A stretch of 11,152 nucleotides of DNA. Origin: Bacteroidota bacterium (lineage in GTDB: Bacteria; Bacteroidota; Bacteroidia; Flavobacteriales; Flavobacteriaceae). Location: contig SBFL01000195.1 of NCBI GenBank assembly GCA_006227965.1, positions 1 to 11,152 on the forward strand. The letters are read 5' to 3'. Under the pieces are notes generated by a model, which worked only from the letters and a program-made list of their open reading frames with translations, ran no database searches and was not told the DNA's origin. Below are positions 1 through 11,152 of this stretch, one piece after another. The stretch's first letter is position 1; each line of letters opens with the position of its first letter. A program made the position numbers and the translations under genes.

Positions 1-1201
1 TCTTCAGCCCGAAGAATTTATTGATATCGTTCGGATTGAATCCAAAGCCGTAGTTGGGCATTCCCATACCCCCCCATACCTCTATGTGGTATCCTCTGGG
101 GAAATCCAGGCTTTTGTGGTCACCCCACCAGGGCGAATACACATGCATGCCTCCCACCCCATCTTCGTTGTAGATTTCGCGGTTCATCAGGTCCGGGATA
201 AAGGCAGCCATGCTGCTCCCCGTGGAATCGTGAAGGTACTTACCCACCAGGTCGCTCCCGTTGCCCAATCCGTTGGGGTGCTGGGGGCTTTTGGAATTCA
301 AAAGGATACGCGCCGTGCTGCAGGCAGATGCGGCCAGCACCACCACCCGGCCTTTTAACTGGTATTCCTTCCGGTCCTCCCTGTTGATGTAGGAAACCCC
401 GGTTGCCCTGCCTTCCGGGTCGGTAGTTACTTCACGCACCATGCTATTTACGTAGAGGTCCACCTGTCCGCCGCCCTTTTGGGCCGGAAATATCAGGCAG
501 GTCCCGGCTGAAAAATCCGCGTATACCTGGCAGGCTCTGCTGCATTGTCCGCAGTAGAAACAGACTCCCCTTTCATTATTGATCTTTTTTGTAAGCATGG
601 ACATTCGGGATGGGATGACCGGAATCCCCGCCTTTCGGGCCCCTTTGATATAATAGAGTTCATGCAGGCGCGGTTTGGGGGGAGGGAGGAAAAAGCCATC
701 CGGTTCATTCGGGAGGTTTTCCTTGCTGCCAAAAACACCGATGAGCTTATCCACTTTGTCGTAATAAGGCTTGATGTCTTCATATCCGATAGGCCAGTTC
801 TCCCCCAGCCCATCAACATCCTTATGCTTGAAATCCTTCGGGCCAAACCTGAGGGATATCCGTCCCCAGTGGTTGGTGCGGCCCCCAAGCATCTGCGACC
901 GGAACCAGTTAAATTTGGTCCCATCTTTATGGGTATAGGGTTGTCCCTCGATCTCCCACCCACCCCAGGCGGCATCAAAATCCCCAAAGGGGCGTACTGT
1001 CGCGGCCCCTCTCCGGGGAGATTCATAGGGCCATTTCAATTGAGTCTGGTATTCCGGACGGGCCGGGTCGAAAAAAGGGCCTGCCTCCACCACGGCCACT
1101 TTCAACCCCGCATCAGCCAGGACTTTGGTGGCCATTCCCCCACCAGCCCCCGAACCCACGATAATTGCATCGTATACGGTAGATTGTTCTTTAATCTGCA
1201 T
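1..1201 (-). CDS. GMC-family FAD-dependent oxidoreductase, N-terminal 400 residues (cut by window edge)
   Basis: GMC flavoproteins oxidise alcohol groups, often on sugars, passing electrons through FAD. The frame is open from the ATG at 1201 to the left edge without a stop, so the C-terminal His/Asn catalytic part lies outside. Visible features are a Rossmann dinucleotide fold near residues 13-41 (IVGSGAGGG, then VVEAG), the GMC-type segment LGGRTNHWGR (residues 105-114), and a second FAD-region segment ASACSTARILL (291-301). A CxxCxxCxxxC cluster (Cys214, Cys217, Cys220, Cys224) sits at about the place where bacterial FAD glucose dehydrogenases bind a 3Fe-4S cluster, so an iron-sulfur centre is inferred. 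No signal peptide is visible; the protein begins MQIKEQSTVYDAI. In Bacteroidota such genes often pair with a gluconate 2-dehydrogenase subunit 3-like gene. None is seen here, though it could lie downstream beyond the edge. The family is secure; the substrate is unknown. Confidence 0.92.
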   Translation of the reverse strand, partial: MQIKEQSTVYDAIIVGSGAGGGMATKVLADAGLKVAVVEAGPFFDPARPEYQTQLKWPYESPRRGAATVRPFGDFDAAWGGWEIEGQPYTHKDGTKFNWFRSQMLGGRTNHWGRISLRFGPKDFKHKDVDGLGENWPIGYEDIKPYYDKVDKLIGVFGSKENLPNEPDGFFLPPPKPRLHELYYIKGARKAGIPVIPSRMSMLTKKINNERGVCFYCGQCSRACQVYADFSAGTCLIFPAQKGGGQVDLYVNSMVREVTTDPEGRATGVSYINREDRKEYQLKGRVVVLAASACSTARILLNSKSPQHPNGLGNGSDLVGKYLHDSTGSSMAAFIPDLMNREIYNEDGVGGMHVYSPWWGDHKSLDFPRGYHIEVWGGMGMPNYGFGFNPNDINKFFGLK

Positions 1202-1220
1202 GGAATTTTTTATTACCCTT

Positions 1221-1228
1221 TAAAGATA
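1221..1228 (-). promoter_or_regulatory. Candidate -7 element upstream of the GMC oxidoreductase
   Basis: TATCTTTA on the minus strand matches the Bacteroidota -7 consensus TAnnTTTG except for the last base. It lies 19 nt upstream of the start codon, implying a short leader. No convincing -33 TTG is found at the usual spacing, so this is weak. The same octamer occurs upstream of the alpha/beta hydrolase gene at 4542-4549. Confidence 0.3.
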
Positions 1229-1318
1229 CTAGGCAGGTGGAAAACACCGGAAAAATTCAATTAATACTTTTTAACACTGATGCAGGCAGTTGGGACGAGG
1301 CCTCAGCCTTATCCCGGG

Positions 1319-3412
1319 TCAGGGGAAGGGAGAGGGATTGCCCCTCATCTGGGACATTGCCTGGCCAACCTCGGTGACCGGTAAGCGGCAGCTGTGGTCC
1401 TGACAGACAAAAATCCGGGTTTGCCCCGGGTCAAACCTTCCTTCGAAAAGAGGCAGTTTGCTCTGTTGTGTTGTGTATACCACCAGGGCATCCGGAAGGA
1501 ATTCCCGGGCCAATTCGGCCCGAAGTATTTCAGCATCCTCGCCGGCAATGGCAACCTCGTAAAAGGGATACTGATACCGGAGCAGGAGCCTCCCCCATCC
1601 GGCGTGATTTTCGGGTAATTGCAGAAAGCGATCCTGTAAGGCCAGGATCATCTCCTTCCCCTTTTCCAGATACTCCTGGCGGTAGAAAAAATGCCCCAGG
1701 TCAAGGTATAGTTCAGCTAGTACCGTATTAGGGGAAGGCATAACCCCGTCGTCCGTCTTGACGATGGGGGCAATCAGCTCTGAGTCTTCATTATACCGGA
1801 ACAGGGGTGAATCCGGGTCCTGAAAGCGATCCTGAAGGGTCTGTATCCAGATTTCTGCCTGATCGAGATATTCTTCCTCCCCGCTTACCTGATACAGTCG
1901 GAAGGCAGCCCGGGCCATAAAGGCATAATCTTCAAGAAATCCCTGGGATCGTGTATCCCCTTCCTTGTAGCTGTGACGCAGGCGACTTCCATTCTGAGCA
2001 TGTTCAGCGATAAATGCGTACAGGGCCCTCGCCTCTTTTAGGTAGGTCGAATCACCCAGGGCTTCGTAGGCATCCGCCAGCCCGCTTATTAGCAGGGCAT
2101 TCCAGGAGGTGATTATTTTATCATCCCTGCCCGGAAACGAACGTCCGGAACGCCTTTGCATCAAAAGGGTGCGCCACCGCTCCCGATGCGCCTGTAATTC
2201 ACCCGGGGACAGGTCATTCGCCCTGGCAAAATCTCCATCCGGCCCCTCCCGGAATGGTACATACCGCCCCTTCTCCCATGCTAATTCCGGCCGGATACCA
2301 TAATAGGCAGCAAAAAGCGGGAAATCTTCCCCGAGAAGGGCTTCCAGCTCACCTGCCTGCCACAGGTAGAATTTCCCTTCCTCCCCTTCTGTGTCCGCGT
2401 CCAGGGCCGCATAATAGCCTCCATCCTGGGCTTTCATGTCCCGTTGCAGAAACGCAAATATTTGCTCCACCACCCTTTTGTACTCCGGTTTGGAGTATAC
2501 CGAATAGGCCTTTGCGTAAACACCCAGGAGCTGGGCGTTGTCGTAAAGCATTTTTTCAAAATGGGGGATGTGCCAGCGCGGGTCCGTGCTATAGCGATAA
2601 AAACCACCTCCCACCTGGTCGAAAACACCCCCCAGGGCCATGCGGTCAAGGGTAAGCTCCAGGTGGTCCCCGGCCCCCGAATCCCCTGAAAGGTGGCTGT
2701 AGGCCATCAGAAACTCCAGGGTAGGCGGTAACATAAATTTCTGGGTTTCCGAATTACCCCCCCATTTTTGATCCCAGCGGGTCCGCCAACCGGTCAGGGC
2801 CGTTTCCAGGACCCCTTCCCTGAATCCGCCTTTATCCGGACCGGGCACCAGGTTCACCTCGGCGACGCCCTGGGCGACCCGATCGGCATAGTCCGAAAGC
2901 TTTTCCGGGTCACTCTCAAATCTTTTTGAAATTTCCTCCAAAACCTGAAGCCAGCGCTCCCGAGTATGGTAGGTGCCGCCATACACAGGTTTCCCGTTTG
3001 GCAGTACCACAACATTAAGCGGCCACCCCCCGGAACCGGTCATCAGCTGAACCGCTGTCATATAGACCTGGTCTACATCCGGCCGTTCCTCCCGGTCTAC
3101 CTTTACGTTGATGAAACGGGAATTCATCAGGTCCGCCACGGAGTCATTCTCAAAAGTTTCGGCTTCCATCACATGGCACCAGTGGCATGAGGAATATCCG
3201 ATGCTGATCAGTACAAGTTTATTTTCACGTCGGGCCATCTCCCAGATCTCATCACCCCAGGGCTGCCAGTGTACGGGGTTTTCAGCATGCTGAAGCAGGT
3301 ATGGGCTCGTTTCCCCTCCCAACATGTTTTGCCGGGTGGGTTCCTTTTGGGTACAGGAGCCTGCGAGCAGGGAAGCGAGTAGGCCAAACCAGAGCAAAGC
3401 GGGGAATTTCAT
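1319..3412 (-). CDS. YyaL/SSP411-family (DUF255) thioredoxin-domain lipoprotein
   Basis: The 697-residue product has the two-part layout of the YyaL/SSP411 family: an N-terminal thioredoxin-like domain (about residues 25-190) and a C-terminal six-hairpin (alpha/alpha barrel) region like that of glycosidases. Diagnostic motifs are ETSPYLLQH near residue 34, the active-site-like CHWCH (Cys76, Cys79), [10 protein letters not shown] (103-112), GGWPLN with the likely cis-Pro (128-133), [10 protein letters not shown] (265-274) and [10 protein letters not shown] (285-294). The C-terminal Cys pair (VCxxxxC) is also present. A hydrophobic leader ending LLAGSC suggests lipidation at Cys20. The lipobox is slightly non-canonical (Ser at -1), and a cleaved or membrane-anchored form cannot be excluded. 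Many family members are cytosolic, so an envelope location is notable. The substrate is unknown in the family. The length is typical and the frame intact. The TGA stop lies 117 nt before the GMC gene, which has its own possible promoter. Confidence 0.92.
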
Positions 3413-3438
3413 AAATCCAGGTGTTTCTCGGATCGAGC

Positions 3439-3446
3439 CAAAAGTA
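3439..3446 (-). promoter_or_regulatory. Candidate -7 promoter element of the DUF255 lipoprotein gene
   Basis: TACTTTTG on the minus strand is a full match to the Bacteroidota TAnnTTTG -7 consensus and lies 26 nt upstream of the ATG at 3412. The place where a -33 TTG would be expected (roughly 3466-3470) is occupied by the left CAGTT repeat array, and no TTG is seen there. Confidence 0.45.
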
Positions 3447-3462
3447 CGAATATCTTAAGTAT

Positions 3463-3509
3463 GCAGTCGCAGTTCGCAGTTCGCAGTTGGCAGTCGCAGT
3501 TGGCAGTTG
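3463..3509 (+). repeat. Left array of short CAGTT-type tandem repeats
   Basis: About seven tandem units of 6-7 bp based on CAGTT followed by CG or GG (CAGTTCG, CAGTTGG and a shortened CAGTCG). Low-complexity repeats of this sort are, from memory, scattered between genes in several flavobacterial genomes. The array forms the outer left flank of the nested repeat region and touches the promoter area of the DUF255 gene. Confidence 0.8.
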
Positions 3510-3524
3510 ATTTTTCCAATACAT

Positions 3525-3737
3525 GTTCAAGGTTGAAAGGTTAAATGTCCAAGCAGGTTAATTTGCAAACCCATCATCAATGTCATTTCGAATCCCGGGG
3601 ATCCGGGATGAGAAATCTCAATGGGCATCCTCAGTACTTCCATTATGGGATTACTCACGCACCGCTTTTGGCGGTGATTCGAAATGACACTTAGGCCTAT
3701 TAAGTATAACACCCCGATGAAACTTTGAACCTGGAAC
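3525..3737. repeat. Middle imperfect inverted repeat pair
   Basis: The left arm (3525-3542, beginning GTTCAAGGTTGAAAG) and the reverse complement of the right arm (3721-3737, GTTCCAGGTTCAAAGTT) agree except for two mismatches and one extra G in the left arm. The pair encloses the core element symmetrically. Confidence 0.65.
3581..3689. repeat. Core palindromic repeat with 14-bp perfect terminal arms (MITE/REP-like)
   Basis: The arms TGTCATTTCGAATC (3581-3594) and its exact reverse complement (3676-3689) bound 109 bp. Inside are smaller hairpins: ATCCCGG/CCGGGAT (3592-3598 and 3603-3609, 4-nt loop), TGAGA/TCTCA (3609-3620) and CACCGC/GCGGTG (3660-3665 and 3671-3676, 5-nt loop). Together they suggest a cloverleaf-like fold. 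The arm sequence with an inner GAGAAATCTC is, from memory, a common interspersed intergenic motif in Bacteroidota. No transposase is present, so any mobility would have to be non-autonomous. Confidence 0.75.
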
Positions 3738-3753
3738 CCCAATGGAATCTTAT

Positions 3754-3784
3754 CTGCCCGCTGCCCACTGCGACTGGTTACTGC
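3754..3784 (-). repeat. Right, inverted CAGT-type repeat cluster
   Basis: Read on the minus strand, this stretch has degenerate GCAGT and GGGCAG units (GCAGTAACCAGTCGCAGT then GGGCAGCGGGCAG). It mirrors the left array in opposite orientation and begins 9 nt after the stop codon of the alpha/beta hydrolase gene. Confidence 0.55.
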
Positions 3785-3793
3785 TTCCTCTCC

Positions 3794-4513
3794 CTACTGT
3801 CTCGAATGCTTAAGGAACCACTCATATAGCCCGTCCTCCCTGTAGGCCCGTTCCCAGGAATTATGCCCAACCCCTTCATAGGCCGTCAGGCGTACATCAT
3901 ACCCCATCCCCTGCAACTTCTGAACCATCTGTTCGGATTCTGAAAACGGGATCACCGGGTCTTCCGTACCGTGGAATACCCAGATAGGCAGGCTCCGGTC
4001 GATCCAATGGGCATAGGGCACGGGAGTCATGCCGCAAACCACCGCCATGGCGGCAAAGGTATCCGGAAACTGTGCAGCCATTTCCCAGCAGGCATTACCG
4101 CCCCGGCTTAGACCGGTCAGGTAAATCCGCTTGGGGTCCACGCGATTGTCGGAAACCACCTTGTCCAAAAGCGCCATAACAGCGCGGACATTCCACCATT
4201 GCTTTTCATGCGGGTTCTGGGGTGCCAGGATGAGAAATGGAAATTCCGCACCCTCCGACACCAGTTTCGGAAGGCCATTTTTTCGGACCTCGTCAAGGGA
4301 GGCTCCTGATTCCCCTCCGCCATGGAGAAAAAGCAGTAGCGGGAATTCCTTCCCCTTTTGCACTGAATATTCGGGAGGGTAATACAGGAAGTAGCCCAGG
4401 GTTTCGGTAACAGATACCTGCTCCTTTCCCGAGACAAGTCCGGAGGGTTCCCCGCATCCCACAAAGAATATCAACAAGATCGACAGGAGCACAAATCTGG
4501 ACTTCTTTTCCAT
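3794..4513 (-). CDS. Alpha/beta-hydrolase lipoprotein (prolyl-oligopeptidase/esterase-like, COG4099 type)
   Basis: The 239-residue product is a predicted secreted serine hydrolase. A hydrophobic leader ends in FVGC, giving a lipobox with Cys20, so it is probably anchored in the envelope. Fold motifs are the oxyanion-hole HGGG (residues 64-67), the nucleophile elbow GLSRGG with Ser136, an acid in HGTEDP (Asp185) and the catalytic His in GVGHNSW (His217). The ILAPQNP segment (95-101) and the late HGTED are typical of PHB-depolymerase-like or 'predicted peptidase' esterases. I chose the ATG at 4513 because it directly precedes the signal sequence MEKKSRF. An in-frame ATG at 4534 would add seven residues before the leader and would start at about the predicted transcription start. 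The substrate is not predictable. The gene is flanked downstream by the nested repeats and is probably monocistronic. Confidence 0.88.
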   Translation of the reverse strand: MEKKSRFVLLSILLIFFVGCGEPSGLVSGKEQVSVTETLGYFLYYPPEYSVQKGKEFPLLLFLHGGGESGASLDEVRKNGLPKLVSEGAEFPFLILAPQNPHEKQWWNVRAVMALLDKVVSDNRVDPKRIYLTGLSRGGNACWEMAAQFPDTFAAMAVVCGMTPVPYAHWIDRSLPIWVFHGTEDPVIPFSESEQMVQKLQGMGYDVRLTAYEGVGHNSWERAYREDGLYEWFLKHSRQ

Positions 4514-4541
4514 GTAGACAATTTCATGAAACACAACGCCC

Positions 4542-4549
4542 TAAAGATA
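4542..4549 (-). promoter_or_regulatory. Candidate -7 element of the hydrolase gene; favours the 4513 start
   Basis: TATCTTTA on the minus strand is one base off the TAnnTTTG consensus and identical to the candidate upstream of the GMC gene. Transcription would begin near 4535, leaving a leader of about 22 nt before the ATG at 4513 but none before the ATG at 4534. No clear -33 TTG is present. Confidence 0.3.
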
Positions 4550-4718
4550 TTGATTCGGCGAGAATCCGGTGCCTGGTGGGAAATTGTTCGGAACCTTCAG
4601 CTATTGGCAGGTTTCGGTGGTCCGACTTGCCTGCTCAACTGCAAGCTGACACGCATCATTTCTGAAAGGGCAGTGAATTCCTAAATTAGGCAAAGTAGGG
4701 TCCTTAAAGGATGTACAT

Positions 4719-4943
4719 ATGAACGACCTCAGGAATCTTTTACAGGAAATTACAGTACTAACGAACGAAATCAGAACCAACTACCCGGAATTGTACCGGT
4801 ACCTTGATGAAAATCCCCTGACCGTGCCTGTCAGCCGCCACCCCCAAATCGACAGGGCCGTGCTGCAGGAGTACCTGCAGGAATTGCGGGAGCTGCTGAG
4901 ACATCACCTCGAAACGCATAAGGCCGCGAACAACCTTAGCTAA
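4719..4943 (+). CDS. Small hypothetical helical protein (74 residues)
   Basis: I do not know a function for this protein. It has no signal peptide or membrane segment and looks largely helical and cytosolic. There is an N-terminal helix (residues 2-20), a turn-rich middle with ELYRYLDENPLTVP (24-37), and a charged C-terminal helix (about 43-68) with Leu spacing and His62, His63 and His67. The composition and proline-containing centre look like real protein, and similar short proteins with a YPELY-LDENP core are, as I recall, widespread in flavobacteria. An AAAGGA stretch a few bases upstream of the ATG could serve as a ribosome site. It is the first plus-strand gene after the strand switch and ends 141 nt before the metal-uptake-like cluster. 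It may share that transcript, but the gap suggests an independent unit. Confidence 0.72.
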   Translation: MNDLRNLLQEITVLTNEIRTNYPELYRYLDENPLTVPVSRHPQIDRAVLQEYLQELRELLRHHLETHKAANNLS

Positions 4944-5061
4944 GATAAAAATAGAGCCATGGGAGAAATTGCCACTTCGGATATCGTAAAGATCTGATTC
5001 ACCGGCAAACTTCCCTGAAATTCGTTTGCAGCCTTCACATTTCGTTAACACCTGAAATACA

Positions 5062-5080
5062 GCTAAAAGTGTAATTTAGC
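5062..5080. promoter_or_regulatory. Short inverted repeat just upstream of the receptor operon
   Basis: The arms GCTAAA and TTTAGC are separated by 7 bp and end 4 bp before the ATG at 5085. The position and symmetry suit a repressor operator or a translational hairpin controlling the operon. No regulator is identified and 6-bp arms can occur by chance, so this is tentative. Confidence 0.3.
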
Positions 5081-5084
5081 GACC

Positions 5085-5384
5085 ATGAAAATGAGTCCGC
5101 TGCGCTGGTTTGCTTCACTCTTCCTGCTCCTGATATTCCTGGGAAGCAAATCCATGGAGTATCATTCGGCAGCTCATATGGATGAGGGCCAAATAGAATG
5201 TAAATGGTGTGATTTCGCCCTTTTGCTCCAGGCCACTCCTTTTGAACCCACACTTGAGGCCACACCGGGAATCGTGTTCAACCTTTTGGAAACCCGGCAG
5301 GCAGACTACTCTTATACCCCTGTTTTCGTTTCTAAGGAGTCTGTTTTCCGAAATTTCAGCCGCCCCCCTCCTTCCCTGTCGTAA
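5085..5384 (+). CDS. Small exported His/Cys protein, first gene of the receptor unit
   Basis: The 99-residue product has a short positive N-terminus and a hydrophobic segment (residues 8-20), so it is either secreted or anchored with the rest in the periplasm. After the leader come His27 and His31 (HxxxH) and then the pair Cys39-x-x-Cys42 in ECKWCD, a plausible metal or thiol site. The tail ends in SRPPPSLS. The order leader, CxxC, Arg-x-Pro-Pro near the end resembles DUF2946-type proteins that often neighbour copper TonB receptors. This is resemblance of layout, not an established family match. The start may be the ATG at 5085 or the one at 5091 two codons later. The receptor gene follows after 67 nt in the same direction. 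The function is not established. Confidence 0.72.
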   Translation: MKMSPLRWFASLFLLLIFLGSKSMEYHSAAHMDEGQIECKWCDFALLLQATPFEPTLEATPGIVFNLLETRQADYSYTPVFVSKESVFRNFSRPPPSLS

Positions 5385-5408
5385 CTGACGGAAACCCTTC
5401 CACATTAT

Positions 5409-5424
5409 CGTGTCCCGGGACACG
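5409..5424. promoter_or_regulatory. Perfect 16-bp palindrome between the small gene and the receptor gene
   Basis: CGTGTCCCGGGACACG is its own reverse complement and lies in the 67-bp gap, ending 27 bp before the receptor ATG. It may bind a dimeric regulator, or form an mRNA hairpin that changes the output of the receptor relative to the small gene. There is no T-run after it, so it is not a standard terminator. Confidence 0.45.
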
Positions 5425-5451
5425 GCCCTCACGTTTACCTGAAACCATCTA

Positions 5452-7851
5452 ATGAGATATATCCTGGCCTTACTTCTGTCCGCGCTCCTGTATTCTGCGG
5501 CATCCGCACAGCAGTGTAATGCGACGCTTTCCGGTAAAATTCTGGACTTCCACGACCAGACGCCACTGGCAGGTGCAACGGTTTTGGTCATCGGTCAGGA
5601 ACAAACGGCCTTTACCGGTTTCGAAGGGGACTACCAAATCGAAAATCTTTGCGAAGGCACCTATGAGGTAGAAGTGTCCCACCCCCAGTGTCGGACCGTA
5701 CTCTATCGCATCGAAATATCAGGGGAGACCCGGATCGATTTCGAAATGGAACACCACCTGGAAGAGCTTGAAGAAGTTCAGGTGGTCGGGGAACTCCTCC
5801 CGGAGAATACCAGCACCGCACAGGAACAGCGGCTATCCACAGCCACCCTGGAGGGTTACAGCGGGGGTACCCTGGGGGATGCCCTGAAGGAGATCAGCGG
5901 GGTTTCCTCCCTCAATACGGGAAGCAACATCGTTAAACCCTCCATCAACGGGCTTACGGGAAGCCGGGTGCTTATCCTTAATGACGGGGTTCGGATGCAG
6001 GATATGGAATGGGGGGATGAACACGCTCCCAACATTGATATCAATTCCGCGGATCAGGTATCCCTGATCAAGGGTGCGGCCGCGCTGAAATATGCCGGCG
6101 ATGCCATCGGAGGCGTGGTAGTGATCGAACGGGAACGCGTCGCAAACCAGGATACCAAAAAAAAAAAAACTCTTCTTGACGGGATTTCCAATGGGAGGGG
6201 CGGGTCTGTGAGCACCGAACTCACAAAAACCTTTGCCTCCGGTTGGTATCTCAACGGACAGGCATCATTCAAAAGGCTGGGAGACCGGGAAGCTCCCGAT
6301 TATATCCTTTCCAACACCGGGATGCAGCAACTGGGCCTTTCCTTTCACGCGGGCAAACGGCTTCTGAACCAGGGCTGGGACCTGGATTACTCCTTTTACC
6401 AGGCTGAGATTGCCATCCTTCGCGCCTCCCATATCGGGAACATCGACGACCTGATTGAAAGCATCAATTCAGGAGTACCTTCCGTGGTTGAGCCCTTTAC
6501 CTATAGCCTTGGAGTTCCGAGACAGGAAGTAACACATCATTTGGGGAAACTCAACTACTATATGCGGATGAAAGGGGTCGGGAAATGGACCATTCAATAC
6601 GATTTCCAGTTCAACCAGCGGTTTGAATTCGACGTACGCGTCGGGGCAGACCGTGACAAGCCGGCCATAGATCTGCAACTCACAACCCATTCGTTCAAAA
6701 CGGATTTTACGTGGGATGCCTCCAGGAATCTGGAGGTTACCGCCGGGCTCCTCGGGCGCTTTCAGGACAACTTCGCCAATCCGGATACCGGGGTGCGCAG
6801 GCTCATTCCGGATTACCAGCGCTATGAATTCGGCAGTTTTGCGGTTGGGGAGTATCGCCCCGACCACAACTGGTTGTTCGAGGCCGGGTTCCGCTACGAT
6901 TTCAGTCGGATTGATGCCAAGAAATTTTACCGGGCCTCCCGATGGGAAGAACGCGGGTATGATGTCGATTTCCCTGAATTTGTCGTTGAAGACCTGGGCA
7001 CACAGCTCCTGACAAACCCGATATTCAATTACAACAATGTTTCTGCTACCGCCGGAGTGCGCCGGGCACTGGACCTTCAATCCGACATAAGGTTCAATTA
7101 CGCTCTGGGACAGCGGGCTCCGAATCCGGCGGAGCTCTTCAGCGATGGCCTGCACCACTCGGCAGCCCGCATCGAGCTGGGGGATTTGCGGGTCGGCAAT
7201 GAAACCTCCCACAGAATCTCGCTGGCATACAACCGCACCGGCCAGCGGTGGGGGCTGAATGTGGAACCCTATCTGAATTTCATTCGGGACTTCATCCTGT
7301 TGGAGCCTACCGGAGTGGAATTCACCATACGCGGGGCTTTTCCGGTCTGGAGCTACCGGCAGACAGAAGCCCGGCTGCTCGGAGTGGATGTGAATGGCTA
7401 TTACCAGTGGACCGCGAACTGGGAGACCCGGCACCGGTTTTCCATCACAAAGGGTACCGATCTGGACCAGGATCAGCCCCTTATTAATATGCCGGCGCCT
7501 ATTACCCGAAATGAACTGGTGTTCCACAAGCAGGAATGGAAGCACTTGCAGATCGGCCTGGAAAGCACCTATGTCTTCAGGCAGAATGAATACCCACCAA
7601 ACATCTTTGTCTTCTCCCCCTCGGAGCAGCAGGAGGTGGAACTCGAAATCAACACTCCCCCGGACGCATATCATCTGCTTGGGATCCGGGCTGACATGGA
7701 ATTCAATATATCCGGGGCGGTTGCCTTACATACGGGGCTAACCATAACCAACCTGCTCAATACGAGTTACCGGGATTACCTGAACCGGAACCGGTACTTT
7801 GCCGATGACCTTGGCCGGAATATCATGGTACAACTAAAATTCAATTATTAA
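5452..7851 (+). CDS. TonB-dependent outer-membrane receptor, ZnuD-like plug (putative metal uptake)
   Basis: The 799-residue product is an outer-membrane receptor that would import its ligand using TonB energy. A signal peptide occupies residues 1-19 (cleavage after SASA or close by). A carboxypeptidase-regulatory-like domain spans about 23-100 (GKILDFHDQTPLAGATV), typical of Bacteroidota receptors. A likely TonB box lies near 106-113 (LEEVQVVG), followed by a plug domain at about 120-226 with INGLTGSRVLILNDGVRM, the acidic/His segment WGDEHAPNID (187-196) and IKGAAALKYAGDAIGGVVVI (206-225). The rest is barrel, ending in MVQLKFNY with the expected terminal aromatic. The plug pattern, with an Asp/Glu-His segment after the NDG motif, resembles ZnuD/OprC-type zinc or copper receptors, so a metal ligand is inferred. 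It is not a SusC type: the length and plug differ and there is no SusD partner. It is preceded by a small His/Cys protein gene and followed 17 nt later by a lipoprotein gene. A 13-A run lies inside the frame. Confidence 0.93.
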   Translation: MRYILALLLSALLYSAASAQQCNATLSGKILDFHDQTPLAGATVLVIGQEQTAFTGFEGDYQIENLCEGTYEVEVSHPQCRTVLYRIEISGETRIDFEMEHHLEELEEVQVVGELLPENTSTAQEQRLSTATLEGYSGGTLGDALKEISGVSSLNTGSNIVKPSINGLTGSRVLILNDGVRMQDMEWGDEHAPNIDINSADQVSLIKGAAALKYAGDAIGGVVVIERERVANQDTKKKKTLLDGISNGRGGSVSTELTKTFASGWYLNGQASFKRLGDREAPDYILSNTGMQQLGLSFHAGKRLLNQGWDLDYSFYQAEIAILRASHIGNIDDLIESINSGVPSVVEPFTYSLGVPRQEVTHHLGKLNYYMRMKGVGKWTIQYDFQFNQRFEFDVRVGADRDKPAIDLQLTTHSFKTDFTWDASRNLEVTAGLLGRFQDNFANPDTGVRRLIPDYQRYEFGSFAVGEYRPDHNWLFEAGFRYDFSRIDAKKFYRASRWEERGYDVDFPEFVVEDLGTQLLTNPIFNYNNVSATAGVRRALDLQSDIRFNYALGQRAPNPAELFSDGLHHSAARIELGDLRVGNETSHRISLAYNRTGQRWGLNVEPYLNFIRDFILLEPTGVEFTIRGAFPVWSYRQTEARLLGVDVNGYYQWTANWETRHRFSITKGTDLDQDQPLINMPAPITRNELVFHKQEWKHLQIGLESTYVFRQNEYPPNIFVFSPSEQQEVELEINTPPDAYHLLGIRADMEFNISGAVALHTGLTITNLLNTSYRDYLNRNRYFADDLGRNIMVQLKFNY
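6157..6169 (+). repeat. 13-A homopolymer inside the receptor gene
   Basis: An unbroken run of 13 A encodes Lys236-Lys239 (plus the first base of the next Thr codon), just after the plug domain. A run this long stands out in a coding region of otherwise balanced composition. Loss or gain of one A would shift the frame and remove the barrel. It is in frame as given. Confidence 0.95.
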
Positions 7852-7868
7852 CATAAATTCGCAATCCA

Positions 7869-8453
7869 ATGAATACGTTCAAACTTCAAACATTTAAGAA
7901 AGTAAAATCCTTTATACCTATCGTGGCCCTGTCCGGTTTGTTTCTGGTCGGCTGTTCAGATGATGACGACCCTGAACCCGTCAATGAAGAAGAGGTGATC
8001 ACCACCATGACCATCACCCTGACACCCCAGGGCGGAGGCACAGCAATAATCCTGGAGTCAAGGGACCTGGACGGGGACGGGCCCAATCCGCCCGTGGTAA
8101 CCGTATCCGGTAACCTGACGACCAGTACTACCTATAATGCTGCTATTGTTTTGCTAAATGAAACCGAAACCCCTGCGGTAAACATCACAGAAGAGGTGGA
8201 GGAAGAAGCCGAAGAGCACCAGTTCTTCTTCACGGTGGGCGGAACACTAAGCGCTTCTGCCTCTTACGGGAATTTTGACGGGAACGGGGATCCCCTGGGG
8301 ACGGAATTTACCCTGCAGGCTGGGGATGCGAGCGTTGGATCCTTTGGGGTTACCCTTAGGCACGACCTGAAAAAGCCCAATGACGGCACCCTTTCCGATG
8401 CAGGAGGGGAGACCGACATAGCCCAGACCTTTGAGCTAACCATTACCCCTTAG
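7869..8453 (+). CDS. Acidic lipoprotein, likely surface-exposed, partner of the TonB receptor
   Basis: The 194-residue product has a leader ending LVGC (lipobox, Cys29) followed at once by SDDDDPEP. An acidic run after the lipidated Cys resembles the lipoprotein export signal of Bacteroidota, so surface exposure is likely. The mature part looks beta-rich (alternating TITLTP, VVTVSG, FTLQAG, FELTIT) and strongly acidic. It contains DLDGDG (residues 66-71) and FDGNGD (136-141), which resemble calcium-loop patterns, and an EEVEEEAEEH run (108-117) that could bind cations. I recall similar proteins beside TonB receptors in many Bacteroidota, often given only vague 'periplasmic binding fold' names. 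It starts 17 nt after the receptor stop and is closed by a terminator, so co-transcription is very likely. A role as a ligand-capturing surface partner is inference. Confidence 0.88.
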   Translation: MNTFKLQTFKKVKSFIPIVALSGLFLVGCSDDDDPEPVNEEEVITTMTITLTPQGGGTAIILESRDLDGDGPNPPVVTVSGNLTTSTTYNAAIVLLNETETPAVNITEEVEEEAEEHQFFFTVGGTLSASASYGNFDGNGDPLGTEFTLQAGDASVGSFGVTLRHDLKKPNDGTLSDAGGETDIAQTFELTITP

Positions 8454-8480
8454 GCAGAAGGTTCTAATTACTTAACGAGA

Positions 8481-8508
8481 AACCCGCCAGAAGATGGCGG
8501 GTTTTTTT
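8481..8508 (+). terminator. Intrinsic terminator of the receptor unit
   Basis: A perfect 8-bp stem (AACCCGCC at 8481-8488, GGCGGGTT at 8496-8503) with a 7-nt loop runs into seven T. It lies 27 bp after the lipoprotein stop codon. In the opposite direction the T-tract is only three bases, so it would terminate the converging minus-strand gene weakly at best. Confidence 0.92.
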
Positions 8509-8540
8509 GTAATCTGATCTGATAGGAAGCGCGTAAATCC

Positions 8541-11152
8541 CTAAGACTTGATCTTCTTCCCTCCCTTTATCTGAAGCTCACTGTTCTTAAGCTGAACATT
8601 GAGCTTTTTCACTTCTACTTCCATAAATTTTTTAAACTTCTGGTTCACCGCTTCCAGGCGCCCATTAAAAACAGCATACACCTCCTGTTGCTGGTCGGTG
8701 GGTTTGAAGTCCGCACCGTTCCCGGTAATGTCACTGGCCAGGGCACTGAGCCTGCCGTAGAGTTTCATGGGGGCCCTGAAGGCATCCTCCCGGGCTCCTG
8801 TAAGGTGTATATCGTACAGGGTGCCGGCAATGGATTCTGAGAGATTGCTCAGCTCTTCTGCCCGCTTCAGGTCCTCCTCATTTTCAAGTTTGGGGATGAT
8901 CTCGGCCAGTTCCGCCCTGATCCCTTCCAGTTCATTTATCATGAGTACCGCAGTGTTGATGGCATCGCGAAGTTCCAGTGAAAAGGTCACCTGCTCCTGA
9001 ATATCCTGTAGCGTACCCTCCGAAGCCGGATCCTTCAAGACGGTTAGTTCACGCACAAATTCCCGGTCCCCGACGATCAGCTTTACCTTATAGGTGTCCG
9101 GGACCACCCGCGGTCCGTATTGCCCGCGCATCAGGTCGAGGTCCCAGGTAACCAGGGGACGCCACCCTTCTCCATTGAGTTCCACCCAGGGCCTGCCCGG
9201 AGGCCTTGTCTGCAGTTTTGGCTTATAGGTCGGCTCGTAGCGCAGGTCCCACATCACCCGGTTGATTCCGGATCTGCCCGTGCCCTTGAGCGTTCTGATG
9301 ACTTCATCTTCCGGGTTCAGAATTTGAATTTCCACCTTTTTGTCTGTACTGTCCTGCAGGTAATAATTGATATCCGCCCCATAGGCCGGGTTCCTTCCGG
9401 AGTTCATACTGGGGCCATCCGTCTTGATCGCTTCCTGCTCCTGGAAGCGGTAGGCAGGACGCAGGCTGAACAGATGGGCCTCCTCACCCATGGCATCCAC
9501 ATCGAATTCACGCAACGCGGCAATGTTATCCAGTATGAAGTATCCCCTGCCGTAGGTCCCCACAACCAGGTCATCAAAACGCTCCTGGATTTCCAGCCAG
9601 TAAACCGGGGCCGGCGGTAAGTTGTTGCTGAGGCGCATCCAGCCCTCCCCGTCATTGGTAGTGATATAGATGCCATTATCCACTCCCAGGTACAGCATGC
9701 CCTGGCGTTTGGGATCCTCTTTGATCACGTGGGCAAAACTGTGTACGGATTTCGGCACACCCTGACTGATCAGATTCCAGGTTCTTCCGTAGTCTTCCGT
9801 TTTATAGACATAGGGGTCAAAATCCCCCATCTGATGTAAATCAACGGATATATAGACGGTGCCCTTTGTATAACGGGAGACCTCGATATTCGCTATGGTA
9901 CCCCACCGGGGCAGGCCTGAGATGTTCCCGGTAACATTCTCCCAGGATCCTCCCCCATCCCGGGTCAGGTGGACCTGCCCGTCATTGCTCCCGGTCCAGA
10001 TAAGTCCTGGTTCCAGGGGAGATTCCACTATGCTGAACAACACAGACCCGTCAAATGTCATGAGGTTGTCAATGGCAATTCCCCCCGAACTCTGCTGGTG
10101 TGATTTGTCGTTCAGGGTCAGGTCGGGGCTTATCACCTGCCAGCTTTGACCGCCGTCATCGCTTTTGTGTACGAACTGACTTCCCACATAGACCCTGTGC
10201 CTGGCGTGGGGCGAAAAGGCCAGGGGGAAATTCCAGTGCCAGCGGTATTTCAGCTGGCCGGGTTCCCACCCGTATCCGGCTTCCGGCCAGACCCGTACGT
10301 CCCGGGCATGCCCGGTCCGGGCATTGTAGCGCTCCAGCCCGCCGTCATAACAACCGGACCATACAATATCATTGTCAAAAGGGTCCGGCTGGGCGAACCC
10401 GCTCTCGCATCCGCCCACCCCTTTCCACAGCCCCAGGGGGATATAGCCCTGGCGGCTGTTGCTGGGTCCTTTGTAGGAATAGCCGTCCTGCCGGTTGCCA
10501 TAGACGTTGTATGGGATCTGGTCATCAACAGAAACATGATACATCTGGGCAATGGGAAGCACCACGCGCTGGAAGCTCTTGCCATGATTCAGGGTGATGC
10601 TGGCGCACCCGTCATGGGCGACCATCATACGGTCCGGATTGGTAGGGTCCAGCCAGATATCGTGGTTGTCACCCCCGGCCTTGTATCCCGATTCAAATGT
10701 CTTTCCCCCGTCTTTGGAAGTGCTGAATTTTACGCTGGCGAAATACACTTCATCCGGATCCCCTGGCGATACGGCCATCCGGGTATAATAGGGCGCCCTC
10801 TCCGCGATGTCGTGGTTTCGGGTCTGCAGCGTCCAGGTATCCCCGAAGTCCTCCGACCGGTAAAGCGCCGGGCTATCTATTTCGAACAGGGCATAAACGA
10901 TGTCCGGTTCGGAGGGTGAAATAGCCACAGCGGTTTTGCCTACCGGGTTCTTATCACCACCGGGAAGTCCTTTATCTGAGAGGGCTTCCCAGGTCTGGCC
11001 TCCGTCCAGGGATCGGTACACGCCCCCGCCGGGTCCCCCGCTGTGCAGCCCCCAGGTGTTGATATGAATTGACCACATGCCCACCAGCAGGCGGTCCGGA
11101 TTCTGCGGGTCCATGGCGAGTTCTGCCGCCCCGGTATTTTCGTACAAGAAAA
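8541..11152 (-). CDS. Sortilin/VPS10-like Asp-box (BNR) repeat protein, N-terminus cut by window
   Basis: Only the 5' end is missing; about 870 residues are visible of a family usually near 1,000-1,100. The frame continues through the right edge, so the TTG at 11147 is an internal Leu and not the start. Counting from that Leu, Asp-box repeats (S-x-D-x-G-x-T/S-W) lie at 47-53, 98-105, 144-151, 329-336, 395-402 and 450-457, with degenerate ones near 183-192 and 497-503. They form a beta-propeller-like repeat set. Family hallmarks are NVYGNRQDGYSYKGPS (214-229), ISPDLT (339-344), VGTYGRGYFILDN (529-541) and a later Ig/FlgD-like part with GINRVMWDLRYEP. A charged helical, coiled-coil-like region and a Lys-rich tail (GGKKIKS) end the protein. 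No type IX secretion tail is present. Such proteins are generally exported, and their substrate is unknown. Although commonly labelled glycosyl hydrolases, no sialidase catalytic residues are evident here. The gene converges with the receptor unit. Confidence 0.92.
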   Translation of the reverse strand, partial: FLYENTGAAELAMDPQNPDRLLVGMWSIHINTWGLHSGGPGGGVYRSLDGGQTWEALSDKGLPGGDKNPVGKTAVAISPSEPDIVYALFEIDSPALYRSEDFGDTWTLQTRNHDIAERAPYYTRMAVSPGDPDEVYFASVKFSTSKDGGKTFESGYKAGGDNHDIWLDPTNPDRMMVAHDGCASITLNHGKSFQRVVLPIAQMYHVSVDDQIPYNVYGNRQDGYSYKGPSNSRQGYIPLGLWKGVGGCESGFAQPDPFDNDIVWSGCYDGGLERYNARTGHARDVRVWPEAGYGWEPGQLKYRWHWNFPLAFSPHARHRVYVGSQFVHKSDDGGQSWQVISPDLTLNDKSHQQSSGGIAIDNLMTFDGSVLFSIVESPLEPGLIWTGSNDGQVHLTRDGGGSWENVTGNISGLPRWGTIANIEVSRYTKGTVYISVDLHQMGDFDPYVYKTEDYGRTWNLISQGVPKSVHSFAHVIKEDPKRQGMLYLGVDNGIYITTNDGEGWMRLSNNLPPAPVYWLEIQERFDDLVVGTYGRGYFILDNIAALREFDVDAMGEEAHLFSLRPAYRFQEQEAIKTDGPSMNSGRNPAYGADINYYLQDSTDKKVEIQILNPEDEVIRTLKGTGRSGINRVMWDLRYEPTYKPKLQTRPPGRPWVELNGEGWRPLVTWDLDLMRGQYGPRVVPDTYKVKLIVGDREFVRELTVLKDPASEGTLQDIQEQVTFSLELRDAINTAVLMINELEGIRAELAEIIPKLENEEDLKRAEELSNLSESIAGTLYDIHLTGAREDAFRAPMKLYGRLSALASDITGNGADFKPTDQQQEVYAVFNGRLEAVNQKFKKFMEVEVKKLNVQLKNSELQIKGGKKIKS

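Follow-up and report, generated by a model that had tools for sequence, protein, structure and literature searches.

A flavobacterial metal-acquisition operon, most likely for zinc, that is probably switched by its own first gene

Three same-strand genes in an 11,152-nt stretch of DNA from a marine flavobacterium (the window) raise the question of which substrate this unit takes up and what its small first gene contributes. All on the + strand, the genes encode a small exported protein with His and Cys motifs (gene one; 5085..5384, 99 aa), a TonB-dependent receptor that is closest to ZnuD and carries an N-terminal extension domain (gene two; 5452..7851, 799 aa), and a surface-type lipoprotein partner (gene three; 7869..8453, 194 aa). 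The initial annotation treated all three products as parts of a transition-metal capture and import system, with the small protein belonging to the capture hardware. Metal import stood as the likely role of the unit, whereas the share of gene one is recast here as regulatory. We consider it probable that the unit serves metal acquisition, with zinc the likeliest metal, and that gene one acts as the switch of the operon.

The ORF coordinates gave the gaps of 67 and 17 nt between the three genes that were first described, all on one strand. A candidate promoter region (5034..5079, + strand), which we take to resemble the Bacteroidota -7 motif TAnnTTTG, comprises the block TTCACATTTCGTTAACAC (5034-5051) and TAATTTAG (5072-5079). 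By-eye comparison showed that the promoter block was near-identical 5' of the small ORF in four Robiginitalea loci, and a crude scan of the upstream regions found no shared zinc-regulator box. The terminator previously described as strong proved to be so. This intrinsic terminator (8477..8507, + strand) has a 13-bp stem, a 5-nt loop, and a U-run, part of the stem consisting of A/G-U pairs with the U-run. The minimum free energy of 8454-8520 was -23.7 kcal/mol, and 0 of 200 shuffles were as good (z -4.67), while the output of a simple consensus scan did not include the terminator.

The co-occurrence check suggested for the three genes showed that receptor and lipoprotein were conserved together among 120 Flavobacteriaceae genomes. 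The lipoprotein was present in 51 of these genomes: 49 held both proteins, two held the lipoprotein without a strong receptor match, one held a strong receptor match only, and 68 held neither (Fisher p ~5e-30), i.e., 49 of the 50 genomes with a strong receptor match also held the lipoprotein. In each of the 13 other relatives having it, the lipoprotein gene was a same-strand neighbor of the receptor gene, as it was in 75 of the 80 named loci. A ZigA-like gene was found in nine of 49 genomes searched, and in three of these nine the gene for the ZigA-like GTPase shared the strand of the lipoprotein gene and lay at most ~5 kb from it; FolE was next to the ZigA-like gene in one genome. Two of the three neighbors were at loci without an adjacent receptor (L087 and L105), five of 13 ZigA-like neighborhoods inspected had no leader, and no ZigA-like gene was detected at E <= 1e-60 in genome G000 (74.8% complete) or in nine genomes of its genus.

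We compared the receptor with known families and structures. Its Pfam Plug and barrel domains were both above cut-off, and the earlier assignment as ZnuD-like was supported in that ZnuD was the closest solved structure both by profile (best PDB match, 75.6 bits) and by fold (best Foldseek match of an AF2 model with pLDDT 85.3; E 4.8e-38; 17% identity in the structural match). XusA (9gbc_A) was the second best profile match. By fold, OprC came next after ZnuD, although XusA and Cir preceded OprC by profile. The scores against NCBIfam profiles were 113.7 bits for haem-type TIGR01785 (below its cut-off of 316.85), which was the best NCBIfam family of the receptor, ahead of ZnuD, 76.6 bits for the curated ZnuD profile NF038289 (below its cut-off of 950), and 66.5 bits for the OprC-type copper receptor profile TIGR01778 (below its cut-off of 472.45).

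The plug contains the W187GDEHAP motif that had been noted after the NDG motif (6010..6030, + strand). Its Glu190 and His191 align with ZnuD Asp99 and His100, and His568 (codon 7153..7155, + strand) aligns with the ZnuD zinc ligand His499; E190, H191, and H568 were invariant in receptor alignment A4. The ZnuD zinc ligands are given as Asp99, His100, Glu340, and His499 in an excerpt of PMC4557270, to whose mature numbering ZnuD chain residues 113/114 and His513 were converted by a hand-counted offset of 14; three of these four ligands have aligned residues, and Glu340 is outside the aligned stretches. The N-terminal extension is a carboxypeptidase-regulatory-like domain (PF13715, residues 26-111; 5527..5784, + strand), and C22, which lies just before it, C67, H77, C80, H101, and H102 were invariant in 62 receptor sequences.

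The lipoprotein has the acidic export-type signal originally described, i.e., a lipobox with lipidation Cys29 followed by SDDDD at +2 to +6 (LVGC29-SDDDD; 7953..7970, + strand). SDDDD is the export-signal consensus proposed for Bacteroides fragilis in an excerpt of PMC5080379. The EEVEEEAEEH run was confirmed at residues 108-117 (8190..8219, + strand), with Glu109 and His117 invariant and E113 conserved in at least 90% of 81 lipoprotein sequences. The AF2 model (pLDDT 88.6) was essentially all beta, and the predicted fold is a beta sandwich without a clear known family. Sequence searches yielded 5,090 relatives at E <= 0.001, for which the NCBI name is 'type 1 periplasmic binding fold superfamily protein'; the fold in this name appears unsupported because the all-beta model speaks against an alternating alpha/beta structure, though modeling and fold matching could miss such a family. 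The SusD family was absent from the Pfam matches of the lipoprotein at E <= 1.

Gene one begins with a signal-peptide-like leader (5085..5162, + strand) by a crude hydropathy test, in which the best 12-residue mean was 2.7 for the window protein and at least 2.2 for all 79 of the RxPP-bearing ORFs described below. The previously reported H27xxxH31 and C39xxC42 are both present after this hydrophobic leader and constitute a putative metal site (5163..5210, + strand). In alignment A3 (67 sequences), H27 was conserved in 97%, C39 in 99%, and C42 in 78%, and the H31 column was 67% His. The window protein matched no Pfam or NCBIfam family at E <= 1, the DUF2946 profile PF11162 included; among the small-ORF relatives, PF11162 was the family matched by the most members (eight of 67 at E <= 1, best 0.0074). 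Sequence searches recovered the small gene in close relatives only. A small exported His/Cys ORF nonetheless sits ahead of the unit almost everywhere, its form being kept in 79 of 82 loci. ORFs of this kind also precede other receptors, including 15 by a by-eye count (L205-L219), in whose genomes the lipoprotein was not found.

A feature absent from the initial annotation is the C-terminus of the small protein, R93-P-P-P-SLS. The RPPP (R93-P96; 5361..5372, + strand), which we propose as an arrest motif, lies 50 residues past the CxxC and three residues ahead of the stop. R-x-P-P (RPPP, RGPP, or RAPP) was found at most eight residues from the stop in 79 of 82 upstream ORFs whose end had to fall between -320 and +60 nt relative to the first gene, and two of the three ORFs without RxPP ended in KAPP. 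All five loci having the lipoprotein without an adjacent receptor also had an RxPP-ending small ORF. With the ORF end allowed within -420 to +150 and KxPP accepted, an RxPP ORF was present in 27 of 29 orthologous loci tested in the L127 genus (titled Flavobacterium sp.) and before none of 24 control receptors picked up with TIGR01783, a siderophore-receptor profile whose cut-off most of them do not reach. RxPP ORFs also preceded 18 of 20 weaker-matching receptors tested in the L127 genus (ORF end within the last 1000 nt of the sequence examined).

The invariance of R, P, and P in A3 is by construction, since A3 was built only from RxPP-bearing ORFs. The distance from CxxC to RxPP was 43-45 residues in all 32 RAPP/RGPP members with a CxxC, and exactly 45 in 27 of them; 19 other RAPP/RGPP relatives have a single Cys 47-48 residues from the motif. 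In the RPPP class, to which the window belongs, the distance was 49-50 residues in 27 of 28 members and 52 in one. As reported in an excerpt of PMC12992588, RPPP keeps part of the arrest activity in ApdA and ApdP mutants, its arrest being weaker than that of RAPP in ApdA (12.9 vs 3.0 reporter units) and almost as strong in ApdP assayed in B. subtilis (2.4 vs 1.9).

The gap after gene one (5385..5451, + strand) is C-rich and G-poor (C/G 2.0) and may serve as a Rho-loading/attenuation region. The five 78-nt segments with the greatest C minus G excess, among starts at 5001-8450, start at 5355-5363 and span the end of the small ORF and the following gap. The perfect palindrome CGTGTCCCGGGACACG (5409-5424, + strand) was found once, against an expectation of 0.00. 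Start-masking pairing in the RAPP/RGPP class exceeded that in shuffles (8.5 vs 4.0, p 7.5e-7, 49 loci). This signal was confined to that class, being absent from the RPPP class of the window (1.99 vs 2.71 in shuffles, p 0.99), and the RNA fold of the window itself was no better than shuffles (z +0.8 and +0.6 in two tests).

Because of the RxPP conservation, the CxxC-RxPP spacing, and the likeness to the copper-responsive arrest peptide CruR, we propose that gene one encodes a nascent-chain metal sensor controlling the receptor. The small protein would emerge from the ribosome as a nascent chain on its way to export. Scarcity of the metal would make the ribosome stall at the C-terminal R-P-P-P, which would permit expression of the receptor and lipoprotein. 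In the class of the window, the parked ribosome would likely cover the C-rich region and thereby block Rho, a route shared with CruR; among RAPP/RGPP members, stalling would more likely open the hairpin masking the receptor start. Binding of metal to the His/Cys site, which by then would have just left the exit tunnel, would relieve stalling, and expression would drop. The receptor would then import the ion via its ZnuD-like site, with the surface lipoprotein acting as an outer partner. The sign of the metal response could be reversed, because metal promotes arrest in published CutF.

A wider reading, plausible but somewhat short of probable, is that flavobacteria govern zinc uptake with a collection of zinc sensors acting as nascent chains. 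In this view, small exported ORFs, many and diverged, that end in RAPP, RGPP, RPPP, or KPPP would precede ZnuD-like receptors and other zinc-starvation genes. They would be of two kinds: with gaps of ~40 nt, a start-masking hairpin would be opened, and with gaps of ~65 nt, as in the window, Rho would be blocked. Such a set would partly replace transcriptional control and would be, to our knowledge, the first control of arrest peptides by zinc.

Zinc appears to be the likeliest metal because ZnuD is the closest structure, three ligands are aligned, and ZigA-like genes lie nearby in a few relatives. The same switch serving copper, as in a CruR-CrtA-like copper-import operon of Bacteroidota, is unlikely. 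Copper is indeed sensed by CruR and CutF, the two relatives of this switch that have been worked out, CxxC suits Cu(I), and OprC follows ZnuD by fold, though not by profile. The copper ligands of OprC, however, include Cys/Met, whereas the invariant plug positions of the receptor hold Glu/His matching the ZnuD ligands and no Cys/Met. The few zinc-type neighbor genes also argue against copper, as does a bulk survey in which Bacteroidota were an exception, RAPP/RGPP leaders before copper-annotated genes not being found there.

It is more doubtful still that the small protein functions as a metal binder or chaperone and forms a capture unit with the other two proteins. Its leader, its conserved His/Cys, and its first position in the unit at the loci inspected would suit such a partner. 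The small ORFs are, however, variable in sequence (mean column identity 26%) save for the leader, the His/Cys, and an RxPP next to the stop at a near-fixed distance from CxxC, a distance that a soluble chaperone would not obviously need, and such ORFs precede other receptors too. A regulatory arrest peptide like CruR or CutF fits these features better than metal-capture hardware. Least likely is a receptor for haem or haemoglobin whose leader peptide would sense haem or iron: the best NCBIfam family is haem-type, haem can be clamped by a plug His and a barrel His, and F. psychrophilum BfpR, a TIGR01785-family receptor compared here from descriptions rather than from its sequence, has a similar kind of N-terminal domain, a co-transcribed upstream hypothetical gene, and an unexplained post-transcriptional induction by haemoglobin, but ZnuD outranks haem receptors by fold, none occurs in the profile list at E <= 1e-10, the leader has a His/Cys metal site, and ZnuD itself was initially mistaken for a haem receptor on account of shared motifs (excerpt of PMC4557270).

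If the preferred reading of gene one as a metal-sensing arrest peptide is true, ribosome stalling governs zinc uptake across a widespread bacterial family, the geometry from site to arrest motif being 45 or 50 residues. It could explain the reported post-transcriptional control of BfpR, place thousands of doubtfully named proteins in a context, and turn 'hypothetical' genes before receptors into predictable switches.

Among known systems, XusA-XusB of Bacteroides thetaiotaomicron (9gbc) likewise combines a TonB receptor bearing an N-terminal extension with a surface lipoprotein, but its ligand is a siderophore; XusB did not appear in the lists of sequence and fold matches for the lipoprotein, though the two may still be related. 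ZnuD of Neisseria meningitidis has three of four zinc ligands aligned with invariant residues of the window receptor but differs in lacking the N-terminal domain with invariant Cys/His and the lipoprotein partner. The worked-out cases of metal sensing by arrest peptides that we found were for copper and in Proteobacteria only. CutF of Rhodobacter capsulatus, whose survey lists Bacteroidota members, is a nascent exported copper sensor with a C-terminal proline-rich motif and a metal motif as in the window, and its mRNA stem-loop, which masks the start that follows, is similar to the signal of the RAPP/RGPP relatives. Unlike the window, CutF controls a multicopper oxidase, its arrest is promoted by metal, and it has a stem-loop signal of a type absent from the class of the window. 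CruR-BfrG/CrtA-bp2921 of Bordetella pertussis is likewise a three-gene operon, in which CruR, a DUF2946 protein, is exported and has a CxxC and then an RxPP three residues from the stop, and the TonB receptor is second. CruR has a CxxC-RxPP spacing of 45, compared with 43-45 for CxxC-bearing RAPP/RGPP relatives and 50 for the window. The window unit differs in its phylum, in having no DUF2946 match, in RPPP instead of RAPP, in a third gene for a surface lipoprotein rather than PepSY_TM, and in a receptor that is closest to ZnuD and likely serves zinc. This kind of leader is already known from bulk surveys, and the window holds a new form of it.

The initial annotation had described a compact same-strand unit in the window, and all three genes, a small exported His/Cys ORF (5085–5384), a TonB receptor (5452–7851), and a lipoprotein (7869–8453), were found in the sequence with the claimed spacings, motifs, and terminator. 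The window represents the entire contig C171 of a draft genome (2.28 Mb, 427 contigs, 74.8% complete), and the named relatives of the lipoprotein, from which the window's genus was deduced, belong to Robiginitalea and other Flavobacteriaceae. Among 40 relatives, the lipoprotein gene was present in 14 (G000, the window's own genome, and 13 others) and the receptor in 15, with G028 carrying a receptor without lipoprotein; the two genes were adjacent on the same strand in 14/14, in swapped order in two (G030 and G036). A wider sample of 120 Flavobacteriaceae genomes, one per genus, bore out the predicted co-occurrence of receptor and lipoprotein: 50 genomes matched the receptor strongly (at least 600 bits), 51 had the lipoprotein, and 49 had both. 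G096 was the sole receptor-only genome, and the lipoprotein lacked a strong receptor in G168 (none at the threshold) and G159 (a partial match adjoining). The lipoprotein gene came first in five among the 49 two-gene genomes and G159, and gaps exceeding 300 nt in G159 and G191 arose because the receptor match was split or cut. Named relatives of the lipoprotein numbered at least 508; in the 80 best loci, which were retained, a receptor match adjoined the lipoprotein in 75, the exceptions being L060, L070, L087, L092, and L105.

A sequence search with the small gene returned only four genomes of the window's genus and two weak matches elsewhere, but a different picture emerged when the DNA ahead of the unit was read directly. 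Of 94 loci, 82 were evaluable, after omission of three without any receptor match, four duplicates, and five with missing, partial, or cut receptors. In 79 of the 82, an upstream ORF of 95–143 residues (the leader, a proposed arrest peptide) carried R-x-P-P no more than eight residues before its stop codon, as RPPP (28), RGPP (26), or RAPP (25), and all 79 possessed a hydrophobic segment towards the N-terminal end. Two further loci (L104 and L125) showed a KAPP end, and one (L026) had no such ORF upstream. An RPPP leader preceded the lipoprotein in all five loci without an adjacent receptor. As background, 12 of 875 other ORFs (80–150 residues) in the same loci showed an RxPP-type end; ten were second leaders or the leaders of L092 and L105, and the remaining two were one ORF in duplicate loci. 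The alignment took in only RxPP-bearing ORFs (67), a choice that fixes R, P, and P in advance; its mean column identity was 26%, with His27 (97%), Cys39 (99%), and Cys42 (78%) prominent.

Farther upstream, a 74-residue ORF of the window (4719–4943; MNDLRNLLQEIT...), which scored below the cut-off of every Pfam and NCBIfam family, had a clear counterpart in the R. marina locus L015. There, a 123-residue ORF precedes the small gene (containing MGEIATSD and ending DIIKI); at its position in the window (4959–4997), only MGEIATSDIVKI and a stop codon were seen by eye, most of the ORF seemingly missing.

The leaders were compared in their CxxC–RxPP geometry with the Bordetella pertussis arrest peptide CruR (Roy et al., PMC9426467), whose spacing is 45 residues. 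In the leaders, this spacing was 43–45 residues in all 32 RAPP/RGPP members with CxxC (exactly 45 in 27), and 19 more had a single Cys 47–48 residues from RxPP. In the 28 RPPP members, it was 49–52 residues (49–50 in 27; 50 in the window). According to the available text of PMC12992588, RPPP retains partial arrest activity in ApdA and ApdP mutants. In the RNA that runs from the RxPP codons up to the start of the receptor, pairing of the stalled-ribosome zone with the start zone, with shuffles as control, was detected in RAPP/RGPP loci (n = 49, median gap 38 nt; 8.5 vs 4.0 in shuffles, p = 7.5e-7) and not in RPPP loci (n = 28, median gap 65.5; 2.0 vs 2.7, p = 0.99), and the window's own fold in this region was no better than chance. 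The largest C-over-G excess in the window lay across the small ORF's 3' end and the following gap, which would suit Rho, albeit only suggestively because C/G was high in both leader classes (medians 1.89 and 1.86).

Among the relatives' receptors that matched the siderophore-receptor profile TIGR01783, most of them below its cut-off, 24 were evaluated and none was preceded by an RxPP ORF; six further ones, whose DNA was missing, were left out. In the genus of L127 (titled Flavobacterium sp.), the leader occurred at 27 of 29 orthologous units tested, taken from 33 strong matches (exceptions: L264, ending RGPT, and L275, without leader), and at 18 of 20 weaker-matching receptors. Inspection by eye of 40 weaker-matching receptors, chosen from the 120-genome search, revealed leaders at 36, with none at L191, L200, L202, and L224. 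At 15 of the 40 (L205–L219), all from genomes whose search gave no lipoprotein, an RGPP leader preceded a different TonB receptor, and the two genes ahead of this leader were, by eye, the pair that in 37 of 90 loci precedes the window-type unit. The leader is apparently kept as a switch at these loci and the receptor exchanged.

Regarding the metal, we consider zinc the probable substrate. Among receptors of known structure, the receptor profile scored best with ZnuD (75.6 bits), followed by XusA (66.9), Cir (56), and OprC (52.4), and the fold match likewise placed ZnuD first (E = 4.8e-38). Of the ZnuD zinc ligands Asp99, His100, Glu340, and His499 (available text of PMC4557270), Asp99-His100 aligned with receptor Glu190-His191 and His499 with His568, all three invariant in 62 relatives; Glu340 fell outside the alignment. 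Copper, the substrate of OprC, which ranked second by fold and last of the four by profile, appears unlikely. Haem is more improbable still; in the fold comparison, haem and other receptors followed OprC. Against the zinc reading, the top NCBIfam score was for the haem-type TIGR01785; no NCBIfam receptor family was reached at its cut-off.

ZigA-like GTPases were found (E <= 1e-100) in 9 of 49 genomes searched. In three of the nine, the gene shares the strand of the lipoprotein gene and lies no more than about 5 kb from it. These are L087 and L105, where no receptor adjoins the lipoprotein, and L102 (read as L146), where the unit is complete. These proteins scored 555–566 bits for ZigA (cut-off 600) and 159–177 for the next family. 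The gene order in L146 is leader, receptor, lipoprotein, another leader (with a KPPP end), two ORFs, FolE (above cut-off), the ZigA-like gene, and, assigned by BLAST only, an ABC ATPase, two DUF3526-like ORFs, and a MerC-like ORF. Of 13 ZigA-like neighbourhoods, eight (L144–L150 and L153) contained KPPP, RPPP, or RAPP leaders and five none; two Fur-family genes exceeded the Pfam cut-off. Some of the eight, which are from other flavobacteria, also hold FolE, MerC-like, or Fur-family genes. Additional exported ORFs in these eight neighbourhoods end in NKPPP or RPPP and have CxxC spacings of 50–54, except for one in L149 that lacks CxxC. Separately, a second exported ORF lay just 3' of the lipoprotein gene at 11 loci (L054, L060, L070, L075, L076, L087, L092, L095, L105, L108, and L121), ending RGPP in ten and RDPP in L121, with a CxxC spacing of 44 in all. 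In 10 of the 11, it is followed by genes for an ABC ATPase and a pair of permeases, which Pfam assigns to DUF3526 in L105 and similarity in the others; in L105, the ZigA-like gene lies between.

The lipoprotein carries SDDDD directly after Cys29. This sequence was proposed as the consensus export signal of B. fragilis and functions, less strongly, in Capnocytophaga as well (available text of PMC5080379). Its confident predicted model (pLDDT 88.6) shows a beta sandwich, essentially all beta, for which fold comparison gave no clear relative; several of its 5,090 relatives bear, against this model, the NCBI name 'type 1 periplasmic binding fold superfamily protein'. Residues invariant in 81 sequences include Asp66, Asp68, Glu109, His117, His165, and Asp183, and a putative role in binding metal or a chelate is plausible. 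In the N-terminal extension of the receptor (5452–5760), Cys22, Cys67, His77, Cys80, His101, and His102 were invariant in 62 relatives, the first Cys being absent, by eye, from the receptors of L205–L219; this set could form a metal hand-off site or a disulphide.

XusA–XusB (9gbc) likewise pairs a TonB receptor with a surface lipoprotein. In F. psychrophilum, bfpR mRNA rises tenfold with haemoglobin and that of the co-transcribed upstream hypothetical gene THC0290_1678 does not, most mRNA 5' ends lie at -399 to -347, and the post-transcriptional control is left unexplained in the available text (PMC9331221); a ribosome stalled where an upstream leader ends would fit. CutF-like proteins of Bacteroidota are known in bulk (PMC9973294), and PMC12992588 reports RAPP/RGPP leaders ahead of TonB receptors throughout Gram-negative bacteria, each as far as the available text extends. 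The leader type is thus known, but the receptor–lipoprotein system, an RPPP class distinguished by its spacing, and the zinc link were not found in the available portions of PMC9973294, PMC12992588, PMC10987492, PMC11960050, PMC12914433, and PMC9331221.
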